From Dehalococcoidia bacterium (GTDB lineage: Bacteria > Chloroflexota > Dehalococcoidia > Lucifugimonadales > JAGWBF01), in contig JAGWBJ010000014.1 in NCBI GenBank assembly GCA_021295955.1, positions 1 through 64,000 on the forward strand: a DNA stretch of 64,000 nt. Direction: 5' to 3'. The position numbers and the translations under genes are program-made. Position 1 is the stretch's first letter. Every line of letters starts with the position of its first letter. A model generated the notes under the pieces. The model was not told the origin of the DNA. It ran no database searches and saw only the letters and a program-made list of their open reading frames with translations. Shown piece by piece: positions 1 through 64,000 of the stretch.

Positions 1-519
1 ATGCCCCCGGACGCCGTCATCTCCGACGACTCCATCACCTCCCGGGACGCCATCCACGGCGCCATGGAGTTCAGCGAGGCCGGCAGCGTCCACAGCGAGC
101 GCGGCGGCGCCATCGGATGGGGCATGGGCAGCACCCTGGGCATAAAGCTGGCCCACCCGGACCGCCCGGTGGTGGGCATCCTGGGGGACGGCAGCGCGAT
201 GATGACGGTCCAGGGGCTGTGGACGGCGGCCAACTCCAACATCCCCGTGGTCTACGTCATATGCAACAACCGCTCCTACCGCATCCTGAAGCTGAACATG
301 GACCGGTACAAGACCCACATCCTGGGCGAGGAGGACGCATCCAGCCGGTACATCGCCATGGACTTTCCCATTCCCCTGGACATGGCGGCCATCGCCAACG
401 CCATGGGGGTGCGGGGCCGCACCATCGAGGACCCGGCGGAGATCGGGCCGGCCCTGGCCGAGGCCCTGGCTTCTGGCAAGCCCGCGCTGCTGGACGTGAT
501 CATAGACGGCAGCCTGTAG
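1..519 (+). CDS. Thiamine-pyrophosphate-dependent decarboxylase/acetolactate synthase-like, 3' part
   Basis: This is the C-terminal TPP-binding domain of a ThDP enzyme of the benzoylformate decarboxylase/acetolactate synthase superfamily; the 5' end lies outside the window. The GDG-(about 25)-NN cofactor motif is present: GDGSAMM near residue 54, ending in the CNNRSYRIL segment. It aligns throughout with the last third of the full-length paralog at 53480-55153 (shared stretches such as ICNNR.YRIL, MDFP.PLD, IDGS near the end). The ATG at base 1 falls inside the homologous domain, so it is probably an internal Met and not the start. Substrate is unknown; such enzymes decarboxylate 2-oxo acids or condense them. 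It ends at a TAG, convergent with the amidase downstream. Confidence 0.85.
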   Translation: MPPDAVISDDSITSRDAIHGAMEFSEAGSVHSERGGAIGWGMGSTLGIKLAHPDRPVVGILGDGSAMMTVQGLWTAANSNIPVVYVICNNRSYRILKLNMDRYKTHILGEEDASSRYIAMDFPIPLDMAAIANAMGVRGRTIEDPAEIGPALAEALASGKPALLDVIIDGSL

Positions 520-594
520 GGATGCCCCCCGCCCCGCGCGGGCAGAGTAACCCCACCGGTTGGTGGACAGCCAGCGGACATACTCGGGTCTAGC

Positions 595-2007
595 TCACGC
601 CTCCCGGGGCCGCTCCCTATGCCAGGACGTCGCCTGCTCATAGGCGTGGGCCACCCTGAGCACCGTGGCTTCGTCGAAGGCCCGACCCCCGATCTGCAGC
701 CCGATGGGGAGCCCGGCGGAGTCGAACCCGCAGGGGACGGAGACGGCCGGGACGTTGGACAGGTTGAAGATGCGGCGCACCAGGTAGGGCTGCTCGCTGA
801 CCGCCATCTCCTTGCTGGTTATCACCACGTCGTCCCTTATCAGGGGGGCGGTCTTGCCGTAGGTGGGGGACACCAGGACGTCGTACCGCTCCATGGACTC
901 CATCAGGTTGCGGCGGACCATGCTCCTCAGCTTCTGGGCCTTGTAGTAGGCCTGGGCCGGCATCAGGCTCCCCAGCAGGAGCAGCATCCTGGCCTCGTGC
1001 CCGTAGTCCTGGGGCCTCTCCCGCACCCACTCGCGTTGGTCGAAGGAGGGCTCCACGGCCATGATGATCCTGGAGATGGCGCCCGCGTCCGCGGCCAGGG
1101 GCATGGAGAACTCCTCCACCGAGGCGCCCAGCTCTCCCAGGACGGAGGCCGCCTTCAGTATCGCCGCCTTCACCTCCGGGTCCGTGAGGTGGCGGTCGTC
1201 CATCTGGTCCGTCACCACGCCCACGCGGGCGCCCTTGAGGTCTCCGCCCAGGGCCGCCCGGTAGTCGGGCACGGGCGCGTCCCAGGTGTACGGGTCCCGG
1301 GGGTCGTGGCCGGCGATGGCGCCCAACGTGATGGCGGCGTCCTCGACGGTGCGGGAGATGGGGCCGACGGTGTCCATGGACCAGACTCCCCGCATGAGGC
1401 CGTAGCGGCTGACCCGGCCCAGGCTGGGCCTGAGGCCCACCACGCCGCACCAGCTTGCCGGGCCCCGGATGGAGCCGCCCGTGTCCTCCCCCAGGGAGGT
1501 GGCGCACATGAACGTGCCCACCGCCGCCGCGGAGCCGCCGCTGGAGCCGCCGGTGAACCGGTTGAGGTCCCAGGGGTTCCGGGGGCTGCTGTACCGGTGG
1601 CTGGCGCCGGTTATGGCGAACTCGGTCATGTTGGCCTTGCCCAGCATCACCGCCCCGGCCCTCTTCATGTTCGCTATGGCCGTGGCGTCCTCGTCGGGGA
1701 CCAGGTCGCCCGCTATGAAGGAGCCGCCGGTGGTGCGGATGCCCTTGGACCATAGCTGGTCCTTGACCGCGTAGGGGATGCCGTGCATGGGGCCCCGGTA
1801 CTCGCCCCTGCCGATGGCCTCCTCCGCCTCCCGGGCCGCCCTCAGGGCCTCCTCCCGGGTCACGGTGAGGTAGGCGTTGAACTTGAAGTCCACGGCGTCG
1901 ATGCGGTCCAGGTAGGCCCGGGCCGCCTCCACGGGAGAGACCTCCCGCCGCTCTATCAGCCCCGACAACTCGGATGCGGTGAGCCGGATGATGTCCCCAC
2001 TGTCCAT
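595..2007 (-). CDS. Amidase signature family protein (GatA-like)
   Basis: A 470-residue amidase-signature hydrolase that cleaves an amide bond of an unknown substrate in the cytoplasm. The Ser-cisSer-Lys triad is visible: K82 in the VKDQ segment, the GGSSGGS loop at 153-159, and S179 in DTGGSIRGPAS. I chose the ATG at 2007, preceded by a GGGGAGGAG ribosome site five bases upstream; a longer in-frame reading to 2142 would run into the promoter region of the divergent gene. No GatB or GatC lies nearby and a second amidase is at 45715-47229, so this is more likely a catabolic amidase than the glutamyl-tRNA amidotransferase subunit. Confidence 0.88.
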   Translation of the reverse strand: MDSGDIIRLTASELSGLIERREVSPVEAARAYLDRIDAVDFKFNAYLTVTREEALRAAREAEEAIGRGEYRGPMHGIPYAVKDQLWSKGIRTTGGSFIAGDLVPDEDATAIANMKRAGAVMLGKANMTEFAITGASHRYSSPRNPWDLNRFTGGSSGGSAAAVGTFMCATSLGEDTGGSIRGPASWCGVVGLRPSLGRVSRYGLMRGVWSMDTVGPISRTVEDAAITLGAIAGHDPRDPYTWDAPVPDYRAALGGDLKGARVGVVTDQMDDRHLTDPEVKAAILKAASVLGELGASVEEFSMPLAADAGAISRIIMAVEPSFDQREWVRERPQDYGHEARMLLLLGSLMPAQAYYKAQKLRSMVRRNLMESMERYDVLVSPTYGKTAPLIRDDVVITSKEMAVSEQPYLVRRIFNLSNVPAVSVPCGFDSAGLPIGLQIGGRAFDEATVLRVAHAYEQATSWHRERPREA

Positions 2008-2025
2008 GCCATCTCCTCCCCGCTG

Positions 2026-2034
2026 TGCTAGAAT
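2026..2034 (+). promoter_or_regulatory. Extended -10 promoter for the DUF1800 gene
   Basis: TGCTAGAAT is an extended -10 box (TGn plus TAGAAT) in the 97-bp gap between two divergent genes, 70 bp before the DUF1800 start. No convincing -35 is present, as is usual for extended -10 promoters. Confidence 0.4.
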
Positions 2035-2104
2035 GCCCGCAAGACGCGGGTGGCCGGCGGGCGGTGCTTCCGCCGTCAGTATACACCCGCCCGGGAGGCA
2101 GGCA

Positions 2105-3541
2105 ATGCCCGGCAGCGACATCGCCCGGATGGCCCACCTCATGCGCCGCGCGGGCTTCGGCGCGACCCGGGAGGAACTGGAGCGGTACGCGGCCCGGGGC
2201 TACGAGGTGGTGGTGGAGGAGCTGCTGGACCCGGGAGAGGCGCCCCCTTCCCTGGAGGAAGAGGACGTGGTCCGCAGGTACCACGTGGGCCAGAACAACC
2301 TCCTGCTGCTGGATAGCTGCCAGGCCTACTGGCTGTGCCGGATGATCAACACCCCCAGGCCCCTGCAGGAGAAGATGGCCCTGTTCTGGCACGGCATCTT
2401 CGCCACGGCCTACTTCAAGCTGAACCAGCCCAAGGCGATCCTGAACCAGGTGGAGATGTTCCGCCGGTACGGCATGGGCAGCTTCCAGGACCTGCTGGTC
2501 CGCATCGCCAGGGACCCGGCCATGATCTTCTGGCTGGACAACAAGGACAACCACCGGCACGAGCCCAACGAGAACTTCGGCCGGGAGCTGCTGGAGCTGT
2601 TCTCCATGGGGGTGGGCAACTACTCCGAGGAGGACGTCTTCGAGGCCTCCCGGGCCTTCACCGGCTGGACCATCCGCAACGCCGACCTCCATGCGGCCCG
2701 GGTGGCCAGGGACTCGGTATGGCCCTTCGGCCGCCTGGACTGGCAGTTCCAGTACAAGGAGGAGGACCACGACGCCACGGCGAAGCGGTTCCTGGGCCAC
2801 ACGGGCAGCTTCAACGGGGAGGACATCATCGACCTGGTCTGCCGGCAGGAGGCCACCGCCAGGTTCCTGTGCCGGCACCTGTACAGCTTCTTCGTGGCCG
2901 ACGAGCCCCAGGCGCCGGCCTGGGAGACGGTCCCGCCCCGGGACCCCGGGGCCATTCGGACCATGATGGACGCCTACTTCGACAACGGGTACGAGGTCCG
3001 GTCGGTCCTCCGGGTCATGTTCAACTCCGACTTCTTCAAGGAGGCCGTGTTCCGGAAGGTGAAGAGCCCCACGGAGCTGATCGTGGGGACGGCGCGCATG
3101 GCCGGGGGGCACAGGTTTCCCGGAGTGGAGGACGCCCAGCTTGCGGCCAAGGTCCAGTACATGGGCCAGAGCCTGCTGAACCCTCCCAGCGTGGAGGGGT
3201 GGCACACGGGCCTGGAGTGGGTGTACACCGGCAGCCTGGTGGACCGGGTCAACTTCGCGGTGGAGGAGCTGTCCGCCGAGGACAGGCCCGGGGTGCGGGC
3301 CATGGTCGACAGGGTCGCCGCCGCCGGGACCGCCCTCTCTCCCGAAGAGGTGGTGGACCGGTGCCTGGACCTGATGGGCCCCATCCAGGTGTCCCGGGCG
3401 ACCCGGGAGGAGCTGGTCGGCCACGCCGAGGCCGGGGGCCCCGTCCGTTTCGGCTCCGCTCCCGAGTACGAGGCCTCCGCCCGCCGCGTCAGGGAGGTGC
3501 TGCAGATGATAGTCTCGACACGAGAGTACCAGCTAGCGTGA
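2105..3541 (+). CDS. DUF1800 family protein
   Basis: A 478-residue member of the DUF1800 family (PF08811), a widespread bacterial family of unknown biochemical role, often encoded next to DUF1501 proteins. Family hallmarks are visible: the N-terminal HLMRRAGFGAT segment, FWHGIFAT near residue 98, and NENFGRELLELFSMG near 155 followed by FTGWT. The start at 2105 has GGGAGG six bases upstream. No signal peptide is obvious and no DUF1501 gene is adjacent, which is unusual. The following NHL gene begins 30 bp downstream on the same strand and is probably cotranscribed. Confidence 0.85.
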   Translation: MPGSDIARMAHLMRRAGFGATREELERYAARGYEVVVEELLDPGEAPPSLEEEDVVRRYHVGQNNLLLLDSCQAYWLCRMINTPRPLQEKMALFWHGIFATAYFKLNQPKAILNQVEMFRRYGMGSFQDLLVRIARDPAMIFWLDNKDNHRHEPNENFGRELLELFSMGVGNYSEEDVFEASRAFTGWTIRNADLHAARVARDSVWPFGRLDWQFQYKEEDHDATAKRFLGHTGSFNGEDIIDLVCRQEATARFLCRHLYSFFVADEPQAPAWETVPPRDPGAIRTMMDAYFDNGYEVRSVLRVMFNSDFFKEAVFRKVKSPTELIVGTARMAGGHRFPGVEDAQLAAKVQYMGQSLLNPPSVEGWHTGLEWVYTGSLVDRVNFAVEELSAEDRPGVRAMVDRVAAAGTALSPEEVVDRCLDLMGPIQVSRATREELVGHAEAGGPVRFGSAPEYEASARRVREVLQMIVSTREYQLA

Positions 3542-3571
3542 CGCCAAGAGGCTGTTTGGGGGTTTCACGAC

Positions 3572-4606
3572 ATGAGACCGGCGCCCTCCTACCAGTATAG
3601 CCACACCGTCGGCTTCTTCGGCGGCGGCGAGGGCGGCAGGGGGTTCAACAACCCGGTGGACGTGGCCCTGGGGCGTGACGGCGTCCTGTACGTCGTGAAC
3701 CGGGGGGACACGGACACCGCGGCGAGGCTCCTGGCCAAGCACGTCACCGTGTGCACCGTGGACGAGGAGTACATCGGCAAGTTCGGCACGGGGGGCAGCG
3801 GGGACGGTCACCTGATGTGGCCCGCCGCCATCGCCCTGGACCGGGACGAGAACGTCTACATCTCCGACGAGGCCCTCCAGCGGGTCTCCGTATTCAGCAA
3901 GTCGGGCCAATTCCTGGCCAGGTGGGGCCGCAAGGGGACCGGCCCGGGAGAGTTCGACCGCCCCGCGGGGATCGCCTTCGACCCCGAGGGCAACCTGGTG
4001 GTGGTGGACGGGCTCAACAGCCGGGTGCAGCGTTACACGCCCGAGGGAGGCTACCTGGGAGGCTGGGGACGTCCGGGGGACGGGGACGGGGAGCTCGACA
4101 TGCCCTGGGGCGTCGCGGTGACCGCCGGCGGGGAGGTGTACGTGGCCGACTGGCGCAACGACCGTATCCAGAAGTTCGACGCCGGCGGCAGGCATCTGGC
4201 GACCTGGGGCTGCACGGGAGTGGGCGACGGCCAGTTTCGCAGACCGGCGGGGATGGCCGTCGACGAGGACGGGTACGTATACGTGGCCGACTGGGGCAAC
4301 GAGCGGGTCCAGGTCCTGGGTCCCGACGGAGGGTTCGTGGCCCGGTTCCGGGGGGAGTCGGGCCTGAACAGGTGGGCCCGGGACTACTTCGTCGCCAACC
4401 AGGACGAGCTGGAGGAGCGCCGGAAGGCCGACATGGAGCCCGAGCCCGATACTGACCCATCGTCCCCCGAGTACTTCCGCGAGCAGTCGGCCAGCGTCGA
4501 AAAGCTGTTCTGGGGCCCCACGTCGGTGAAGCTGGACGGGGCAGGCAGGATGTTCGTGGTGGAGAGCGCCCGCTACCGCATTCAGGTGTACCAGCGGCAG
4601 GCATGA
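3572..4606 (+). CDS. NHL-repeat beta-propeller protein
   Basis: A 344-residue protein built of NHL repeats, predicted to fold as a six-bladed beta-propeller used for ligand or protein binding. Repeated blades are recognisable by recurring patterns such as NPVDVALGRDGVLYV, WPAAIALDRDENVYI, RPAGIAFDPEGNLVV, MPWGVAVTAGGEVYV and RPAGMAVDEDGYVYV, each about 45-50 residues apart. A charged insertion (about residues 275-305) precedes the last blade. There is no signal peptide, so it may be cytoplasmic. It follows the DUF1800 gene in the same direction. A second, shorter propeller gene is at 59487-60377. Confidence 0.85.
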   Translation: MRPAPSYQYSHTVGFFGGGEGGRGFNNPVDVALGRDGVLYVVNRGDTDTAARLLAKHVTVCTVDEEYIGKFGTGGSGDGHLMWPAAIALDRDENVYISDEALQRVSVFSKSGQFLARWGRKGTGPGEFDRPAGIAFDPEGNLVVVDGLNSRVQRYTPEGGYLGGWGRPGDGDGELDMPWGVAVTAGGEVYVADWRNDRIQKFDAGGRHLATWGCTGVGDGQFRRPAGMAVDEDGYVYVADWGNERVQVLGPDGGFVARFRGESGLNRWARDYFVANQDELEERRKADMEPEPDTDPSSPEYFREQSASVEKLFWGPTSVKLDGAGRMFVVESARYRIQVYQRQA

Positions 4607-4629
4607 GGTGGCAATGCCTGACTCCGTCT

Positions 4630-4687
4630 CTTCCGCGAAAGCGGAAGCCCAGTATGCCCAGGTGTGGATTCCCGCGTTCGCGGGAAT
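4630..4687. repeat. REP-like double hairpin
   Basis: Two small palindromes about 20 bp apart: CTTCCGCGAAAGCGGAAG at 4630-4647 and ATTCCCGCGTTCGCGGGAAT at 4668-4687. The same two-hairpin arrangement recurs at 27551-27608 and in part at 45520-45690. The gap 4607-4832 otherwise holds no supported gene; short open frames across it only translate the repeat. Confidence 0.75.
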
Positions 4688-4832
4688 GACGGCAGGGCAG
4701 AAGGCCAGGGAAGCAGGTCTCTTGCACCTGTCAGAAGCCCTCAAGAGCCGAATAGGAGTTGACGGTATGCGCTGGTCCGTACCGTCATGGTGCCACCCAG
4801 GAACGCAGAGCCACCGATAGGGAGGTTGGATC

Positions 4833-5858
4833 ATGGCAACCAAGGAACTACGCGACCGTGTTGACGCCCAGTGGCGCGATCAGGCTTCGGCATGGGGCCA
4901 GGAAAACCACGACCGGGAGCGCAAGCTGATTTACGACTACCTGGAGCAGGATGAGAACATCATGGGGCTGGTGGGCTGCACCTGGGGGCCCGCGTCGGCA
5001 TTCCACGAGGGCGCGGGGCTTATGCTGCGGCAGCAACGGGTCAAGGGCGTGGCCGTCGCCACCAACCGCAGCGTCCACCTGGTCGCCCGCAAGGGCTTCA
5101 ACAAACTAGTGACTCAGATATCATTGCCCAGTATCACGGCAGTGGAACAGGCCGGCGGAATAGTGACCGTGGACGGCGACGGTATCCACAATTGGGCCGG
5201 GATGGCCCAGGACGACCCTTTCCAAATTCGGGATGTTGGCGGCGACCGGGGAGCCCCCTTCGCCGAACTGGTGCAGCGGCTCCAAACCGGGCCTCCCACA
5301 ACCGTCTCTCCGCCCTCCGCCGGTCAATACTTGGGAACGAGCAAGGCCCAACGCATCGACGCTCAGTGGCAGGAGCATTCCCCGATGCGCGGCCGAACGA
5401 ACCGGGGCATTCTTGCAGGCCTGCTGGGCAGCCTCTCGGGCGACAATCTCAAGAAGTACGACGGCGAACGCCAGAAGCTCCACGAGGTCCTCGATGAGGA
5501 CGAGAATATTGAGTTCTGGCTGGGCGGCCGCTGGGGTTTGCCCGGCGATTTCGAATCCTACCACACGATGAACCCTGGGTCAGGCCACGACGGCATCGCC
5601 GTCGCCACCGACCGTCGCGTCCTTCTGTTGGGGAGTGGCCTCCTCGGCTCCAAGGAGGTAGAACTTCCCTACGACCGCATCGATGGCGTGGACTACAACG
5701 ACGGGATGATCTCCTCCGGCATCGAGTTCCAGGGCAGCACAATCGAGACCTACAGCTTCTACTTTGACCACAACAACAAAGCCAACGTCAAAGGCCAGGC
5801 CCGCCGTCTTGCAGATTGCGTCCGTCGGCATCTGGTCACACCCCCCACCGCGGACTAG
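4833..5858 (+). CDS. Protein with two PH-like domains
   Basis: A 341-residue protein of unknown role containing an internal duplication. The two halves (about residues 25-135 and 190-325) share a pattern: a polar helix with a YDYLEQDENI / HEVLDEDENI motif, a GxxWG turn, then GVAVATNRSVHLVARKG / GIAVATDRRVLLLGSG followed by ISLPSITAVE / VELPYDRIDGVDY. This resembles bacterial PH domains (YokE-like, bPH family). The start has GGGAGG seven bases upstream. Base composition is slightly lower in GC than its neighbours. Function and ligand cannot be inferred. Confidence 0.7.
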   Translation: MATKELRDRVDAQWRDQASAWGQENHDRERKLIYDYLEQDENIMGLVGCTWGPASAFHEGAGLMLRQQRVKGVAVATNRSVHLVARKGFNKLVTQISLPSITAVEQAGGIVTVDGDGIHNWAGMAQDDPFQIRDVGGDRGAPFAELVQRLQTGPPTTVSPPSAGQYLGTSKAQRIDAQWQEHSPMRGRTNRGILAGLLGSLSGDNLKKYDGERQKLHEVLDEDENIEFWLGGRWGLPGDFESYHTMNPGSGHDGIAVATDRRVLLLGSGLLGSKEVELPYDRIDGVDYNDGMISSGIEFQGSTIETYSFYFDHNNKANVKGQARRLADCVRRHLVTPPTAD

Positions 5859-5924
5859 GGCACCAAGCCGATTCATACCCTGGATGAGACTGTACTCACC
5901 AATGGGGGCTAAGGTCGGGCGGGC

Positions 5925-6803
5925 CTAGCCGGCCGTCCCGGGGAGGCCGGCAGCCTCGAGGACCCGGGACACGGAGTGGCTGCGGTTGATGGTGTAGAAG
6001 TGAATGCCGTCGACGCCGGCCCGCCAAAGCTCCTCCACCTGCCGGGCGGCGTACTCGATCCCCAACTCCCGGGCGCCGTCGTCGTCGTCCACGTACTTCT
6101 CCAGCTCCCGGTCCAACGCCGGGGGGATGCTGGCCCCGCACAGGGAGGCGAACCGGCGTATCTGGGCCGTGGCCAGGACGGGCAGGATGCCCGCCAGGAC
6201 GGGTACCCGGATGCCGACGCCCCTGGCCCGGTCCATGAAGTCGAAGAAGTCCCGGTTGTCGAAGAAGAGCTGGGTGATCAGGTAGTCGGCGCCGGCGTCC
6301 ACCTTCTCCCTCAGGTGGACCATGTCGGAGGCGGCGTCCACGGACTCGGGATGGAGCTCGGGGAAGCAGGCGGCGCCCACGCCGAAGTCGAAGTTCCGGC
6401 GTATGTGGGTGATGACCTCCGAGGCGTACCGGAACCCCCCCTCCACGGGCACGAAGACACCCTGGCCGCGGGGCGGGTCGCCCCGGAGGGCCAGGACGTT
6501 GTCGACGCCCAGCTCCTCCAGGCGTTCGAGCACGTCGTGGACGTCCTCGCGGGTCTGCGCCACGCACGTGACGTGGGCCATGGTCTCCAGGCCGACCTCG
6601 GCCTTGATGCGGGAGACCAGGTCCACGGTCTCGTTGCGGGTGCTCCCGCCGGCCCCGTAAGTTACGGACACGAAGTCGGGCCGGTGGGAGCTGAGGCGGC
6701 GGATGGCCCTGAACAGGGACTCGACGCCCTGGTCGGTCTTGGGCGCAAAGAATTCGAAGGAGATGGTGCGCCTGCCGGTGGCCAGTACGTCGCGTATCTT
6801 CAT
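5925..6803 (-). CDS. metF: Methylenetetrahydrofolate reductase
   Basis: A 292-residue MetF-type flavoprotein that reduces 5,10-methylene-tetrahydrofolate to 5-methyl-tetrahydrofolate, feeding methionine synthesis or the methyl branch of one-carbon metabolism. Visible family features are SFEFFAPKT at the N-terminus, SVTYGAGGS near residue 48, AHVTC near 77, ALRGDPP near 104, and GADYLITQLFFD near 171 with the FAD/folate-binding barrel. Length matches bacterial MetF. The final gene symbol rests on family recognition; no other folate gene is nearby. Confidence 0.93.
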   Translation of the reverse strand: MKIRDVLATGRRTISFEFFAPKTDQGVESLFRAIRRLSSHRPDFVSVTYGAGGSTRNETVDLVSRIKAEVGLETMAHVTCVAQTREDVHDVLERLEELGVDNVLALRGDPPRGQGVFVPVEGGFRYASEVITHIRRNFDFGVGAACFPELHPESVDAASDMVHLREKVDAGADYLITQLFFDNRDFFDFMDRARGVGIRVPVLAGILPVLATAQIRRFASLCGASIPPALDRELEKYVDDDDGARELGIEYAARQVEELWRAGVDGIHFYTINRSHSVSRVLEAAGLPGTAG

Positions 6804-6833
6804 GGGACGTCGCCCCCGGGGGACGACGTGAAC

Positions 6834-6839
6834 AGTATA
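6834..6839 (-). promoter_or_regulatory. -10 box for metF
   Basis: On the minus strand this reads TATACT, about 30 bp before the metF start, in an otherwise very GC-rich gap. No clear -35 partner. Confidence 0.35.
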
Positions 6840-6934
6840 CCAGAGGGCCCAGCGGGGGGCTGCCGGGGAGCATGGACCGACGCCCGGCGCTGCGGTCCGT
6901 TGCGATTGACACAGCCGTCATAGTATCCTTTTGG

Positions 6935-6997
6935 ATGGGCAGCATGGGGGGTTGCATGGACAGCATGGGGGGTTGGATGGGCAGCATGGGCGGCCGG
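6935..6997. repeat. 21-bp direct repeat, three copies
   Basis: Three head-to-tail 21-bp units at 6935-6955, 6956-6976 and 6977-6997, each beginning ATGGGCAGCATGGG or a one-base variant. They lie in the gap upstream of the Rieske gene. An open frame runs through the repeat into that gene, but the repeat-encoded residues are low-complexity and I do not take them as protein. Confidence 0.8.
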
Positions 6998-7056
6998 GCG
7001 TCTCACCCGCACCCGGAGCCCGTACGGAAAGGACGAGCCGGAGAACGGCGCGACCC

Positions 7057-7377
7057 GTGAGACAAGGATACGTAAGAGTAGCATCTCTCCAGGAGGTCTC
7101 CCCGGGAGAGACCGTGAGGGTCACTCCCAGGCGGGGCGAGCACGTCCTATTGTGCAACGTGGGCGGAAGCATCTACGCCGTGCGGGACATGTGCACCCAC
7201 GACGGCGGGATCCTGGGGTTCGGCGACCTGAAGGAAGAGGTCATCGAGTGCCCTCGCCACGGGGCCAAGTTCGACGTGACCACGGGCAAGGCGGTGGCCC
7301 CACCCGCGACGGCGCCCATCAGGACCTACCCGGTACGGGTCCAGGACGGTCAGATCGAGGTGGACCTGGATGCCTGA
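7057..7377 (+). CDS. Rieske [2Fe-2S] ferredoxin
   Basis: A 106-residue single-domain Rieske protein, a soluble electron carrier of the type feeding non-heme oxygenases. Cluster ligands are clear: C46-T-H48 and C65-P-R-H68. I placed the start at the GTG at 7057, just before the domain (RQGYVRVASLQEV); an upstream reading to 6931 would include the 21-bp repeats. The ribosome site is weak, so the start is uncertain. No oxygenase is adjacent. The TPR gene follows 74 bp downstream on the same strand. Confidence 0.85.
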   Translation: MRQGYVRVASLQEVSPGETVRVTPRRGEHVLLCNVGGSIYAVRDMCTHDGGILGFGDLKEEVIECPRHGAKFDVTTGKAVAPPATAPIRTYPVRVQDGQIEVDLDA

Positions 7378-7451
7378 GGCCGTACCTAAGGCAGAACGGC
7401 GCCCTCCTCCGCAGTCGTAACGAACGCCATCAAGTCCGGGAGGGACATTGG

Positions 7452-8282
7452 ATGATCAAGTGCCCCTCGTGTGAGGCCGAGAACTCCGACGCCGCGAAGG
7501 CATGCTTCCTGTGCGGCCAACGGCTCAAGAAGCCGGGGCTGCTGAAGCGGATGTTCGGCGGGGGCGGCTCCAAGGGGGCGCCTCCCGAGGCCGGACTGGG
7601 GTACGAGGTCGACCTCTCCCTTCCCGAAACCAGCGACACGTCAGGTCAGGCTCCACGGTCAGAGGACAGCGGCAGGGAGCCGGTCCGGGAAAAGGGCGCG
7701 GCCGAGCCCGCGACGCCGGAGCAGCGCCTCGCCCGCGCCCGGGCCCTGAAGGACGAGGGAAGGGACCTTCTGAACAGGGGCGACTACCGTGGCGCCCTGG
7801 ACGCCTGCAACGCGGCCATCGAGCTGGACCCCACCTTCGCCGACGCCTACTACAACCGGGGCCTGGCCTACCTGAACATGGCCATCTACGACCGGACGCT
7901 GGAGGACATGGACGCGGCCCTCCGGTTGAATCCCGCCGACGCCGACGCCCACCTGAACAAGGGCATGGTCTACCTGATGACGGAGCAGCCCCACCTGGCC
8001 CAGGCCAGCTACGAGGAGGCGCTAAGGCTGGACCCCCAGAGCGCCGACGGCTACGTGGGGCGGGGCGCGGCCCGGTTCGACATGGGCCAGCTCGAGGGCT
8101 CGATAGACGACTTCGACCAGGCCATCCGGCTGGCCCCCGACCTGGGGTTCGCCTACAACAACCGAGCGGTGAGCTACGTACGCCTGGGGCGGTACGACGA
8201 GGCCCAGGCCGACATAGACCGGGCACAGCAGCTGGGAGTATACCCCACCGAGGCCATCGAAGAGCTCGGGAGCCGGCGCTAG
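7452..8282 (+). CDS. Zinc-ribbon and TPR-repeat protein
   Basis: A 276-residue protein with an N-terminal zinc ribbon (C4-x2-C7 and C18-x2-C21), a low-complexity linker (about 30-95), and about five tetratricopeptide repeats from residue 100 to the end (for example ALDACNAAIELDPTFADAYYNRGLAYL and ASYEEALRLDPQSADGYVGRG). TPRs mediate protein-protein contacts; the partner is unknown. The ATG at 7452 has GGGAGGG seven bases upstream, and the zinc ribbon starts immediately, which supports this start. It is followed 27 bp downstream by the alpha/beta hydrolase. Confidence 0.85.
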   Translation: MIKCPSCEAENSDAAKACFLCGQRLKKPGLLKRMFGGGGSKGAPPEAGLGYEVDLSLPETSDTSGQAPRSEDSGREPVREKGAAEPATPEQRLARARALKDEGRDLLNRGDYRGALDACNAAIELDPTFADAYYNRGLAYLNMAIYDRTLEDMDAALRLNPADADAHLNKGMVYLMTEQPHLAQASYEEALRLDPQSADGYVGRGAARFDMGQLEGSIDDFDQAIRLAPDLGFAYNNRAVSYVRLGRYDEAQADIDRAQQLGVYPTEAIEELGSRR

Positions 8283-8309
8283 CCAAGTTGCGAGAGGAGG
8301 GCCCCTGAC

Positions 8310-9119
8310 ATGCCCAAGATTGTGACCGACGACGGAGTCCAGATACACTATCACGTGGACGATTTCCGGGACCCCTGGCTCACGGAGCCGCCGGAGACCA
8401 TCGTCATGTCCCACGGCTTCGCCCGCAGCATGAAGTGGTGGACCCAGTGGGTGCCAGGCCTCTCCAGGAAATACCGGGTGGTGCGGTACGACGTGCGGGG
8501 ATGCGGGCTGTCCTCGGCCCCCGGCGAGGGGGCGGAATGGTCCGCCGGACGCATGGCCGCCGACGTGTCCAACCTGCTGGACCACCTGGGCACGGAGCGG
8601 GCCCACTTCGTAGGCTTCGAGTCCGGCGGCGTCTGGGGGATGGCCTTCGCCCTGGGCTACCCCCGGCGGGCCGCGACCCTCACCGTCATCAACACCCCCC
8701 TGTTCCTGGGGGAGAAGCGCGGCGACCGCACGGTCTCCGACTCGGTGGAGCGGGAGGGGCTGAAGCAGTGGCTCATCCGGACCAACGCCCAGCGGTTCGA
8801 CCCGGAGATCACGCCGCCGGAGCTGGCCGAGTGGCACCTGGCCGAGCACTCCAAGACCCCCAGCAGAGTGGCGGCGGCCATCATGCGCATCGTCGAGGAC
8901 GCGGACATGACCGACATGCTCCCCGCCATCGGGACGCCCACGCTGATCATGGTGGGAGACAGGGCCATAGGCCGACCCCTGGCCTCCCAGGCCGACATGA
9001 GGGACAGGTTTCCCGACGCCCGGCTGGCGGTCTTTCCGGGCATCGGCGCGGGAATCCACCTGCTGAGGGTCGACGAGTGTGTCGACCAGGTGCTGAGGTT
9101 CATCGACGAGGCGGGGTAG
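8310..9119 (+). CDS. Alpha/beta hydrolase fold protein with Glu at the nucleophile position
   Basis: A 269-residue alpha/beta hydrolase. The core pattern is present: MSHGFARS oxyanion segment (about 33-40), YDVRGCGLS (60-68), and the nucleophile elbow FVGFESGG (100-107). Where the family has GxSxG, this protein reads G-F-E104-S-G, so Glu replaces the catalytic Ser or Asp. A C-terminal His is available in GIHLLRVDECVDQVL. Either the chemistry is unusual, the adjacent Ser105 acts, or the protein is non-catalytic. Ribosome site GGAGGG lies eight bases upstream. The stop codon lies two bases before the left end of the inverted-repeat element. Confidence 0.8.
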   Translation: MPKIVTDDGVQIHYHVDDFRDPWLTEPPETIVMSHGFARSMKWWTQWVPGLSRKYRVVRYDVRGCGLSSAPGEGAEWSAGRMAADVSNLLDHLGTERAHFVGFESGGVWGMAFALGYPRRAATLTVINTPLFLGEKRGDRTVSDSVEREGLKQWLIRTNAQRFDPEITPPELAEWHLAEHSKTPSRVAAAIMRIVEDADMTDMLPAIGTPTLIMVGDRAIGRPLASQADMRDRFPDARLAVFPGIGAGIHLLRVDECVDQVLRFIDEAG

Positions 9120-9121
9120 GC

Positions 9122-9161
9122 CCTAGTACTCAGTCAACCGCAAAATCGGAAGGGTAAAGGC
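9122..9161 (+). repeat. Left terminal inverted repeat
   Basis: Forty bases, pairing with 10655-10693 on the opposite strand with two mismatches and one indel. From 9162 to 9562 there is no supported gene; open frames there show no family resemblance. Confidence 0.85.
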
Positions 9162-9562
9162 GGTGAGGTTTGGTCCGTGCGTTCCGGGTGTACCCTAGTC
9201 CGGCCCGATGTGCCCCAAGGGGCCAAGCACCAAAGGCAAACGGAACCGTCCCATCAACTCCTGGGGGAAGGCGCCGCGCCAACCGTTCTCCATGCCTACG
9301 CTCCCTCCTCCTCTATACCCGGGGAGTCTCTCTGTCGCAGCCAACGCTGCCAGATAGGGAATCCTGGACACAAACTGCTACAGTACACCGCATTGGCGCT
9401 ACATCTCCTATATAGGGAAAGGTACTTTCCCCATAAGAAGAGACAATTGATGCCGCCGCCGGGCTCATTCGACCTCTATGCCCATCCCCAGCCCCATCTC
9501 CTCCCCGGCCACCGGACGCCCCCCGCCCCACCGCCGCGTGCAGGCTCAGCGGATACGCTCTC

Positions 9563-10441
9563 TCACGGTCCCAATTTGCCCACTCCGCCACTGGAATCAT
9601 CACCGGTAAGGACCTGCCGGATATCGGCGGCGTACTTCACCTCGGAGTCGTCCTTGGGCAGGTAGCCCAGGACCTGGCGGGCACTGGTGAGGGACCAGAA
9701 GCTGCGGGCGTTGTCGCTGATCCCGTAAACGATGAGCCAGGGTATGCCGTGCTCGTTCTCGATGTTGGGTGTCTCGATAGCCTTGGTGACAAGCTGGCAG
9801 AGGTCCCGCTGGCTGATGTAGGCGCCCAGGTGACGCTTGTAAGCCCTGGGGTCGTTGGGAAAATCCTCGATCCTCACCTCTTGCGGCAGGGCCCCTCGGG
9901 TGTAGCCGATCCGCAACATGACCACTTCGAGCTTGCGTCCAAAGGCGCCGCAAGCGAAGAGAAAGCCCAGGTGTTCGTAGGTTGCCTTGCACCAGCCATA
10001 GAAGTTGTTCGACAAGGGTAGCTCATACGGTTCGAGCATCTCCTTTTTCCTGTCGTGGATGAGGGTGTCCTCGTACCAGTCGGCGGCATGATTCGAGCTG
10101 GCTATCACCACGCGCCTCACTCCCTCCTCATAGGCCACCCGATACACGTTGTAGGCCATCTCCACGTTGACCTTCTCATCGTAGAAATCGTCCAGGGGCT
10201 GCCCCCGTCGCCGCTTGTAGGCCAGGTGGATGACCGTGTCCACGCCCTTGAAATGCTCCCGATACTTCTCCAGGTCAGGATCGCTCAAGTCCGCGATGAT
10301 GACAGATTCCAGTTTCCTGCCTTCCACATCCTCTTGCTTCACGTCGAACAGGGTCAGATCATACCTTTCCCTTAACGACGGCAGGATCTGGTGAGCTATA
10401 TAGCCCGTGGCGCCGGTTAGCACTACCTTGCGCTGTGTCAT
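9563..10441 (-). CDS. NAD-dependent epimerase/dehydratase family protein
   Basis: An extended short-chain dehydrogenase that binds NAD(P) through the N-terminal GATGYIA motif (in the KVVLTGATGYIA segment). It has the VIHLAYKRR strand and an SSNHAADWY region, with the catalytic Y-x3-K as Y-G-W-C-K in NNFYGWCKATYEHLG. I placed the start at 10441 (MTQRKVV), the usual distance before the Rossmann motif; 10453 and 10495 are in-frame alternatives. Likely substrate is a nucleotide sugar or sugar acid (uronate-dehydrogenase-like), not determinable here. It is the only gene inside the inverted-repeat cassette. Its codon use is less GC-biased than its neighbours, consistent with transfer. Confidence 0.85.
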   Translation of the reverse strand: MTQRKVVLTGATGYIAHQILPSLRERYDLTLFDVKQEDVEGRKLESVIIADLSDPDLEKYREHFKGVDTVIHLAYKRRRGQPLDDFYDEKVNVEMAYNVYRVAYEEGVRRVVIASSNHAADWYEDTLIHDRKKEMLEPYELPLSNNFYGWCKATYEHLGFLFACGAFGRKLEVVMLRIGYTRGALPQEVRIEDFPNDPRAYKRHLGAYISQRDLCQLVTKAIETPNIENEHGIPWLIVYGISDNARSFWSLTSARQVLGYLPKDDSEVKYAADIRQVLTGDDSSGGVGKLGP

Positions 10442-10654
10442 CGGTGAAACCATCCCTTCCGTGGAGAGCTCGTGCCGGGCCCAGTGATGGGCCATACCCC
10501 TCCGGTCGTCAAGCCCTACGGCAGCACGAGTACGCCCATTGAAGCCGCTCTCCCACTAATATATGGGGCCGGATAGGTGATTTCAAGAAGGGTGTCCCAA
10601 CTCGGCCAATCTGCTACTGTTCTAGAACGGAGGGATAGGCCCGAATTGTCCAGT

Positions 10655-10693
10655 GCCTTACCCTTCCGATCTTACGGTTGACTGAGTACTAGG
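10655..10693 (-). repeat. Right terminal inverted repeat
   Basis: Right arm of the cassette. It overlaps the last codon of the HEPN-like gene and supplies its TAG stop (10689-10691). The stretch 10496-10654 between this arm and the epimerase holds no gene; it would contain the epimerase promoter. Confidence 0.85.
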
Positions 10694-11072
10694 TCCTTGC
10701 CAGGACCTCGGCATCCTGGACGTAGGCGATGGTGTCTCGTATCCGGCGTTCCGTTTGGGCGACCGGCTCGCAAAAGCCGAGATAGAAGCATTCCCCGTGT
10801 AACTGGCCTCGGCGGGAGTAGTAGCGGCCTGTCAGGGACTGGATTGCCCTGTCCCGATCAGCCAGCTTGCCTAACTCTATGGACGTTCCAGGGGTCCGCT
10901 GGGGTTCGTCACCTGTCCGGGCCAGAATCAAGGCATTGGTAGCCAGCAGGGTGGCGCACCAAGCCTTTTCCGCCGTGTCCCGTACGTCGCCCTGGGCCAC
11001 TCTCTCCAGCGCGCTTTCGTACATCCCCCGCGCGTCGGCGAAAAGCTCTCCTATTCTGTCAGTCGCTACCAA
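10689..11072 (-). CDS. HEPN/PaREP1-like small helical protein
   Basis: A 127-residue, probably all-helical protein. The core ALERVAQGDVRDTAEKAWCATLLATNALIL resembles the PaREP1/HEPN pattern (helix, GD.R.AAEKAW, helix). HEPN proteins are often RNases or nucleotide-binding toxin partners, but no canonical R-x4-6-H is certain here and no MNT partner is adjacent. The only in-frame initiator is a TTG at 11072, with AAAGG eight bases upstream. The stop codon is formed by the right inverted repeat of the neighbouring element, so the native C-terminus may have been altered by the insertion. Confidence 0.6.
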   Translation of the reverse strand: MVATDRIGELFADARGMYESALERVAQGDVRDTAEKAWCATLLATNALILARTGDEPQRTPGTSIELGKLADRDRAIQSLTGRYYSRRGQLHGECFYLGFCEPVAQTERRIRDTIAYVQDAEVLART

Positions 11073-11280
11073 GGATGCAACCTTTACGTCAAAGCGTCAG
11101 TGGTCAGGATGGTACAGAGGACGCCTGTCAACCCGTGGCATCCGGTCCGCCTTGGGGTATTGTGCAGGCAACTACCGCAGCAAGGGCAGTATGGCATGTC
11201 GGGAGGTGAACGCTCCACGGGTGCAGATGCCTTGCCAGCCCGCTACCCGCTCGCCTCGACCGCGGTCCATGGCCTCCTTC

Positions 11281-11316
11281 ATTTGACGTTGCCCCGCCAT
11301 TTGACGTTGCCCCGCC
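11281..11316 (+). repeat. 18-bp tandem duplication of a -35 region
   Basis: ATTTGACGTTGCCCCGCC occurs at 11281-11298 and again at 11299-11316. Each copy contains TTGACG; the second is correctly spaced from the -10 box. The rest of the gap 11073-11280 shows no gene. Confidence 0.8.
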
Positions 11317-11329
11317 GCGTCGCTACAAT
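11301..11329 (+). promoter_or_regulatory. Sigma70-type promoter for the M24-like gene
   Basis: TTGACG at 11301-11306, a 17-bp spacer, and TACAAT at 11324-11329, ending 41 bp before the start codon at 11371. Confidence 0.65.
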
Positions 11330-11370
11330 TCTCCTCGTCCGGGACGGTCCGGCCATGGGGGAGGCGCCAG

Positions 11371-12504
11371 ATGTCTGGAGCGGGTAGAGAGATCATCGCC
11401 AACGTAGCCCGGCTCAACGACTTCATGGACCGGGCGGGGTGCGCGGCCCTGGTGGTCCGGTCGGGCAAGAGCTTCACCTACCTGGCCGGCTTCGCCTACC
11501 CGGGCACCCTGGCGCGCCACCTGGACTTTCCCGACTCGCCCAGGGAGGTGCTCCTGGTCTGGCCGCGTCACGGCAAGCCCGTACAGGTCCTCAACCACTA
11601 CGCCGTCCCCCTGGCACGGCGGGACGGCTGGCTGGAAGAGGTCGAGGTCTACGACGACTACGCCGAGTCCCCCTATCAGAAGGCCGCCGAGGTGCTGAAG
11701 AAGCTGGGGCTGGCGGGCGAGGCCATCGGCATGGAGAAGACCTACGTCAGCGCTTCCCGGTGGGAGGAGATGCGGGGCCACCTGCCCAACGCGCGCCTGT
11801 TCGACTGCACCCGGATGATGGCCCAGGTCCGCTGGATCAAGACGCCGGGGGAGGTGCAGCTCCTGGAGGAGGCCGCGGACATCCTGGACGAGGCCTACCT
11901 GGAGGTGTTCGCCACCGTGCAGGCGGGGCAAACGGAGCGGGAGGTCCACGCCCGCATCGTGGAGAGCTGCATCCGCAGGGGGTGCGGCTGGGCCCACGGA
12001 ATCCTCAACTCCAGCCGCAACACGGTCATATACGGCGGCGAGGGCGACACCGTGTTCCAGCAGGGCGACATCATCCGGAACGACTACGTGGCCTTCTACA
12101 AGGGGTACCCCGGCCACCAGTCGCGCACCGTCGTGGTGGGCAAGCCCTCGGACGAGCAGGTCAAGACCTACCGGACGATGCGGGACATCTACCGGGCCAC
12201 CATCGACCAGTGCCAGGTGGGGGCCAAGGCCAGCGACGTGCACCGCTTCGCTGAGTCCAAGTTCCGGGAGGCGGGCTACGGGGACCGGGTGTCCCTGGCC
12301 GGCCACGGCGTCGGCCCCTGGTGGCACCAGCAGGAGCCCTACATCGTCCCCACCTGCCACGACGAGCTGGAGGAGGGGATGGTGCTGGCCATGGAGCCCC
12401 ACGTGGCCTACTGGCACCTGCAGGACATGATACTGCTCACCCCCGACGGACCGCGTCTGCTGTCCAAGCGCTTCAATACGGACGAGATGCTGGTGGTGGG
12501 ATAA
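11371..12504 (+). CDS. M24-fold (creatinase/prolidase-like) protein with altered metal ligands
   Basis: A 377-residue two-domain protein of the pita-bread M24 family: an N-terminal creatinase domain (about 1-150) and the catalytic domain (155-377). Three of the five usual metal ligands are kept (D238, H312 in GHGVG, E342 in MEPH). The second Asp, expected 11 residues after the first, is H249 (GYPGHQSRT), and the last Glu is Q351 (HLQDMILLT). It therefore may not bind the dinuclear centre of aminopeptidase P and may be a metal-free creatinase-type hydrolase or another activity. GGGAGG lies about seven bases before the ATG. The amidohydrolase gene follows after 66 bp. Confidence 0.82.
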   Translation: MSGAGREIIANVARLNDFMDRAGCAALVVRSGKSFTYLAGFAYPGTLARHLDFPDSPREVLLVWPRHGKPVQVLNHYAVPLARRDGWLEEVEVYDDYAESPYQKAAEVLKKLGLAGEAIGMEKTYVSASRWEEMRGHLPNARLFDCTRMMAQVRWIKTPGEVQLLEEAADILDEAYLEVFATVQAGQTEREVHARIVESCIRRGCGWAHGILNSSRNTVIYGGEGDTVFQQGDIIRNDYVAFYKGYPGHQSRTVVVGKPSDEQVKTYRTMRDIYRATIDQCQVGAKASDVHRFAESKFREAGYGDRVSLAGHGVGPWWHQQEPYIVPTCHDELEEGMVLAMEPHVAYWHLQDMILLTPDGPRLLSKRFNTDEMLVVG

Positions 12505-12543
12505 CGGCCCCGGGGCCCGCGGCGCGCCGGGGGCCCCTCGAAA

Positions 12544-12549
12544 TATAGT
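12544..12549 (+). promoter_or_regulatory. -10 box upstream of amidohydrolase
   Basis: TATAGT in a short AT-rich patch within an otherwise GC-only gap, 21 bp before the start at 12571. No good -35. Confidence 0.3.
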
Positions 12550-12570
12550 CGGCACGAGAGAGAACGCAAG

Positions 12571-13821
12571 ATGGCTTCAGCGAACGGCTCCCCAACCGTG
12601 GTCAAGGCGGCGAGGCTCATAGACTGCACCGACGGCTCCTCCAGGGAGAACATGGCGGTGGTGGTGGAGAACGGGCGCATCGCCCGCGTCTCGCCCCAGC
12701 ACGAGCTGGCGTTCCCCGAGGGCGCCCGGCCCGAGGTGCACGACTTCGGCGACGCAACCCTTCTTCCGGGCCTGATCGATTGCCACACCCACACCAACAT
12801 GCGGGGAGACGGCTCGTCGGTGGACGACGTCCACGAGGACGACGACGACATCCACCTGATCCAGGGCGTGAGGAGCGCCCGCCTTGCCATCGAGAGCGGC
12901 GTCACCACCATGCGGGAGAACGGCGGGTGGAACCGGACCACCTTCTCGTTGAAGGAGGGCATCCGGCGGGGCCTGGTGCCCGGGCCCCGCATCGTCAACT
13001 GCGGCCGGCCCATCACCATGACCGGCGGCCACTGCTGGATGATGGGCTCCCAGGCGGACGGCGTGGACGGGGTGCGCAAGGAGGTGCGGAGGCTGGTGGC
13101 CGAGGGCGCCGACTACATCAAGGTGATGAGCAGCGGGGGCAGCACCCGGAACAGCGTCCCCACCCGGGCCTCCTACAGCCTGGAGGAGCTGGCGGCCATC
13201 GTGGACGAGGCCCACGTGCGCGGCAGGCTGGTGGGCGCCCACGCCCACGCCGTCCAGGCCATCGCCAACTGCCTCGACGCCGGCGTGGACATGATCATCC
13301 ACTGCACCTTCTCCAACCCGGACGGCTCCATCAGCCTGGACCAGTCCCTGGCGGACCGCATCGCCGAGTCCGGCGTGTGGGTCAACCCGACCCTCTGGAT
13401 AATCATGCTCCAGATCCGGCACCTGGAGCAGAAGCAGGATGAGGAGGGCCTCAACCGGGAGGAAGAGACCCTGCTGGAGGCCAGCAGGTACAGGGTAAGC
13501 AGGCGGCTGGAGGTGCACCGTCCCCTGTTCGAGTCCGGGGCCCGGTTCATCGGGGGCTCCGACTGCGGCTGGGGGGCCTACCCCTTCGGCCAGTTCCACG
13601 AGGAGCTGAAAGCCCTGACCACAGTGGGGCTCTCCAGCAAGCAGGCGTTGCTGGCGGGGACCCGGGACGCCGCCGAGGCCGTGGGACTGCCGGACAGCAT
13701 CGGCACCTTGGAGGCAGGCAAAGAGGCCGACCTGCTGGTGGTGGAGGGGGACCCCAGCCGGGATCTGGACGACCTGACCAGGGTCGCTGCCGTGTTCCAG
13801 GCGGGCCAGCGGGTAAAGTAG
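12571..13821 (+). CDS. Amidohydrolase family metal-dependent hydrolase
   Basis: A 416-residue amidohydrolase (imidazolonepropionase/prolidase-like subgroup), a TIM-barrel hydrolase acting on C-N bonds of small amides or cyclic ureides. Metal-binding residues are visible: H72-T-H74 in GLIDCHTHTN, K184 in ADYIKVMSSGGS as the probable carboxylated lysine, H241 region in GAHAHAVQA, and a late Asp in GGSDCGWG. The C-terminal composite domain ends with LEAGKEADLLVVEGDP. It is the first of a close pair; the esterase starts 11 bp after its stop codon, suggesting one transcript. Confidence 0.9.
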   Translation: MASANGSPTVVKAARLIDCTDGSSRENMAVVVENGRIARVSPQHELAFPEGARPEVHDFGDATLLPGLIDCHTHTNMRGDGSSVDDVHEDDDDIHLIQGVRSARLAIESGVTTMRENGGWNRTTFSLKEGIRRGLVPGPRIVNCGRPITMTGGHCWMMGSQADGVDGVRKEVRRLVAEGADYIKVMSSGGSTRNSVPTRASYSLEELAAIVDEAHVRGRLVGAHAHAVQAIANCLDAGVDMIIHCTFSNPDGSISLDQSLADRIAESGVWVNPTLWIIMLQIRHLEQKQDEEGLNREEETLLEASRYRVSRRLEVHRPLFESGARFIGGSDCGWGAYPFGQFHEELKALTTVGLSSKQALLAGTRDAAEAVGLPDSIGTLEAGKEADLLVVEGDPSRDLDDLTRVAAVFQAGQRVK

Positions 13822-13832
13822 GGGGGTGACCG

Positions 13833-14759
13833 ATGGCCAGACCAGCCGCGGACCAGTACGTTAGCAAGCTTCGCAAGCCCGACGACTTCGACGATTTCTG
13901 GGACGACGTCATGGACCGGGCATCCGGGATACCCCTGAACCCGGAGGTGGTCCACGACCCGCTGCGGTCCTCGGACGACGTGGACGTTTACACCGTCCAC
14001 TACGACAGCATCGACTCGGTGCGCATCTCCGGCTGGTACAGTGTCCCCAGGGGCAGGAGCGGACCGCTGCCGGGCATTCTACACGTGCCGGGCTACATCA
14101 TGGAGCCGCCCATCCTCAAGAGCTGGTCCAAGAAGGGGTACGCGGCCTTCAGCGCGGCCCCCAGGGGCAAGCTCAGGAGCAACGGCCAGTTCAACCCCGG
14201 CTATCCCGGCCTGCTGACCCACCGCATCGTGGACCGGAACACCTACGGCTACCGGGGCTTCTACGTCGACGCATGCCGGGCAGTCGACTTCCTGGAGGGC
14301 CGCGACGAGGTGGACCCGGCGCGCATCGGAGTCACGGGCCACAGCCAGGGGGGCGGACTGGCCATAACCACCACGGCCCTGCGTCCCCAGGTCAGGGCCG
14401 CCACGTCGGGGGCGCCCTACCTGTGCGACTTCATGGGCTCCATCGAGCTCACCGATTCGGGGCCGTACCACGAGATAAGGGACTACCTCAGGATGCACCC
14501 GGACCAGCGACGGGCGGTGGAGGAGACCCTGGCCTACTTCGACGGCGTGAACTTCGCCCACCGCATCACGTGCCCCATCATCGTAAGCGTGGGGCTCCAG
14601 GACAGCACCTGTCCTCCCGAGACCGGCTACGCCATGTTCCGGAACATCTCCAGCACGGACAAGAGGATCTACGGGTACGACGGCCACGGCCATGACGCCA
14701 ACCAGCACGAGCACGCGGCCGTCATCGACGAGTTCTTTCGCAAGCACCTGGCCCCGTGA
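13833..14759 (+). CDS. Acetyl xylan esterase-like alpha/beta hydrolase
   Basis: A 308-residue hydrolase similar to the AXE1/cephalosporin-C deacetylase family, which removes acetyl groups from small sugars or other esters. The nucleophile elbow GHSQGG places Ser171; Asp in VGLQDSTCPPET and His in YDGHGHDANQ complete the likely triad. The N-terminal DDFDDFWDDVMDRASGIPLNPEV segment is typical. It follows the amidohydrolase with an 11-bp gap. A paralog at 27834-28751 keeps the fold but lacks the catalytic Ser. Confidence 0.88.
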   Translation: MARPAADQYVSKLRKPDDFDDFWDDVMDRASGIPLNPEVVHDPLRSSDDVDVYTVHYDSIDSVRISGWYSVPRGRSGPLPGILHVPGYIMEPPILKSWSKKGYAAFSAAPRGKLRSNGQFNPGYPGLLTHRIVDRNTYGYRGFYVDACRAVDFLEGRDEVDPARIGVTGHSQGGGLAITTTALRPQVRAATSGAPYLCDFMGSIELTDSGPYHEIRDYLRMHPDQRRAVEETLAYFDGVNFAHRITCPIIVSVGLQDSTCPPETGYAMFRNISSTDKRIYGYDGHGHDANQHEHAAVIDEFFRKHLAP

Positions 14760-14795
14760 CCCCCCGGTCCGCCTCGACGAACAGGGGACCCGTGA

Positions 14796-15848
14796 GTGGG
14801 GTCGAGGACGGTCCTTGAAATGCGTCGCACCGGGGAAATGCGCCGCGCCGGGCTGACCATCGGCACACGCCAGGACGTGGACGACGGGGAGATCATCGCC
14901 CTGGCCACCCGTGCCGATGAGCTTGGCTACGATACCGTGTGGGCCGGGGAGGCGTGGGGGCGGGACGTCTTCACCGTGCTCACCATGATCGCCTGCCACA
15001 CCCGGAACCTGCGCGTGGGCACGGGCATCGCCACCGTGTTCAGCCGGACCCCGACCCTCATCGCCCAGAGCATCGCCTCCCTGGACATCATCTCCCAAGG
15101 CCGCGCCGTGCTGGGCCTGGGCACCAGCGGCCGGAGGGTGGTGGAGGGGTGGCACGGGGTCAGCTACCAGCGGCCCCTGGAGCGCACCGCCGAGTACATC
15201 CGCATCATCCGCCTGGCCCTCTCGGGACAGCGGGTCGACTTCGAGGGAAGGCTCTTCCGGCTGGCCCGGTTCAGGCTGCCCTTCACCCCCCTTCGACCGA
15301 CCATCCCCATATTCGTGGCATCCCTTGGACCGAGGAACCTGGCGCTGACGGGCGAGCTGGCCGACGGCTGGCTGCCCACCTGGGTCCACGTGGACCACCT
15401 GCCGGCGATGAGGGACAAGGTGAGGCAGGGGGCAGAGGGGGCCGGGCGCACCATCGACCAGGTATCGACGGCGCCGTATATCCTCTGCCACGTGGCCGCC
15501 AGCTCCGAGGAGATGGACCGGGGCAGAAGGCTGCTGGGCGGCCACATGGCCTACTACATCGGTGGTATGGGCGACTACTACCACCGGCTCTTCTCCCGCT
15601 ACGGGTACCGGGAGGAGTGCGACGGGATTCGAGGGGCCTGGCGGTCCGGAGACCGCACCCTTGCCGCGTCCCTGGTGAGCGAAGACATGCTGGACAAGGT
15701 CGCGGTCCTGGGCGGCGTCGACGAGTGCAGGGCCAAGCTGGACGCTTACCGGGCCGCCGGGGCCGACGTGCCCGTGGTCGGCTTTCCCCACGGGTGCTCC
15801 CCCGACGAGGCCCTCAGGACCCTGGAGGCCCTGGCGCCGGGGGGCTGA
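14796..15848 (+). CDS. LLM-class F420/FMN-dependent oxidoreductase
   Basis: A luciferase-like monooxygenase-fold protein of about 335-350 residues. Family features include DELGYDTVWAGEAWGRDVFT near the N-terminus, LRVGTGIATVFSRTPTLIAQS, the LGLGTSGRRVVEGWHG loop, and PIFVASLGPRNLALTGELADGWLPTW. These enzymes use F420 or FMN for hydride transfer; substrate unknown. The start is uncertain: GTG at 14796 has AGGGGA upstream; ATGs at 14820 and 14838 are alternatives, the last being closest to the domain start. It follows the esterase in the same direction. Confidence 0.85.
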   Translation: MGSRTVLEMRRTGEMRRAGLTIGTRQDVDDGEIIALATRADELGYDTVWAGEAWGRDVFTVLTMIACHTRNLRVGTGIATVFSRTPTLIAQSIASLDIISQGRAVLGLGTSGRRVVEGWHGVSYQRPLERTAEYIRIIRLALSGQRVDFEGRLFRLARFRLPFTPLRPTIPIFVASLGPRNLALTGELADGWLPTWVHVDHLPAMRDKVRQGAEGAGRTIDQVSTAPYILCHVAASSEEMDRGRRLLGGHMAYYIGGMGDYYHRLFSRYGYREECDGIRGAWRSGDRTLAASLVSEDMLDKVAVLGGVDECRAKLDAYRAAGADVPVVGFPHGCSPDEALRTLEALAPGG

Positions 15849-15852
15849 GACC

Positions 15853-15898
15853 GGTGCCCGGTGCCCGGTGCCCAGTGCCCGGCGCCCGGTGCCCGGTG
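15853..15898. repeat. Heptanucleotide tandem repeat (GTGCCCG)n
   Basis: About six units of GTGCCCG with small variants (GTGCCCA, GCGCCCG) fill the gap between the oxidoreductase stop and the promoter of the kinase-like gene. Confidence 0.8.
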
Positions 15899-15899
15899 G

Positions 15900-15905
15900 T
15901 AGAAT
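15900..15905 (+). promoter_or_regulatory. -10 box for kinase-phosphatase pair
   Basis: TAGAAT directly downstream of the heptanucleotide repeat, 31 bp before the kinase-like start codon. Confidence 0.35.
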
Positions 15906-15936
15906 ACTGGTGGCCAATGCCGGCTGAAGGGCGGAT

Positions 15937-16980
15937 ATGCATCAGGTCCAGCTAGACAGGTACCGTCTCGACGGCTTCCTCGGCTCGGGGTCGGACTACG
16001 AGGTCCACGCCGCGACGGACCTGGAGACGGGGGATGCCGTCGTTCTGAAACGGCCCAACCCCGACTACATCACCAGGCAGTTCCACGGGGCCATCGACCT
16101 TCTCTCCCAGAGGCTGGTCGAAGTCCACACGTCCATAGGCACCTCCATACCGGGGATATCCCACCTGGCCGGATACGTGGAGGGGGGGAACCACGACGGG
16201 TACTTCGGGGACTCCCTGAAGCAGCGGTACTGGGTGCTGGTGTACCAGCGGGCCCGGGGCATCCCCCTAGCCGCCGACATCAGGGACAAGTTCAAGGGAG
16301 TACCCACGGGGCTGCCCCAGGGCCTCTTCGCCATCCACCCCCTGGCGCGCCACGCCTCCAAGGGCCCCTTCGACATCCACCGGCAGCTTGTGGAGGTGGA
16401 GGAGGCCCTTCTGGACGCGGGCCACCTGCTGCTGGACACCCGGCCTCAGAACGTCTACTACGACCCCCTGGCCGGGGAGATATCCATAATCGACATCGGG
16501 GCGATGCCCGCCAAGGGGAGCGCGTCCCAGGGGGTGGTCAGCATCGGGGACGGGGACAAGGACTTCCACGACTTCTTTGCCGAGGTGTTCCGGTTCTACG
16601 CCGCCCCCGAGGTCCCGCCCGCCGACGTGGCGGGATACCGGGAGCCCGTGGGAATGCGAAACGTCCCCCGGTTCGACATGCAGGTCAAGGGGATGCTCGG
16701 CGCCTTCTCCGCCGCGCCGGACGCCCGGGTCCGCGACACGGCGGTGGGTGTTTTGGAGAAGGTACTGGAGCGGTCGTACCCCTCGGTGGACGCCTTTCGC
16801 CGGGACCTGGACGCGTACCTGGCGGCCGTGGAGGAGAGGAACCGGGGGCTGGCCGACCTGCCGGACCGAACCGGGGTCTGGCGGGAGGGGCTGGCGATGC
16901 TGTCACAGGACTACTGGCGCAGGTTCCTCTTCGACCCGGAGACGGACCTGGCCTCCTACGGGTCGGCCCCGGAGGGGTGA
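15937..16980 (+). CDS. Protein kinase-like protein
   Basis: A 347-residue divergent Ser/Thr protein kinase fold. The glycine-rich loop reads LGSGSDYEV (15-23), the ATP-binding lysine is K38 in VVLKRP, the catalytic loop is L-D167-T-R-P-Q-N172, and the metal-binding triplet is D186-I-G. All catalytic residues are therefore kept although the HRD and DFG motifs are altered. There is no transmembrane or PASTA region, so it is cytosolic. Its stop codon overlaps the start of a PP2C phosphatase gene (TGATG), implying translational coupling and an opposing kinase/phosphatase switch. The target is unknown. Confidence 0.75.
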   Translation: MHQVQLDRYRLDGFLGSGSDYEVHAATDLETGDAVVLKRPNPDYITRQFHGAIDLLSQRLVEVHTSIGTSIPGISHLAGYVEGGNHDGYFGDSLKQRYWVLVYQRARGIPLAADIRDKFKGVPTGLPQGLFAIHPLARHASKGPFDIHRQLVEVEEALLDAGHLLLDTRPQNVYYDPLAGEISIIDIGAMPAKGSASQGVVSIGDGDKDFHDFFAEVFRFYAAPEVPPADVAGYREPVGMRNVPRFDMQVKGMLGAFSAAPDARVRDTAVGVLEKVLERSYPSVDAFRRDLDAYLAAVEERNRGLADLPDRTGVWREGLAMLSQDYWRRFLFDPETDLASYGSAPEG

Positions 16981-17657
16981 TGAACAACGGCAGAGTGGCG
17001 TCGTTCTGCGACAACTCGGCCCACGGTGAGGACGCGCTGGTGGTGCGAGAGCTGTCGGAGACGTCGTGCCTCGACGCGGTGCTGGACGGGGTCACCCAGT
17101 GCCAGGGAGGCTACGCCAGCGATTTCACGTCCCAGATGCTCCGGGACTCCCCCATCGCCTCCCTGGAGGAGCTGCTCGCGGCGTTGGAGCAGTCCAACCT
17201 GACGCTGTTTCACGGCGGAGGCGGGAGGGACCTCCTGACGACCGCCTCGGCGGCCCTCAAGCTGGGAACCACCGTCCACTCCGTCAACGTCGGCGACAGC
17301 CCCGTCTACCTGGTCCGCGGCGGGGGCATCCTGGAGCTGAGCACGATAGTCCAGGCGGGGCCCCTCTCCAACCTCCCCAACGGGGCCGTGGGCCGGCGTG
17401 AGACCCTCTCGTACAAGCACAGGGCTGTCGAGCTGGAGCCGGGAGACCGTCTGGTCCTCGCCACCGACGGCCTGCTGCACAACCTGACCCCGGAGGAGGT
17501 GGCCGCCGTCGTTGCGCGGTCCTCCACGGCGGAGGAGGCGGTGGCCGCCCTTCAGGCCGTGGTCGACGAGAAGCGGGCGGCGCACCAGGGGAGGCCGGAC
17601 ACCTACGGGACCTTTCGGGAGGACGACCGCACCGCGGTGGTCCGGTACCTGGACTGA
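16980..17657 (+). CDS. PP2C-family protein phosphatase
   Basis: A 225-residue PPM/PP2C-type metal-dependent Ser/Thr phosphatase. Metal-binding motifs are visible: GED near residue 18, LDGVTQC near 36, VNVGDSPVYLV near 102, LATDGLLHN near 159, and the final EDDRTAVV. The ATG at 16980 overlaps the kinase stop (TGATG); a GTG at 16977 is the alternative start. The preceding GGAGGGG serves as ribosome site. The gene order suggests it dephosphorylates the kinase or the same substrate. Confidence 0.88.
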   Translation: MNNGRVASFCDNSAHGEDALVVRELSETSCLDAVLDGVTQCQGGYASDFTSQMLRDSPIASLEELLAALEQSNLTLFHGGGGRDLLTTASAALKLGTTVHSVNVGDSPVYLVRGGGILELSTIVQAGPLSNLPNGAVGRRETLSYKHRAVELEPGDRLVLATDGLLHNLTPEEVAAVVARSSTAEEAVAALQAVVDEKRAAHQGRPDTYGTFREDDRTAVVRYLD

Positions 17658-17662
17658 CCGGC

Positions 17663-18301
17663 CTATGGCAGCAGGGCGGTCTCGGTAGCGGACGCCTCTC
17701 CGTTGACCCGGAACAGGAACTCCCTGGCACCGGCTGGACCCAGGTCCTCCCTGTCCAGGGCGACCATCTGCAGGGGCGCCATCAGGTAGGGCCTCTCACG
17801 GCCCTGGGGGTCGGCCTCCAGCTCCAGGTCGACCTCCACGGCGGCACCCCTCACCGAGACCCCGCGGACGGAAAGGGGGTCCCCTTTCAGGGGACGCCAC
17901 AGGTAGTAGGCGGCGACCACCACGTCCTCGGCGAACTCCACGTTGTCCAGGCTCTGGGCGTTGCCCCTGTAGAAGAGGATCTCGAACCTCTCCAAGAACG
18001 CCGTCAGCTCCTCCTGGGACGTGATGACGGCGGTCTTCAGCGTCTCCGAGGAGGGCTTGGACCGTCCATCGGGAGGGTGGGGCACCACCCATCCGCCCAC
18101 CAGGTACCGCACCACCAGCCCGTCCGACTGAGGCGCGCCGCCCCCGGCGGACGGCCCCCTACCGGACCGCTCGCCGCAGGCGGCCAACCCGGCAACGAGG
18201 ACGACCAGGAGGACACCGACCGCCAGGACAACCGTCCTGGCTCCACGGCTACGGCCCACAGGGCCCCTCCGCGGGTAGAGTCTCATTGGCGGTAGTCTCA
18301 T
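17663..18301 (-). CDS. Hypothetical lipoprotein
   Basis: A 212-residue protein with a Arg-rich N-terminus, a hydrophobic helix (about 23-41) and a lipobox LAAC at about residues 39-42, then a Gly/Ser-rich linker, so it is probably anchored to the outside of the membrane. The mature part (LVVRYLVGGW..., ITSQEELTAFLERFEILFYRG) matches no family I recognise. An internal ATG at 18286 is an alternative start. It converges with the PP2C gene with a 5-bp gap. Confidence 0.7.
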   Translation of the reverse strand: MRLPPMRLYPRRGPVGRSRGARTVVLAVGVLLVVLVAGLAACGERSGRGPSAGGGAPQSDGLVVRYLVGGWVVPHPPDGRSKPSSETLKTAVITSQEELTAFLERFEILFYRGNAQSLDNVEFAEDVVVAAYYLWRPLKGDPLSVRGVSVRGAAVEVDLELEADPQGRERPYLMAPLQMVALDREDLGPAGAREFLFRVNGEASATETALLP

Positions 18302-18375
18302 CGGGCAGCGTATCTCGCTTCAAGGGCGCTCCAAGGAAGAGTGTACCAAACTCGCCACCGGCCATGAAACGGGCC

Positions 18376-18404
18376 TTGCCAACCCAGGCCGGCGGCGATA
18401 AAGT
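18376..18404 (+). promoter_or_regulatory. Promoter candidate for dinB-like gene
   Basis: TTGCCA at 18376-18381, 17-bp spacer, TAAAGT at 18399-18404, 78 bp before the start at 18483. Confidence 0.35.
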
Positions 18405-18482
18405 GGACGCGCCGGCCATGGGGGACCCTGCCGCCGGTCTCATCGACCCGTTAGCCACCCATTCGTCACCTGGAGGGAGCTC

Positions 18483-19004
18483 ATGAATCGGGCAGCGTTC
18501 ATACGCAGACACCTTCTCAGCCTTCAAGAGTCCCTGGACGACGCGGCGGCGGGCCTCTCCCAGGAGCAGGCCCACTGGAGGCCCGACGCCGGGGGCAACC
18601 ACATCGCCTTCGTCCTCTGGCACTACTCCCGTACGGTCGACAACATCGTCCGGTTCGTCCTGCAACGCAAACCCACCATCTGGATGGAGGGCAAGTGGGA
18701 CGAAAGGTTCGGACTGGACTCCAAGTCCCAGGGCACGGGCATGTCCCGGGAGGACGCGTTGGCAGTGAGCATCTCGGACCTCCCCGCCTTCACCTCGTAC
18801 ATGAAGGAGGTGTGGCGGGAGGCCGGGGGGTACCTGGATACGGTCTCGGAAGGGGATTTGGACCGGAAGCAGATGGTGCGGCCTCTGGGGGAGCTTACCC
18901 TGGAGGAGATACTGGGCACCGTGCTGCTGACCCACGGCTACACGCACCTGGGCGAGGTGTGGCTGCTCAAGGGAATGCAGGGACTCGCGGGCAGCCCCCG
19001 TTAG
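18483..19004 (+). CDS. DinB-like superfamily protein
   Basis: A 173-residue four-helix-bundle protein of the DinB/YfiT family, whose members are metal-dependent thiol transferases or hydrolases. The three metal-binding histidines are plausible at H47 (FVLWHYSRTVDN), H151 and H155 (LLTHGYTHLGEV). GGAGGGAG lies just upstream of the ATG. It stands alone between two oppositely oriented groups. Confidence 0.85.
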   Translation: MNRAAFIRRHLLSLQESLDDAAAGLSQEQAHWRPDAGGNHIAFVLWHYSRTVDNIVRFVLQRKPTIWMEGKWDERFGLDSKSQGTGMSREDALAVSISDLPAFTSYMKEVWREAGGYLDTVSEGDLDRKQMVRPLGELTLEEILGTVLLTHGYTHLGEVWLLKGMQGLAGSPR

Positions 19005-19070
19005 CCGGAGATGGGCGCGGGGCGGCGCAGGGGCGGCCCGAGGTCCGGGGCTTCCCGCGGGCGGGCCGGT

Positions 19071-19625
19071 TCAGGAAGCCTGGCCCGCGGTGATCACGGA
19101 GACGACCCGGTCCAGCAGGCCCTCGGCCCTCAGCCTCACGGCGGGCCGGTCGAGGCCTCCGATGGGGTGGTCAGTGTAGATGACCGGGTAGTCCGGGTCT
19201 CCCCACATCCGGGCCATGGCCCTGGCGGTGTTCTCGAAGCGGTCGGTGCACACCGTCGCCGAGGGCACCCCCGCCTTCTCCAGATGGATCCCGTCGTGCA
19301 CACTGCACGCGCTGCAGGACCCTCAATCGCCGATGGCTACGATGGCGTAGTCCACCTCCTTGCCCATGCGGGCGACCACCTCCGGGTCGGCGGGCCTGGA
19401 CGCCGAGGGCTTCCGGTGGTACACCACGTCGGACACGCCATACTGGACCTTCAGCAGGTCCGCCAGCTCCTCCAGCAGCTCCTTGCCATTGGGCTTGCTG
19501 TCGTCGATGAGCCCCAGGCGTTTGCCCCGCAGGTCCTCCAGCCTGCGGGCCCCCGAGAAGCTGGCCGGTATGGGCTGGGTGGTCGGGTCCACCAGCGTGT
19601 ACTGTGTACGTGTCTTCAGCGCCAT
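19071..19625 (-). CDS. UGSC-family selenoprotein (in-frame UGA read as selenocysteine)
   Basis: A 184-codon gene interrupted by one in-frame TGA at 19323-19325 (codon 101). The two halves are in the same frame and join as AIGD-U-GSCSACSVHDGI, which is the diagnostic UGSC motif of a selenoprotein family known mainly from marine and uncultured bacteria; Cys-containing homologs read CGSC. N-terminal half: ALKTRTQYTLVDPT and LRGKRLGLIDDSKPNG. C-terminal half: VPSATVCTDRFENTARA and YPVIYTDHPIGGL. Biochemical role is unknown; a thiol/selenol redox function is likely. Start has AAGGAGGG six bases upstream. It follows the 352-aa gene by 67 bp. Without recoding, the gene would look like two fragments. 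Confidence 0.88.
19295..19322 (-). promoter_or_regulatory. Candidate bacterial SECIS of the UGSC gene
   Basis: Immediately after the UGA, a 5-bp stem CGTGC/GCACG (19309-19305 with 19299-19295) encloses the loop AGUGU, which starts 19 nt downstream of the UGA. This is the position of the SelB-binding loop in E. coli fdhF as I recall it. Structure is by eye. Confidence 0.55.
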
Positions 19626-19692
19626 TCCAAACCCTCCTTGCTGCGTAGACTGCCGTCAGCTTGTGCGCGCCATGCCCGTGCCTGGGACCGGC

Positions 19693-20751
19693 TCATCTCA
19701 CGGGCTTGGTGACCGCCGTCGAGCCGACCTTGGGGCCCCAGCTTGGGATGACGGCGCAGGTATTGGCCTCGGCCCCGCCGGCGAACACCACCAGGATGTC
19801 CTCGGGGGACGGGACCAGAGAGACGTACCTCTCCTCGTCGCCGGGCTCCACCTCCCCGGGAACGGCCTTCGCCCGGCGCAGGTCCGCCAGGGACCGTCTG
19901 ACCAGGGGGTGCAGGTGCTCTCTCACGTCCGCCTTGCTCCACCCCTGCCACAGGTCGCTGGTGCCGGCCACCACCAGGCCGACCTCCCCCTGCCTGACCG
20001 TGGCGGAGGTGTCTCCCACCGAGCCGGAGTTGGCCATGGAGGTGCCCAGGGACGATGCCACGTCGGCGGCTCCGGCCAGCATGGCCTCGGGAGTGGCGGC
20101 CATCCGCAGAGACCGTGGCGCGTCGCAGGCGAACACGGTGACGGCGCTCTGGTCCCGGGAGAGGCCGCGCTCCACGTGGAGCGGCTGCCAGTGGGTGTCC
20201 AGCTCGTTCTCGGCGATGCAGTAGCTGAACTTGCCGGGGTGCCCCAGGACGCTGCGATCGAAGAGGCCGGGTATGGACGCGCAGGCGTTCATGAGCACCA
20301 GGCGCACGGCCCTGCCTATGGTGGAGTTGGCCCGGTTGCCCGGCCCGAACAGGTTGTTGCGGCAGTTCATCTCCAGCTCCCGGACCACGGGACCGTTGAC
20401 GATGGCCAGGATGCCGGCGCCCCCCATGCTGGAGGAGGGCCCGATGAGGTTGAACTCCGGGGCCAGCATCGCCTCGGTGGCCGCAAGCACCACGGGCATG
20501 TACTCGGGGAGGCACCCGGCCATCACCGCGTTGGCGGCCACCTTGCCCACGGTCACCTCCCGGCGCCGTTCAGGGACGGCCCCCAGGACCTCCTCCGCCG
20601 GGCGTCCGGCCCGGTCCAGGAACTGGGCCACCCGCTCGTAGGTCGGAGGCACCACGGGCAGCCCGTCCGTCCAGCCCAGCTCGTAGCACCGCTCGATGGC
20701 CTCTACCACGTCGTCCCACTCGGCCAGGACCGTATCCAACGCAGACGTCAT
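19693..20751 (-). CDS. Conserved protein of unknown function, operon partner of the UGSC selenoprotein
   Basis: A 352-residue soluble protein. I do not recognise a named family. The N-terminal GWTDGLPVVPPTYERV pattern, the conserved Cys/Gly-rich middle (MNCRNNLFGPGNRANSTIGRA, LMNACASIPG), and the C-terminal EVGLVVAGTSDLWQGWSKADVREHL, IPSWGPKVGSTAV are distinctive. Four cysteines could take part in redox or ligand binding. The ATG at 20751 has GAGGAG five bases upstream. It lies 29 bp after an amidohydrolase and 67 bp before the UGSC gene on the same strand, so the three probably act in one pathway. Confidence 0.7.
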   Translation of the reverse strand: MTSALDTVLAEWDDVVEAIERCYELGWTDGLPVVPPTYERVAQFLDRAGRPAEEVLGAVPERRREVTVGKVAANAVMAGCLPEYMPVVLAATEAMLAPEFNLIGPSSSMGGAGILAIVNGPVVRELEMNCRNNLFGPGNRANSTIGRAVRLVLMNACASIPGLFDRSVLGHPGKFSYCIAENELDTHWQPLHVERGLSRDQSAVTVFACDAPRSLRMAATPEAMLAGAADVASSLGTSMANSGSVGDTSATVRQGEVGLVVAGTSDLWQGWSKADVREHLHPLVRRSLADLRRAKAVPGEVEPGDEERYVSLVPSPEDILVVFAGGAEANTCAVIPSWGPKVGSTAVTKPVR

Positions 20752-20780
20752 GCGCGCTCCTCTAGTATTCGGCGTGGGGT

Positions 20781-22010
20781 CTAGTCGTCGTCCCCGTCCC
20801 CGGCAACGGCCTCCAGCTCGGCGGGTGTAGGCGGCCCCCATCCCCACCGGTGGGGCGCCTCCCCCTCCTGGATCACCTTGCCGTACTTGATGGTCAGGTG
20901 GGGCAGGATGGCCTGGGAGGCCATGCGGGTCTCGCCGTCGGCGTCGACGAGCTGGAAGCTGCCGTCCCGCACCTCCAACACGGACACATCGGCGTCCCGG
21001 CCGGGGGCCAGGCTGCCGGCGCTGTCCTCGATGCCCAGGGCCTTGGCGGCGTTGACGGTGGTCTTCCTGATCACGTCCTCCAGGGAGAAGCCCAGATGCA
21101 GGAAGTAGGCCGAGTACTCCAGCAGGCCGCGCATCAGGTTCTTCCGCATTCCGAAGCCCGGCTGGATGTCGATGTCGGTGCCGATGGTGTCGGGGTACAC
21201 TCCCTGGGACATGACCTCCTGGGCCCGGTCCCAGCCGAAGTTGAAGTCGCCGTAGGAGGGGTCCAGTGTGACCCCGCGCTCCTGGGCTTCCCTGAGCTCG
21301 GGCAGCAGCCTGCCCTCGAAGTCCAGGGCCGCGCCGGTGAGGGGCGTGAAGATGTGGGTGACGATATCGCCCTCCCCCAACATCCCCAGGGCGTCGGCCA
21401 CCACCTCGGGAGGGGTGGGCACCTGGCTCTTGGGACCGATGTCCCCGATGTGCATCATGACCCTCAGCCCCGCCTCCCGGGCCGCGGTCTTGGCCGCCTG
21501 GACGTGCTTCAGGCCCAGGGTCTGCACGGTACGCGGGTACACCAGGCACTTCACCCCCTTGATGACGTCCGGGTGGGCCTGGGCCGTGCGGACGACCCCC
21601 TGGACGTCGATGTCCTCCTCGGACTGGGCCATGGGGTTGCTCCGGTCGTGGAACACGCTGAGGAACGAGTAGACCCGGGTGTGGGCCTGGGGGAAGACCA
21701 CCTCGCAGAACTCGGGGAAGTTGGCGGGACCCGGTCCGCCGGCGTCGGCAAGGGTGGTCACCCCGCCCCAGACCCCGGCGGCGTCGGGGTGCACCGGGTT
21801 TCGCTTGGGCTGGTACACGTGGGCGTGGACGTCGATGAGCCCGGGGGCCACCACCTTGCCGGAAACGTCGATGACCCGGCCCGCCTCGGTCTCGGGTATG
21901 GAGGGGGCCACCAGGGCGATCCTGCCGTCGGCGACGGCCACGTCCGCCGGCCCGTTAATCCCCTGGGATGGGTCCAGCACCGTGCCCCCTTTTAGTAGCA
22001 GGTCGTACAT
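20781..22010 (-). CDS. Amidohydrolase/deacetylase family metallohydrolase
   Basis: A 409-residue TIM-barrel hydrolase of the dihydroorotase/D-aminoacylase group. Metal ligands are visible: H62-A-H64 in GLIDVHAHVY, K154 in VIKGVKCLVYP as probable carboxylated Lys, His in VMMHIGD, His in VTHIFTPLTG, and Asp in IGTDID. The composite C-terminal sheet reads LAPGRDADVSVLEV. It is the first gene of the operon leading to the UGSC selenoprotein. The substrate is probably a small amide or cyclic imide, but this is inference. Confidence 0.88.
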   Translation of the reverse strand: MYDLLLKGGTVLDPSQGINGPADVAVADGRIALVAPSIPETEAGRVIDVSGKVVAPGLIDVHAHVYQPKRNPVHPDAAGVWGGVTTLADAGGPGPANFPEFCEVVFPQAHTRVYSFLSVFHDRSNPMAQSEEDIDVQGVVRTAQAHPDVIKGVKCLVYPRTVQTLGLKHVQAAKTAAREAGLRVMMHIGDIGPKSQVPTPPEVVADALGMLGEGDIVTHIFTPLTGAALDFEGRLLPELREAQERGVTLDPSYGDFNFGWDRAQEVMSQGVYPDTIGTDIDIQPGFGMRKNLMRGLLEYSAYFLHLGFSLEDVIRKTTVNAAKALGIEDSAGSLAPGRDADVSVLEVRDGSFQLVDADGETRMASQAILPHLTIKYGKVIQEGEAPHRWGWGPPTPAELEAVAGDGDDD

Positions 22011-22535
22011 CGTCTATCACCTCCAGATTGTTGGGTCAAAGTATACCACGGCGCCCGGACACGGAGGCCACGTATGGGGATGAAGATGGCGATGCCCTCT
22101 CCCTACTATCATTACGATGAAGACGGGACGCAGCGCCCCTCGGCCACTCCCGGCAAAGGAGGCTCTTGCGTAGCTCTCGGTGTGGGCCAAATCACCAAGG
22201 CCGACTGGATGCGCTTGCGCCTAAAGCCCCGGGACTTGGATACCCGCCCCCGTATCAAGTACGAGGACATGCTTTCGCGGGTACGACGGTTATGCGGCGG
22301 CCCCCGAAAAGCCGGAGTCCAGGCGCCCCACCCCTGGGTCCCGGCCTTCGCGGGGACGACGATGGGGGGCACGATTCTTATCGCTCTTATGTGGACTCCG
22401 CGAGGCCATAGTCATTCCGAGCGGCCCCATCCTCCCCCGCCCGCGGGGCCGGGTTGACAGTGCAACCCCGCCGGTGCATGATGGGCGATGCACGAGGGTC
22501 GGCCCGGACCGGCGCCTCGGGGAGGCGGCACAGCC
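22011..22535. other. Non-coding gap with a degenerate hairpin
   Basis: The gap between two divergent genes. On the minus strand a TATACT box (complement of about 22034-22040) lies upstream of the amidohydrolase. At 22338-22357 there is an imperfect GTCCCGGCC/CGGGGAC hairpin of the REP-like type. I see no supported gene; open frames here only translate the hairpin. Confidence 0.5.
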
Positions 22536-23465
22536 ATGAAGATAGCGATAATGGGCACCGGCGGCACCGGCGGCTATTTCGGCGGTCTCCTGGCCAGGGC
22601 CGGGCACGACGTCACCTTCGTTGCCAGGGGAGCCCACCTGGCGGCGATCCGGGACAAGGGGCTGCTGGTCGAGAGCGTCAACCAAGGCACGTTCACGGCC
22701 ACGGGACGGGCCCTGGAAGACACGACCGGAGCCGGGGAGCAGGACCTGGTCCTGTTCGCCGTCAAGATGTACCAGAACGCCGCCGCCATCGAGAAGGTGC
22801 GGCCCATGATGGGAGACGGCTCCGTGGTGCTGACCCTCCAGAACGGCATCGACAACTACGAGCAGCTCGCCGCGGCCTTCGGCGACGCCAGGGTCATCAT
22901 AGGGTCGTGCTACATGGAGGGCCGGGTCGTCGAGCCCGGGGTGGTGAGCCAGGGCGGGCCCGGGGCCGCCTCCTTTGGAGAGATCCAGCCGGGCGTTACC
23001 GAGCGGTGCCAACGCCTGCTCCAGGTGTTCGAGGACGCGGACTGGAACGTGACCCTGGAGGAGAACATGATGGCCATGCTCTGGAAGAAGTTCTCCTACA
23101 TCGCCGGGTCCGCCGCAGTGTGCTCGGCCACCAACTCGGTGTACGAGGAGATGCGAAACGTGCCCGAGACGCGGGCGCTCATCCAGGGGGCCATCGAGGA
23201 GGCGCTGGCGGTGGGCCGGGCCCGGGGAGCGCCCATCGCCGACGACTCCCTGGAGTGGGCCATGGACTCCCTGGACCGCTTCCCGCCCCAGGGCAGGTCC
23301 TCCCTGGCCAAGGACTTCCTGGAGGGCAGGCAGGTGGAGCTGGAGGGCATGAACGGCACCGTGTCCCGCATGGGGCGGGAGTCCGGCGTGCCCACCCCCA
23401 TCAACGACGCCCTCTACGCCATCCTCAAGCCCTGGGCCCTTCGCATCGAGAGCTCTCTGTCCTGA
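22536..23465 (+). CDS. 2-dehydropantoate 2-reductase-like (ketopantoate reductase family)
   Basis: A 309-residue ketopantoate reductase family enzyme that uses NADPH to reduce a 2-oxo acid. The Rossmann motif MGTGGTGGYFGG starts at residue 6. The catalytic-lysine segment is LWKKFSYIAGSAAVCS, and the C-terminal helical domain has MNGTVSRMGRESGVPTPINDALYAILKP. It may serve pantothenate synthesis, but several paralogous subfamilies exist, so I leave out panE. Start chosen at 22536 with GGGGAGG ten bases upstream; an in-frame ATG at 22488 is less likely. Confidence 0.85.
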   Translation: MKIAIMGTGGTGGYFGGLLARAGHDVTFVARGAHLAAIRDKGLLVESVNQGTFTATGRALEDTTGAGEQDLVLFAVKMYQNAAAIEKVRPMMGDGSVVLTLQNGIDNYEQLAAAFGDARVIIGSCYMEGRVVEPGVVSQGGPGAASFGEIQPGVTERCQRLLQVFEDADWNVTLEENMMAMLWKKFSYIAGSAAVCSATNSVYEEMRNVPETRALIQGAIEEALAVGRARGAPIADDSLEWAMDSLDRFPPQGRSSLAKDFLEGRQVELEGMNGTVSRMGRESGVPTPINDALYAILKPWALRIESSLS

Positions 23466-23505
23466 CCGAGCCGGGTCCTGACCGAGCCGGGTCCTGACCA
23501 AACCG
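23459..23505. repeat. 16-bp tandem repeat
   Basis: TCCTGACCGAGCCGGG is repeated head to tail, with a third degenerate copy (TCCTGACCAAACCGGC), over the stop codon of the preceding gene and the gap before the SDR. Confidence 0.75.
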
Positions 23506-23529
23506 GCGGGCAGCGTGTGGAAGTGAGAG

Positions 23530-24333
23530 ATGGACGTCACCGGCAAGATAGCCGTGGTTACCGGCGGAGGACGAGGCATCGGACGGGGCATCGTCCTGGC
23601 CCTGGCCAGGAACGGCGCCGACGTGGTGGTGGCCGACGTCAACCCGGATGACGCCGCGGGCGTCGCGGCCGAGGCCGCCGAGCTGGGCCGCCGGTCCATG
23701 ACGAGCCGTCTGGACGTGACCGACCAGGACTCGGTGGACGGGATGGTCGAAGAGGTGACGGCCCGGTTCCAACGAATCGACGTCCTGGTGAACAACGCCG
23801 GCATATACGCCGCTCCAGGCTTCGAGGAGCGGGACGAGGCCAACGAGGACGACTGGGACATGATCTACGAGGTGAACGTAAAGGGCGTGGTGCGCGTGAC
23901 GTGCGCCGTCAAGCCCGGCATGAAGGACCGGCGGTGCGGAAAGATCGTCAACATAGCCTCCATTGCCGGCCGGAGGGGTAGTCCCGAGAACCCACCCTAC
24001 GCCGTGTCCAAGACCGGTGTCATCAGCTACACCCAGGCCTCGGCGCTGGAGCTGGCGCCCTACGGCGTCAACGTCAACGCCATCTGTCCGGGGTCCCTGT
24101 GGACGCCCATGTGGGAGAGGATCGCCCTCCGGCGGGGCGGGTCTGAGGCGGAAAACCCCGAGGGGCTGGCTCCCCGGGGGTTCTTCGAGCGCACCGTTCA
24201 GAGGAACATCCCCCTGGAACGAGAGCAGACTCCCGAGGACATCGGCAACCTGGCCGCCTTTCTGGCCTCGGACCTATCCAGGAACATCACCGGCCAGTCC
24301 ATCAACGTCGATGGCGGCCTTCGCCTGAACTGA
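23530..24333 (+). CDS. Short-chain dehydrogenase/reductase (FabG-like)
   Basis: A 267-residue classical SDR. Cofactor motif TGGGRGIGRG (11-20), NNAG (88-91), and catalytic Ser144, Tyr157 and Lys161 (YAVSK) are all present. The Asp in VVVADVNPD suggests NAD rather than NADP. The C-terminal LSRNITGQSINVDGG is typical. It oxidises or reduces an unknown alcohol/ketone. Same strand as the ketopantoate reductase-like gene and the MFS gene that follows. Confidence 0.9.
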   Translation: MDVTGKIAVVTGGGRGIGRGIVLALARNGADVVVADVNPDDAAGVAAEAAELGRRSMTSRLDVTDQDSVDGMVEEVTARFQRIDVLVNNAGIYAAPGFEERDEANEDDWDMIYEVNVKGVVRVTCAVKPGMKDRRCGKIVNIASIAGRRGSPENPPYAVSKTGVISYTQASALELAPYGVNVNAICPGSLWTPMWERIALRRGGSEAENPEGLAPRGFFERTVQRNIPLEREQTPEDIGNLAAFLASDLSRNITGQSINVDGGLRLN

Positions 24334-24433
24334 GGGTGCTGCCGCCGCGGGGCTCCCGCCGGCTCCCGCCCCGGGGCGGTCCCAGCCGCCCGCTCCCCCG
24401 GTGGCGGACGGGCCCGTCGAGAGACCCCCGTAG

Positions 24434-25795
24434 ATGACTCCCGGCGCCAGACCGCTGCCCCGCCTTCGCGCTCCCTTCTATGGCTGGTGGATGGTGGCCC
24501 TCACGATTGTGATCAACGGCATGGGCAGCGGCCCCATATGGTCGGGCGTGGGGATATGGGTGAAGGCGCTGGAGGGCCCCATGGGCTGGTCCCGGACCCA
24601 GCTCACCGGGGCCTTCTCCCTGGCCCAGCTCGAGGGGAGCTTCGTCGGTCCCGCGCTGGGCTATCTGACCGACCGGTTCGGCTCCCGGCACATGGTGCTG
24701 ATGGGGATGCTCATCATCGGCGGCGGGTTCATGCTCTTCAGCTACACCACCAACCTGGCGATGTTCTACGTCGCCTACTCCATCATCATGTTCGGCGCCG
24801 CCGCGGGGACTTACCTGCCCCTGATGACCTCGGTCAACAGGTGGTTCGTGCGCAAGCGGGGGATCGCCATGGCCGTGGCCGGGGAGGGCTACTTCATCGG
24901 CGGCGTCGCCCTGGTGCCCATCCTCGCGTGGGCGGTGAACCCGGACCTTCACGGCTGGGAGGTCACCTCCCGGGGCATCGGCATCGTCTTCCTGGCCATC
25001 GCCTGGCCCATCAGCAGGCTCATCCGGAACTCCCCCGAGGAGTACGGCCTGCGCCCCGACGGGGACCCGCCGTCCCGGGGCCCGGAGGTGGACGCGCCGT
25101 CGGGGACGGCGGCTCCGACCGCCACCTGGGGAGACGCGCCGGACTTCACCGCCAGGGAGGCGATGCGCACCGCCTCCTTCTGGCTGATCTCCCTGGGCCA
25201 CGGCCTGTGCGCGATGATGATCGCCACCATGTCGGTGCACATGGTGCCCATGCTCACGGACCAGGGGCTGTCCCTCCAGATGGCCTCCTACGTGTGGGCG
25301 GCGGCCATGGCGGTGGGCGCAGGGTCGGCCCTGCTGGGAGGCTACGTTGGAGACCGGGTCCCCAAGCACCTGGCGCTGTTCGTCTTCGCCACCATCCAGG
25401 GGGCGGGCTTTACCCTGGCCGTGGGTGTGGACAGCGCGGCAACGGGGTTCCTCTTCGCCGCGGTGTTCGGGTTCGGAAACGGGGGCCGCAACCCCCTGGT
25501 CACCGCCATCCGGGGCGACTACTTCGGAAAACGGGCCTTCGCGACCATCACCGGCATCTCCACGGCGCCCCTCTACATCCTGACGCTGGTGGCGCCCCTC
25601 TTCGCCGCGGCCCTGTTCGACATCCGGGAGAGCTATACGATACCCTTCTCGGTGCTGGGAGCGCTGGGACTCTTCAGCGGGTTCCTGTTCCTGATGGCCA
25701 GGAAGCCGGCATACCCCGCCAGGCCCGGGGTAGCGCCACGGACAGCCAGAGATAGAGCAAACGCAGCGAACGTAAGGAGGAGCGATGTCCACTGA
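24434..25795 (+). CDS. MFS transporter
   Basis: A 453-residue integral membrane protein with about 12 transmembrane segments split into two halves by a charged central loop (about residues 205-245). It resembles the oxalate/formate antiporter-like or monocarboxylate MFS group: N-terminal YGWWMVALTIVINGMG, YLTDRFGSRHMVLMGM (motif A), and a second-half LLGGYVGDRVPKHLALF. Substrate unknown, probably a small organic acid. Its last 11 bases overlap the SnoaL-like gene, so the two are co-translated. Confidence 0.85.
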   Translation: MTPGARPLPRLRAPFYGWWMVALTIVINGMGSGPIWSGVGIWVKALEGPMGWSRTQLTGAFSLAQLEGSFVGPALGYLTDRFGSRHMVLMGMLIIGGGFMLFSYTTNLAMFYVAYSIIMFGAAAGTYLPLMTSVNRWFVRKRGIAMAVAGEGYFIGGVALVPILAWAVNPDLHGWEVTSRGIGIVFLAIAWPISRLIRNSPEEYGLRPDGDPPSRGPEVDAPSGTAAPTATWGDAPDFTAREAMRTASFWLISLGHGLCAMMIATMSVHMVPMLTDQGLSLQMASYVWAAAMAVGAGSALLGGYVGDRVPKHLALFVFATIQGAGFTLAVGVDSAATGFLFAAVFGFGNGGRNPLVTAIRGDYFGKRAFATITGISTAPLYILTLVAPLFAAALFDIRESYTIPFSVLGALGLFSGFLFLMARKPAYPARPGVAPRTARDRANAANVRRSDVH

Positions 25796-26225
25796 GAAGA
25801 ACCTGGAGCTGGTGAAGGAGCTGCTGGACGCCATGCGGGCCCACGATATCCGCAAGGGAACGTCCTTCTACGCCGAGGACAGCGTGCTGGACATGATCCC
25901 CGTCCGGGGGGTGGTCCGCGGGCCCCAGGGGTTGGCCGCGGCGTGGGGAATGGCCTGGACGGCCTTCCCCGACCAGTACTACAGGGAGGACAACATCTTC
26001 GCCTACGGCGACTACGTCTGCTTTGAGGGGGTGATGGGAGGGACCCAGCAGGGGATGTACCTGGGCCTCCCGCCCACGGGCAAGAGCATGTCCGTCCGGG
26101 TGTGCTTCGTCTGGCGCATCGAAGACGGCAAGGTGAAGGAGTGGCACTCCTACTGGGACGCCGCGGACCTCCTTCGCCAGATGGGGATCATCCCCCAGAG
26201 CACCGGCCTGCCCTTGGAGGAGTAG
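25785..26225 (+). CDS. SnoaL-like ester cyclase family protein
   Basis: A 146-residue NTF2/SnoaL-fold protein (alpha+beta barrel). Family signs are ELVKELLDAMRAHDIRKGTSFYAEDSVLDMIP, an AFPDQYYREDNIFAYGDYVCFEGVMGGTQQG segment, and VCFVWRIEDGKVKEWHSYWDAADLLRQMGI. Members are cyclases, hydrolases or isomerases acting on polyketides or small lipophilic compounds. An AAGGAGG-type site lies before the ATG. It overlaps the MFS gene and precedes an alcohol dehydrogenase-like gene. Confidence 0.88.
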   Translation: MSTEKNLELVKELLDAMRAHDIRKGTSFYAEDSVLDMIPVRGVVRGPQGLAAAWGMAWTAFPDQYYREDNIFAYGDYVCFEGVMGGTQQGMYLGLPPTGKSMSVRVCFVWRIEDGKVKEWHSYWDAADLLRQMGIIPQSTGLPLEE

Positions 26226-26288
26226 CAGACGCGGCGGGCCGGGCCCAATTTTCGTGACCCCATATTTGCGAACAGACGGAGGCATCCC

Positions 26289-27317
26289 ATGAAGGTAGCC
26301 TGGTTCCGCGAGTTCGGAGGACCGGAGGTCCTCACCTACGAAGAGGCCCCCGACCCGGAGCCCGAGCCGGGAGAGGCGCTGGTCCGGGTCCGGGCCACCG
26401 GCGTGAACCACGTGGACCTGGACATGCGGGCCGGCGTGTCCCGCTTCCCCATCACCTTCCCCCATACCCTGGGGCTGGAGTACTCGGGGGAGGTGGCCGC
26501 CATTCGCGGCGGAGGCGGCCGCGTCAAGGAGGGGGACCGGGTCTGGGTGTTCAACCGGATCCCCTGCGGGTCCTGTGAATACTGCATGAGCGGCCGGGAC
26601 AACCTGTGCGTCCAAGGGGGCGACCGGGGACGGCGGGTCCCGGGAGGCTACGCCCAGCTCGTCACCCTGCCCGTCTCCGCCCTCCGGCCCATGCCCGACC
26701 ACGTGCCCTTCGAGGACGCGGCGGCGGCGCCCATCGCCTTCGGCACGGCCTGGCACGTGTTGATCAACCGGGGCGGGCTCCAGGCCGGGGACACGGTGCT
26801 GATCCAGGCCGCCGGGTCGGGCATCGGCAGCGCCGCCATCCAGATCGCCCGCCACGCCGGCGCGACCATCATCACCACCGCCAGCACCGACGAGAAGCTG
26901 GCCAGGGCGGCGGAGATGGGCGCCCACCATACCATCAACTACGCCAGGGAGGAGTTCCCCCAGCGGGTGAGGGATCTGACCGGCGGCCGGGGAGTCGACC
27001 TGGTGATGGAGCACGTGGGCGGGGAGGTGTTCACCAAGAGCCTGGAATGCCTCAAGAGGGACGGGGCCATCGTCACCGTGGGCGGCCACAGCGGGGAGGT
27101 GGTCCCCTTCGACATCATCCCCTTCTTCCGCAACGAGTACCGGCTGCTGGGCTCCAGCGGGGCAACCCGCCCGGAGCTCATGAGGGTGATGGAGATGGTG
27201 TTCCAGGGCGCCTTCCGGCCCGTGGTCTCCCGGGTCCTGGACCTGTCCCAGGCGGCCGAGGCCCACCGGCTGGTGGACTCCCGGGACTTCTTCGGCAAGG
27301 TGCTGTTGACACCGTAG
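26289..27317 (+). CDS. Zinc-binding alcohol dehydrogenase-like protein
   Basis: A 342-residue medium-chain dehydrogenase/reductase. Structural zinc cysteines C93, C96, C99 and C107 are all present (CGSCEYCMSGRDNLC). The catalytic-zinc Cys seen in true alcohol dehydrogenases is replaced by Asn-His (N40-H41), so it may work like quinone oxidoreductases. NAD(P)-binding AAGSGIGSAAIQIARHAGA and VMEHVGGEVF follow. GGAGG lies six bases before the ATG. Confidence 0.9.
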   Translation: MKVAWFREFGGPEVLTYEEAPDPEPEPGEALVRVRATGVNHVDLDMRAGVSRFPITFPHTLGLEYSGEVAAIRGGGGRVKEGDRVWVFNRIPCGSCEYCMSGRDNLCVQGGDRGRRVPGGYAQLVTLPVSALRPMPDHVPFEDAAAAPIAFGTAWHVLINRGGLQAGDTVLIQAAGSGIGSAAIQIARHAGATIITTASTDEKLARAAEMGAHHTINYAREEFPQRVRDLTGGRGVDLVMEHVGGEVFTKSLECLKRDGAIVTVGGHSGEVVPFDIIPFFRNEYRLLGSSGATRPELMRVMEMVFQGAFRPVVSRVLDLSQAAEAHRLVDSRDFFGKVLLTP

Positions 27318-27338
27318 CCCTCATACGGCGCCCACTGT

Positions 27339-27455
27339 CATTCCGACCCCCGAGCCAGATTCCAGGGACAGGCCGGGCATTCCGACCCCCGAGCCAGATT
27401 CCAGGGACAGGCCGGGCATTCCGACCCCCGAGCCAGATTCCAGGGACAGGCCGGG
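27339..27455. repeat. 39-bp direct repeat, three exact copies
   Basis: Units at 27339-27377, 27378-27416 and 27417-27455, each starting CATTCCGACCCCCGAGCCAG. There is no spacer between units, so this is a tandem repeat and not a CRISPR array. Confidence 0.9.
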
Positions 27456-27550
27456 GCCGTCTTCGGATACGATGAAGGCAGGGCCAGTGAATCCCGCCGT
27501 GCCCCAGGCTGTCATTACTCTGAAAATCGGTCTCAGCACCCCATCGGTCT

Positions 27551-27734
27551 CTCCCGCGAAAGCGGGAGTCCACGGCGCCCGATAGTGGATTCCCGCGTGC
27601 GCGGGAATGACGATGGTTAAGTCCCCTTCGTTTTCATGCTCTTACTTGGCCTTCACAAGGCCCTGGGAAATTCCGAACGGAGCGCAGCGAAGTGAGGAAT
27701 CTGTCCAACCCTGGGTTCCGGCCTGCGCCGGAAC
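27551..27734. repeat. REP-like hairpin cluster
   Basis: Palindromes CTCCCGCGAAAGCGGGAG (27551-27568) and ATTCCCGCGTGCGCGGGAAT (27589-27608), spaced as in the copy at 4630-4687, plus GTTCCGGCCTGCGCCGGAAC (27715-27734). The gap 27318-27833 has no supported gene. Confidence 0.75.
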
Positions 27735-27833
27735 GATGTGTAGGGCGGGGCCGTGCCGCACTGCAGACGAGGAACGGTCTGTTGGGCGGAATGAGACGAG
27801 GGGCTGCCCCGCGCCTGGTCGGGTTGCCTGCAG

Positions 27834-28751
27834 CTATCCCTGCCAGTGGGCCGGGAGTATGGTCCCCGCCAGGCCGAACTGCCGCGTGACCCACTCCTCG
27901 ACGTACACGTTGTCCTTGAAGCCCGAGTACCGGGTCTTGTTCACCTCGGGGGCGGTCCCCAGGGCCGACGTGAGGGGGGCCAGGGCGGCGCCGCTCAGCA
28001 GGTCGCCGTCGCCCTCGGTCATGACCAGGGAGGGCACTTTCACCCTGGGGGCAAACCAGCGCAGGTCGAAGTAGGACAGAGTGCGGGCAACCGCGTCCCG
28101 CTGGGAGGGGTCGTGGCGCAGGTAGTCGTTGACCTCCTGGAGCGGGTACGCCTCCGTGCGCGGCGCGGCGTCCGCCGTGGCGAAGAACATGGCCGGGGTG
28201 CAGACCAGGTGGGTGAGGCCCGAGCCCAGGGCGGCGGTCACCAGGGCCAGGTCGCCGCCCATGGCGACCACCTTGCTGCCATCCACCTCGGGCCGCGTAA
28301 CCAGGTACTCCAGCGCCCTCAGGCAGTCGGCCACGATGCCCCGGTAGACGTACGCCTCGCGGTGGGAGATGCCGTGGGTCAGCAGGCCTGGGAAGGCCGC
28401 GGCGAAGGGTTGGTCCGCTCCCCTCTGGCCCCTGACGCCCACGGAGAAGGTGACGTACTCCCGGCGCTGGGCGTTGGTGAATCCCTGGGGTATCTGCTCC
28501 ACCACGCTGCCGTACCTGGGCAGGTAGTAGCGGGTGGGAAAGGGTCCCGCGCCCTTGGGGATGCTCAGGTGGGCGAAGATGCGGTAGGGGCCGATGGAGG
28601 TCATGTGGACGACGTAGGCGGTGGCGTAGTCGGTGGAGCGGAGGGGCAGCTCGTCGACCTCGGGGACCGCCGGGATGCCCGCCAGCTCCTCCTGGACCGA
28701 TGTCCAGTAGACATCGAAGTCATCGGGCCTGTTGTCCGTCAGTGTAGTCAT
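27834..28751 (-). CDS. Acetyl xylan esterase-like protein lacking the catalytic serine
   Basis: A 305-residue paralog of the esterase at 13833-14759, with the same N-terminal DDFDVYWTSVQEELAGIPAVPEVDELPL pattern and the FPGLLTHGISHREAYVYRGIVADCLRALEYL segment. Where the active paralog has GVTGHSQGGGLAITT, this one has VVAMGGDLALVTA (161-173): the G-x-S-x-G elbow is gone. It is probably not an esterase; a binding or regulatory role is possible. GAGGAAGG lies seven bases upstream of the ATG. It starts 33 bp after the linalool dehydratase-like gene on the same strand and is likely cotranscribed. Confidence 0.8.
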   Translation of the reverse strand: MTTLTDNRPDDFDVYWTSVQEELAGIPAVPEVDELPLRSTDYATAYVVHMTSIGPYRIFAHLSIPKGAGPFPTRYYLPRYGSVVEQIPQGFTNAQRREYVTFSVGVRGQRGADQPFAAAFPGLLTHGISHREAYVYRGIVADCLRALEYLVTRPEVDGSKVVAMGGDLALVTAALGSGLTHLVCTPAMFFATADAAPRTEAYPLQEVNDYLRHDPSQRDAVARTLSYFDLRWFAPRVKVPSLVMTEGDGDLLSGAALAPLTSALGTAPEVNKTRYSGFKDNVYVEEWVTRQFGLAGTILPAHWQG

Positions 28752-28784
28752 GGCACGCCTTCCTCGGGGCCTGTGTCGAGACTT

Positions 28785-30326
28785 CTATCGACCCTGGACA
28801 TGGACCAGGACGGTATGCTCGGCCACGGTGGTCTGGATTTCTATGTCCCCGTCCACCGCTCTCCAGCTCTCGGATACCTCCCCGTCGACTCTTACGAGGC
28901 AGTCATTTGGATTTACGTTGGTCACGCGGAACGACGTTGGCCTTCCGGAAGCCGCCGGCAGTCCCCTGTCCGTGGCGACCACCAGGCATTTCTTGTCGGC
29001 ATCGTAGTAAGCCTGTGAGAGACAGACGGTGGGAAAGTCTACGCCGTATACCGTAGGCTCGATGAACTTCTTCAGGTTGGGCTCGTTGTAGATACGCCAC
29101 GTGGCGTCACGAGAGACCGCCTCGGCCTCGGCCATCTGCCCATTGTACTGGCCTCGGGGGTAAGGCTCGTTGAGACCGAAGCCCCAGGTGAACTCGCCCG
29201 ACGCCTCATCCCAGGTCGGCTCGTAGTTCTCCTCCGCGTGGGCCTTGAGCTTGGCGTAGATCGCATCCTCGCCAAACTCCCTGGCCAAGACCAGTCCGAG
29301 GATCGTGCCCTTGGGAGTACGCTCGAGGGTCTTGAGGTCCGTCGTGCTGTCCACCACCTCCCCGGACTCGTTCCAACCCAGGAATTGGGCGGCTCCCTCG
29401 AACAGCAACCTGGCATCCTCATGCTTATGGCCCAGAAGCCCGTGGGACAGCAGGAGATGCCCCCCCGCATTCGTCATGAACCGGTAGTCGATAATAGGGT
29501 CATACATGAAGACCGACGAGTCCTTAGCCGACCCCGTTACGCTCCGAAGTCCGTAGATCTCCTTTGCCTGCTCCCACCAGCCGTTGAACACCCGGTGATG
29601 GTCGGTCCCGTAGAGTATATCGGTAAGCCTCAGACCGAGGCCGGCTCCGGCCAGTCAATGTGGCCAGATCTTTGTATTCTCTCAATGGCAACCCTCAGCG
29701 ACCTTCGACCACTGCCGCGCCAGGTGGTCGGCGATGGAAGTATGCGACCACGTGAAGGTGTTCTCCCCGTCGCGTATCAGGTCGAAGGGCTGGTCCCATT
29801 TCTCGTCCCCGGTCACGTAGAGGTGGAACCCCAGCATCATCAGGAACCAACCTTTGAAGTTCAGGTTCCCGTCCGCTCCGATGGGGTCCATCTGAAGGCC
29901 CCACGGCTCCACGCCGTTGGCCGTCCAGCCGGGGACGTCGTACTGGCCCCTGAGATGCTTGGGAATGCCGAAGTCGTACCAGTTCTCCTGGTAGCTGGCG
30001 CGTCTGGGGTCGGGGCCGATCTGGTCGAGCCAGTCCTTGGCCGCCCAGTATCCGGTATGCCTGTACAGCATCTCGTCGAGTATCCTGCCGTACACCTCAC
30101 GCCAGGCAGGTGTGGTATCGGCCATCAGCGGTATTGCAAAGCTGGTGACCTCCAGGTCCATCCTGTGCCATGACCCGATGGGTTCGTTGGTAATCGCATC
30201 CCAATGTGGGTGCGGCTGCCCTTCTTTGTCCCAGTTGTCTTCGGTCGTGGCCTTCCGGTACAGGTACCTGAGCCAACCGCGAGTCCGGTCGGAGATTGCA
30301 GGGTATCCCCGAATCATCTTTGCCAT
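28785..30326 (-). CDS. Linalool dehydratase-isomerase family protein with two in-frame UGA (probable selenocysteine) codons
   Basis: One 513-codon frame interrupted by TGA at 29682-29684 (codon 215) and 29655-29657 (codon 224). Read through, the centre is CHUENTKIWPHULAGAG, then LRLTDILYGTDHHRVF. This aligns with CEPDNYFVQC...VYDRLHGTDY of the Castellaniella linalool dehydratase-isomerase: the two UGAs fall exactly on active-site C171 and C180, nine residues apart. Upstream homology: GSWHRMDLEVTSFAIPLMAD, GYWAAKDWLDQIGPDP, NLNFKGWFLMMLGFHLYVTG. Downstream: FMTNAGGHLLLSHGLL and a beta-rich C-terminal part (about 420-513). The family folds as an alpha6-alpha6 barrel and hydrates/isomerises terpenoid alkenes through cysteines; the substrate here is unknown. 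GAGG lies seven bases before the ATG. The alternative, two nonsense mutations, is unlikely. Confidence 0.82.
29627..29654 (-). promoter_or_regulatory. Candidate bacterial SECIS after the second UGA
   Basis: A 5-bp stem GCCTC/GAGGC (29641-29637 with 29631-29627) encloses the loop GGUCU, which begins 19 nt after the UGA. Loop sequence and distance equal those of the E. coli fdhF SECIS as I recall it. A GGCCGG-AG-CCGGCC palindrome overlaps the lower part. No comparable loop follows the first UGA. Confidence 0.65.
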
Positions 30327-30368
30327 ACGCTATCCTCGAGGGTCCATTTGTACGTAGGGTCGGTGTCG

Positions 30369-30398
30369 ATTTTACAGCATTTGCTCAGGTCAGGACAA
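30369..30398 (-). promoter_or_regulatory. Promoter for the linalool dehydratase-like gene
   Basis: On the minus strand: TTGTCC (30398-30393), 18-bp spacer, TAAAAT (30374-30369), 42 bp before the start codon. Confidence 0.5.
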
Positions 30399-30505
30399 GC
30401 AAAGCCACTCCAACCCCCTACGGGTCGATTCGCTCGATTGACGAGCAGCCCCGCGGGTCCGACGGCCCTGTCCATGCCCGATTCCCCGTATGATCGCCCA
30501 TCTGG

Positions 30506-30514
30506 TGATATAAT
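30506..30514 (+). promoter_or_regulatory. Extended -10 promoter for the DUF169 gene
   Basis: TGATATAAT: a consensus TATAAT with upstream TGn, 45 bp before the DUF169 start. The -35 region is poor, as expected for an extended -10. Confidence 0.6.
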
Positions 30515-30559
30515 GCGGGTGGCCCCCGGCGATCTCGCAAGGAGTGGAGAGGACGATAC

Positions 30560-31261
30560 ATGAGATACTCGGAAACGGCCCGGCTGCTGGTGGCCGAGCT
30601 GGACCTGCGCTTTCCCCCAGCGGCCCTGGCCTTCGTGGACGAGCCGCCGCCCGGCATACCCAGGACCGATACCGTGGAGCCCTCGAGCTGCGCCTTCTGG
30701 CGCCGGGCGGAGGAGAAGGTCTTCTACGCAGCCGCGGAAGACCATTTCAACTGCCCTTTGGGAACCATGGTCATGGGACTGCCCTTGCCGGAGGCGCAGA
30801 TGGCGCAGCTGCAGGACGCGGTTGGGATGATGTGCGGCCTGTCTTACGTCCGAGAAGAGGAGGTGGAGCACGTCCCGAAAGTGGACCGGGCTTCCACCGG
30901 CATTGTCTATGGGCCGTTGGAGCAGTTCCCCATGGAGCCGGCGGCGGTGCTGCTCTGGCTCACGCCCAAGCAGGCCATGGTGATGAGCGAGTGTTTCGGC
31001 CTGATGAACTGGGCCGCGGGCCCCGCCGGGATCCTGGGCCGGCCGGGGTGCGGCGCCATTCCGATAGCCCTGTCCGGCGGCCGGCCGGCCCAATCCTACG
31101 GATGCACCGGCATGAGAATCAACACCGGCCTACCGGAGGAGCTGTTGCTCATGGTCCTTCCCGGGAGCGTGTTGGGCGGTGTCTCCGCGGAGCTGGACCG
31201 GATTCGTGAGGTCCACCGGCAGATGGAGGCCCACTACCACGAGCGGATAGCCAGCCTCTGA
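30560..31261 (+). CDS. DUF169 family protein
   Basis: A 233-residue DUF169 (PF02596) protein of unknown function. Typical features are the N-terminal helix with LLVAELDLRFPPAALAF, conserved cysteines in PSSCAFWRRA and DHFNCPLGTMVMGL, and the C-terminal SYGCTGMRINTGLPEELLLMVLPGS. The cysteines may bind a metal or cofactor. It diverges from the linalool dehydratase-like gene with 233 bp between them containing promoters for both, so the two may be co-regulated. Confidence 0.85.
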   Translation: MRYSETARLLVAELDLRFPPAALAFVDEPPPGIPRTDTVEPSSCAFWRRAEEKVFYAAAEDHFNCPLGTMVMGLPLPEAQMAQLQDAVGMMCGLSYVREEEVEHVPKVDRASTGIVYGPLEQFPMEPAAVLLWLTPKQAMVMSECFGLMNWAAGPAGILGRPGCGAIPIALSGGRPAQSYGCTGMRINTGLPEELLLMVLPGSVLGGVSAELDRIREVHRQMEAHYHERIASL

Positions 31262-31351
31262 TTCCTCCTGCCCTACCCACCCCGGGCCAGTGCATCCCCC
31301 GCTCGCCGGAGAAAGGTCGAACCGCGCTTTGGCCAGAGGGACGATAGGCGG

Positions 31352-32302
31352 CTAGAACACGGCCAGGGGGTTGGCGGGAGACCCGGTGGCGCCCTGGACC
31401 TTGAGGGGCGACACCACGAGCATGAACTCGTAGCGGCCCTCTTCCTGGCAGGCCTCGGCCAGGGGTTGCAGCAGGCAGTTGTCCAGCAACGAGATGCCGT
31501 AGGCGTATATGGCGCAGTGGACCGGGTTGGGGAAGTCGTAGCCGTCGGGGTACGCGTCCATCATGTCCCAGGCCAGGGCCGATATGTCGTTGTCCCGGAT
31601 GAAGGGGAGGCAGGAGGCGTGGAGGCCGGGCTTGCTGATCCTCACCAGGTCGTCCAATATCTCCTGGGTCCCGTAGGTCACGTCGGGATGGTCGGCCTGC
31701 CACTTCTCCCGGCCGCTGTACACCGCCACGACGTCGCCGGGCTGGATGGCTATCCCCTGGGCCTTGGCGGCGTCCTCCAAGTCCCAGCCGTGGACGGGGT
31801 TGTCCTCGGTCACGTAGGGCACCCCCCGCAGCCTGGGGATGTCCAGCAGGACGCCCCGGGTGAGCACGCCGTCGCTCCAGACGTCGATGCCTCCCCACTT
31901 GGAGCCGTCGAAGGTCAGCTCCTCCTTGGGGTCCCGGCCGTTCCACATGCCGTCGGCGCCCCAAACGTGGCAGAGGGCGTCGATGTGGGTGAAGGCCCTG
32001 CCGTGGTAGAAGGCCCCCAGGAAGTCCGAGGCCGAGCCCCGGTCTCCCTCGTCGTGGCGGTAGCTGGCCTTCATGTAGTGCTGGGCCGGGTACAGGTTCC
32101 CCGCCACTCCCCCCGTCTTCCAGTACCTGCTCATGGACACGGTCCTGCCGCTGCGGACCAGCCGCGTCGCCGCGACCCTCTTCTCGTCGGTGATCAGGTT
32201 CATGGCTCCCCGCTCATCGTCGGGGCCCCAGCGGCCCCAGTTGTTCCGGTCCGTGAGGTAGGCCATGACCTCTTCCCGGGTGGGTACCCTTCTCTCTGAC
32301 AT
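31352..32302 (-). CDS. Cyclase family protein (kynurenine formamidase-like), paralog 3
   Basis: A 316-residue metal-dependent hydrolase of the cyclase/kynurenine formamidase family (PF04199). The metal-binding motif is H100-x5-H106-x-D108-x3-H112 in YHGRAFTHIDALCH. Conserved GWDLEDAAKAQGI and HASCLPFIRDNDISALAWDMMD follow. Start supported by AGGAGG six bases upstream. It is the last of three tandem paralogs on the minus strand and shares much of its sequence with them, including the C-terminal GATGSPANPLAVF. Substrate probably an N-formyl amide, ester or lactone. Confidence 0.9.
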   Translation of the reverse strand: MSERRVPTREEVMAYLTDRNNWGRWGPDDERGAMNLITDEKRVAATRLVRSGRTVSMSRYWKTGGVAGNLYPAQHYMKASYRHDEGDRGSASDFLGAFYHGRAFTHIDALCHVWGADGMWNGRDPKEELTFDGSKWGGIDVWSDGVLTRGVLLDIPRLRGVPYVTEDNPVHGWDLEDAAKAQGIAIQPGDVVAVYSGREKWQADHPDVTYGTQEILDDLVRISKPGLHASCLPFIRDNDISALAWDMMDAYPDGYDFPNPVHCAIYAYGISLLDNCLLQPLAEACQEEGRYEFMLVVSPLKVQGATGSPANPLAVF

Positions 32303-32323
32303 TTCCGCCTCCTGATGGGTTGA

Positions 32324-33250
32324 CTAGAACGTGGCGATGGGGTTGGCGGGGGAGCCCGTGCCGCCCGCCACCCTCAGGGGCGCCACCGTGAGCATGAACT
32401 CGTAGCGCCCCTCCTCCCGGCAGGCCTCGGACAGGCCCTGGAGGAGGCAGTTGTCCAGCAGCGCGACGCCGTAGGCAAAAATGGCCGCGTGGACGGGCAG
32501 GCTGATCCGGTAGCCTTCGGGCTGAAGGTCCATCATGTCCCAGGCCAGCACCGACACGTCGTTGTCCCTGAGGAAGGGGAGGCACGACGCGTGCAGGCCC
32601 GGCTTCGTCTTAGGGTCGACGGTGCCGTAGACGTCCTCCGGGTGGGCCTCCTGCCACTTCTCCCGGCCGCAGTAGACAGCGACGGCGTCACCGGGCTCCA
32701 CGGTTATCCCCTGGGCCCTGGCGGCGTCCTCCAGGTCCCAGCCGTGGACGGGCTTGTCCTGGGTCACGTAGGGCTCCCCCCGCAGACCGGGGATGTCCAG
32801 GAGCACGCCCCGGGTCATCAATCCCTCGGCCCACTTGTCGATGCCCCCGAAACGGGCGCCCTCGTAGCCGACCTCGACCTTGGGGTCCCGCCCGTTCCAC
32901 ATCCCCTCGGAGCCCCACACGTGGCAGAGGGCGTCCATGTGGGTCACCGTCCGGCCGTGGTAGAAGACGCCGTAGTAGTCCAGAGCCCCGCCGCCGTCCC
33001 CCAGCTCCCGCTCGATGACCTGCATGTAGTGCTGGGCCGGGTGGGGGTTCCCGATCCCCGGCGTCTTGGGAAAGTAGCGGCTGAGGGTGACGGCACGACC
33101 GCTGCGGACCAGCCGGGCCGCGGAGACCCGCTTCTCGGGAGTGACCAGGTTGAGGGCGCCCATCTCGTCGTCGGGCCCCCACCGGCCCCAGTTGGCCCTG
33201 TCCCTCAGGTACGAGAGCACCTCGTCGTGGCTGGGGACCCGTCTCTCCAT
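32324..33250 (-). CDS. Cyclase family protein (kynurenine formamidase-like), paralog 2
   Basis: A 308-residue paralog, the middle of the tandem trio. The motif is FYHGRTVTHMDALCH, with the same His/His/Asp/His ligands. Compared with its neighbours it is about 8-13 residues shorter between the catalytic GREKWQ segment and KPGLHASCLPF, where the other two have extra residues after TYGTQ. AGGAGG lies nine bases upstream of the ATG. Ends 21 bp before paralog 3. Confidence 0.9.
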   Translation of the reverse strand: MERRVPSHDEVLSYLRDRANWGRWGPDDEMGALNLVTPEKRVSAARLVRSGRAVTLSRYFPKTPGIGNPHPAQHYMQVIERELGDGGGALDYYGVFYHGRTVTHMDALCHVWGSEGMWNGRDPKVEVGYEGARFGGIDKWAEGLMTRGVLLDIPGLRGEPYVTQDKPVHGWDLEDAARAQGITVEPGDAVAVYCGREKWQEAHPEDVYGTVDPKTKPGLHASCLPFLRDNDVSVLAWDMMDLQPEGYRISLPVHAAIFAYGVALLDNCLLQGLSEACREEGRYEFMLTVAPLRVAGGTGSPANPIATF

Positions 33251-33307
33251 ATGCGAACGCCTCCTGACCGAGCTGTCCGCCCGCCCTCCTGCGGGAGGGC
33301 GGGGCTC

Positions 33308-34273
33308 CTAGAACATGGCGATGGGGTTGGCCGGGGAGCCGGTCCCGCCGGCCACCTTCAGGGGCGCCACCGTCAGCATGAACTCGTACCTGCCCTCCTC
33401 CCGGCACACCTCGGCCAGGGGCTCCAGGAGGCAGTTGTCCAGCAGGGCAATGCCGTAGGCGAAGATGGCCCCGTGCACGGACCAGGGGAGGTCGTAGCCG
33501 TCGGGGGCCAGGTCCATCATGTCCCAGGCCAGCACCGACACGTCGCTGTCCCGCAGGAAGGGGAGGCACGAGGCATGGAGGCCCGGCTTCTCTGGGCCCT
33601 GGCCGTAGGCGCAGTCGTCGGGCTTATGTTCCAGGGGCCTGCCCTGGGTGCCGTAGGTGTTGTCCGGGTGGGCGGCCTGCCACTTCTCCCGGCCGCTGTA
33701 TACGGCCACCGCGTCCCCCGGCTCGATGGTCACGCCCTGGGCCCTGGCGGCGTCCTCCAGGTCCCAGCCGTGGACCGGCTTCTCCTGGGTCACGTAGGGC
33801 TCGCCCCGGAGCATGGGTATATCCAGTAGCACGCCCCGGGTGAAGATGCCCCCTTCCCAGACGTCGATTGCCCCCCAGGTGGCGCCGTCGAAGGTGATCT
33901 CCCGTTGCGGGTCCCGGCCGTTCCACATCCCGTCGTCGTCCCACACGTGGCACAGGGCGTCGATGTGGGTGGCGGCCCGCCCGTGGTAGGAGATGCCGTA
34001 GTAGTCCATGGCGCCGCCGCCGCTGCCCCGGCTGGCGGTGAACATGTAGTGCTGCGCCGGGTTGACGTTGCCCGGGGCCCTGGTCTTGGGGAAGTACCTG
34101 CTCAGGGAGACGGTCCGGCCCGTGCGGACCAGCCTGGTCGCGGCCACCCGCTTCTCGGGGGTGACCATGTTCATGGCCCCCACCTGGTCGTCGGCGCCCC
34201 ACCGCCCCCAGTTCCGGCGCTCCTTCAGGTAAGAGAGCACCTCTTGCCTGGTCGGAAGCCTTCTGTCGCTCAT
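33308..34273 (-). CDS. Cyclase family protein (kynurenine formamidase-like), paralog 1
   Basis: A 321-residue paralog and the first of the trio in transcription order. The metal motif is SYHGRAATHIDALCH. It carries an insert (GRPLEHKPDDCAYGQGPE) before the HASCLPFLRDSD segment. GGGAGA lies five bases before the ATG. The three copies share N-terminal NNWGRWGPDDE-type and C-terminal TGSPANP motifs, which indicates local duplication; retained differences suggest different substrates. Confidence 0.9.
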   Translation of the reverse strand: MSDRRLPTRQEVLSYLKERRNWGRWGADDQVGAMNMVTPEKRVAATRLVRTGRTVSLSRYFPKTRAPGNVNPAQHYMFTASRGSGGGAMDYYGISYHGRAATHIDALCHVWDDDGMWNGRDPQREITFDGATWGAIDVWEGGIFTRGVLLDIPMLRGEPYVTQEKPVHGWDLEDAARAQGVTIEPGDAVAVYSGREKWQAAHPDNTYGTQGRPLEHKPDDCAYGQGPEKPGLHASCLPFLRDSDVSVLAWDMMDLAPDGYDLPWSVHGAIFAYGIALLDNCLLEPLAEVCREEGRYEFMLTVAPLKVAGGTGSPANPIAMF

Positions 34274-34296
34274 GTGGTCTCCCGGCTTTCTCTCGG

Positions 34297-34336
34297 TCTC
34301 ACCTTAGTCTCACCTTAGTCTCACCTTAGTCTCACC
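34297..34336. repeat. 11-bp tandem repeat
   Basis: TCTCACCTTAG repeated three times, with a partial fourth copy, just upstream of the cyclase trio. Confidence 0.85.
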
Positions 34337-34372
34337 TCAAGGGGCTCCCGCGCGGCGGGGAGTGGCCCGGGC

Positions 34373-35128
34373 CTATCTCGGCGAGTCCTGAAGGGCCGCG
34401 AGCCCCTCCACCTGGAGGCCGTAGCCCAGCATATCCTGCATCTGCCGCTTGAGCTGCATGGTCAGCACCGTCCGGGTGTACCGGAGGGTCAGGGGAGACT
34501 TCCGGGCGAGCAGCTCGGCCACCTCCCACGCCCGGGCCATGAGCCGGTCCCTGGGGAGCACCTCGTTGACCAGCCCCAGCTCCTGGGCGTCCCGGGCGGA
34601 GAGGGTCTGGCCCATGAGCAGGAAGTACCGCGCCCGGTTCAGGCCCATCAGCAGGGGGAACACCACGTGGACTCCGTCCCCGGGCACCAGCCCCGCGGGG
34701 AAGTGGGGAGCGTCCTGGAAAGCGGCGTTCTCCGAGGCCAGCACGATGTCCGACATGAGGGGTATCTCGGCGTGGTACAGGGCCGGGCCGTTGACGGCGC
34801 TGATTATGGGCACCTCGATGTCGAGCAGATTGAGCAGGAGCCTCTTGCCCTCCCAGTAGATGGTGTCCCACTGGATGGGCTGGCTCCTGGGGGCCACCCC
34901 CTCCACCGGGTACTCGGCACAATAGTCGTCGCCGGTGCCCGTGATTATGATGACCCTGTTCTCCGGGTCGCTGCCCACGTCGGTGAAGGCGTACCCGAAC
35001 TCCCTGTGGGGAATCTCCCCCCACTTGAGCGGGCCGCCGTCGGTGTGGAACGTCATCTGCAGGATGCCGTCCCGCCTCTCCATGGCGATGCTCTGGTACC
35101 GGTCTGCGTACTCGTCGAATCGGGCCAT
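34373..35128 (-). CDS. Enoyl-CoA hydratase/isomerase family protein
   Basis: A 251-residue crotonase-fold protein. Typical elements are VIIITGTGDDYCAEY, the AVNGPALYHAEIPLMSDIVLASENAAFQDAP segment, LVPGDGVHVVFPLLMGLNRARYFLLMGQTLSARDAQELGLVNEVLPRDRL, and the C-terminal helix. The usual oxyanion GGG turn is altered (GPALYHA), so hydratase activity is not certain. The ATG at 35128 is at the expected position; GGAAGG lies 11 bases upstream. Its gene starts near the promoter of the divergent NTF2-like gene. Confidence 0.85.
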   Translation of the reverse strand: MARFDEYADRYQSIAMERRDGILQMTFHTDGGPLKWGEIPHREFGYAFTDVGSDPENRVIIITGTGDDYCAEYPVEGVAPRSQPIQWDTIYWEGKRLLLNLLDIEVPIISAVNGPALYHAEIPLMSDIVLASENAAFQDAPHFPAGLVPGDGVHVVFPLLMGLNRARYFLLMGQTLSARDAQELGLVNEVLPRDRLMARAWEVAELLARKSPLTLRYTRTVLTMQLKRQMQDMLGYGLQVEGLAALQDSPR

Positions 35129-35228
35129 GTCGGTACCGGCCTTCCGTCGGGAGCTTGGACTCCGCCGCCCGCGTGCCGGGCACGCTGGGGGCTGGGGTAT
35201 GGGCACTATTCTATGGGAAGCGGTGCCT

Positions 35229-35257
35229 TTGTCAAGCGCGGTGTATTGGGGTATATT
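35229..35257 (+). promoter_or_regulatory. Promoter for the NTF2-like genes
   Basis: TTGTCA at 35229-35234, 17-bp spacer, TATATT at 35252-35257. Transcription from it would cross the 12-bp repeat array before the first gene. Confidence 0.6.
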
Positions 35258-35296
35258 GTTGGCACCCCGCTCGGTCGGGACGAGCACCATATCCCC

Positions 35297-35380
35297 CGGT
35301 CTGGACGCCGGCCTGGGCCCCGGTCTGGGCCCCGGTCTGGGCCCCGGTCTGGACCCCGGTCTGGGCCCCGGTTTGGGGGA
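35297..35380. repeat. 12-bp tandem repeat
   Basis: About seven units of GGTCTGGGCCCC with variants (GGCCTGGGCCCC, GGTCTGGACCCC, GGTTTGGGGGAG) between the promoter and the first NTF2-like gene. The period is a multiple of three, so a frame stays open (Gly-Pro-Gly-Leu repeats) and joins the gene, but I place the start after the repeat. Confidence 0.85.
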
Positions 35381-35396
35381 GCCTGTGAGGGCAGCC

Positions 35397-35888
35397 ATGG
35401 ACCTGGAGGAGCTGGAGAATCGGGTCAGGGCCCTGGAGGACGTCGAGGCCATCAGGAAGATGAAGGTCCTCTACGCCGAGGCCTGCGACATCAACGCCGA
35501 TCCCGCCGTCCCCTACGACGCCGGGGCGATAGCCGGCCTGTTCACCGAGGACGCCGTCTTCGACCCCGGGCCCCTGGGAGACAAGATCCAGGGCAGAGAG
35601 GCCATTCGGCAGGCCTTCAGCAACTCGCCCACCTGGATGTCCTTCGCCGTGCACTACGTCAACAACCCCATCATCGAGGTGGACGGCGACACGGGCAAGG
35701 GGACCTGGTACCTCCTGCAGGCGGCCACCTTCATCAACGGAAACCGGGCCGTGTGGGGCTCGGGCAGGTACGACGAAGAGTACGCCAAGGTGAACGGGGA
35801 GTGGAAGATCAGTAGCTGGAAGCTGACCTCCTTCTTCTGGACCCCCTTCGACGAGGGGTGGGCCAAGACCCAGTTCGCCGACATGTAG
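35397..35888 (+). CDS. NTF2-like (SnoaL_4) protein, copy 1
   Basis: A 163-residue SnoaL-like/nuclear transport factor 2 fold protein. It begins with a helix MDLEELENRVRALEDVEAIRKMKVLYAEACD, then IAGLFTEDAVFDPGP, FAVHYVNNPIIEVDGDTGKGTWYLLQ and SGRYDEEYAKVNGEWKISSWKLTSFFWTPFD. Such proteins are dehydratases, isomerases or dioxygenase small subunits. GAGGG lies five bases before the ATG; upstream GTG at 35385 is an alternative. A close paralog follows 31 bp downstream. Confidence 0.85.
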   Translation: MDLEELENRVRALEDVEAIRKMKVLYAEACDINADPAVPYDAGAIAGLFTEDAVFDPGPLGDKIQGREAIRQAFSNSPTWMSFAVHYVNNPIIEVDGDTGKGTWYLLQAATFINGNRAVWGSGRYDEEYAKVNGEWKISSWKLTSFFWTPFDEGWAKTQFADM

Positions 35889-35919
35889 CGAGGGCCGGGC
35901 ACCGGCGGGAGGTGGCGGC

Positions 35920-36402
35920 GTGGCGACAATGGGCGTGGCGACAATGGAGGAGCTGGAGAGGCGCCTCAGGGTCCTGGAGGACATGGAGGCCATCAGAAGG
36001 CTGAAGGCCCGGTACTGCGCCTACTGCGACGACGGCTACGACGCCGACGGCATCGCCGGCCTCTTCACCGAGGACGCCGTGTGGGACGGCGGCATCAGGG
36101 GCAGGGCCGAGGGCCGGGAGGGGATACGGGCGTTCTTCCAGCGGGCGCCCCTGCGGCTGCCCTTCGCCGTACACATGGTAATGAACCCCGTCATCGAGGT
36201 CGACGGCGATACGGCACGGGGGACTTGGTACCTGTTCCAGCCGTGCACCTTTGCCGACGGCGACAGGGCGGTTTGGGGGTCGGCCCGCTACGACGAGGAG
36301 TACGTCAGGGTCGACGGCGCGTGGATGTTCCGCTCCCTCAAGCTCACGTCATTCTTCTGGACGCCCTTCGACCGGGGCTGGGCCCGGGAGCGCTTCGCCT
36401 AG
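35920..36402 (+). CDS. NTF2-like (SnoaL_4) protein, copy 2
   Basis: A 152-160-residue paralog of the previous gene: MEELERRLRVLEDMEAIRRLKARYCAYCDDGYD, IAGLFTEDAVWDGG, FAVHMVMNPVIEVDGDTARGTWYLFQP, SARYDEEYVRVDGAWMFRSLKLTSFFWTPFD. GTG at 35920 has GGGAGG seven bases upstream; ATG at 35944 matches the paralog's start better. A GGCGTGGCGACAAT duplication lies at the N-terminus. The two copies may form a heteromer or act on related substrates, followed by an SDR in the same operon. Confidence 0.85.
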   Translation: MATMGVATMEELERRLRVLEDMEAIRRLKARYCAYCDDGYDADGIAGLFTEDAVWDGGIRGRAEGREGIRAFFQRAPLRLPFAVHMVMNPVIEVDGDTARGTWYLFQPCTFADGDRAVWGSARYDEEYVRVDGAWMFRSLKLTSFFWTPFDRGWARERFA

Positions 36403-36428
36403 GAACGGGCGGCGGAAAAGGAGGACCC

Positions 36429-37193
36429 ATGGACAGTATGAAAGGGAAGGTGGCCATCGTCACCGGGGCCAGCAGGGGCCTGGGACGGGCCGTGGCCCGG
36501 GAGTTCGCCCGGGAGGGGGCGTCGGTGGTGGTGTCGGCGCGGGGACAGTCCCCCACCGGGCTCCCCGGCACCCCCGACGACACGGCGTCGGCCATAAGGG
36601 CCGATGGGGGAGAGGCCTTCTCCGTGGCCTGCGACGTGTCCGACGAGGCGCAGGTGAGGGCGATGGTGGAGCAGACCGTGGACCGGTACGGGAAGATCGA
36701 CGTCCTGGTCAACAACGCCGGCGTCATGGCCATAGGCTACCCCTTCCTGGAGCTGACCCCGGACGTGTGGGACCAGTCATTCGGCACCAACGTCCGCGGC
36801 CCGTACCTGACGTGCCGCCACGTGATACCCGTCATGATGAAGCAGGGCGGCGGGAACATCATCAACGTGGGCTCCCGGGCGGCCAACGGCCCCTCCCCCG
36901 GTGCGGGCTCGGGCTACGCGCCGACCAAGGCCGCCGTGCACATGTTCAGCTTCTGCCTGGCCGAGGAGATGAGGGAGCACAACATCGCCGTCAACGTGCT
37001 GAGCCCCGGCGGCCTTACCAGCGAGGGCTCCTCGGTGATCCCGTGGGCCCGCCACGACTGGCACGAGCGGGTGTCCCCCGAGGAGGTGGGCCCCTCGGCG
37101 GTGTACATCGCCATCCAGGACGCGGGCTCCATGACGGGACAGGTCCTGTTCAGGGCCGATTTCGGCAAGACCTGGGGCCCGGGGGTCGTCTAG
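36429..37193 (+). CDS. Short-chain dehydrogenase/reductase
   Basis: A 254-residue classical SDR: TGASRGLGRA (12-21), NNAG (95-98), Ser149, Tyr163 and Lys167 (YAPTK). The cofactor loop VVVSARGQSPTGLPGTPDDT is longer than usual. The C-terminus SMTGQVLFRADFGKTWGPGVV departs from the usual GGxxLxVDGG. AAGGAGG lies five bases before the ATG. It closes a likely three-gene operon with the NTF2-like pair. Confidence 0.9.
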   Translation: MDSMKGKVAIVTGASRGLGRAVAREFAREGASVVVSARGQSPTGLPGTPDDTASAIRADGGEAFSVACDVSDEAQVRAMVEQTVDRYGKIDVLVNNAGVMAIGYPFLELTPDVWDQSFGTNVRGPYLTCRHVIPVMMKQGGGNIINVGSRAANGPSPGAGSGYAPTKAAVHMFSFCLAEEMREHNIAVNVLSPGGLTSEGSSVIPWARHDWHERVSPEEVGPSAVYIAIQDAGSMTGQVLFRADFGKTWGPGVV

Positions 37194-37296
37194 GACCTGC
37201 CAACGTTCCGGAACTCTCGAACGTACATGCCGGGGCTTCCGGCATGAATCCGGCGGGGTCGTGGGGCGGTAATCGGGGCATCAGGGAGTTGGTTCT

Positions 37297-37826
37297 ATGG
37301 CAGACAAGGTTATGGTCTATATCGATGGCAGCAATCTGTATCACTCTCTCACGAAGACTGCAGGACGGACAAATTTGGACTTCTCCAAATTCACCAACAA
37401 GCTCGTCGGCAGCGACCGACAACTGGTTAGGACCTACTACTACAATGCTCCCGTCGACCAGTTCAAGGAGCCACAGCGCTACAAGTTACAGCAGAGATTC
37501 TTCCAGCGCTCCGGCGAATCGACTACTTCGAAGTACGTCTAGGACGACTTGTCTACAGAGGCTGGCCTTCCGTCCCTCCCTATGAGAAAGGGGTGGATAT
37601 CCGGCTTGGTACCGACATGCTGGCGCACGGCGTCGCCGAAAACTACGATGTTGCTATCCTCGTAAGTGGCGACAGTGACTTCGCAGACGCAGTACAAGCA
37701 GTCAAAGACCGGGGACTTCACGTTGAAGCAGCCTTGTTCCCTGCGAGTGGATCTCAGCGGCTGAGGGATGTGGTGGACAAGGTCACACTAGTGGACCTAG
37801 ACTTCCTGGGCGACTGCTGGATATAG
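37297..37826 (+). pseudogene. NYN-domain (LabA/DUF88-like) gene with a frameshift
   Basis: Two fragments in different frames together give a complete NYN-domain protein, a PIN-like RNase fold. Fragment one: MADKVMVYIDGSNLYHSLTK ... RTYYYNAPVDQ ... YKLQQRFFQ, then out of frame. Fragment two picks up in another frame as LRRIDYFEVRLGRLVYRGWP ... KGVDIRLGTDMLAHG ... YDVAILVSGDSDFADAVQAVKDRG. The conserved acidic residues (D in YIDGSN, D in VDIRLGTDM, D in SGDSDF) are all present. The shift is near 37505 and is explained by loss of one base. It may be a pseudogene or a sequencing/assembly error. Base composition is clearly less GC-rich than the neighbours. Confidence 0.8.
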
Positions 37827-37830
37827 AACA

Positions 37831-37853
37831 GGGGGTTGCGAAACGCAACCCCC
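37831..37853 (+). terminator. Strong hairpin after the NYN gene
   Basis: GGGGGTTGCG-AAA-CGCAACCCCC: a perfect 10-bp stem with a 3-base loop, five bases after the stop codon. It lacks a T-run, so it may be a factor-dependent terminator or transcript-stabilising hairpin. Confidence 0.6.
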
Positions 37854-37867
37854 CTGGGTTCAATCAA

Positions 37868-37893
37868 CCTAGATTGTCTGACAGCAATCTAGG
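37868..37893. repeat. Inverted repeat CCTAGATTG / CAATCTAGG
   Basis: Nine-base perfect arms with an 8-base spacer, directly after the hairpin at 37831. The following stretch to 38131 is low in GC and has no supported gene. Confidence 0.7.
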
Positions 37894-38131
37894 GTGGTAA
37901 TCAAGAAACGTTATATCTGATTATCGCAGCCGTGTCAACCAACTGTCAACACTTCTTATGACATCTGATGACTTAGCTGGGCGTTGTGATTGGATACGTG
38001 CCCAATAGTTGTTTCTGAGGATTGACACCACCACGAGGCTCGCCTAGGATATGGGCGTACCCAGGTGCGTTGGACCGGTCCGCCGCCGGGCTCCCCGAAC
38101 GGGCGGCTTTCGGCGCAGAAGGAGGCGACCC

Positions 38132-38467
38132 TTGGCCCAATACGTCCTCATCGAGTCCCGGGACCCCTTCGAGTACGGAGACTCGCTGTACATGTACGAG
38201 CTGGCCGGCAACCTCGCCTCCAAGGGCAACGACGTCACCCTGTTCCTGGTCCAGAACGGCGTGCTGACCACCCGCAAGGGTGTGAAGAACAACCCCCTCG
38301 CGACCCTCAGGGAGAACGCCCCCTCGGTCAGGGTGAGCGTCGACGACTTCTCCCTCAGGGAGCGGGGCATATCCGAGACGTCCATCGTCGAGGGAGCCAG
38401 CGTGTCCAACGTGGACGATCTGGTGGACCTGCTGGTCCAGGAGGGCGCCAAGATAGTCTGGCACTAG
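38132..38467 (+). CDS. DsrE-family protein 1
   Basis: A 111-residue DsrE/DsrF-like protein: QYVLIESRDPFEYGDSLYMYELAGNLASKGNDVTLFLVQNGVL, then ...SVSNVDDLVDLLVQEGAKIVWH. DsrE-like proteins bind or relay persulfide sulfur. The start is a TTG at 38132 with AAGGAGG six bases upstream; this places the first beta strand at the N-terminus, as in the family. The usual active cysteine is not evident. First of three adjacent DsrE-like genes. Confidence 0.78.
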   Translation: MAQYVLIESRDPFEYGDSLYMYELAGNLASKGNDVTLFLVQNGVLTTRKGVKNNPLATLRENAPSVRVSVDDFSLRERGISETSIVEGASVSNVDDLVDLLVQEGAKIVWH

Positions 38468-38505
38468 GGCCGCGTAGCCCGGCGCCAGGCCCAAGGAGGA
38501 TGAAG

Positions 38506-38895
38506 ATGGCAACCCTGACCATAGCTTTGATGGACCCCCCCTACGAGTCGGAGACCACCACCACCGCGCTGCGGATAGTGGACGCGGCGGTCAAGAAGGG
38601 CCACAAGGTGAACGTCTTCGCCTACGAAGGCGCGGTGAACCTCACCATGGCCGACCAGAAGGCCCACCCCAACCCCGTCCACGGCACCACCGTGGAGGAG
38701 GAGCAGCACCCCACCACCGCCAACTTTATCGCCGCCCTGTTCAAGACCGAGCTGGTGGACTGGATCAACTGCGGCCTGTGCGTCGACGAGCGGGGCTCGG
38801 GCAACTGGATCGAGGGCGCCCGCAGGGGGGCCCCGGCCGACTTCCTGAAGTGGTCCACCGAAAGCGTAAACACCCTGGTGATGGCCACCAAGTAG
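38506..38895 (+). CDS. DsrE-family protein 2
   Basis: A 129-residue DsrE-like protein: TLTIALMDPPYESETTTTALRIVDAAVKKGHKVNVFAYEGAVNL, with conserved cysteines in the WINCGLCVDERG segment, positioned like the sulfur-accepting Cys of DsrE. AAGGAGG lies six bases before the ATG at 38506 (ATG at 38500 is too close). Lies 38 bp after copy 1. Confidence 0.85.
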   Translation: MATLTIALMDPPYESETTTTALRIVDAAVKKGHKVNVFAYEGAVNLTMADQKAHPNPVHGTTVEEEQHPTTANFIAALFKTELVDWINCGLCVDERGSGNWIEGARRGAPADFLKWSTESVNTLVMATK

Positions 38896-38951
38896 GGATG
38901 CCGTAGCCGGTACCTGGAAACATCCCCGGAGCACCGCTTGAGGGAGGCGAC

Positions 38952-39335
38952 ATGGCGAAGATTCTCTCGATTTCCGAGAGGGCGTACCACGGGACCATAG
39001 AGGAGCAGGACGACACCATCATCTGGATGACCCACATCCTGAAGAACGGCGGGGCCGACATCTCCCTGCTGCTGCGGGGCAACGCCGTAAACTACACGGT
39101 CCGCGGCCAGGACGCCGGCGGGCTCAGCTTCGGCGGCGAGAAGATGGAGGTGGGGCCTCAGATCGACAGGGACATCGCGGAGATCATAAAGGCCGGTGTG
39201 CCAACCTACGCCGTCCGCGAAGACCTGGACGACCGGGGCATCCAGGAGGGGGAGATCGCCCAGGGAGTCCGGCTTGTGAGCCGCAAAGAGGTGGCCGACC
39301 TGTATGACTCCCACGACGCCATCTGGCACTGGTAG
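38952..39335 (+). CDS. DsrE-family protein 3
   Basis: A 127-residue DsrE/DsrF-like protein: AKILSISERAYHGTIEEQDDTIIWMTHILKNGGADISLLLRGNAVNYTV, ending VSRKEVADLYDSHDAIWHW. No Cys is present in the usual position. The three DsrE-like genes resemble a DsrEFH-type heterohexamer set, and they immediately precede a molybdenum hydroxylase, an enzyme class whose cofactor needs sulfuration. That link is inference. Confidence 0.78.
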   Translation: MAKILSISERAYHGTIEEQDDTIIWMTHILKNGGADISLLLRGNAVNYTVRGQDAGGLSFGGEKMEVGPQIDRDIAEIIKAGVPTYAVREDLDDRGIQEGEIAQGVRLVSRKEVADLYDSHDAIWHW

Positions 39336-39422
39336 GACCCCCGTCCCCCCGCCCTCACAACCGGCCGGCCGCGGAACCCCCGGGGCCGGCCACACTCAGC
39401 CGTCCACACTCAGGAGGTTACG

Positions 39423-39501
39423 ATGACCAGCGCTCCCGTCAGCTCCAGCATCAAGCGCCGTGAGGACCCCAAGCTCATAACCCGACATCAAGCTGTTCGG
39501 C
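39423..39501 (+). pseudogene. Out-of-frame N-terminus of the CoxL-like gene
   Basis: Encodes MTSAPVSSSIKRREDPKLIT, the standard start of CoxL/xanthine dehydrogenase large subunits, in a frame different from the rest. The expected GxxxYVDD residues between LIT and DIKLFG are missing, consistent with a small frameshifting deletion near 39482. Confidence 0.7.
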
Positions 39502-41745
39502 ATGCTGCACGCGGCGATGGTCCGAAGCCCCCACGGCCATGCCAGGATCAAGGGCATAGACGCCTCCCGGGCCAGGAGCCATCCGGGCGTGGTGGCCGTC
39601 TACACCAACACGGACCTGAAGGACGAGCTGGGCGCGCTGATCGTGGCGTGGCTCCTGCCGGACATCAAGCAGACCTCCCGTCCGCCCATGGCCTACGACA
39701 ACGTCCGGTTCGTGGGCGAGCCGGTGGCCGTCGTGGTGGCCTCCGACCCCGGCACCGCCGTGGACGCGGCCGCGCTGGTGGACGTGACCTACGAGCCCCT
39801 GCCGGCGGTGGTGGACGCCGAGGCGACCACCAAGAGCGGCGCCCCACAGCTCCACCAGGAGGCCCCCAACAACGTCGCCTGGGAGTGGGAGGTCGCCGGA
39901 GGGGACATCGACGAGGCGGCCAACCAGGCGGAGGTGGTGGTAAGCCAGAGGATCATCAACCAGCGCCTGATCCCCAACGCCATGGAGACCCGCGGCGCGG
40001 TGGTCGACTACAACCCGGGCAGCAACCAGCTGACCCTGTGGACGTCGACGCAGGTGCCCCACTTCGTCCGGCTGGCCCTGTCCATAGCCACGGGCCATCC
40101 CGAGCACCAGCTCAGGGTGGTGGCGCCGGAGGTGGGCGGGGGCTTCGGCAGCAAGATATGCCCCTACGTCGAGGAGATCATCGTGGCCGTGGCGGCCAAG
40201 CGGCTGGGGCGGCCCATCAAGTGGACCGAGACCCGCCAGGAGAACTACGTGGCCACCAACCACGGACGGGACCACGTCCAGGACGTGGAGATAATGGGCA
40301 ACCGGGACGGGACCATCACCGGCATCCGGTGTACCGTCTACGCCAACATGGGCGCCCACCTCTCCTTCCTGGCCCCCCTCATCCCGAGCTACCTGTTCGG
40401 GCTGATGCTGGTCGGCCCGTACCAGACGCCCAACATATCGGGCAAGGTGTACGGCACCTTCACCAACACGACCCCCGTGGACGCCTACCGGGGCGCGGGC
40501 CGGCCCGAGGCCACCTTCGTCGTCGAGCGCATGGTGGACCTGTTCGCCGGGGAGATAGGCATGGACCCGGTGGAGGTCCGCCGCAAGAACCTGGTGGCGC
40601 CCTTCTCCGAGGGACACACCGTCGCCACCGGCGTCGCCTACGACAGCGGCAACTACGAAGCGGCCTTCGACCGCGCCCTGGAGATGGTCGGTTACCAAGC
40701 GTTCCGGAAGGAGCAGGAGGAGGCCCGCAAGCAGGGCCGGCATCTGGGCATCGGCCTCTGCACCTACGTGGAGATCTGCGGGGCGGCCCCTTCGGCCATC
40801 GCCACCGCCCTGGGCGCCCAGGCGGGCCTCTGGGAGAGCGCCCTGGTGAGGGTGCACCCCACCGGCAAGGTCAGCATCTACACCGGCGCCTCCTCCCACG
40901 GGCAGGGCCACGAGACCACGTTTGCCCAGCTCGCCTCCTCGGAGCTGGGAATCCCCATGGAGGACGTGGACATAGTCCACGGCGACACGGCGCAGGTCCA
41001 GTTCGGCGCGGGCACCTACGGCAGCAGAAGCGCCGCCGTCGGGGGCACGGCCATACACCTGGGAGTGGACAAGATCAAGGACAAGGCCAAGCGGCTGGCC
41101 GCCCACCTCCTGGAGGCGGCCGAGGCGGACATGGTCTACGAAGACGGCAAGATCTTCGTCCGGGGCGCGCCGGACAACGCCAAGACCTTCGGAGAGGTGG
41201 CCCTAGCATCCTACCTGGCCAGCAGCCTTCCCGAGGGCATGGAGCCGGGCCTGGAAGCCACCAGCTTCTTCGACCCGCCCAACTTCACCTGGCCCTTCGG
41301 CACCCACGCGGCGGTGGTGGAGGTGGACGGGGACACCGGCGACGTCAAGCTCCTCCGCTACGTCGCCGTGGACGACGTGGGGAACGTGATCAACCCGATG
41401 ATAGTCGACGGCATGGTCCACGGCGGGATCGCCCAGGGTGTCGGCCAGGCCCTCCAGGAGGAGGCCGTGTACGACGACCAGGGCCAGCTCCTGACGGGGA
41501 CGATGATGGACTACGCCGTGCCCTCCGCCGACGTGCTGCCGTCCTACGAGGTGGACCGCACCGTGACGCCCTCTCCGACCAACCCCCTCGGCATCAAGGG
41601 AGCGGGGGAGACGGGCACGATCGCCGCCTCCGGCGCCTTCGTGAACGCGGTGATGGACGCCCTCGCGCCCCTGGGCGTGAAGCACGTCGACATGCCCCTC
41701 AAGCCCGAGCGGGTCTGGCGGGCCATGCAGTCGGCGAGAGGCTAG
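39502..41745 (+). CDS. Molybdenum hydroxylase large subunit (form II CoxL-like)
   Basis: A 747-residue xanthine dehydrogenase/aerobic CO dehydrogenase-type molybdopterin subunit. The active-site loop reads AYRGAGR, as in form II CoxL proteins, not AYRCSFR of true CO dehydrogenase, so the substrate is probably another heterocycle or aldehyde. Other landmarks: GGGFGSK, the SSHGQGHETTFAQ segment, GTYGSRSAA, and the late GAGETGTIAA with catalytic Glu. The first start in this frame is 39502, but family members begin about 30 residues earlier; that part is in another frame at 39423. No FAD or FeS subunit is adjacent. CoxD and CoxE genes follow directly. Confidence 0.85.
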   Translation: MLHAAMVRSPHGHARIKGIDASRARSHPGVVAVYTNTDLKDELGALIVAWLLPDIKQTSRPPMAYDNVRFVGEPVAVVVASDPGTAVDAAALVDVTYEPLPAVVDAEATTKSGAPQLHQEAPNNVAWEWEVAGGDIDEAANQAEVVVSQRIINQRLIPNAMETRGAVVDYNPGSNQLTLWTSTQVPHFVRLALSIATGHPEHQLRVVAPEVGGGFGSKICPYVEEIIVAVAAKRLGRPIKWTETRQENYVATNHGRDHVQDVEIMGNRDGTITGIRCTVYANMGAHLSFLAPLIPSYLFGLMLVGPYQTPNISGKVYGTFTNTTPVDAYRGAGRPEATFVVERMVDLFAGEIGMDPVEVRRKNLVAPFSEGHTVATGVAYDSGNYEAAFDRALEMVGYQAFRKEQEEARKQGRHLGIGLCTYVEICGAAPSAIATALGAQAGLWESALVRVHPTGKVSIYTGASSHGQGHETTFAQLASSELGIPMEDVDIVHGDTAQVQFGAGTYGSRSAAVGGTAIHLGVDKIKDKAKRLAAHLLEAAEADMVYEDGKIFVRGAPDNAKTFGEVALASYLASSLPEGMEPGLEATSFFDPPNFTWPFGTHAAVVEVDGDTGDVKLLRYVAVDDVGNVINPMIVDGMVHGGIAQGVGQALQEEAVYDDQGQLLTGTMMDYAVPSADVLPSYEVDRTVTPSPTNPLGIKGAGETGTIAASGAFVNAVMDALAPLGVKHVDMPLKPERVWRAMQSARG

Positions 41746-42642
41746 ATGGCCAGCGACCCCGCGACCCCCTTTGCCTCCGTGCAGGATGTACTGGAGGGGC
41801 TGGAGAGGGAGCAGTACATAGCCGACGCGTCCATCGCAACGTCGGTGTACTTGGCGGCGGCCCTGCAGCGCCCCCTTCTCATCGAGGGCCGCGCCGGCGT
41901 GGGCAAGACCGAGGTCGCCAACGTCCTCTCCCGGCTGCTGGACACCAACCTCATCCGGCTCCAGTGCTACGAGGGCCTGGACGTCAACACCGCCCTCTAC
42001 GAGTGGAACTACCCCAAGCAGCTCCTGTGGATAAAGCTGGAGGAGGGCTCCAGCCGCAGCGTCCGCGAGCGGGAGCAGGAGATATTCAGCGAGGAGTTCC
42101 TCCTCCAGCGCCCCCTCCTGGCCGCGCTGACCCAGGAGGAGCGGGCGCCGGTGCTCCTCATCGACGAGGTAGACCGGGCCGACGAGGAGTTCGAGGCCTT
42201 CCTGCTGGAGGTCCTGTCCGAGTTCCAGGTCACCATACCCGAGATCGGCACGGTAAGGGCACGCAGGGTGCCCGCGGTGGTCCTCACCTCAAACCGCTCC
42301 CGGGACCTGTCCGACGCCCTGAGGCGCCGCTGCCTGTACCTGTGGGTGGACTATCCGTCCTTCGAGAAGGAGCTCCGCATCGTCACCTCCAGGGTCCCGG
42401 GCATCTCCGACTCCCTGGCGCGCCGCATCTGCACCTTCATGCAGGAGGTGCGAAGCCTGGGCCTGGAGAAGACCCCGGGTATCTCGGAGACGCTGGACTG
42501 GGCCTCGGCCGTCGTCATGCTGCACCGGGACCGCCTGGACCGGGAGACGGTGGAGCAGACCCTCGGCTGCCTGGTCAAGGACGCCGACGACCTGCGCCAG
42601 CTCCGGGAATCCCCCCTGGAGGAGATGCTGGCCCGGGCCTGA
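41746..42642 (+). CDS. CoxD-like MoxR AAA+ ATPase
   Basis: A 298-residue MoxR-family AAA+ ATPase resembling CoxD, which matures the Mo/Cu centre of CO dehydrogenase-type enzymes. Walker A is GRAGVGKTE near residue 47; Walker B is LLIDEVDRAD near 138; sensor region VVLTSNRSRDLSDALRRRCLYLWVDYP near 180. Its ATG directly abuts the stop codon of the CoxL-like gene, indicating translational coupling and a joint role. Confidence 0.88.
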   Translation: MASDPATPFASVQDVLEGLEREQYIADASIATSVYLAAALQRPLLIEGRAGVGKTEVANVLSRLLDTNLIRLQCYEGLDVNTALYEWNYPKQLLWIKLEEGSSRSVREREQEIFSEEFLLQRPLLAALTQEERAPVLLIDEVDRADEEFEAFLLEVLSEFQVTIPEIGTVRARRVPAVVLTSNRSRDLSDALRRRCLYLWVDYPSFEKELRIVTSRVPGISDSLARRICTFMQEVRSLGLEKTPGISETLDWASAVVMLHRDRLDRETVEQTLGCLVKDADDLRQLRESPLEEMLARA

Positions 42643-42681
42643 GCCCCCCCTTGGATATGGCAGGCTGAAGGGACACAAGCC

Positions 42682-43827
42682 GTGACGGCCCAAGAGGGAC
42701 TCAACCCCCCCTCGGACCTGGTCTCCCACACCGTGCGCTTCTGCCGGGCCCTCAGGGACCGGGGCCTCCTGGTAAGCGCCGGCGAGACGGCCGCGGCCCT
42801 CCGTGGCCTGGCCCTGGTGGACGTCATGGACCGGCAACAGGTCTACTGGGGCCTGCGCGCCCTGCTGGTCTCCCGGCCCCACGAGGTGCCCGCCTTCGAC
42901 GAGTGCTTCCACACCTTCTGGACCCTCCGGACCCCTGGGGCCCGTCCGGGCATGGGTACTCCCGCCCCCGCCAGAGGCGGGCCCATGGTCCCCACGAGGT
43001 ACAGGCTTGGCGCCGGAGACGGCTCCCAGGCCGGCCGGGACGGTCCCGCGGTGGGCATAGTCCGAACCGGGGCCAGCCCCCGGGAGGTGTCCGGCCGGCC
43101 CGACCTGACCGTGTTCCGCAGGGACGGGCTGGCCGAGGTCTTCCACCTGGCGGCCCGCCTGGTCCGGGCCCTCCCGTCGAGGCCGGGCCGGCGCCGGAAG
43201 CCCCACCGCAGGAAGGGGACACCGGACCTGCGGAGGGCCATCCGCATGAGCCTCCATCAGGGCGGAGACCTCATCGACGTCCCCAGGCGGCGGCGGGCGC
43301 CCAGGGTGCCCCGGCTACTCGTCCTGCTGGACGGCAGCGGCTCCATGGAGCGTTACGCCAACCTGCTGCTCCAGCTCGTTTACGCCCTGGGGCAGCGGGC
43401 GGGCCGCATCGAGACCTTCGTCTTCACCACCTCCCTCACCCGCGTCACCCGCCAGCTCAGGGCCCCATCCTTCGGAGAGGCCATGGTCAGGGTCGGCGAG
43501 CAGGCGCCCCACTGGTCGGGAGGCACCCGCATCGGAGAGTGCCTGGCCACCCTGACCCGGCGCCACCCCCACCTGCTGGACCGAAGCACCTCGGTGGTGC
43601 TGCTGAGCGACGGCTGGGAGACGGGGAGGCCGGAGGTGCTGGCCGAGGAGCTAGGCAGGATAAGGCGCAGGGTGCGCAGGCTGGTCTGGCTAAACCCCCT
43701 TATGGGCACCCCCGGCTACGAGCCCCTTACCGTGGGCCTCCAGGCGGCCCGCCCCCACGTGGACGTCTTCGCCTCGGCCATGGACCTGGACCACCTGAAG
43801 CGGCTGCCCGGGGCCCTGCGCGCCTGA
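42682..43827 (+). CDS. CoxE-like VWA-domain protein
   Basis: A 381-residue VWA protein of the CoxE type, the usual partner of CoxD-like MoxR ATPases in cofactor maturation. The MIDAS motif is LLDGSGSMERY near residue 214, with the conserved Thr/Asp sites in WSGGTRIGECLATL and VVLLSDGWETG. The N-terminal part (1-130) is the helical region of the family. GTG start with AAGGGA eight bases upstream. It closes the cox-like operon. Confidence 0.85.
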   Translation: MTAQEGLNPPSDLVSHTVRFCRALRDRGLLVSAGETAAALRGLALVDVMDRQQVYWGLRALLVSRPHEVPAFDECFHTFWTLRTPGARPGMGTPAPARGGPMVPTRYRLGAGDGSQAGRDGPAVGIVRTGASPREVSGRPDLTVFRRDGLAEVFHLAARLVRALPSRPGRRRKPHRRKGTPDLRRAIRMSLHQGGDLIDVPRRRRAPRVPRLLVLLDGSGSMERYANLLLQLVYALGQRAGRIETFVFTTSLTRVTRQLRAPSFGEAMVRVGEQAPHWSGGTRIGECLATLTRRHPHLLDRSTSVVLLSDGWETGRPEVLAEELGRIRRRVRRLVWLNPLMGTPGYEPLTVGLQAARPHVDVFASAMDLDHLKRLPGALRA

Positions 43828-43851
43828 GCCAGGGTGGAGGCCGGCTTGCGG

Positions 43852-43880
43852 TTGTGAACCCCTCCGGCGGTCGGTATACT
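43852..43880 (+). promoter_or_regulatory. Promoter upstream of the aminotransferase
   Basis: TTGTGA at 43852-43857, 17-bp spacer, TATACT at 43875-43880. The transcript would begin inside the 11/12-bp repeat array that follows. Confidence 0.6.
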
Positions 43881-43882
43881 AT

Positions 43883-44022
43883 CAGCAACCCGGCAGCAAC
43901 CCGGCAGCAACCCGGCAGCAACCCGGCAGCAACCCGGCAGCAACCCGGGCAGCAACCCGGGCAGCAACCCGGGCAGCAACCCGGCAGCAAGCTGGCAGCA
44001 ACCTGGCAGCAACCCGGGCAGC
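43883..44022. repeat. 11/12-bp minisatellite (CAGCAACCCGG)n
   Basis: About five 11-bp units of CAGCAACCCGG, then 12-bp units CAGCAACCCGGG, then degenerate copies. It lies between the promoter and the aminotransferase start, so it would form the 5' leader. Copy number is likely variable. Confidence 0.9.
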
Positions 44023-44084
44023 AGCCCCAGCGGCAGCCCCCCGCGCCGCCGGGGCCGGGACCAGCAAGATCGAGGAGGTGACCC

Positions 44085-45428
44085 ATGGCAGAGACGATTG
44101 CCGCGGCCTATGCGCGCAGGAACCCCAGGTCGGCCGAGCTGGCCCCCAAGTTCAAGGAGTTCTTCCCCTCGGGCGGGGCGGGCCACGACGGCTACACGGG
44201 CTTCCCCTTCCCCCTGACCATCGCCAGGGGCCTGGGCCCGCGCAAGTGGGACGTGGACGGCAACGAGTACATCGACTTTCACATGGGGTCGGCCTCCCTC
44301 CTCCTCGGCCATGCCCACCCCCAGGTGGTGGAAGCCCTGGTCAACGCGGCCCCGGGAGGCTCCCACTACGGCGCCCCCGTGGAAGCGGCCCTGGAGTGGG
44401 GGGAGAAGGTGCATGACCTGATCCCCTGCGCCGACAAGATCCGGTTCGTCGCGTCGGGGGGCGAGGCCACCATGTACGCCATGCGGGTGGCCCGGGCCCA
44501 CACCGGCAAGAACAAGATCGTCCGCTGGCAGTCCCACTACCACGGCGCCCACGACTACGCCATGCCCGGGAACCTGGCCCCGTGGGACGTGCCCGCGTCC
44601 GCCGGCGTGCCCAGGGGCGCCATCGAGTCCGTGATCGTGCTGCCCCCCGACCTGAACGCCCTGGAACGCGTCCTGGCCACGGACAACGACGTGGCCGGCG
44701 TCATCACCGAAGGCTCCGGGGCCTCCTACGGAACCGTGCCCCTTCCCGAGGGGTTCCTGGAGGGTGTCCGGAAGCTGACCCGCCAGTACGGGGTGGTCAT
44801 GATCCTGGACGAGGTGATCACCGGGTTCCGCTGGAGCCCCGGCGGCCTGCAGGGCAAGTTCGGCCTGGAACCCGACGTATGCACCCTGGCGAAGATACTC
44901 ACCGGCGGCCTGCCCGGCGGCGCCGTGGCCGGCAGGGAAGAGTTCATGCAGGTGATGAACCAGACCGGGGACGCCCATCACGACCGGCACCAGAGGCTTC
45001 AGCACGGGGGCACCTTCAACGCCAACCCCTACTGTGCCGCCACGGGCAACGCCGCCCTGAGCATAGTCGCCACCGGCGAGATGCAGAATAACGCCGATAG
45101 GGCGGCGGACCGGTTGCGCCGGGGAATGCGGGAGGCGGTGGACCGGTACGAGGTGGAGGCCTGCGTCTACGGCGAGTCCTCCACCTTCCACATCTACTTC
45201 GGCGCCCGGTCCCTGGAGGGCCTTGACGCCAACCAGCTAAAGGCCATCCCGCCGGAGATAGCCAACAACTTCCGTCAGGCGCTGCAGGTACGCGGTATGG
45301 ACATCATGTCCCGCACCAGCGGCGTCACCTCGGGCACACACACGGACGAGGACATCGACCGGGCCCTGGAGGCCTTCGACGGCGCCATCAAGGCCATGAT
45401 GGACGAGGGCCTCGTTCGCCATAGCTAG
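44085..45428 (+). CDS. Glutamate-1-semialdehyde 2,1-aminomutase-like class III aminotransferase
   Basis: A 447-residue fold-type I PLP enzyme of the GSA aminomutase group. The PLP-phosphate region SGGEATMYAMRVARAHTG (124-141), cofactor Asp242 in LDEVITGFRW, and the Schiff-base Lys270 in CTLAKILTGGLPGGAVAG are visible. It may be a HemL paralog or a catabolic aminotransferase, since no heme genes are nearby. The start has an ideal GGAGGTGA site. A long repeat-bearing leader precedes it. Confidence 0.88.
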   Translation: MAETIAAAYARRNPRSAELAPKFKEFFPSGGAGHDGYTGFPFPLTIARGLGPRKWDVDGNEYIDFHMGSASLLLGHAHPQVVEALVNAAPGGSHYGAPVEAALEWGEKVHDLIPCADKIRFVASGGEATMYAMRVARAHTGKNKIVRWQSHYHGAHDYAMPGNLAPWDVPASAGVPRGAIESVIVLPPDLNALERVLATDNDVAGVITEGSGASYGTVPLPEGFLEGVRKLTRQYGVVMILDEVITGFRWSPGGLQGKFGLEPDVCTLAKILTGGLPGGAVAGREEFMQVMNQTGDAHHDRHQRLQHGGTFNANPYCAATGNAALSIVATGEMQNNADRAADRLRRGMREAVDRYEVEACVYGESSTFHIYFGARSLEGLDANQLKAIPPEIANNFRQALQVRGMDIMSRTSGVTSGTHTDEDIDRALEAFDGAIKAMMDEGLVRHS

Positions 45429-45469
45429 AGCCCCCAGCCGGCAAGACGCGGCGGCCCCCCACCCCTGGA

Positions 45470-45690
45470 TTCCGGCCTTCGCCGGAAAGACGGCTGGGAG
45501 GGGGCCGAAGCGCTCCCTCCGTCACTCACGCGGAAGCGGGAGTCCAAGGCCAAGTAATGGATTCCCGCCTGCGCGGGAATGACGATGGGGTTCCAAGGCC
45601 AAATAGCGGATTCCCGCCTGCGCGGGAATGACGTCCCGACCGTCGACGACGACTCCCACGAAGCCAGTGGATTCCCGCGTGCGCGGGAAT
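45470..45690. repeat. REP-like hairpin cluster, four copies
   Basis: TTCCGGCCTTCGCCGGAA at 45470-45487, ATTCCCGCCTGCGCGGGAAT at 45561-45580 and 45610-45629, ATTCCCGCGTGCGCGGGAAT at 45671-45690, plus a GGAAGCGGGAG half-element near 45531. They fill the gap between two convergent genes; no gene is supported in 45429-45714. Confidence 0.85.
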
Positions 45691-45714
45691 GGCGATGGGA
45701 AGTGCAGCCGCTTG

Positions 45715-47229
45715 CTACAGACTCTCCCAGTCGGCCTGCTGCTCGAAGGCGTGGGCCGCCCGGAACACCGTACCGTCGTCGAAGCGCTTGCCGACCAGCA
45801 TCAGCCCCACGGGCAGGCCGTCGACCTTGCCGCAGGGGACGGAGATGGCCGGGTGGCCCGTCATGTCGAAGGGCGCCGTGTTGTTCAGCATGTCCCAGCC
45901 GTGGGTGAGGAGCCCGACGATGTCGAGATCCGGCTCGTAGGCGTGGGCCGTCATCGGCGTCGTGGGCATGGCCAGGACGTCCACCTGCTCCAGCAGGCGG
46001 TCGTAGCTGGCGCGGAGCCAGGGACGCAGGTTCTGGGCCTTGGCGTACATGCTGCCGTGGTACCTCTCGGCCATGTAGCTGCCGATGAGCAGGACCATCT
46101 TGACCGTCGGCGGGAAGTCGTCGGCCTGGGCCCGGCGGGACTTGCCCAGCGTCTGGACCAAGCTGGAGTTGTACAGTCCCTGCCAGTGGTACCCCATCCC
46201 GTTGGTCCGCAGGTAGGCGGTGGCGCCCTCGGGCACCAGGCCCCAGACGATGCCCCGGGCCTCCAGGTGGGCCGGGTTGGACACCTCGGAGACCTGGGCG
46301 CCGGCCTGTCCCAGCACCTCCAGCGCCTTGCGGACGCACTGGTCCACCGCGGGGTCCGACTCCTTTAGGCCGAACCCCTCCTTGACGACGCCGACCCGGA
46401 GGCCCGCGCCGCCGAGGGCCATCATCTCGGTGTAAGGCTGGACCGTCACCTCCCTCTGGCGCGGGTCCAACGGGTCCTTGCCCGCTATCACCTCCATGGT
46501 CAGGGCCGAGTCGGCCACCGTCCGGGACATGGGGCCCGCGTGGTCGAAGGTGCCGTCGATCCCCGCGATGCCCGTGTACGGCACCAGGCCGTGGGTCGGC
46601 TTGTGCCCCACCACGCCGCACCACGAGGCGGGGATGCGGATCGAGCCGCCCTGGTCCCCGCCGATGGTGATGTCTATGTCGTCGTAGTACAACGCTGCCC
46701 CCGAGCCCCCCGAGGAGCCGCCCGCCAGGTGGTCGGTGTCGTGGGGGTTGCGGGTGGGCCCGTGGGCGCTGGTGTCGCCGGCGCCGGAGAAGGCGAAGTT
46801 GTCCAGGTTCAGGGTGGCGACGATCTCGGCCCCGGCGTCCAGCAGCCACGTTACGATGGTGGCGTCGGTGTCGGCCGTATAACCCTCCAGCACCAGCGAC
46901 GCGCAGGTCATGGGCATGCCCGCTACGCAGATGTTGTTCTTCAGACCGAACCTCTTGCCGGCCAGCTTCCCCGAGGCCGCTCCCTTGAGGACGCACCTCC
47001 GGACGATGGCATTGAAGGGGTCGTCGGACCTGGACGGCTTGTACCCGGCGTCCCGGTCCCGGTACTTGAGGGGCGTCGGCGGCAGCGGGATCCTTTCCAG
47101 CACCTCGTAGTCGGCGAACAGCCTGGGCAGCAGGTCCTGGAACTGCTCCAGCTCGTCGTCGCTCAGCTCGAAGTGATTCTCCTCCGCCAACCTCAACAGG
47201 TCCTCTTCGGTGGGAATACGGAAGGGCAT
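45715..47229 (-). CDS. Amidase signature family protein
   Basis: A 504-residue amidase with triad K97 (GLKNNI), GGSSGGSG at 170-177, and nucleophile S196 in DQGGSIRIPASWCG. An N-terminal extension (about 1-70, with LLRLAEENHFELSDDELEQFQDLLPRL) resembles the helical cap of amidases related to Rhodococcus nitrile-pathway and allophanate-type enzymes. AAGGAGGTG lies six bases before the ATG. It is distinct from the shorter amidase at 595-2007. Confidence 0.9.
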   Translation of the reverse strand: MPFRIPTEEDLLRLAEENHFELSDDELEQFQDLLPRLFADYEVLERIPLPPTPLKYRDRDAGYKPSRSDDPFNAIVRRCVLKGAASGKLAGKRFGLKNNICVAGMPMTCASLVLEGYTADTDATIVTWLLDAGAEIVATLNLDNFAFSGAGDTSAHGPTRNPHDTDHLAGGSSGGSGAALYYDDIDITIGGDQGGSIRIPASWCGVVGHKPTHGLVPYTGIAGIDGTFDHAGPMSRTVADSALTMEVIAGKDPLDPRQREVTVQPYTEMMALGGAGLRVGVVKEGFGLKESDPAVDQCVRKALEVLGQAGAQVSEVSNPAHLEARGIVWGLVPEGATAYLRTNGMGYHWQGLYNSSLVQTLGKSRRAQADDFPPTVKMVLLIGSYMAERYHGSMYAKAQNLRPWLRASYDRLLEQVDVLAMPTTPMTAHAYEPDLDIVGLLTHGWDMLNNTAPFDMTGHPAISVPCGKVDGLPVGLMLVGKRFDDGTVFRAAHAFEQQADWESL

Positions 47230-47333
47230 GGCCCCACCTCCTTAGCGCGTATGGGGAGCTTCTGTCGGCCGCCGGGGCCCGGACAGGTACGGTGACCGTC
47301 TTCGCGGCGCCCCGGCCTCGATGAGTGACGACC

Positions 47334-48485
47334 CTACTTCTTCAGGATATGGATGGTGGTTATCTCGCCGGCGCCGGAGCAGTGGGCGAGACCGACACGG
47401 GGGTCCGACACCTGTCTGGCCCCCGCCTCTCCCCGGAGCTGGGTAACGATCTCGTGGACCATCCGGACCCCCGACGCCCCGAAGGGGTGGCCCATGGCCA
47501 GCAGGCCGCCGTCGGTGTTGGTGGGTATGTCCCCCGCCAGGCCGGTGCGGCCCTCCCGGGTGGCGACCCAGGCCTCGCCCATGGGCACCACTCCCAGGGC
47601 TTCGAGCTGCTGGAGCTCGCCGATGGTGGCGGCGTCGTGGACCTGGAGAAGGTCCACGTCCTCCGGCCCGAGGCCCGCCATCTCGTACGCCTGGGCCGCC
47701 GCGTCCTCTCCCTTGTAGGGGTTCAGGGCCGGATGGTCGGCGCCCCGAGGGCTGTAGGTGCCCGTGCTCAGGGCCGCCGCCGCCACGGTCACCGCCCGCC
47801 GGTGGTCCGGCGCCAGGCCGTCGATGGCGTCCCGGGCGCACAGGACCGCCGCCGCGGCCCCCTCGCTGGTGGGACAGCACTGGTACAGGGTGAGGGGGTC
47901 GGCGATGGGCCGGGACTCCAGCACGTCGGCCAGGGTGAAGGTCTTGTTGTACTGGGCGTAGGGGTTCAGCGCCGCGTTGTCGTGGGCCTTGACCGACACC
48001 TGGGCCACGGCTTCGATGGGCGCGCCGAACTCCTCCATGTAACGCCGGGTGCGCAGGGCGTATCCAGCCATCATGTGGTCGGCTCCGAGGAACCGCTCGG
48101 GGCTGTCCTCGGCGGTCACCGTAACCGGGCCCCTCGGCACCTTCTCGGCGCCGAAGGCCAGGGCGACGTCGTAGAGGCCGGTGGCGATGCCCCAGTAGGC
48201 CTGCCAGAAGGCGGTGGAGCCGCTGGAGCATGCGTTCTCGACGTTTATGATGGGGATGCCGGTGAGGCCAAGCTCCCGGAGGGTCGCCTCGCCCAGGGAC
48301 ATTCCCTGGTAGTAGACGTGCCCGAAGTAGGCGATCTGGACGGCCTGCCAGCCGATCCCGGCGTCCTGCAGGGAGGCCGCCACCGCCTCCCTGGCAAGCT
48401 GGGGCAGGTCCTTCTCGGGGAACCGTCCGAAGGGGTGCAGGCCCACCCCCAGCACGGCGACCTCGCGGTGGTTCATGGTGCGCAT
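47334..48485 (-). CDS. Thiolase family protein (SCP-x/acetyl-CoA acetyltransferase-like)
   Basis: A 383-residue thiolase-fold protein. The acyl-accepting Cys86 lies in NVENACSSGSTAF; the GHPFGASG histidine loop and the C-terminal LAHCSGAGEITTIHIL are present. It belongs to the SCP-x-like thiolases that act with a separate DUF35 zinc-ribbon/OB protein, which is the next gene upstream. Start 48485 has GAGGA seven bases upstream; 48476 is an alternative. Possible role: degradation or condensation of a branched or steroid-like acyl-CoA. Confidence 0.9.
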   Translation of the reverse strand: MRTMNHREVAVLGVGLHPFGRFPEKDLPQLAREAVAASLQDAGIGWQAVQIAYFGHVYYQGMSLGEATLRELGLTGIPIINVENACSSGSTAFWQAYWGIATGLYDVALAFGAEKVPRGPVTVTAEDSPERFLGADHMMAGYALRTRRYMEEFGAPIEAVAQVSVKAHDNAALNPYAQYNKTFTLADVLESRPIADPLTLYQCCPTSEGAAAAVLCARDAIDGLAPDHRRAVTVAAAALSTGTYSPRGADHPALNPYKGEDAAAQAYEMAGLGPEDVDLLQVHDAATIGELQQLEALGVVPMGEAWVATREGRTGLAGDIPTNTDGGLLAMGHPFGASGVRMVHEIVTQLRGEAGARQVSDPRVGLAHCSGAGEITTIHILKK

Positions 48486-48520
48486 CTTACCGTCCTCGTC
48501 CCGCCGGACATCCGCAGGCG

Positions 48521-48952
48521 CTACCCGCCGCCGGCGGGCCTCCACGCGTAGACCAGCGACTGGGTCCCCTCCTCGTCCTCCGTTGCCACCTCGGTGGTGA
48601 GCTCCAGCGCCATGCCCACGCGCAGGCGCTCGGGCGGGCAGTCCACAACCCGGCACAGCACGTGGGGGCCCTTGGGCAGCTCCACCTGCCCGAGGGCGTA
48701 GGGCACCTCACCCTTCCAGCCGGGGGGAGGCACGCGGACGATGGTGTAGCTGTAGAGGGTGCCCCTGGCGCCCAGCTCCACGGCCTCCAGGTCCCGGTCG
48801 GAGCAGCTCCGGCAGAGGAACACGTCGCCGAAGAAGTGCTCGTCACAGCGGCGGCACCGCCACCCCAGGAGCACGCCCCGGGCGCCCTCCTCGTCGAGCA
48901 GCCTTAGACGGTCCGGGAGGGCTGAAACGCGGATGCCTCCTTCGGATGCCAT
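48521..48952 (-). CDS. DUF35 zinc-ribbon/OB-fold acyl-CoA-binding protein
   Basis: A 143-residue partner of thiolases. The zinc ribbon has C-x2-C twice (WRCRRCDEHFF and FLCRSCSDRD), followed by an OB fold (GTLYSYTIVRVPPPGWKGEVPYALGQVEL). Such proteins form complexes with SCP-x thiolases and bind the CoA moiety. The gene lies 35 bp upstream of the thiolase in the same orientation. The start at 48952 keeps it from overlapping the DUF2273 gene; the ribosome site is weak. Confidence 0.88.
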   Translation of the reverse strand: MASEGGIRVSALPDRLRLLDEEGARGVLLGWRCRRCDEHFFGDVFLCRSCSDRDLEAVELGARGTLYSYTIVRVPPPGWKGEVPYALGQVELPKGPHVLCRVVDCPPERLRVGMALELTTEVATEDEEGTQSLVYAWRPAGGG

Positions 48953-48959
48953 GAGCTCG

Positions 48960-49166
48960 TCAGCCGTCCCTGTCTCGGTTTCGGTTGCTGACGAAGCGCT
49001 CCAACATGTCATCCACGGCAGGCATCCCGCCCGCCGCGTACTTGCCCACCACCCAGCCGCCGAAGATGAAGAGGGCGGTGAAGAAGGCGTCCAACGCGCC
49101 TTGCCATACGAAGACGACGCCGATGACGGCGCCCAGGGCCGCTCCGAATATCTGCGGTCTGCCCAT
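48960..49166 (-). CDS. DUF2273 small membrane protein
   Basis: A 68-residue protein with one or two hydrophobic helices (IFGAALGAVIGVVFVWQGAL and AFFTALFIFGGWVVGKYA) and a polar C-terminus. It matches the DUF2273 family, which is encoded beside amaP and asp23 in Firmicutes envelope-stress operons. It lies 18 bp downstream of amaP here. Confidence 0.82.
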   Translation of the reverse strand: MGRPQIFGAALGAVIGVVFVWQGALDAFFTALFIFGGWVVGKYAAGGMPAVDDMLERFVSNRNRDRDG

Positions 49167-49184
49167 CTTTCCGCCTAAGGCCGC

Positions 49185-49799
49185 CTAGGAGGCGATCAGC
49201 CTCCCCTCTTCCCCGCGGTCGAACTTGCAGTGGACGTCCACGAACATGACGGGCAGGCCGGTAAGCCTCTCCACCGCCTCCTTGATGCGTGTCTGGAGGT
49301 CACTGCTGATATCCTGGGTGCTGCTGCCCAGCACCAGCCTTGGGTAGCAGGTGATGGCGACCCTCGAGGGGCCGACGCCGCGACGGCCGCTCCTCCGCAG
49401 CCTGACCTTGCAGCGCAACGAGTTCACGTGCCGGTTGACGATGCCAGTGCGTTCGGCCAGGAGCCGGACGCTGTCGATCTCGATGGTGGAGCCCCCCTCG
49501 GGGGCGTTTTCGATGAGCAGCGGCCTCCGCCTTCTGAAGAGAGGGCTCGCCTCCAGCAGCATGAAGCCCAGCATGCCCACGGCGACGCCGATGCCCACCC
49601 CCAGGGTGACGTTGGAGGCCGCGCCCTCGAAACCGGCGAGGCCGTCAAGCTGGGCGTAGAACCAGGAACTCGAACCCGACCCTCCCGGGAGGAAGTCCGG
49701 GTCCAGGGCCCGGGTGACTGCCAGGCATACGACCACGGCCGCGACCAGCACCAGGACGGCGACGAGCAACACCAGTAGACGATTCAGGCGGTCTATCAT
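49185..49799 (-). CDS. amaP: Alkaline shock response membrane anchor protein AmaP
   Basis: A 204-residue protein with two transmembrane helices (about 7-30 and 62-85) and a C-terminal cytoplasmic domain with IEIDSVRLLAERTGIVNRHVNSLRCKVRLRR and ISSDLQTRIKEAVERLTGLPVMFVDVHC. AmaP anchors Asp23 at the membrane in staphylococci. The order asp23-asp23-amaP-DUF2273 supports the call. AGAGGTGA lies six bases before the ATG. Confidence 0.85.
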   Translation of the reverse strand: MIDRLNRLLVLLVAVLVLVAAVVVCLAVTRALDPDFLPGGSGSSSWFYAQLDGLAGFEGAASNVTLGVGIGVAVGMLGFMLLEASPLFRRRRPLLIENAPEGGSTIEIDSVRLLAERTGIVNRHVNSLRCKVRLRRSGRRGVGPSRVAITCYPRLVLGSSTQDISSDLQTRIKEAVERLTGLPVMFVDVHCKFDRGEEGRLIAS

Positions 49800-49882
49800 A
49801 TGCGGTCACCTCTGAGGGGCATGCCCTTCGACATACCCCTCAGACCAGGGTCCAGGATCCCGCTGCCGGCGGTCCCGCGGGG

Positions 49883-50317
49883 TTACTCAACCCTCCCGGG
49901 CATTCTCTCGGGGAACTCGATGCCAACGACGTCCACGTTGATCTCCTTGGCCACCAGACCGCAGAGGGTCAGCAGTCTCCCTGCCACGCTGTGCCGCACC
50001 TCCACCACCGTCTCGGGGATGCTGTACCCGTACAGCACGCGAAGGTCAATGTCCAGGATCGCCTCCCGTCTGCCAGCCTCCACACCCACGCCCCGGGCCC
50101 GCTCCTCGCGTCCACCCACCCGCTCGGCGATGGCCGAGCGGATGCTGGAGGCGCCCAGGGACGCCACACCCTCCACCTCTCTCGCGGCCACTCCCGCGAT
50201 GGCGGCGATCACCTCGTCCTGGATGTCCGTCTCGCCCCCGACCTCGATCTCCTCCAGCTTCGCCAGCTCGTCCATCCGGGCTGCCATCTCTTGCTCTTTG
50301 ATCCTCTCTGGTGCCAT
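49883..50317 (-). CDS. Asp23/Gls24 family envelope stress protein, copy 2
   Basis: A 144-residue Asp23 protein. Core pattern: ISDEVIAAIAG-type start (QDEVIAAIAGVAAREVEGVASLG), ILDIDLRVLYGYSIPETVVEVRHSV, LCGLVAKEINVDVVGIEFPER. It is the shorter copy, without the N-terminal extension of its neighbour. AAAGGAGG lies nine bases before the ATG. Expected to be cytosolic, bound to the membrane through AmaP. Confidence 0.9.
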   Translation of the reverse strand: MAPERIKEQEMAARMDELAKLEEIEVGGETDIQDEVIAAIAGVAAREVEGVASLGASSIRSAIAERVGGREERARGVGVEAGRREAILDIDLRVLYGYSIPETVVEVRHSVAGRLLTLCGLVAKEINVDVVGIEFPERMPGRVE

Positions 50318-50373
50318 GCTACTGGTCCTCCTTTCGATGAGAGTTTGCTCTCCAGCTTCGGCGGGATGCCGGG

Positions 50374-51006
50374 CTACTCGACCCTGCCTGGCATCCTGTC
50401 CGGAAACTCCATGCCTACGACCCGCACGTTGATCTCCTTGGCCACCAGGCCGCAGAGGGCCAGCAGGTTCGCGGCCACCGCCCTTCGGACCGCCGCGACC
50501 ACGGTGGGTATGCTGTGGCCGTAGGCGATCCTGACGCTGATGTCCAGGATGGCCTCCCGTGTACCCACCTCCACCTCCACACCCCGGGCCCTCCTCTCGG
50601 CGCCGCCAAGGCGCTCGCTCAGGGTGCGGCGGAGGGACGTGGTCCCCAGGGAAGCCACCCCGTCGACGGACTGTGTCGCCACCCCGGCTATGGCGCCGAT
50701 GACCTCGGGCTGGATGTTGGTCATTCCACCGACAGGGATCTCATCCAAGCGGCGGAGCTCTTCGATCTTGCCCATCATCTCCAGCTCTCGTATTGTAAGG
50801 TGGCCCATGACCATGGCGCCCGAGGCCACCGACAACTCCCCTGGGCCGCCCTCCCTGTACATCCCGCCCTCGGGGGGGTTGGCTTCGCCCTTGGCAAACC
50901 GGCCGGCCGGCCGCGACCTCGTAGGAGCCCCAGTGGCGGCGTCGTTTAGCTGGCCCTCGGTCTGCAGGCCATCGGGTTCACTGGTGTCTCGTACCTTCTC
51001 TGCCAT
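50374..51006 (-). CDS. Asp23/Gls24 family envelope stress protein, copy 1
   Basis: A 210-residue Asp23 protein with a polar, disordered N-terminal extension (1-65, Gly/Pro/Ser-rich) before the conserved domain (QPEVIGAIAGVATQSVDGVASLG, ILDISVRIAYGHSIPTVVAAVRRAV, LCGLVAKEINVRVVGMEFPDR). The domain is closely similar to the next gene and both end MPGRVE, so the pair arose by duplication. First gene of the operon, diverging from tetR. Confidence 0.9.
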   Translation of the reverse strand: MAEKVRDTSEPDGLQTEGQLNDAATGAPTRSRPAGRFAKGEANPPEGGMYREGGPGELSVASGAMVMGHLTIRELEMMGKIEELRRLDEIPVGGMTNIQPEVIGAIAGVATQSVDGVASLGTTSLRRTLSERLGGAERRARGVEVEVGTREAILDISVRIAYGHSIPTVVAAVRRAVAANLLALCGLVAKEINVRVVGMEFPDRMPGRVE

Positions 51007-51032
51007 CTGACTCCTTTCTCTTCATCCATCCG

Positions 51033-51052
51033 GTAAGCAAGTTAACGCTTAC
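51033..51052. promoter_or_regulatory. Candidate TetR operator 1
   Basis: GTAAGC-AAGTTAAC-GCTTAC, a palindrome of 6-bp arms, 27 bp upstream of the asp23 operon start and within the tetR-asp23 divergent gap. Confidence 0.55.
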
Positions 51053-51095
51053 TTTCTTTTCATGCTATCACGGGCGTCTGGTAGTGTCAACCCAC

Positions 51096-51124
51096 TTGTA
51101 CTTGTAATAGACGTATGATATAGT
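51096..51124 (+). promoter_or_regulatory. tetR promoter
   Basis: TTGTAC at 51096-51101, 17-bp spacer, TATAGT at 51119-51124, in an AT-rich patch. Confidence 0.55.
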
Positions 51125-51132
51125 CCGTTCTT

Positions 51133-51148
51133 GTGAGTACACGTTCAC
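51133..51148. promoter_or_regulatory. Candidate TetR operator 2
   Basis: GTGAGTACACGTTCAC, an inverted repeat (GTGA...TCAC) just after the -10 box of the tetR promoter, covering the expected transcription start. It shares CGTTnACTT with operator 1 read on the other strand. Confidence 0.5.
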
Positions 51149-51185
51149 TTCTCACACCAGATAAGGGACTGTCGGGCGGGGCGAT

Positions 51186-51854
51186 ATGACGACGGTGCAC
51201 CTGGGTTCAGGGGTCCGCCGGGCCCAGATCGTCCAGACCGCTCGAAGGATCGTCGCGGACGAGGGCATGGCCTCCCTCACCATCAACGGCCTGGCCGCCG
51301 CCGTGGGTGTGTCCGAGGGCGCCATCTACCGTCACTTCAAGAGCAAAGACGACATCCTCCTGGCCCTGGTCAGAGAGATAGAGAGCAACCTGCTGCGGAT
51401 TATCTCCGACTCCGCCCGTCCTGAGGAGAGCTCTCTGGACCACCTGAGGCGATTGCTGAAGCGCCATTTCTCCTCCCTGGAGCGGAGGAACGCCGTATCC
51501 TTCGTCGTCATCGCCGAGGCTATGTGCTTCGCCGACGACCGGGTGAAGCAGGCCGCCCGGCAGATGGTGGAAAGATACCTGGAGACGATAGCCGCGATTC
51601 TCAAGGAGGGCGCCGCCAAGGGGGAGGTGGGCCCCGGAGTGGACGTCAAGGCCGCCGCCATCATGTTCTTCGGCATGGTCCAGGCCAGCGTCACCCTCTG
51701 GACCTTCAGCAACAGGGCCCATCCCCTCTCCCAACACAGCGCGGCCTTGTGGGGCATGCTCAAGGAAGGGGTTACCTGCCAGGACGGCGGCGGACCTCCC
51801 GAGCCCGTCCGCAGGCGCAAGACCCGTAGGACCCGCCCGGATGAGGGGTCCTAG
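51186..51854 (+). CDS. TetR family transcriptional regulator
   Basis: A 222-residue TetR regulator. The helix-turn-helix is clear: RIVADEGMASLTINGLAAAVGVSEGAIYRHFKSKDDILLALV (about residues 20-60). The rest is a helical ligand-binding domain with no recognisable ligand. It diverges from the two asp23 genes, and two palindromes lie in the shared gap, so it probably represses itself and the asp23-amaP operon in response to an unknown signal. Confidence 0.92.
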   Translation: MTTVHLGSGVRRAQIVQTARRIVADEGMASLTINGLAAAVGVSEGAIYRHFKSKDDILLALVREIESNLLRIISDSARPEESSLDHLRRLLKRHFSSLERRNAVSFVVIAEAMCFADDRVKQAARQMVERYLETIAAILKEGAAKGEVGPGVDVKAAAIMFFGMVQASVTLWTFSNRAHPLSQHSAALWGMLKEGVTCQDGGGPPEPVRRRKTRRTRPDEGS

Positions 51855-52011
51855 CCCCCGCCGACCAACCCGGTCCGGGAGCCGGGCGCACCGCCTTCCG
51901 CAGCGGACGTTGACTCGCCGCCGCCGACCGTTGTCGAGCCCGGAGGAGTCCCTGCCGTAGCCCCGGCCGACCGCTGACGGGCGTACACCAGCACGACGAC
52001 CCGAATTCGCC

Positions 52012-53385
52012 ATGGACCAGACACGCAACACCATCCCCGATGCCCTGGGACACGAGCGGGAGCTCATGGCCCGGGTCCGGGAGCTACTCCAAGGACCGCA
52101 GCCCGGGCCGGCCTTGTCCCTATTCCTGGAGGTCCATCCCGCCGACCAGGCCCAACTCCTCTCGGAGATCGACCTGGCGCGGCGGCAGTCCCTACTGCAC
52201 CTGCTTCAACCGGGCCAGGCTGCCCTGGTGCTGGAGCACATGCACCCGGAGGAGGCCGCCGAGGCCGTGGCGGCAATGGGGCCCGGGACCCTCTCCGCCA
52301 TCCTGGACGAGGCCGGCCCGGACGTGGCCGCCGACATCCTCAAGAGGCTGCCCGAGGAGCAGTCCCTCCAGACTCTCCAGGGGATGGATGAAGTCGAGGG
52401 CGTAACACCCCTCCTGGAGTATGCCGACGACACCGCCGGCGGCATCATGACCAACGAGTACGTCTCCGTCCGCGCCGACACCACGGCCGCCATCGCCCTG
52501 GACATCCTCCGGGTGCGGGCCGAGGAGGTCGACGACGTCAGCGCCCTGCTGGTGGTGGACGACTGCAGGAGGCTGGTGGGGTCCCTGGGGGTCACACGGC
52601 TGGCCCTGGCCCGCCCCACGCTCCTGGTGGCCGACATCATGGACCCCGAGGTGCGGCACGTTGCCCCCGACACCGACCAGGAGGAGTGCGCGTCGCTGGT
52701 GGAGAGGTACGACCTCAGCTACCTCCCGGTGGTGGACGAGGACCGGCGCATCCTGGGTGTGATACTCGTGCAGGACCTGGTGGACGTCATGGAGCAGGAG
52801 GCCACCGAGGACATGTACCACATGGCCAGGATCGGACCCGAGCGGCTGTTCGGCCCGCCCCTGGGATCGGTGCGGAGGCGGCTGCCCTGGCTGTACCTCA
52901 ACCTGGCCACGACCATACTGGCCGCCCTGGTGATCAACTTCTTCGAGTCCACCGTCGCCCGCGTCGTGGCCCTGGCCATGTTCCTGCCCGTGGTGGCGGG
53001 CCAGGGCGGCATCGGGGGCACCCAGACCCTGACCCTGGTCATCCGCGGCATCGCCCTGGGAGACCTCCCCGGACGCCGGGCCCTCCCCCTCCTGGGCCGG
53101 GAGCTGGTCCTCGGCCTGATACACGGCGTGCTGCTGGGCGCCGTCATAGGCGTGGTGGCCTTCCTCTGGAAGGGCAACGGCATGCTGGGAGTCGTCGTCG
53201 GCCTGGCGGTGGGCGCCAACATGGTAATCGCGGGCATGGTCGGCGCGGCCACCCCGCTGGTGCTCCGGGCCCTGAGGATGGACCCGGCGCTGGGGGCGGC
53301 CGTCGTCGTCACCACCGTCGCCGACGTGGTGGGATTCCTGATCTTTCTGGGCATTGCCGCCTCCCTGGTAAGCTCCCTCGAGTAG
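52012..53385 (+). CDS. mgtE: Magnesium transporter MgtE
   Basis: A 457-residue MgtE-type Mg2+ channel: N-terminal helical domain (about 30-140), two CBS domains (about 145-265, with GGIMTNEYVSVRADTTAAIALDILR and VADIMDPEVRHVAPD), and five transmembrane helices from about 295 to the end. The pore segment with VVAGQGGIGGTQTLTLVIRGIALGD matches the family. Length is standard. The N-domain and CBS domains sense Mg2+ in known homologs. Confidence 0.93.
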   Translation: MDQTRNTIPDALGHERELMARVRELLQGPQPGPALSLFLEVHPADQAQLLSEIDLARRQSLLHLLQPGQAALVLEHMHPEEAAEAVAAMGPGTLSAILDEAGPDVAADILKRLPEEQSLQTLQGMDEVEGVTPLLEYADDTAGGIMTNEYVSVRADTTAAIALDILRVRAEEVDDVSALLVVDDCRRLVGSLGVTRLALARPTLLVADIMDPEVRHVAPDTDQEECASLVERYDLSYLPVVDEDRRILGVILVQDLVDVMEQEATEDMYHMARIGPERLFGPPLGSVRRRLPWLYLNLATTILAALVINFFESTVARVVALAMFLPVVAGQGGIGGTQTLTLVIRGIALGDLPGRRALPLLGRELVLGLIHGVLLGAVIGVVAFLWKGNGMLGVVVGLAVGANMVIAGMVGAATPLVLRALRMDPALGAAVVVTTVADVVGFLIFLGIAASLVSSLE

Positions 53386-53479
53386 CCCCCCTTGCCCCTC
53401 CCCTTTCCCCGTTGACTCCACCGTGGGTCGATGCTAGTGTGAGGTGGACCCGGAAGCGCAGCCGAAGGGAGCCCACGCC

Positions 53480-55153
53480 ATGCCGACCATGACCGGGAAA
53501 AGGGCCCTGGTAGAGATGCTCATCGCCGAGGGTGTGGAGTACGTGTTCGGCAACCCGGGCACCAGCGAGACGCCCTTCATGGACGCCCTCCAGGACTATC
53601 CCCAGCTCAATTTCATGTTGTCCCTCCAGGAGAACTCCGCTGTGGCGATGGCCGACGGCTACGCCCGCGCGGCCCGCAAGCCCGCCTTCGTCAACCTGCA
53701 CATCGCCGGCGGCCTCGCCGGCGGCATCAGCATGCTCTACGACTCCTTCAAGGGCGGCACGCCCCTGGTGCTCACGGCCGGGAACTCGGACACCCGCCAG
53801 TTCCTCTCCGACCCGGTCCTCTCCGGCGACCTGGTGGAGATGACCAGGCAGTACACCAAGTGGAGCGTGGAGTTACAGCACGCCTCGGAGATTCCCATCG
53901 CCGTACGGAGGGCCTTCAGGGAGGCCAAGACACCGCCCACCGGGCCGGTGTTCATCAGCTTTCCCTGGGACTCGTTGGACGACACGGCCGATATAGACAT
54001 AGTCCCCTCGTCGGCGGGGTACCACCGCATCCGCCCGGACGTGGCCGCCGTCTCGAAGGCCGCGGACATCCTGGGCAGCGCGGCGAGCCCGGTGATGGTG
54101 GTCGGCGACCGGGTGGCCCAGTCCGGGGCCGTCACCGACGCGGTACAGGTGGCCGAGCTGCTGGGGGCCAGGGTGTACGCCGCCGCCTTCACGGAGGTCA
54201 ACTTCCCCACCAGCCATCCCCAGTTCGCCGGGGTCCTTAACCTGAACAGCCCCAGCTCCCGGGACAAGCTGGCCGGCGCCGACGCGCTCCTGGCGGTGGG
54301 GACCAACGTCTTCTCCGGCTTCCTCTACGTGCCCCAACCCTACGTGAACCCCCGGACCCGCCTGGTGCACCTGGACAGCGCCTACCGGGAGGTGGAGAAG
54401 GTGTACCCCACCGAGGTGGCCATGATCGCCGACCCCAGGGCAGGTCTCGTGGAGCTGGCCGACGCCCTGGAGCAGGGAATGCCCGGCTCGGCCCGAGAGG
54501 CGGCCCGGACCAGGGCCGCGGAGATCTCCCGGGAGAACGCGCGGGGTCGAGAGGCCCACCAGGCCCGGGTCCGGGAGCGCTGGGACAGCAGCCCCATGTC
54601 GGTGGAGCGGATGATGGCCGAGCTGGCCGAGGCCCTGCCCTCCGACGCCATCATCGGGGACGAGGCGATCACCTCCAGGGGGGCCATGCTGGGCGCCATG
54701 GACTTCGACGAGCCCGGCAGCCTTTACGCCGAGCAGGGTGGGGCGCTGGGATGGGGCATGCCGGGGCCGCTGGGCCTGAAGCTGGCCAACCCCGGCCGCC
54801 CGGTGGTCGCGGTGGTGGGCGACGGCTCGTCCATGTACACCATCCAGGCGCTATGGACGGCCGCCCGCTACGATATCCCGGTGACCTGGGTGATCTGCAA
54901 CAACCGTACCTACCGCATCCTCAAGGTGAACATGGAGATCTACCTGCGGGACATGCTGAAGGACAAGGACCGTCGGAGCCAGTACCTGGGTATGGACTTC
55001 CCGCTGCCCCTGGACGTGGCCGGCGTGGCGCGGGGGTTCGGTGTCCACGGCCGCACCGTCGAGGACCCGGCGGAGCTGCGGCCGGCGCTGGACGAGGCCT
55101 TCGCCCTGGGAAAGCCGGCCGTGGTGGACGTGGTGATAGACGGGTCGGTCTAG
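53480..55153 (+). CDS. Thiamine-pyrophosphate-dependent decarboxylase (benzoylformate decarboxylase/acetolactate synthase-like)
   Basis: A 557-residue ThDP enzyme with all three domains: N-terminal GNPGTSETPFMDAL and LQENSAVAMADGYARA with catalytic Glu, a central domain, and the TPP motif GDGSSMYTI to CNN at about 446-473. It resembles benzoylformate decarboxylase and related enzymes more than anabolic acetolactate synthase. Full-length paralog of the truncated gene at 1-519. AAGGGAG lies ten bases upstream of the ATG. Its TAG stop overlaps the stop of the convergent SMP-30 gene (CTAG). Confidence 0.9.
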   Translation: MPTMTGKRALVEMLIAEGVEYVFGNPGTSETPFMDALQDYPQLNFMLSLQENSAVAMADGYARAARKPAFVNLHIAGGLAGGISMLYDSFKGGTPLVLTAGNSDTRQFLSDPVLSGDLVEMTRQYTKWSVELQHASEIPIAVRRAFREAKTPPTGPVFISFPWDSLDDTADIDIVPSSAGYHRIRPDVAAVSKAADILGSAASPVMVVGDRVAQSGAVTDAVQVAELLGARVYAAAFTEVNFPTSHPQFAGVLNLNSPSSRDKLAGADALLAVGTNVFSGFLYVPQPYVNPRTRLVHLDSAYREVEKVYPTEVAMIADPRAGLVELADALEQGMPGSAREAARTRAAEISRENARGREAHQARVRERWDSSPMSVERMMAELAEALPSDAIIGDEAITSRGAMLGAMDFDEPGSLYAEQGGALGWGMPGPLGLKLANPGRPVVAVVGDGSSMYTIQALWTAARYDIPVTWVICNNRTYRILKVNMEIYLRDMLKDKDRRSQYLGMDFPLPLDVAGVARGFGVHGRTVEDPAELRPALDEAFALGKPAVVDVVIDGSV

Positions 55154-56052
55154 GAGCCCCTGGGGATGGGCGTGCCGGGCGTGTTGACCCGGACGGTATA
55201 GACCGAAGTCCGGGCCGTCAGGAACAGGGTGCGGTTGTCCGATCCGCCCCAGGCGCAGTTGGCGGGCACCTCGTCGGTGCGCAGGTCCCCAACGTGGTTG
55301 CCGTCCCTGTCGTAGACCTGGGTGCCCCCGTTGCCGGTGCACCACACGCGGCCATCCATGTCCACCTTCATGCCGTCGGGCACCCCCGGCAGGTCAGACG
55401 ACATGTCGGCGAAGATGCGGTTGTTGCTCAGAGAGCCGTCGGCGGCCACGTCGAAGGCCCGGATAAGCCGGTGGGTGCACACCTCACCCCGCTCCTCCTC
55501 CTTCAGGCAGTCCAGGTTCTTCCGGCTTATGGCCACGTAGAGGATGGACTCGTCGGGGGAGAAGGCCAGGCCATTGGGATACTCGCACTCGTCGGTGCCC
55601 AGGCCCATCTTGCCGTCCGGCGAGACCGTGTACACCCCGGCGAACTTGATCTCCCGCTCCTCCATTGGCACGCGGCCGCCGGGGTCGGTGAAGAAGATGG
55701 TCCCGTCGGAGCGGCCCACCACGTCGTTGGGAGCCGTGAGACGCTTGCCCTCCCACCTGTCGGCCACGACCGTCATCGCCCCTTCCCCATCGAAACGGAC
55801 CACTCGCCTGGCGGCCATCTGGCACATCAACAGGCGGCCCTGCTTGTCAAAGGTCAAGCCGTTGCCGCCCTGGGTGTTCTCCATCGCCACGTAGGGGGAC
55901 TGGCCGGGCGCCCACTTCAGCAGGTGGTTGTTGGGAATGTCGCTGAAGTACAGGTAGCTGTCCGGGTGCCAGACCGGGCCCTCGGTGAAGCCGAACCCCG
56001 ACGCCAGCTTCTCGGGCTCTCCCCTTACTATCGACGATAGCTGGTCGCTCAT
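55150..56052 (-). CDS. SMP-30/gluconolactonase family protein
   Basis: A 300-residue six-bladed beta-propeller lactonase. Family signs: EGPVWHPDSYLYFSDIPNN near residue 25, GGNGLTFDKQGRLLMCQ, LTAPNDVVGRSDGTIFFTDPGG with the metal-binding Asn/Asp, and YPNGLAFSPDESILYV. These hydrolyse sugar lactones or related esters using a divalent metal. GGAGGTG lies six bases before the ATG. Convergent with the TPP gene, overlapping by four bases. Confidence 0.92.
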   Translation of the reverse strand: MSDQLSSIVRGEPEKLASGFGFTEGPVWHPDSYLYFSDIPNNHLLKWAPGQSPYVAMENTQGGNGLTFDKQGRLLMCQMAARRVVRFDGEGAMTVVADRWEGKRLTAPNDVVGRSDGTIFFTDPGGRVPMEEREIKFAGVYTVSPDGKMGLGTDECEYPNGLAFSPDESILYVAISRKNLDCLKEEERGEVCTHRLIRAFDVAADGSLSNNRIFADMSSDLPGVPDGMKVDMDGRVWCTGNGGTQVYDRDGNHVGDLRTDEVPANCAWGGSDNRTLFLTARTSVYTVRVNTPGTPIPRGS

Positions 56053-56206
56053 GGGAACACCTCCGGTGAAATCATATCTCCGGCACCCGTCCAGTCTCTT
56101 GTCCAGGCCGCGATTCTCTGGTATACGGCCTGGATACGCCTAAACGAATTGTACTTCATTCGACTCGGTCATAGCAAAGCTTGTACGGGCTTGACGTGCT
56201 ATTCGG

Positions 56207-56235
56207 TTGACCGCGTGCGGGGGCGGCGGTACAAT
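56207..56235 (+). promoter_or_regulatory. Promoter for the VOC gene
   Basis: TTGACC at 56207-56212, 17-bp spacer, TACAAT at 56230-56235, 76 bp before the start codon. Confidence 0.6.
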
Positions 56236-56311
56236 ACCAGTTACTTGAAGCCGACCTCTTTCCGGACTGCTCTTTCCGGAGCGGAGGAGGCACGCCAGCA
56301 GGAGGTGTCGA

Positions 56312-56755
56312 ATGGCTACCAGGACACAGGACTGGACCGCGACGGTGACCGAGCCCCTGGTGAGGATTACGGAAATGGACCACATAGTCATCCGGTGCCA
56401 GGACGTGGAGAGGTCCCTCAAGTTCTACGCCGAGGTCTTGGGCATGCCCACCGAGCGCGTGGACCAGTGGCGGGCCGGCGACGTCATGTTCCCGTCGGTC
56501 CGGCTGAACGCCGACACCATCATCGACTTCTTCGCCACCAAGCAGGAGCCCATCGGCAAGGACGGGATCAAGAACCAGGACCACTTCTGCATGGTCATCG
56601 AGCCGCAGGACATGGATGAGCTTCGCCGCAAGTTCGAGGCCCTCGGGGTGGACATACAGACCGGCCCCGGCAAGCGTTGGGGCTCCCACGGCGACGGCAT
56701 CTCCCTCTACATCTACGACCCCGACGACAACGTGGTGGAGCTTCGCCACTACTAG
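56312..56755 (+). CDS. VOC family (glyoxalase/dioxygenase-like) protein
   Basis: A 147-residue vicinal-oxygen-chelate fold protein with two beta-alpha-beta3 modules: ITEMDHIVIRCQDVERSLKFYAEVLGMPTE (His28-type metal ligand in DHIV) and KNQDHFCMVIEPQDMDELRRKFEALGV, ending ISLYIYDPDDNVVELRHY with the final Glu ligand. It could be a glyoxalase, fosfomycin-resistance-type transferase or extradiol dioxygenase. GGAGGTG lies five bases upstream of the ATG. Confidence 0.9.
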   Translation: MATRTQDWTATVTEPLVRITEMDHIVIRCQDVERSLKFYAEVLGMPTERVDQWRAGDVMFPSVRLNADTIIDFFATKQEPIGKDGIKNQDHFCMVIEPQDMDELRRKFEALGVDIQTGPGKRWGSHGDGISLYIYDPDDNVVELRHY

Positions 56756-56826
56756 GCACGACGGCACCGCTCCGCCCGGTCCACAGGGACCGAGGGGAGC
56801 ACATGCAGGTACGAGTAGAACAGCAG

Positions 56827-56846
56827 GGGCCGCTCCGGCGGCCCCG
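56827..56846. terminator. Hairpin between convergent VOC and comEC genes
   Basis: GGGGCCGC-TCCG-GCGGCCCC-type stem-loop in the 173-bp gap between convergent genes; no T-run. Nothing else is supported in the gap. Confidence 0.45.
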
Positions 56847-56928
56847 TGCAGTTTCCCGCCCGAGGACGGGTGAGAGCTCCCCTGGGCGAATAACCCACCG
56901 GGTATGACAGCCGTCGCTGCGGCCTCCT

Positions 56929-59388
56929 CTACTTGCCGGTCTTTACCCACAGCCGCTCCCCGTCGCTAACGAACTCCACATCTCCGTGAAGGGCCGTCGA
57001 GTACACGCGCTCTTGGGGCAGCATGGCCACGAGCCTCTGGAGCACCTCCGAGTGGGGGTGGCCGTAGGGATTGTCGGCGCCGGCGGATATGACCGCCGCC
57101 CGCGGCGCCGCAGCCGCGAGGAATCCGGCGCCGCTCGACGAACGGCTCCCGTGGTGGGAGACCTTCAATACCGTGCTCCGTAGGTCCTGCCCGGAACGCA
57201 GCAGGCGCCCCTCGGCCTCGGACTCGATGTCCCCCGTCAGGAGGAAGCTGACGCCTCCGTGTACCAAGCGGATGACTACGCTGGCGTCGTTCAAGTCCGA
57301 AGACATCCCCGCGCGTGGAGGGCCCTCCGGGTTCAATACCTGCAGGAAGGTGGACGGCCCCAGGGCGATGGTTCGGCCCTCGAGGGCCATGACCCTTCGA
57401 GGGGCCTCCTCCTCCACCGCCCTCTGCCATTCCAGATAGGGGGCGGTGGTCGACGCCATACCGGTGTCGGCGACCGCATCGACGTCGTACCGGTGCAGGA
57501 CCTCCGGAAGGCCGCCCAGGTGGTCCTCGTCCGGATGGGTGAGGACCACCAGGTCCAAGTCACGGTCCCGACCGGACAGGTGTCGCCCCAGGGCCCGGGT
57601 CGCGCCCTGCACGTGGGGTCCGCCGTCTACGAGCGCCTTCGCTCCTTCGGGTGAGACGACCAGTATGGCGTCGCCCTGTCCCACGTCGAGGAAGTGAACG
57701 TGGAGCATACCATCGCTCCCGTCCACTACCTCGTGCCACAGGATGCCCGCCAGGACCGCCAGCCCCACGAACGCCCCCAGCATCCAGGCGGATGGCAGCA
57801 CGTTTCGGCCGCCCGGAGCCCCCTTCCCCCAGCCGGAGGGCAGGCCCGCCGCCCACGACCTCAGCCGGCGCCACGTCTCCCCCGGCGCTCCCATCCGCCA
57901 CACCAGCAGCGCCAGGGCCCCGTAGTAGAGCCACACCAGGAGCCCGTTGAACGCGGGTACCGGGACCGTCCCTCCCGGCGCCAGGGAGGCCAGGTGCACC
58001 AGCCTGATGAGGTACTCCAGCGGGACCCACGCCAGCCATCCCAGCACCTGCCCCAGCCCGGGATGAATCGCGGCGCCGATGGTGGCGCCCAGGGACAGCA
58101 CCAACAGCGGAGGCATGGCGGGCAGGGCCAACACGGTGGCCGGAATTCCCAAGGTCGGCACCTGGTGAAAGTTGAAGGCGACCAGGGGCAACGTGGCCAG
58201 CGTGGCGGCAAGGCTCACGGCGACGGCAGCCATGCACCATCTGGCCGGGCCGCGCCACCACGGCTCGGCGCCCGAGGCGCCTCTCGGGCCGGGTTCCAAC
58301 CAGGATGTGTACCATGTGAGCAGAAGGGCGATGCCGGCCACCGCGGTAAAGCTGAGCTGGAAGGACAAGTCCCGCAAAACGGATGGGTCCTTCCCGGCCA
58401 TCACCGCGGCGGCGAGAGCCAGGGCGGGAAGGATGGTCCTCGGCCTGCCGGCCAGAATGGCCAGCAGGTACACGCTGCCCATGATGGCGGCCCTCTCCAC
58501 CGACGGGGACAGGCCGCTAAGCAGGGCGTAGCCCCAAATGGCCGCCAGCGGCAGGATCAGGTACACCTGCCGCCTCCGGCCCAGCACCCACGCTCCGGCG
58601 GCCGTCGACAGCACAAGAACGGTCCCCACGTGAAGCCCCGAGATAGCCAGCAGATGGGACGTGCCCGTATTCCGGAAATCCTCGGCCGTGTTCTCCGGTA
58701 TCCGGTCCCTCAGCCCAAGGAGCAGCGCCTGGGCCAGGGAGGCCTGGGGTTCGGGAAGGGCCTCGTCCAGCTTGTGGGAGACCCGCCGCCGCGCCTCATA
58801 CAGGAAGGCCCGCGCGGGGTTGCCGCCGCCCTCCTCCAGGAGGGCCACGCGATCGGGAAAGGGCACGACGAATGCGATGCCCTGGGCCGCCAGGTACTTC
58901 CGGTAGTCGAACTCTCCGAGGTCCGGGGGCGCCTCCAGCCTGCCCTCGACCTCCAGCAGGTCTCCGTACCGGAAGTAGGGAGACTCCCTTTCCTCCACCA
59001 GCTCGGCAGTGGGCCTGGCCCGCACCAGCACCCGGCCCTCATCCCCGGTCCATCCCCCGCCCAGGTCCATCTCCACGACCCTCAGGGTGAACCCCACGGC
59101 CCGGCCCGAGATCTCCGGGTCCGTGGCGACGAACCCACGCAACGACGCCGCCTGGGGCTGAGGGACGTCCAGCCTGGCCGGCCCCCCGGAGGCCTCCACC
59201 CTGACCAGGCCCGCGACGAGGACGAGCCCCAGAAGTCCGGGCCAAAGGGGCAGTCCCGTTACTCTGAGCAGGCCGACCAGGCAGGCGGCGGCCACGGCGA
59301 AGAGGACCGAGGGCCCCAAGCCGGCCTCCAGATGAAGCCCGGCCAGGAGGCCGGCGGTCCAGGCGCCGGACAGGAGCACCAGCGTCAT
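56929..59388 (-). CDS. comEC: ComEC/Rec2 family DNA internalization protein
   Basis: An 819-residue polytopic membrane protein with the three ComEC parts: an N-terminal DUF4131-like region with OB fold (to about 200), the competence domain with many transmembrane helices (LLAISGLHVGTVLVLS, LLSGLSPSVERAAIMG), and a C-terminal metallo-beta-lactamase domain (HFLDVGQGDAILVVSPEG, LTHPDEDHLGGLPEVL, VSHHGSRSSS). It forms the inner-membrane channel for single-stranded DNA uptake. No ComEA is adjacent. GGAGG lies four bases before the ATG. Confidence 0.92.
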   Translation of the reverse strand: MTLVLLSGAWTAGLLAGLHLEAGLGPSVLFAVAAACLVGLLRVTGLPLWPGLLGLVLVAGLVRVEASGGPARLDVPQPQAASLRGFVATDPEISGRAVGFTLRVVEMDLGGGWTGDEGRVLVRARPTAELVEERESPYFRYGDLLEVEGRLEAPPDLGEFDYRKYLAAQGIAFVVPFPDRVALLEEGGGNPARAFLYEARRRVSHKLDEALPEPQASLAQALLLGLRDRIPENTAEDFRNTGTSHLLAISGLHVGTVLVLSTAAGAWVLGRRRQVYLILPLAAIWGYALLSGLSPSVERAAIMGSVYLLAILAGRPRTILPALALAAAVMAGKDPSVLRDLSFQLSFTAVAGIALLLTWYTSWLEPGPRGASGAEPWWRGPARWCMAAVAVSLAATLATLPLVAFNFHQVPTLGIPATVLALPAMPPLLVLSLGATIGAAIHPGLGQVLGWLAWVPLEYLIRLVHLASLAPGGTVPVPAFNGLLVWLYYGALALLVWRMGAPGETWRRLRSWAAGLPSGWGKGAPGGRNVLPSAWMLGAFVGLAVLAGILWHEVVDGSDGMLHVHFLDVGQGDAILVVSPEGAKALVDGGPHVQGATRALGRHLSGRDRDLDLVVLTHPDEDHLGGLPEVLHRYDVDAVADTGMASTTAPYLEWQRAVEEEAPRRVMALEGRTIALGPSTFLQVLNPEGPPRAGMSSDLNDASVVIRLVHGGVSFLLTGDIESEAEGRLLRSGQDLRSTVLKVSHHGSRSSSGAGFLAAAAPRAAVISAGADNPYGHPHSEVLQRLVAMLPQERVYSTALHGDVEFVSDGERLWVKTGK

Positions 59389-59486
59389 GGGCCTCCTTCC
59401 CCCTGGAGCCTGCCAGCCGGCTCCGACCTTGACGGCCCTGAGTCCGGGGCCTATATTGACCCAGAACCATTGGGCAGGAGGGAGAC

Positions 59487-60377
59487 ATGGCGACGGTCGG
59501 CTCCGGCAAATACACCTACGAGCTCGTCGAAGATTGGGCCAAGCTCCCCGAAGGCTGGGTCCTGGGGCAGACGGGCATCGTCACCGACTCCCAGGACCGA
59601 GTATACCTCTTCAACCGCGGCGAACACCCGTTGGTGGTCCTGGACCGGCACGGCAACTTCCTGGCTTCCTGGGGAGAGGGGACGCTACCGGACGCCCACG
59701 GGATGTTCATCGACTCCGAGGAAAATCTGTACATGCCCGTCAAGAGCTCCCACGTCGTCCTCAAGTACACGTCCGACGGCAACCTGCTCATGACCCTCGG
59801 GACCTGGGACCAGCCCTCGGACACGGGTTGGTCGGGCAACTACCTGGAGACGGCGGCGCGGGCCGCCGGGCCCTTCAACGCGCCCGCCGACGTGGCCCTG
59901 GCCGCCCACGGCGACCTGTACATAGCCGACGGCTACGGCAACGCCCGGGTGCACCGGTTCACCCCCGACGGCAGGCTGCTCCACTCCTGGGGAGCGCCGG
60001 GAAAGACCGGGGCAGGCGAGTTCCACATCCCCCACGGGGTCTGGGTGCACACGGACGGCCGGGTCTTCGTGGCCGACCGGGAGAACGACCGGGTCCAGAT
60101 ATTCGACCCCGACGGCAGGTATCTGGACCAGTGGACGGGCTTCCGGCGACCCTGCGACTTCTACATCGACTCCGACGAGGCCGTCTACATCCCGGAGCTG
60201 GACGCCTTCATGAGCATCGTGGACATACAGGGCAACGTCCTTGCCCGCTGGGACCCTCCAACTCCGGGCCCCGATGGGACGGGCGGCCACGCCGTGTGGG
60301 TCGATTCCCACGGCGACCTGTACGTCAACCGCAACCTGGAGGGGCAACGACTGCTCAAGTACCGGCTCTGCGGCTAG
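59487..60377 (+). CDS. NHL-repeat beta-propeller protein (peptidylglycine lyase-like)
   Basis: A 296-residue six-bladed propeller. Blades are marked by GIVTDSQDRVYLFNRGEHPLVVLDRHG, GMFIDSEENLYMPVKSSHVVLKYTSDG, DVALAAHGDLYIADGYGNARVHRFTPDG, GVWVHTDGRVFVADRENDRVQIFDPDG. The pattern resembles the lyase domain of peptidylglycine alpha-amidating enzymes, but activity is not established. GGAGGG lies four bases before the ATG. It is followed by an MFS gene. Confidence 0.87.
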   Translation: MATVGSGKYTYELVEDWAKLPEGWVLGQTGIVTDSQDRVYLFNRGEHPLVVLDRHGNFLASWGEGTLPDAHGMFIDSEENLYMPVKSSHVVLKYTSDGNLLMTLGTWDQPSDTGWSGNYLETAARAAGPFNAPADVALAAHGDLYIADGYGNARVHRFTPDGRLLHSWGAPGKTGAGEFHIPHGVWVHTDGRVFVADRENDRVQIFDPDGRYLDQWTGFRRPCDFYIDSDEAVYIPELDAFMSIVDIQGNVLARWDPPTPGPDGTGGHAVWVDSHGDLYVNRNLEGQRLLKYRLCG

Positions 60378-60440
60378 AGGCCTCATGCACGTGATCCAAG
60401 CCGGCGTGCCTACCCTGCTACGGGCCGGCGAAGAGTAGCC

Positions 60441-61685
60441 TTGGAGGAGCGGAAGCCAGGGCCTGTCGCGGTGGCCTCCTGGGTCTCCTACGACATCGCC
60501 AACACCGTCTTCTGGGTCGGCGTCGTCGGCCTCGCCTTCCCCCTGTGGCTGACCAACGACCAGGGCGGCGACGACGCCATGTTCGGGTACACCATGTCCG
60601 CCACGATGGCCGTGGTGCTGGTGGTCTCACCCTTCTGCGGCTCCTATTCGGACCAGACGGGCAGGCGCATCCCCCTGCTCCTGGCCACGACCCTGCTGTG
60701 CATCGCCGTCACCCTTGTCATAGATACCGGCGGGACCCTCATGTCCCTGGGGCTGTTCGCCCTGGCCCTGTGGTCCATGGAGCTGGGGACGGTGTTCTAC
60801 AACTCCCTGCTCACCGAGGTGAGCACCCTTGCCAACCGGGGGTTCGTCGCAGGCATGGGGGTGGGCATCGGCTACCTGGGCTCCTTCCTGGCCGTGGGCA
60901 CCGCCCTCCTGGTCTCCGACCGTTGGGGATACGTGGCGGTCTTTCGCATCATCGCCGTGCTGTTCCTTCTGTTCGCGCTGCCCATATTCCTGTTCCTGAG
61001 GGAACGGGCGGCAGACGTGCGCCCCGCCACCGTCCTCGAACGGGCCGGTGAGGCGTGGCGCCAGCTCTCTTCCAACCTGCGTAGCCTGGGCCGCTTCCCG
61101 GGGCTGCGCACGTACCTGCTCTCCCGGTTCCTGTTCGGCATCGGCATAAGCACGGGCACCGGATTCGCCGTCATCTACGCCTCGGACACCATCGGGTTGA
61201 CCGACCGGGAGATCCAGGTGGTCATGGTCGCCGGCATCTCGGTGGCCATCCCCTGCAGCTTGCTCTGGGGCAGGCTGGTGGACAGGATTGGAGCGTCCGC
61301 CGTCCTCGTCGCCGGGCTCCTCGGGTGGGTGGTGCTGCTGCTCATCGCCCTGGCCATTCCCGTGCTCTCCTGGACCACCAACCTGTGGTGGGCGGTGGGT
61401 ATTCTCACGGGCCTGTCCATCTCCTGCGTGTTCACCGCCGACCGGCCGATGATCATGAGCTTCTCTCCCCCCGAGTACGTGGGAGAGTTCTTCGGGCTCC
61501 ACGGCATGGTGGGAAAGCTGGCGCGTGTCATCGGCTACTTCATGTGGGCCGTCATCTCGGTCACCCTGGGCTTCGGCCAGCCCGCCGCGGTCGTGAGCCT
61601 CCTGGTGTGTCTCGTGCTGGCGTGCGTGCTGCTCACGAGGCTGGGGACGCCGGCCCCGGCCCTGGCGGCCGAACCGGCGGAATGA
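60441..61685 (+). CDS. MFS transporter (UMF1/Atg22-like)
   Basis: A 414-residue membrane protein with about 12 transmembrane helices. The N-terminal VASWVSYDIANTVFWVGVVGLAFPLWL is characteristic of the UMF1/Atg22-like MFS group; PFCGSYSDQTGRRIPLLLATTLL is the motif A loop. Start is a TTG at 60441 and is uncertain; a GTG at 60471 is an alternative. Substrate unknown; Atg22 exports amino acids in yeast. Confidence 0.85.
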   Translation: MEERKPGPVAVASWVSYDIANTVFWVGVVGLAFPLWLTNDQGGDDAMFGYTMSATMAVVLVVSPFCGSYSDQTGRRIPLLLATTLLCIAVTLVIDTGGTLMSLGLFALALWSMELGTVFYNSLLTEVSTLANRGFVAGMGVGIGYLGSFLAVGTALLVSDRWGYVAVFRIIAVLFLLFALPIFLFLRERAADVRPATVLERAGEAWRQLSSNLRSLGRFPGLRTYLLSRFLFGIGISTGTGFAVIYASDTIGLTDREIQVVMVAGISVAIPCSLLWGRLVDRIGASAVLVAGLLGWVVLLLIALAIPVLSWTTNLWWAVGILTGLSISCVFTADRPMIMSFSPPEYVGEFFGLHGMVGKLARVIGYFMWAVISVTLGFGQPAAVVSLLVCLVLACVLLTRLGTPAPALAAEPAE

Positions 61686-61698
61686 GGGAGGTCGCTAT

Positions 61699-62433
61699 AT
61701 GGAAAACAGCGGGGAAACCACCGGACTCCTGCTCATGGTGCAGATCAACTGCGACCCGAGGCACTGGAGGGAGTTCAACACCTGGTACAACAACCACCTG
61801 CCCAACTTCCTACGCGTGCCCGGCTACCTCTGGGCCCAACGGTATGTGGGCCTGGACGACCCGACCAGGTTCACGGCCCTGTACGGCATAAGGGGCCGCG
61901 AGGACCTGGACTCCCTGTACCTGTGGGACGGCCCGACGGTCCATCCCATCGTCAAGGGCGAGTACGCCGGGTTCCTGGGCCTCCAGGGCATGTCCGACCG
62001 TCTGGCCAACGTATACGAGCAGATCAGCGGCACGCCCCTCAGGGGCCCGCTGCTGACCTCGGACCGGCCCCTGAGCCTGGTGACCGCCGACGTGGACCCG
62101 GTGTACGAAGAGGAGTGGGACCGCTGGTACACCGAGTCCCACGTGCCCAACCTGCTCAAGGTCCCCGGGTACGTGATGGCCGGACGCTTTCGGACCCTGG
62201 ACCACCCCGCCGTGCGCAGGTTCAACTCCGGCCCCAAGTACCTGGCCCTGTACGAGTGCGAGAGCGAGGACGCCATCGACCGAAACCTCCGGCGCGGGGA
62301 CAACATGCACCCCGAGGCCCGGGCGGAGCTGGACCGATGGATAAGCTACGGCATCCCCAAGGTCAGCCGGTTCCGCTGGGGGTTTCACCGTATGATCTCC
62401 AAGCACTACAAGTGGGAACCTGGGGCGGCGTAG
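61699..62433 (+). CDS. Duplicated dimeric alpha/beta-barrel (ferredoxin-like) protein
   Basis: A 244-residue protein with an internal repeat: CDPRHWREFNTWYNNHLPNFLRVPGYLWAQRY in the first half and VDPVYEEEWDRWYTESHVPNLLKVPGYVMAGRF in the second. Each half is a ferredoxin-like unit of the dimeric alpha/beta barrel superfamily (EthD/DUF4286-like), with conserved W-Y-x3-H-x-P. Function unknown; related small proteins are monooxygenases, isomerases or binding proteins. GGGAGG lies seven bases upstream. Follows the MFS gene by 13 bp. Confidence 0.82.
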   Translation: MENSGETTGLLLMVQINCDPRHWREFNTWYNNHLPNFLRVPGYLWAQRYVGLDDPTRFTALYGIRGREDLDSLYLWDGPTVHPIVKGEYAGFLGLQGMSDRLANVYEQISGTPLRGPLLTSDRPLSLVTADVDPVYEEEWDRWYTESHVPNLLKVPGYVMAGRFRTLDHPAVRRFNSGPKYLALYECESEDAIDRNLRRGDNMHPEARAELDRWISYGIPKVSRFRWGFHRMISKHYKWEPGAA

Positions 62434-62439
62434 TATAAT
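62434..62439 (+). promoter_or_regulatory. -10 box at the STAND ATPase start (leaderless)
   Basis: TATAAT ends only seven bases before the ATG at 62447, and no ribosome site is present, so the transcript probably begins at or next to the start codon. Confidence 0.5.
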
Positions 62440-62446
62440 ACGGGCC

Positions 62447-64000
62447 ATGTCCACTGCACCCATGCAGGAATCCCACTCACTCCACGACCTTCCGCCCCCG
62501 GGGCCCCTGGGCCTCCTTGGCAGGGAGGGGGAGCTGGAGCGCCTCCGAGAGGCCTTCCTTTCAGAGTCCATCGCCGTCGTGGCGGGCCCCGCGGGCGTGG
62601 GGAAGACGGAGCTCGCCTGCGGTTTCGCCAGGTCCGTCGCGGAGGGAGACGGCGACCCCGGCGAGGTCCTCCTCGTGACCTTCGAGTACGGCCAGGGTCT
62701 GTCCCGGGTCCTGCACGAGGTGGGCGCTACGCTGCGTGGCATCGAGTTCGCCCACCTCTCCGGTGAGGAGCAGCGCCGATGGGTCGTCGAGTACGTCCGC
62801 GGCAACCCGTGTCTGCTGGTGTGGGACGCCCTGGACAACGTCTTCGGCTATATGGCCGACGACGACTGCAGAGAGCTGCTGGACCTTCTCCGAGACCTTT
62901 CCGGGGGCGCCGGCAAGGTCCTCGTCACCACCAGGTCCATCGACTGGGTCGCGGCCCTGGAGTCCCCGCCCACCCTGCATCTGTCGGGCCTCTCCCCTGA
63001 GGACTCCCTACGCCTTTCCGGGCTGATCCTGGAGCAGGCCGAGGTGGAGGCCAAGGACGATGAAGACCGCGCACGTCTGGTGACGGCGCTGGAGGGCGTC
63101 CCCCAGGCCATGCGGATGGTCCTGCCCCACCTGAAGGACCACAGGCCGGCGGCCCTGCGCCGGGAATACGTAGACGCTCTGGAGGGCCTTCCCGAAGCAA
63201 CCAGGCACCTGGAGGCGGCCCTGCGGTGCTCCTTCTCCAGGCTGTCGGCCCGCACGAAGAAGCACCTTCCCTTCCTGGCCCTCTTTCGCCAGCGGATCCT
63301 CCTGGACGTGGTCACCCACATTACCCAGGGCCCCGAGTACGCGTCCATCATGGGAGAGGAGATGGGCTGGGGCGCCTGCCGCACCTTCCTCCGCGAGGCC
63401 AGGCGCCACGCCATCCTGGACTCGGTGTCCCCCAGCGTGTACCTCATGTCCAACTACGTGGCCGCGTTCCTGCGCGGCCGGCTGGAGTCCCGCGTCGCCG
63501 GGTCCCAGGTGGAGGGGCTGGACCGGGTGTTCCTGCGGGTATACGCCGACATGGGCGACTACTTCCTGGAGAGCCTTGCCACGGAGGAGGCCGAATCGAC
63601 GGTAACGGCGGTGCTGGCCGAGGAGCCCAACCTGCTCCGCGCCCTGGACCTGGCCCGGTCCGCGGGGGACTGGGACTCGGCCCAGCTCGTCTTCCAGCCC
63701 CTGGCCCTGGTCTACAAAATGCAGGAACGGCTGCTGGAGCTGCGAAGGCTCCGTCAAGTGCTGATGACCGAGATCGGCCCGGACCCCTCGGCCGCCGAGA
63801 ACAAGGGGGCCGAGAGCCTCTGGCTGTACCTCCAGGGCACGGAGACCACCGACGCCATCGCCCGGGACGAGCTGGACGCGGCGGAAGAGATGGCCCGCGG
63901 CGTGCTGGCCTACCTGGAATCCAAGGGAGACCCGGGCTACCAGGCGCAGGTCGCGTCAGTGCAACACGACCTGGGCCTCATCGAGCAGGGCAAGGGCCGG
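62447..64000 (+). CDS. STAND-type (NB-ARC-like) ATPase, 5' part
   Basis: At least 518 residues, open to the window end. After a short leader comes LLGREGELERLREAF (signal transduction ATPase entry motif), Walker A GPAGVGKTE near residue 48, Walker B CLLVWDALDN near 124, sensor 1 KVLVTTRS near 160, and an NB-ARC-like winged-helix region with LEGVPQAMRMVLPHLKDHRP near 220. The C-terminal part is helical and runs into TPR-like units (LAYLESKGDPGYQAQVASVQHDLGLIEQGKG). Such proteins are regulators, toxin/defence sensors or LuxR-type activators; no DNA-binding domain is visible in the part present. Leaderless start, TATAAT seven bases upstream. Confidence 0.82.
   Translation, partial: MSTAPMQESHSLHDLPPPGPLGLLGREGELERLREAFLSESIAVVAGPAGVGKTELACGFARSVAEGDGDPGEVLLVTFEYGQGLSRVLHEVGATLRGIEFAHLSGEEQRRWVVEYVRGNPCLLVWDALDNVFGYMADDDCRELLDLLRDLSGGAGKVLVTTRSIDWVAALESPPTLHLSGLSPEDSLRLSGLILEQAEVEAKDDEDRARLVTALEGVPQAMRMVLPHLKDHRPAALRREYVDALEGLPEATRHLEAALRCSFSRLSARTKKHLPFLALFRQRILLDVVTHITQGPEYASIMGEEMGWGACRTFLREARRHAILDSVSPSVYLMSNYVAAFLRGRLESRVAGSQVEGLDRVFLRVYADMGDYFLESLATEEAESTVTAVLAEEPNLLRALDLARSAGDWDSAQLVFQPLALVYKMQERLLELRRLRQVLMTEIGPDPSAAENKGAESLWLYLQGTETTDAIARDELDAAEEMARGVLAYLESKGDPGYQAQVASVQHDLGLIEQGKGR

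Follow-up and report, generated by a model that had tools for sequence, protein, structure and literature searches.

The linalool dehydratase-isomerase (Ldi) of Castellaniella defragrans, which is represented by the solved chains 5hlr, 5g1u and 7ad2 and belongs to the Pfam family PF18566, possesses two cysteines, C170 and C179, that must be reduced, and replacement by alanine or serine at these positions results in an inactive enzyme (available part of PMC6600392). Both acid/base and covalent catalysis are debated as its mechanism (PMC6600392 and PMC6013536, each in excerpt). Prokaryotic selenoproteins were compiled in 2026 in a table of 119 families, some of them with Haft and Tolstoy 2025 as reference, and the same paper prints rules for bacterial selenocysteine insertion (SECIS) elements, which concern the loop, the stem, the position of a G, a spacing of 16-37 nt and an energy of -7.5 kcal/mol (excerpt of PMC13188914).

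The stretch of DNA analysed here (the window, 64,000 nt) stems from an uncultured member of the Dehalococcoidia and contains on its minus strand, at 28785..30326, an Ldi-like gene of 513 amino acids whose codons 215 and 224 are predicted to specify selenocysteine (Sec); it was delimited by its open reading frame, the Pfam match and profile alignment. Very probably this gene encodes a selenoprotein of the Ldi family in which Sec is inserted at both UGA codons by the organism's own SelA, SelB, SelC and SelD, the second UGA being directed by a SECIS element, and in which the Sec pair replaces the catalytic cysteines.

The Ldi-like frame and its two UGA codons

The frame extends from an ATG at 30324-30326 to a TAG at 28785-28787 and is interrupted by just two internal stops in 513 codons, both TGA and nine codons apart. 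Coordinates, length and spacing had been given in the same way by the first-pass annotation of this DNA and proved right when the frame was read again. UGA 1 (29682..29684, minus strand) is codon 215 and UGA 2 (29655..29657, minus strand) is codon 224; both stand in columns which hold Cys in homologs and correspond by alignment to C170 and C179 of the Castellaniella enzyme.

With both codons read through, the protein matches PF18566 with an E-value of 1.9e-15 and 57.7 bits (cut-off 26.1), and no other Pfam family is matched at E 0.001 or better. At the same threshold NCBIfam yielded zero matches for six proteins, namely the Ldi-like protein, three relatives and two neighbours. None of the solved structures was matched in a search with the single Ldi-like sequence; a profile of six rows (the protein and five relatives) matches the Castellaniella Ldi chains 7ad2, 5hlr, 5g1u and others at an E-value of about 2e-13. 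In this alignment, and likewise with a profile of 13 rows, HCENTKIWPFC is aligned gap-free to VCEPDNYFVQC of Castellaniella Ldi, and a profile-profile comparison with six Ldi-like proteins (probability 99.8, E 2.9e-28) pairs the same two columns. Both TGAs thus stand at the two catalytic cysteines of Ldi. The first-pass annotation had proposed the gap-free match to CEPDNYFVQC, and the alignment to solved chains bears it out; its placement of the UGAs at two conserved active-site cysteines is upheld by this alignment together with the mutagenesis of C170 and C179 described in the available part of PMC6600392. Judged from its sequence, the window protein is a distant relative of Ldi.

A signal peptide is not obvious by eye. 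AlphaFold2, run on a two-row alignment of two proteins, gave a mean pLDDT of 33.3, too low for the model to be used in judging an (alpha,alpha)6 fold. An assignment of the other active-site residues of Ldi in the N-terminal part was dropped, as the profile-profile alignment is too loose there.

Relatives, the two sites and the genomic surroundings

Among 197 genomes searched as relatives, matches were found in the own genome and in one further genome only (G141). The latter carries, in a single chromosome record of 4.38 Mb from an uncultured member of the Dehalococcoidia (OX638345.1, locus L001), a gene 68% identical to that of the window with TGA at both codons, the one close relative that a scan of genome contigs turned up; it represents a second species from another family than the window genome. 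In a profile search, 13 of 393 genomes of the class were matched, the own one included; they comprise eight close homologs and five distant Ldi proteins. In this set TGA/TGA occurs in the own genome and in G733, G836 and G844 (one genus, of another family), TGC/TGA at codons 215/224 in G767 and G782, and Cys codons at both sites in G704 and G804. A Pfam search over 400 genomes of the phylum likewise matched 13 including the own genome, among them G531 and G425 with three close Cys/Cys homologs. Furthermore, a homolog lies on two Streptomyces plasmids, and the copy examined at both sites is Cys/Cys. In total, TGA/TGA was found in five genomes of three genera, TGC/TGA in two and Cys/Cys in six close relatives. 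Zero new carriers were found in the 44 genomes of the order of G733 (E up to 1e-30), and zero relatives in viral contigs scanned by protein, profile and DNA pattern or in the phages searched. The first-pass annotation had proposed a search for other U/U, U/C and C/U versions; the first and the last of these were found, and the combination TGA/Cys is absent from the genomes and loci compared.

In an alignment of 13 rows, columns 215 and 224 are the sole ones with Cys throughout, TGA being counted as Cys, and the Glu adjoining site 215 is kept in 13/13 rows. Codon 215 is TGA in all five TGA/TGA genes and TGC in the other eight. Five distant Ldi proteins were compared at both columns outside this alignment: L025 has Gly at column 224 (local alignment), the one exception among the proteins compared to the expectation of Cys in homologs, and in L020, L052, L053 and L055 both columns are Cys. 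The distant Pfam matches L024, L026-L031 and L056 lie outside the column comparison, and L002, L003, L012, L018 and L044, as repeats of the window or L001 gene, outside the locus comparison. The Cys/Cys homologs from Chloroflexota and Streptomyces (L023, L032, L033, L022, L046, L049) show 37-49% identity to the window gene over nearly the whole length, and five of the six share ENTKIWP between the sites. They differ from it in having TGC/TGC (TGC/TGT in L046) and in a broken hairpin after site 224.

The part of the gene beyond the UGAs is maintained as protein, less strictly than the upstream part: between window and L001 the NG86 dN/dS is 0.14 before the UGAs (0.189/1.351) and 0.22 after them (0.299/1.332), with identities of 74% and 63%, respectively. 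Between L045 and L047, dS was not computable. A pseudogene or a sequencing error at both codons might be thought of in a draft genome (2.56 Mb in 30 contigs, 87.68% complete, 7.04% contamination). However, the same two TGAs recur in five assemblies, of which one is the 4.38-Mb chromosome record, and the frame has no other stops and a dN/dS of 0.22 past the UGAs, so that this explanation has a negligible probability. That chance nonsense mutations are implausible had already been argued in the first-pass annotation, and the occurrence of both TGAs in L001 and in three genomes of one genus strengthens the argument.

In a tree of the homologs the seven TGA genes lie on one side of a branch with support 97/95. 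Within them the two Cys/Sec genes are sister to the five Sec/Sec genes, which form a group with support 90/90. If the root is assumed to lie among the Cys/Cys proteins, Sec would have been gained stepwise from a Cys/Cys ancestor, at site 224 before site 215, one clade holding the Cys/Sec form and another the Sec/Sec form.

An alpha/beta hydrolase gene (AXE1, PF05448; 27834..28751, minus strand) begins with its start codon 33 nt past the stop of the Ldi-like gene and is probably located on the same transcript. Alpha/beta hydrolases also adjoin the Ldi-like gene in G733, G836 and G531 and are one gene off in Streptomyces; the small number of neighbours scanned in L001, G767, G704 and G804 included no such gene, and G782, G844 and G425 lay outside the scan. 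At most, the neighbouring hydrolases hint that the pathway includes an ester or lactone. Upstream, in divergent orientation, a DUF169 gene (PF02596) is present at 30560..31261 (plus strand), and a gene of the same family is likewise divergent beside the L001 homolog (L001 1978-2802, minus strand). Further along the window, three similar cyclase-like genes follow each other at 31352-34273 (minus strand), of which 31352-32302 was identified as PF04199 and the other two by sequence likeness. A row of small genes resembling DsrE by eye, one with a Cys-x2-Cys motif, lies at 38500-39335 (plus strand). In the region 26000-36000, which was scanned for repeats, a 39-bp unit is tandemly repeated in three perfect copies at 27339-27455, and short arrays of tandem repeats are located at 34296-34337, 35294-35377 and 35917-35947.

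Selenium decoding and candidate SECIS elements

All four genes of the Sec system, selA, selB, selC and selD, which the first-pass annotation had named as a check, are present in the own genome. A tRNA-Sec was found with 71.2 bits, and ARAGORN, run on this best own match (L004) with the 14 weaker own matches, two of them above the cut-off, left aside, agrees and gives the anticodon TCA. Matches to selA and selB reach 530.7 bits (cut-off 267.9) and 365.3 bits (cut-off 242.25). The selD frame is open only if one TGA, codon 11 in the matched stretch, is translated. This selD (L036 1531-1533, G000:C6) itself looks like a selenoprotein gene, with the sequence CAG-U-AAKF, and downstream of the TGA lies a hairpin that can be drawn with 7 bp and the loop GGUCC or with 8 bp and the loop GUC. 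Together with the columns of Cys or TGA, the sel genes support the proposal that Sec is present at both sites, which would make both UGAs Sec codons.

ARAGORN confirms a tRNA-Sec in G141, G531, G425, G733, G844, G767, G782, G704 and G804; none was found in G836, a genome 75% complete. Three of the four other TGA/TGA genomes (G836 being the exception) and both TGC/TGA genomes thus have the tRNA. As it also exists in Cys/Cys genomes of the phylum, the Sec system alone does not separate the forms. In the Cys/Cys genome G704 one contig carries both the Ldi-like gene and, about 3 kb away, a tRNA-Sec gene (L070, G704:C54), and a second tRNA-Sec copy of equal score, perhaps a contig overlap, is located at the end of C40.

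An overall use of TGA as a sense codon by this organism is a reading practically certain to be wrong. No supporting point was seen; TGA ends 14 of 50 window ORFs, which were picked by a rough rule and include some antisense frames that are not genes. Ordinary TGA stops are found in the Pfam-identified DUF169 gene of the neighbourhood and in the Ldi-like homologs of L001 and L050. In addition, the Ldi-like frame has no further TGA, and the full Sec system is present.

A putative SECIS element for UGA 2 was recognised by covariation at 29626..29642 (minus strand), with a 6-bp stem and the loop GGUCU, which starts 18 nt past the UGA. The hairpin covers codons 229-234 and can form in all seven TGA genes with a GGUCU or GGUUU loop. 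In the six distinct sequences 36/36 cells of the stem are paired, and four cells in two pairs are changed on both sides (C-G to U-A). The paired percentage, the number of double-change cells and the covariation score were equalled in 1/500 shuffles. Two other measures do not rise above the shuffles: 164/500 had as many pairs with changes on both sides, and 500/500 as many further pair types. Partners slid along the stem were paired to 17-53%. The test used six of the seven TGA sequences, since L048 and L047 do not differ over the 72 nt. All six pairs form in 7/7 TGA genes versus 3-4 of six in 6/6 Cys/Cys genes. One compensatory change alters both amino acids (Leu230 to Phe and Arg233 to Lys in f56), which argues that the pairing is maintained despite the change in coding.

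This hairpin agrees with the printed rules for loop size, stem length, position of the G and spacing (excerpt of PMC13188914). The -7.5 kcal/mol of the same source is reached in the window, in L001 and in the two f56 genes, and the g410 genes attain -7.0 only, which includes flanking pairs; the 17-nt hairpin by itself has -6.2 to -6.5 kcal/mol in g410 and f56 genes. Hairpins which comply with the rules are common, as they follow 65 of 488 codons of the Ldi-like gene at -7.5 kcal/mol or better. After UGA 2, shuffle z-scores of single sequences were not significant, nor was the conservation of synonymous sites (p 0.15).

A second hairpin lies between the UGAs (29646..29668, minus strand), with UGA 2 in its loop, and was considered as a possible element for UGA 1. 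It is strong in the window and in L001. It has 79% of its cells paired and zero compensatory changes, and its register is shifted in the g410 genes; because of this lack of covariation and the shifted register it is kept as no more than a possible SECIS of UGA 1. The element of UGA 2 is 45 nt away from UGA 1 and thus outside the 16-37 nt in the excerpt of PMC13188914. With covariation confined to the element after UGA 2, and with Cys/Sec relatives in which one Sec suffices, one may ask whether UGA 2 alone is read as Sec, UGA 1 being decoded inefficiently or by another route (near-cognate reading or Cys insertion), so that the main product would be Cys/Sec-like or truncated. We consider this improbable: codon 215 is TGA in every TGA/TGA gene across three genera, the remaining 8 of 13 genes have TGC there, and the codons past the UGAs are under constraint at the protein level. 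Under the preferred reading the ribosome would insert Sec co-translationally at both UGAs, at UGA 2 guided by the bacterial-type hairpin to which the covariation points.

Possible chemistry and comparison with known systems

The two Sec residues would take the place of the reduced catalytic Cys pair of Ldi beside the conserved Glu. The protein may be a barrel enzyme in which Sec215-Glu216 and Sec224 face the substrate. Its chemistry may be of the Ldi type: an alkenol-like substrate would be (de)hydrated or isomerised, and the Sec pair would contribute the acid/base or covalent catalysis. The pKa of a selenol is much below that of a thiol, and selenols are ionised at neutral pH. A role as nucleophile or base would therefore fit better than that of a protonated acid, and by the same reasoning a well-working Sec/Sec enzyme would favour the nucleophile or base over the protonated general acid in the debate on the mechanism of Ldi. 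To a more specific model we give an even chance: a cofactor-free hydro-lyase/isomerase with two catalytic Sec residues, which carry out acid/base or covalent (selenoether), non-redox chemistry on a C=C bond or alkenol. This model includes a series from Cys/Cys over Cys/Sec to Sec/Sec preserved among present-day Dehalococcoidia, and the decoding of two UGAs, at a distance of 27 nt, within a single message. If true, Sec at both catalytic positions of a dehydratase/isomerase family would widen the known uses of Sec, and the series would make the effect of each Sec measurable inside one family.

The selenoprotein could instead use its Sec pair for redox reactions, as a diselenide or selenenyl-sulfide switch or in a peroxidase-like site. 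Most uncharacterised selenoproteins are likely to have redox functions (excerpt of PMC13188914), Ldi and the related linalool isomerase require reductants for activity (PMC6600392 and PMC4791888, in part), and a C-x-U motif (Cys213-His-Sec215) exists in the window and L001 proteins. However, Cys213 occurs in 5/13 rows and is missing from the other TGA/TGA genes, a UxxC motif is absent, and Ldi is the only Pfam family matched at E up to 0.001. Moreover, the two cysteines of Ldi must stay reduced (PMC6600392, in part), and Sec stands in the catalytic pair with the adjoining Glu invariant in the 13 rows. A redox role is thus a serious alternative, although an unlikely one, and the dehydratase/isomerase pair is preferred.

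Prokaryotic selenoproteins with two Sec residues per protein, as in the window protein, are known (e.g. MbdU, TsoB and a metal-binding UxxU protein; PMC13188914, Table 1). In this table, many rows of which are without a motif, no family is described as related to Ldi or as PF18566, and a U-x8-U motif is not listed. In the open-licence full-text literature searched, linalool dehydratase never occurs together with selenoprotein or selenocysteine, SAR202 and selenoprotein were not found together, and PF18566 is not named. The terms linalool, dehydratase, isomerase and Chloroflex are absent from the deep-Sep paper (PMC12013277), and UGA, opal and UCA from the available part of a paper on Cys coding in Chloroflexi (PMC5424206). 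The suggestion of the first-pass annotation that this use of Sec is unreported in the enzyme family therefore holds for the 119-family table and for the open-licence literature searched. Within the literature searched by family names and motifs, the protein represents a new family of selenoproteins, and one of an unusual enzyme type.

Compared with Castellaniella Ldi, the match covers profile positions 141-375 only, and the window protein is about 140 residues longer (513 versus about 372 in the crystal chains). The disulfide C48-C101 of the Castellaniella enzyme, which caps the active site, is absent in the Ldi-like family, in which no further Cys column is conserved (13 rows), and is a feature of that enzyme and not of the Pfam definition; in its YKGHL motif a His is found where Ldi-like proteins have Trp, Phe or Tyr. 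Shared by both is the gap-free Cys-Glu...Cys motif with eight residues between the cysteines, followed by YD.L.GTD, and in this motif the window protein has Sec predicted in place of both cysteines.
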